NCBI GenBank assembly: GCA_030747075.1
Contig: JASLLL010000054.1
Location: forward strand, 1 to 5,596
DNA length: 5,596 nt
Origin: Gemmatimonadota bacterium
GTDB lineage: Bacteria; ARS69
Direction: 5' to 3'
The notes beneath the pieces were generated by a model that was given only the letters and a program-made list of their open reading frames with translations, was not told where the DNA came from and did no database searches. Of this stretch, positions 1-5,596 are shown piece by piece (position 1 is the stretch's first letter; every line of letters begins with the position of its first letter). The translations under genes were made by a program, and so were the position numbers.

Positions 1-2901
1 CTTCAGCGCGAAATAGCCCAACCCGAGTCTCATCCCAAATCCGTATCCGGCCACAAGGTCGTGCAGCGCGCCATCGGTGACTCCACGGTAGTGCCGACTC
101 CACGCGCTTCCAACATCCGCGAACAACGCCCCGTGAATGCCCCCCAGTCCGATCCGGAGGGGCCATCCCATGCGAATCGACTCCACCAGAGGAAACCGAA
201 GTTCCAGATTCGTCAGAGCAACATGCCTTCCCGTTCGCTCCCCGTAATCCAGGCACCGCAGAGTCTCCGGGCCGCCGATGCGGAACACCTGCGGTGTCTC
301 TCCATCGCTGACGCCCCCCACGAGGCGTACGGCAAATACCGTACTCTCCCATGGGGAAAAGTACCGCCGCCAGTCGAGGATGCCCGTGGTAAAGCGCACA
401 TCTCCAACCGTATGATCCACGGACAGTCTGGCGCGCGTCCCGTGAAGGGGACCGTGAAACCCGTACACCACGGTGTCCGTCACCCAGGCCACCTCCGGCC
501 CGGCATACACAAGGACGCCTCCGTCCGTCTCCTCCGTCTCAAAGCTCCCGCCCGCCTGGAAACTCTGCGAAAAGACCCGACTACTGATGGTGCTGGCCTC
601 CACCCCCAGTTCGAGGCGACTGAACTTGGAGAACGGTCGTGAGAGAAACCCGTAGGCACCCCGGTAGATCTGGCTTTGGAACTCGATCCGATCAGGAGCG
701 GCAAACAAGCCAAAGTCGTTCCGGAACTGATAGAGGGTGACACCCCAGTTCGTGCGCTTCTTCAGGTTGTAGTAGCCGAGAAGAAGGTCCGAATCTTCGA
801 TCGACCCGTACACGGACACGCCTACCTGAATCGTGTGGTTGGACAGAATGTCGGAGAACGCAAGCCTCGCCTGCCCCGCAAACCCGACATTCGAAGCGAA
901 CACCGGAGACGCCGCGACGATGTCCGGCGACCAGCGAAGTCGATACGGTTCTACACGAAGGCTGTCCAGCGGCGGGAGAGTGTGAAGTGTCTCGTCGCGC
1001 ACCGTCAGCACGCTCCACTCTTCCGAAGTGGCATCACCTGCCGATGGAAGCTCCGGACCGAACTGATCCGCGACCTCATTGCGCGGAGGAACCTGCGATG
1101 GCAGAGGAGTGAACAGTGGCTCCGGGTCAGGGGGAGGCACTGCCCCCAACGGAGTCATCTTCGAGAGCGGTTCTTCCATGGCAAAGAGATCCCACCCGCG
1201 TCCCTGAAAACAGGTGAACACCAGACGCTGACCATCCGGCGACCAGGAAAACGACGGGCTCGATTCGATCAGGCCGGTGACGCCGGTCCGGAGCCGGGTC
1301 AGACGATAGAGTCGTCCTGTGCCCCGCTCCTGAATGTACAGGTCAGAGACACCGTCCCGGTCGGACACGAAGGCCAGCGTCTTCCCCTCGGGACCCCATT
1401 GCGGGCAGATGTTCTTGCCTGACTGCCCCGGAAGAAGCTCGATCCTCCCCGTGGCCGGATCGAGAAGAGCAATCCGCGGGAAATCGAACACCAGGTGTTC
1501 CACATCGGTGCGGCCTCCCCGGTCCGTAACGAACGCGATCCGATCTCCCCGGGGCGACCACTGGGGATCCCGCGCCAGGTAGGGATCGTCGGTGAGAGGG
1601 GTGGTCTCCAGTGTGTCCAGGTTCACTTCGTAGAGATCCGACTTCCCGTTGCGAACCCCGGAGAACACGATGCGCTTTCCGGAGGGATGAAACGACGGAG
1701 AGTGCAGTGCGTCCAGGCCGGGGGCGATCGTCCGGGTGACTTTCCCCGACTCCACATCCAGAAGAACCAGCACATCCTGACCGCCGCGCTTCGACGGGAA
1801 GGCGATGGTCCGGCCATCGGGAGACCATCCAAGTGATGTGTAGAAGTAACGGAGCGACTCGAAGTCCGACGATCTCTCCCCCTCCACAAGCCGCCGGATG
1901 TCCTGCCCATCCAGCGCCGACGCCAGCATGATGTCCTTTGAGAAACGGCCATCCCGGATGTATACGAGCCGCTCGCCGTCGGGTGAGATCGACGGGGCAA
2001 GGCGGATTCCGTATTCTCTGTCGCTCCCGCTCAACCGACGCGCAGCGGTCTCCGCCCTGTCGAGGCGAGTCACTTCCGGATAGTACTCCCGCCGAACCGC
2101 GTCCTCCCACTCCCGTGTCAGCGTGGAAAGGCCCACGCCCAGCGTTTCCCGAAACCCCTTCTCGACCGACCGGTAGAAGATCGTCTTGCGAAGGAGCTCA
2201 CCAATCTTCTCGTCACCGAATCGCTCCCCGAGGAATGCGAATACGGCCTGCCCAATCCGATAGACTCGAATGTCGGACACGCGCTCGAGCGCATCAAGAG
2301 GCACCAGCAACCCTTCCAGCGCGGTCCAGCGCAGCCACATCGCGGTATGGGGGTCCACCTCCCCACGAGCCAGATACTCGGCCATCCCCTCCATGAACCA
2401 GAGCGGAGGCTGGAAGGAAAACGGCGTCGCATCCCCGGCGGGATCGCCAAAGAGAAGATCGATCTGGAACGCATGGACCAGTTCGTGCGTCAGAACATGG
2501 TCGAACTCTCCGTATGATCCGGTAAACGGAAGAAACACCCGGCGTTTGCGGAACTCAGTGATTCCCCCGACGCCTTCCGGAATGAGTCCGGGAGTAATGT
2601 TCGTCTGCTGAAAGTCGGAGTGCGAGGCATAAACGATGACGGGGATTCGCTCGACTACATCATGCCGGAGGATTCTCGACAGTCGTACATACGCACGCTC
2701 CGCCATCCGCGCCGCCGCATGAGCGGACTCCTCCTCGCCTTCGTAGAAGTAGATGTCGAAGTGTTCGGTCGGAATGACGCTCCAGTGGAAGTCCCGGTAG
2801 ACCACCTTGTTCTTCCCGAACTGAGCCGAAGCGCCCGATGCGCCGACTAGCAGAAGGGCCCCGGCCACGAGGAGCGCTCGCGAAGAAGACGACCTCCTCA
2901 C
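1..2901 (-). CDS. Secreted metallopeptidase (MA-like) – PD40/TolB propeller – Omp85-like outer membrane barrel fusion protein, 3'-partial
   Basis: The frame is open for 967 codons from a GTG at 2901 to the window edge with no stop. Residues 1-26 are a signal peptide (MRRSSSSR, a hydrophobic stretch, then cleavage predicted after ASA). Residues 27 to about 265 resemble peptidase MA/gluzincin metalloproteases: H139-E-L-V-H143 gives two zinc ligands and the catalytic Glu140, and the following WFMEGMAEY (168-176) supplies a third ligand, probably Glu171. Six PD40/TolB-like blades are marked by SPDG-type turns near 306, 360, 406, 449, 504 and 554. A proline-rich linker (588-607) follows. From about 645 to 967 there are alternating aromatic/glycine beta strands, with FRIGGPETLR (873-882) and ELRFPL (900-905) matching the end of Omp85/BamA-type barrels. 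The last residues resemble a late strand, so perhaps 20-40 residues are missing. A periplasmic or surface protease anchored in the outer membrane is inferred; its substrate is unknown. The GTG start is chosen because it overlaps the upstream stop and yields a complete signal peptide. Confidence 0.9.
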   Translation of the reverse strand, partial: MRRSSSSRALLVAGALLLVGASGASAQFGKNKVVYRDFHWSVIPTEHFDIYFYEGEEESAHAAARMAERAYVRLSRILRHDVVERIPVIVYASHSDFQQTNITPGLIPEGVGGITEFRKRRVFLPFTGSYGEFDHVLTHELVHAFQIDLLFGDPAGDATPFSFQPPLWFMEGMAEYLARGEVDPHTAMWLRWTALEGLLVPLDALERVSDIRVYRIGQAVFAFLGERFGDEKIGELLRKTIFYRSVEKGFRETLGVGLSTLTREWEDAVRREYYPEVTRLDRAETAARRLSGSDREYGIRLAPSISPDGERLVYIRDGRFSKDIMLASALDGQDIRRLVEGERSSDFESLRYFYTSLGWSPDGRTIAFPSKRGGQDVLVLLDVESGKVTRTIAPGLDALHSPSFHPSGKRIVFSGVRNGKSDLYEVNLDTLETTPLTDDPYLARDPQWSPRGDRIAFVTDRGGRTDVEHLVFDFPRIALLDPATGRIELLPGQSGKNICPQWGPEGKTLAFVSDRDGVSDLYIQERGTGRLYRLTRLRTGVTGLIESSPSFSWSPDGQRLVFTCFQGRGWDLFAMEEPLSKMTPLGAVPPPDPEPLFTPLPSQVPPRNEVADQFGPELPSAGDATSEEWSVLTVRDETLHTLPPLDSLRVEPYRLRWSPDIVAASPVFASNVGFAGQARLAFSDILSNHTIQVGVSVYGSIEDSDLLLGYYNLKKRTNWGVTLYQFRNDFGLFAAPDRIEFQSQIYRGAYGFLSRPFSKFSRLELGVEASTISSRVFSQSFQAGGSFETEETDGGVLVYAGPEVAWVTDTVVYGFHGPLHGTRARLSVDHTVGDVRFTTGILDWRRYFSPWESTVFAVRLVGGVSDGETPQVFRIGGPETLRCLDYGERTGRHVALTNLELRFPLVESIRMGWPLRIGLGGIHGALFADVGSAWSRHYRGVTDGALHDLVAGYGFGMRLGLGYFALK
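2898..2901 (-). promoter_or_regulatory. GTGA stop/start overlap coupling suhB-like gene to protease-barrel gene
   Basis: The suhB-like TGA (2900-2898) shares bases with the next gene's GTG (2901-2899). This 4-base overlap is typical of termination-reinitiation coupling. Just upstream of the GTG there is only a weak purine stretch (GGAA), while an AGGAGG sits immediately after the GTG as the Arg-Arg codons 2-3, too far from any later in-frame start to be its binding site. Reinitiation by ribosomes finishing the phosphatase is therefore the likely way this gene is translated. Confidence 0.75.
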
Positions 2902-3707
2902 GCCGATTCCAGACCGCCGGGCCTTCGCCCGTCAAGAAGCACTTCCCTCATTGCGGGAGCAATCCCTGTGGTGGACACGAGGAACTCGCTGCCGAAGACA
3001 TCCCAGTCAGCCCCTGCGAAGTCGGTGATTACGGCGCCAGCCTCGGAAGCAATCACCCCTCCCGCAGCGACATCCCACGGGTGAAGCCTCATCTCCCAGA
3101 ACCCGTCAAACCTCCCGCATCCGACATAGCACAGGTCGAGCGCCGCGCTTCCGAGTCTCCGAACCGCGCGCGCCTGTTTCACGAAGCTGGAGAAGTGATC
3201 GACATTGTTGGCGCTCGCCGTATGCACATCATAGGGAAAGCCCGTGACCAGAAGCGCTTCTGACAGGTCGGTCGCGGTCGACGCTTGAATCGGTCTTCCG
3301 TTCAGAAACGCACCCTGTCCACGCAACCCTGAGAAGGTCTCCCCCCGGCTCGGATCGTGGACCACCCCCGCCATCGGTACACCATCCTCCAGCACTCCGA
3401 TCGAGACCGCCCAGATGGGCAACCCATGCGCGAAGTTCGTGGTTCCGTCCAGCGGGTCCACCACCCACAGCCTGCCCGGAGCGTTCCGCCCTCCCCGCCC
3501 GCCGCCCTCTTCCGCCAGAATGGCATCTTCAGGGAAGTGCTCCTGAATCCGCTGGAGAATCAGGCGTTCCGACGCGCGGTCAGCATCGGTCACGAGGTCG
3601 ATCTTGCCCTTCTTCTCCACCGCAAACGGCCCCCCCACATACTGGAGGAGAAGTTCGCCTGCTTCCCGGGCGATCTCAAGCGCGACTTCCAGCAGTTCTC
3701 GACTCAT
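2898..3707 (-). CDS. suhB: Inositol monophosphatase family protein (SuhB-like)
   Basis: This 269-residue protein has the normal length for bacterial SuhB/IMPase, a Mg2+-dependent cytoplasmic phosphatase of myo-inositol phosphates and related sugar phosphates. The family motifs are all present: KIDLVTDAD (35-43), the metal-binding Glu pair at 66-67, WVVDPLDGTTNF (81-92) with metal ligands D84 and D87 and the L86 carbonyl, and HPWDVAAGG (209-217) with D212. Nothing looks missing, so it should be active. The ATG at 3707 is chosen because MSRELLEVALEIAREAGELL aligns with the usual family N-terminus. The frame stays open far upstream, but that part runs through the terminator and antisense to the previous gene. 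No clear Shine-Dalgarno precedes the ATG; the leader is pyrimidine-rich. The TGA stop overlaps the next gene's GTG. In E. coli SuhB also acts in rRNA antitermination; whether that holds here cannot be judged. Related activities such as fructose-1,6-bisphosphatase or histidinol-phosphatase are possible, so the symbol denotes family only. Confidence 0.92.
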   Translation of the reverse strand: MSRELLEVALEIAREAGELLLQYVGGPFAVEKKGKIDLVTDADRASERLILQRIQEHFPEDAILAEEGGGRGGRNAPGRLWVVDPLDGTTNFAHGLPIWAVSIGVLEDGVPMAGVVHDPSRGETFSGLRGQGAFLNGRPIQASTATDLSEALLVTGFPYDVHTASANNVDHFSSFVKQARAVRRLGSAALDLCYVGCGRFDGFWEMRLHPWDVAAGGVIASEAGAVITDFAGADWDVFGSEFLVSTTGIAPAMREVLLDGRRPGGLESA

Positions 3708-3747
3708 GCAAAGGAAGCTAACACGGTGTGACGGCACATACGCGTCG

Positions 3748-3780
3748 AAAAAAAGGGCCGGCCCCCGAAGGAGCCGGCCC
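3748..3780 (-). terminator. Rho-independent terminator of the sorting-domain gene
   Basis: On the minus strand, GGGCCGGCTCC and GGGGCCGGCCC form an 11-bp stem around a TTCG loop (C-UUCG-G, an exceptionally stable tetraloop), followed by seven T residues (3754-3748). The single non-Watson-Crick position is a G·U wobble in minus-strand RNA but would be a C/A mismatch in plus-strand RNA, so it is adapted to the minus strand. It starts 25 bases after the stop of the sorting-domain gene and ends 40 bases before the suhB-like start codon, separating the two transcription units. Confidence 0.93.
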
Positions 3781-3781
3781 A

Positions 3782-3798
3782 TGACGGTGAAACCGTCA
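3782..3798 (-). repeat. Short inverted repeat between stop codon and terminator
   Basis: TGACGGT and ACCGTCA form a perfect 7-bp stem around a 3-base TTC loop, beginning 7 bases after the TAG stop and one base before the main terminator stem. It has no T-run of its own. It may help protect the mRNA 3' end or assist the main terminator. Confidence 0.7.
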
Positions 3799-3805
3799 GT
3801 CAGGT

Positions 3806-5530
3806 CTAGTTCAGCACCACAAGCTTCCGGGTCGCCGAGAAGTCCCCGGCCACCATCTTGTAGAAGTAGATGCCGCTGGAGACCTTCTCGTTGGAATCCG
3901 CACGCCCGTCCCAGGTCCGGGTGTAGGCATTCGGGTCCAGCGTCTCGTTGACCAGCGTACGCACCTTCTGACCGAGGATGTTGTAAACCTCGATCGTCAC
4001 ATGCTCCTTCGTGGGCACGCTGAACTTGATGTCCGTCGACTCGACGAACGGGTTCGGCGAGGACTGCGCAAGGTCGAACCCAAACGAGGTCACGACCGGC
4101 GCATCCGTACCACTGTTGGTACACGCCGCAGCCTCGAACACTTCCAGCCCGAAGTCGTTGACGAAGGTGTTCCGGAGGAAACAAGCCCGGTTATCCATCG
4201 TCAGGAAGGCCGAGATGTCAAAACCGCATGACACGGAGACCCCGGTCTTGCCAGGCAGAGTGTTCTTGGTGCACTTGATGACCGCCGCACGACCGTTGTC
4301 ACCCGCGCCACCATCGGCGTAGGTCATGACAATCTCGTTGGTCGTTGCAGCAGGCGGGGCGGACAGGTAGATCCGGTCGAAGTTCCGAACGATGGGGCAC
4401 TCCCCATACAGTCCGTACTTCATCCCTTCCTGCGAACTTCCGGCCACACCCTCAACATTCAGGATGCGCTCGTCGGTCCGGTCATCATTGGGATCTGTGA
4501 AGGACACACCCAGGTAGTCCACTGCGAACGCAGTGATCGAGTCGGCATCGCTGCCGCCGGTCCCCAGGTAGTAGAACAGGTTGTCCCCACAGATCAGGAG
4601 TTTCCCACCGTTCTCAAGGTAATTGCCCAGCTCGATGCGCGTGGTGTCAAACAGTGAGTAGGCATCAAAGCTACCCTGAAGCCAGATGAGGGCATCGTAG
4701 TAAGGATCCCCGACGGTGGTCATGTATCCGCCCGAGGTAGTATTCGGGCTGCCCACGGGCTCGTTCTGGATGTTGGAGCCTGCGCCCATGACATCGTACT
4801 TGTCATACTGCAGGCCCAGCGCATCCATTGCGAGTTCGACCATGTCCTCGGAACTGTCATACACCGGACTGTCGAAAGTTCCCTGGCCGGAACCGCCAGA
4901 GGGACTCCAGTCGGTGGAGTTCTCAAAGTCAAGGAAGCTCCGACCGAAGTCATCCACAATCAGATACTTCTGAAAGTTCTGGAGGTCATCCGTGTTGTCA
5001 AACGGAAGGACCGAGAACTCGAAGTAGCCAGGCTCAGCAGGATCGCTGGCTGCCGCGGGGAAGGTGGTGACATTGGCAAGGTCATCCGTAGCCGCCAGGT
5101 AATACTCGACCGTGGTGCCCACCACCCATTGGTTGTAGGTGAGGGGGTCTGTGTCGTTCCCCTCGATGATGGCCCGGTAAGTTCCCTCGTCAGAATAGGA
5201 GGTCGCATCCCGCTGACCGAGGTCCATCGTGATGGAAGCCCATGCGGACATGGGATCGTCTCCGCCGTTGTCATGGCGCCACCACAGGAGGACATTGCCC
5301 TCAGTAATCCCATCCATATCGTGGACATCCACGCTCAGCGAGTCATACGGGTCAAACTCGCGGATGTTGCCCGGATAGGTCCCCCCGATCCACATGTTCT
5401 GCTCCGAATTGGTCAGGAACGAGGTATGGGCAGGGTCTCCAAAGGCAAATGTGTCATCAAAGATATCAATACCGCGCGCCTCAAAGACCGTCGAGGTGGC
5501 GGAAAAGCTACCGAAAGACACATTGTCCAC
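3806..5530 (-). CDS. Secreted multidomain protein with GATase-like segment and C-terminal FlgD-Ig/type IX-style sorting domain (N-terminus missing or interrupted)
   Basis: The 574 codons open from a GTG at 5530. Residues 1 to about 90 are beta-rich, and about 90-177 look Ig-like, ending in VEYYLAATDDLANVTTFP, a pattern common in secreted proteins of FCB bacteria. Residues 187-345 resemble a Rossmann/glutamine-amidotransferase-like fold: YLIVDDFG (189-196), YDALIWLQG (278-286), and YLENGGKLLICGDNLFYYLG (304-323). I see no convincing catalytic triad, so a structural or binding role is likely. Residues about 481-574 are a FlgD-Ig/type IX-like C-terminal domain: LAQSSPNPF, IEVYNILGQKVRTLV, TWDGR, SSGIYFYKM and the end KLVVLN. 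Six cysteines (315, 378, 420, 435, 450, 470) suit an exported protein. The GTG start gives no signal peptide, although the C-terminus implies export, so the true N-terminus is probably upstream beyond the in-frame TAG. The protein could be the C-terminal part of a larger secreted peptidase or adhesin; the catalytic part, if any, is outside the window. Confidence 0.85.
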   Translation of the reverse strand: MDNVSFGSFSATSTVFEARGIDIFDDTFAFGDPAHTSFLTNSEQNMWIGGTYPGNIREFDPYDSLSVDVHDMDGITEGNVLLWWRHDNGGDDPMSAWASITMDLGQRDATSYSDEGTYRAIIEGNDTDPLTYNQWVVGTTVEYYLAATDDLANVTTFPAAASDPAEPGYFEFSVLPFDNTDDLQNFQKYLIVDDFGRSFLDFENSTDWSPSGGSGQGTFDSPVYDSSEDMVELAMDALGLQYDKYDVMGAGSNIQNEPVGSPNTTSGGYMTTVGDPYYDALIWLQGSFDAYSLFDTTRIELGNYLENGGKLLICGDNLFYYLGTGGSDADSITAFAVDYLGVSFTDPNDDRTDERILNVEGVAGSSQEGMKYGLYGECPIVRNFDRIYLSAPPAATTNEIVMTYADGGAGDNGRAAVIKCTKNTLPGKTGVSVSCGFDISAFLTMDNRACFLRNTFVNDFGLEVFEAAACTNSGTDAPVVTSFGFDLAQSSPNPFVESTDIKFSVPTKEHVTIEVYNILGQKVRTLVNETLDPNAYTRTWDGRADSNEKVSSGIYFYKMVAGDFSATRKLVVLN

Positions 5531-5596
5531 GAGGAACTGGACCGTCTTGTGCTTGCCCCAGGCCCACTAACCCGGCTTGGAGATATCCATGATCTC
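5531..5596 (-). pseudogene. Upstream coding-like extension of the sorting-domain gene, interrupted by in-frame TAG
   Basis: Reading upstream from the GTG at 5530 in the same frame gives WAWGKHKTVQFLV directly before DNVSFGSF, which reads as one continuous beta strand of a jelly-roll-like domain. Before it is a TAG (5569-5567), preceded by EIMDISKPG up to the window edge. An ATG at 5590 leads only to the short MDISKPG. The apparent continuity across the TAG suggests that the gene really begins outside the window and is broken by a nonsense change, or that the base is a sequencing or assembly error near a contig end. TAG also ends this same gene at 3808-3806, just before a terminator, which argues against TAG being a general sense codon. 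Alternatively the gene simply starts at 5530 and the resemblance is chance. Confidence 0.5.

Follow-up and report, generated by a model that had tools for sequence, protein, structure and literature searches.

An Omp85-type barrel fused to a TolB-like propeller and a predicted zinc peptidase in Gemmatimonadota and other bacterial phyla

Results

The window, the whole 5,596-nucleotide stretch of Gemmatimonadota DNA that was analysed, forms the start of contig C54. On its minus strand, a single open frame of 967 amino acids runs from position 2901 to position 1 without a stop codon, and leaves the end of the contig there. Since the window sits at the contig start, the gene was truncated by the assembly and not by evolution. 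Alignment showed that complete homologues extend 25–26 residues past the frame and end in a terminal aromatic residue, and the view that the gene is complete within the window therefore had to be given up. Judging from these homologues, the missing part is only about 25 residues long and holds the region of the last strand and a C-terminal Phe. A terminal aromatic residue typically marks proteins that the BAM machinery folds.

The GTG start codon at position 2901 overlaps the stop codon of the upstream gene as GTGA. This translationally abutting gene (2898–3698, minus strand) encodes an inositol monophosphatase (SuhB-like; PF00459, E = 1e-73). A further gene upstream, at 3806–5530 on the minus strand, codes for a large protein that ends in a type IX secretion sorting domain; it has an in-frame stop just ahead of its GTG, with coding-like sequence past that stop, so that it may have another start or be interrupted. 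SprA is present in the genome of the window, and a type IX secretion system (T9SS) is therefore likely to be present as well.

The 967-residue protein starts with a signal peptide (residues 1–27; 2821–2901, minus strand) of the Sec type without a lipobox. It reads MRRSSSSRALLVAGALLLVGASGASA, and the mature protein follows with QFGKNK. The signal peptides of homologues mostly end in AQ(Y), after which comes FG(K/Q)NK. Within the conserved mature N-terminus FGKNKVVY (residues 28–35; 2797–2820, minus strand), Gly 29, Asn 31 and Tyr 35 are invariant in 77 homologues.

The first module of the mature protein is a gluzincin (peptidase MA) zinc peptidase domain (residues about 28–290; 2032–2820, minus strand), assigned from matches to Peptidase_MA_2 in homologues and from a predicted fold like that of M9 peptidases. 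In the window sequence alone, the domain stayed below the Pfam cut-offs (BSP, 1e-3; M9, 1.5e-3; Peptidase_MA_2, 0.2). Among 27 aligned family members, 22 matched Peptidase_MA_2, with a best value of 1e-15, and 12 matched the model of M9 collagenase. A search of the PDB with the family profile found the Vibrio collagenase, with its zinc motifs HEYVH, WWSEGVAEY and YRWG aligned to those of the family. The zinc-binding and catalytic motif HELVH (residues 139–143; 2473–2487, minus strand) is followed by WFMEGMAEY (residues 168–176; 2374–2400, minus strand), which aligns with the collagenase WWSEGVAEY and in which Trp 168, Glu 171 and Gly 172 are invariant; Glu 171 is the presumed third zinc ligand. 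Further downstream, YRIG (residues 214–217; 2251–2262, minus strand) aligns with the collagenase YRWG. Here Tyr 214 and Gly 217 are invariant, and Tyr 214 is a candidate for the transition-state tyrosine.

Folded alone, the peptidase domain was predicted with a pLDDT of 86.8. The model superimposed on M9 collagenase peptidase domains with a Z score of 17.4 (3.7 Å, 233 of 264 residues), and more weakly on M1 aminopeptidases (Z 13–14). Of the hallmarks of a peptidase MA gluzincin, HExxH with a downstream Glu ligand, the family profile in homologues and the fold were found. The first-pass annotation had read an HELVH metalloprotease with a downstream WFMEGMAEY from the letters alone, and the motif invariance, the profile matches and the M9-like fold bore it out.

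The second module is a six-bladed β-propeller of the TolB/PD40 type (residues about 299–584; 1150–2007, minus strand). Pfam detected six PD40 stretches in the window protein above threshold (E = 1e-30), and the propeller model matched TolB structures with a Z score of 28.5 and an rmsd of 2.0 Å over 244 residues (Foldseek, VIA-align), as expected from the six PD40 blades noted earlier. A linker rich in Ala, Pro, Ser, Glu and Asp follows (residues about 585–657; 931–1149, minus strand). Its middle part was modelled with low confidence, residues 592–625 having a pLDDT under 50 and being disordered, and its length varies among homologues from 22 to 148 amino acids.

The third module is an Omp85/BamA-type barrel (residues 658–967; 1–930, minus strand). 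Pfam placed Omp85 (PF01103) at residues 711–962 above the cut-off (E = 4e-7), the sequence profile of the barrel matched BamA structures, and the barrel model did so with Z scores of about 20–21 over about 275 residues (Foldseek, VIA-align). A barrel beyond residue 645 had been anticipated, and one is present in the model, where it begins at residue 658, after the disordered linker, and not at 645. The first-pass annotation had also expected 16 strands in one model. An Omp85/BamA barrel was indeed predicted, of which DSSP analysis of the AlphaFold2 model found 14 complete strands and the start of strand 15 within the window; the homologues imply a barrel of 16 strands, with the remainder supplied by the missing C-terminus.

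As in Omp85 proteins, a long loop L6 joins strands 11 and 12 of the model. The L6 motif of the Omp85 superfamily, (V/L)RG(F/Y), is found there as GGPETLRC (residues 876–883; 253–276, minus strand), where homologues have GG...LRG. Arg 882 is invariant and Gly 883 nearly so in homologues, and Asp 843, outside the motif, is also invariant. At residue 883 (253–255), the window carries Cys (LRCLDY) in place of the near-constant Gly of the homologues (LRG-Y), a single-residue difference that is possibly real or possibly an assembly error. Neither Pfam nor NCBIfam gave a POTRA match in the window protein; this excludes only the BamA, TamA and TpsB groups, since Omp85 subfamilies without POTRA domains exist.

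For the full 967-residue chain, AlphaFold2, with an input alignment of 77 rows, gave a mean pLDDT of 88.5 and a pTM of 0.88. Such a pTM would be hard to reach with a freely floating barrel, which suggests that a defined arrangement of the domains is predicted. With its gluzincin site intact, its six blades and its Omp85/BamA barrel, the protein therefore agrees with the three-module, outer-membrane-anchored architecture proposed from the sequence.

We then asked how widely this architecture occurs. The genomes were scanned with a closer set of homologues, as an alignment of 20 sequences proved too diverse to serve as the query. The same three-module order was found in a single frame at 80 loci in named genomes, belonging to Eisenbacteria, Gemmatimonadota, Zixibacteria, KSB1, Marinimicrobia, Calditrichota, Latescibacterota, Fermentibacteria, Elusimicrobia, TA06 and other lineages. 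The uninterrupted frame with its signal peptide and the conserved order of modules in homologues thus stood, as did the supposition that similar fusions exist in FCB and Gemmatimonadota genomes, since the order occurs across Gemmatimonadota and FCB-type phyla. A chance fusion or frame artefact was considered and ruled out, since the 80 loci share the order in frames of about 1,000 amino acids throughout. Together with the confident fold prediction, the 80 single-frame loci place the three-module order far beyond chance.

The scan that yielded the 77 homologues selected them partly on the HEL motif, and the 20 homologues fetched by overall similarity are for this reason important. His 139, Glu 140, His 143 and Glu 171 were invariant in all 77 motif-found and in all 20 unselected homologues. 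In the latter, with identities down to 22%, Trp 168, Gly 172, Tyr 214 and Gly 217 were invariant too. Among the three modules, conservation is highest in the peptidase (0.58; the other two score 0.54 and 0.48), and it is lowest in the linker and barrel. On the evidence of these alignments, the protease site seems to be intact throughout the three-part family, which is apparently catalytic.

At E < 1e-40, the peptidase profile was matched in about 117 genomes, roughly a third of the 386 bacterial genomes in the sample, which is weighted by the choice of relatives and is no census. All 53 genomes from the phylum to which G049 belongs (KSB1-like, judged by its best matches) were positive, with one to seven copies each, as were all five from the window's own phylum. 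To look for propeller–barrel proteins lacking the peptidase, we used a profile built from the propeller end and the barrel. Its strong matches lay almost exclusively in frames of 917–1382 amino acids; the barrel therefore appears hardly ever to occur without room for the peptidase. Matches in shorter frames (for example in G200, G297, G202, G300, G158, G082 and G105) often lay on high-numbered contigs of fragmented assemblies. Three very distant homologues (L022, L031 and L020; 22–24% identity) keep HExxH and the EG motif, and L022 and L031 are without the FGKNK start. The sequences of these last two suggest that the profile used captures less than the full age and breadth of the architecture.

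The genome of the window holds a second three-module copy (contig C15, 54578–57409; L033), which is 35% identical to the window protein, with an intact HELVH and the motif PLWFAEGLAEY. Genomes G002 and G004, of the same family, have also kept a second copy, and the duplication therefore looks old. The same genome encodes a BamA with POTRA repeats on contig C26 and, beside Pal on contig C6, a TolB candidate that scores 304 bits, below the cut-off of 343. The window protein itself reached 138 bits against this NCBIfam TolB equivalog (cut-off 343). That it might be the cell's own BamA or TolB was rejected, as these have separate genes in the genome; given the BamA gene and the TolB–Pal locus, the window protein is additional to both. 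Two more Omp85 barrels were noted in this genome, on contig C49 (4142–4996, in a 630-residue frame) and contig C14 (27269–27931, in a 569-residue frame).

Among the downstream neighbours of the family (61 genes scanned), we found 16 SPOR-domain, nine GWxTD, seven MlaE and five DsbD genes, and upstream neighbours across the loci included ribosome-silencing factor and EPSP-synthase-family (MurA-like) genes. A neighbour common to all of the 80 loci was sought and none was found, gene contexts following lineage. Since the neighbours are lineage-specific, genome context names no substrate.

Discussion

The three-module architecture of this protein is firm. Its function, with periplasmic orientation, proteolytic activity and substrate class, we infer. 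The reading that we favour, and to which we would give an even chance, is that of an outer-membrane-anchored, periplasm-facing endopeptidase for the quality control or maturation of envelope proteins, in a role comparable to that of BepA. The BamA-like, 16-stranded barrel would anchor this single-chain machine in the outer membrane, and its two soluble domains, a propeller like TolB or BamB and a zinc endopeptidase like collagenase, would face the periplasm. The propeller would dock partners or substrates, and the peptidase would act, close to the membrane, on proteins of the outer membrane or periplasm.

Strand 1 of an Omp85 protein starts on the periplasmic edge, and N-terminal domains are therefore periplasmic unless they are exported. 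In the model of the window protein, an even strand count and an N-terminal linker that enters at strand 1 would thus leave the propeller and peptidase in the periplasm by default. The favoured reading is further supported by the peptidase being the best conserved module with invariant active-site residues, by core-like conservation in the two phyla where every genome was positive (53/53 and 5/5), and by the envelope-type gene neighbours, which fit a role in the envelope. The confident full-length model, the fold matches to TolB, BamA and M9 collagenase, the terminal aromatic residue of complete homologues, the matches in roughly a third of the sampled genomes, the periplasmic enzyme of PlpD (PMC11116518) and the action of BepA on the BAM complex (PMC8423444) point the same way. 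What speaks against it is the long flexible linker, which could thread a passenger through the barrel, and the lineage-specific gene contexts, which point to no substrate. Given the T9SS in its own genome, a role of the window protein tied to secreted proteins is possible.

In a different reading, the propeller and peptidase would be exported in the manner of an autotransporter, either by the barrel itself or by BAM acting on it, and the protein would serve as a surface protease in nutrient acquisition or external protein degradation. The order of passenger, flexible linker and C-terminal barrel resembles type V proteins, the 22–148 residues of the linker are long enough to cross a barrel, and the closest solved folds of the peptidase are secreted collagenases. 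We nevertheless consider export improbable, as compact, quickly folding domains make poor autotransporter passengers, the closest precedent, PlpD, holds its enzyme domain in the periplasm (PMC11116518), and universal presence in one phylum fits housekeeping better than a niche exoenzyme.

The protein could instead be a factor for outer-membrane protein assembly, a BamA–BamB-like fusion of the kind put forward for WD40-Omp85 (Heinz & Lithgow, 2014), in which the peptidase would mainly bind or trim substrates during insertion. A BamA-type barrel with the L6 motif, the invariant Arg 882 and Asp 843, and the TolB/BamB-like propeller all suit such a factor. POTRA domains are absent, however, a complete BamA is encoded in the same genome, and a pure scaffold would not require a strictly invariant catalytic site, so that we judge this reading unlikely. 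Similarly doubtful is a self-contained outer-membrane machine for assembly and triage, in which one polypeptide would unite an insertase barrel like that of BamA, a docking propeller like BamB or TolB and a protease like BepA; if it were true, substrates would be inserted or degraded at the same site, and many FCB-type phyla would have this as a core function of their envelope. We think it very unlikely that the protein regulates or processes a single dedicated substrate (such as a component of envelope lipid transport, division or type IX secretion) and does not serve general quality control, because no neighbour is common across phyla. In favour of such a role are the MlaE, SPOR and DsbD neighbours, SprA and the T9SS of the window's genome, and the finding of several paralogues per genome, which suggests specialisation.

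The favoured reading, an outer-membrane-anchored zinc protease, would replace the vague label of a WD40-Omp85 or BamA–BamB fusion by a concrete and testable one. What is known of outer-membrane quality control comes mostly from Proteobacteria, and the family is a candidate for this function in many other diderm phyla. Its interest lies in being a widespread, phylum-wide and apparently catalytic outer-membrane family from little-studied bacterial phyla.

BamA, the core of the BAM complex, is a general insertase of outer-membrane proteins with a POTRA array and a barrel, whereas the window protein has no POTRA domain. TolB shares the six-bladed propeller fold (Z 28.5), but is a soluble protein with an N-terminal domain of its own and sits in the tol-pal operon. 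The M9 bacterial collagenases share the fold of the peptidase domain and the zinc-site motifs; they are secreted and carry an activator domain and collagen-binding modules, all of which are absent from the window protein, where the peptidase begins right after the signal peptide. In role, the nearest likeness is to BepA. This zinc protease binds the BAM complex through its TPR domain and can either promote LptD or degrade it (PMC8423444). Both proteins would be zinc endopeptidases on the periplasmic side of the outer membrane that use a repeat domain to bind partners, but BepA combines an M48 peptidase with TPRs and has no barrel anchor of its own.

PlpD, the prototype of type Vd, likewise joins an N-terminal enzyme to an Omp85 barrel, and is the one protein of this design that has been studied closely. 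It was long believed to export this enzyme; surface export is now disputed, and its patatin domain stays periplasmic (Hanson et al., 2024; PMC11116518). PlpD differs from the window protein in being a homodimeric lipase with one POTRA domain and no propeller, and neither the patatin passenger nor the POTRA domain of a type Vd autotransporter was found by Pfam in the window protein. The analogy to type Vd autotransporters drawn in the first-pass annotation is therefore weak, as the enzyme of PlpD remains in the periplasm and the strand and loop pattern seen here would by default put the N-terminal domains there too.

Ten Omp85 subfamilies were described in 2014 (Heinz & Lithgow, 2014; PMC4104836). 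One of them, the Metallo subfamily, is said to have an N-terminal metalloprotease and is defined by PF00149 (PMC4104836). The Pfam name of PF00149 is Metallophos. This is a phosphoesterase family and not an HExxH protease, so that the Metallo group is unrelated to the window protein. Its metalloprotease label appears to be a mistake, and we flag this published subfamily as resting on a phosphoesterase domain.

The closest relative among the ten is WD40-Omp85, which has a TolB-like propeller and was proposed to be a fusion of BamA and BamB (PMC4104836). With its sister subfamilies, it was still listed as poorly characterised in 2024 (PMC11116518). The 2014 text on WD40-Omp85 names the propeller alone, with no mention of a peptidase (PMC4104836), perhaps because in many members the domain does not reach the Pfam cut-offs. 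None of the papers found in the open-access literature mentions a peptidase in WD40-Omp85, and none describes this architecture experimentally. The window protein shares with WD40-Omp85 the Omp85 barrel, the N-terminal TolB-like propeller and the absence of POTRA domains, and differs from the propeller-only description in the 2014 text by an intact gluzincin ahead of the propeller. We have filed it as a WD40-Omp85 variant with an intact protease; if all WD40-Omp85 members of 2014 hold the peptidase, it would amount to the re-annotation of a known subfamily and not to a variant.
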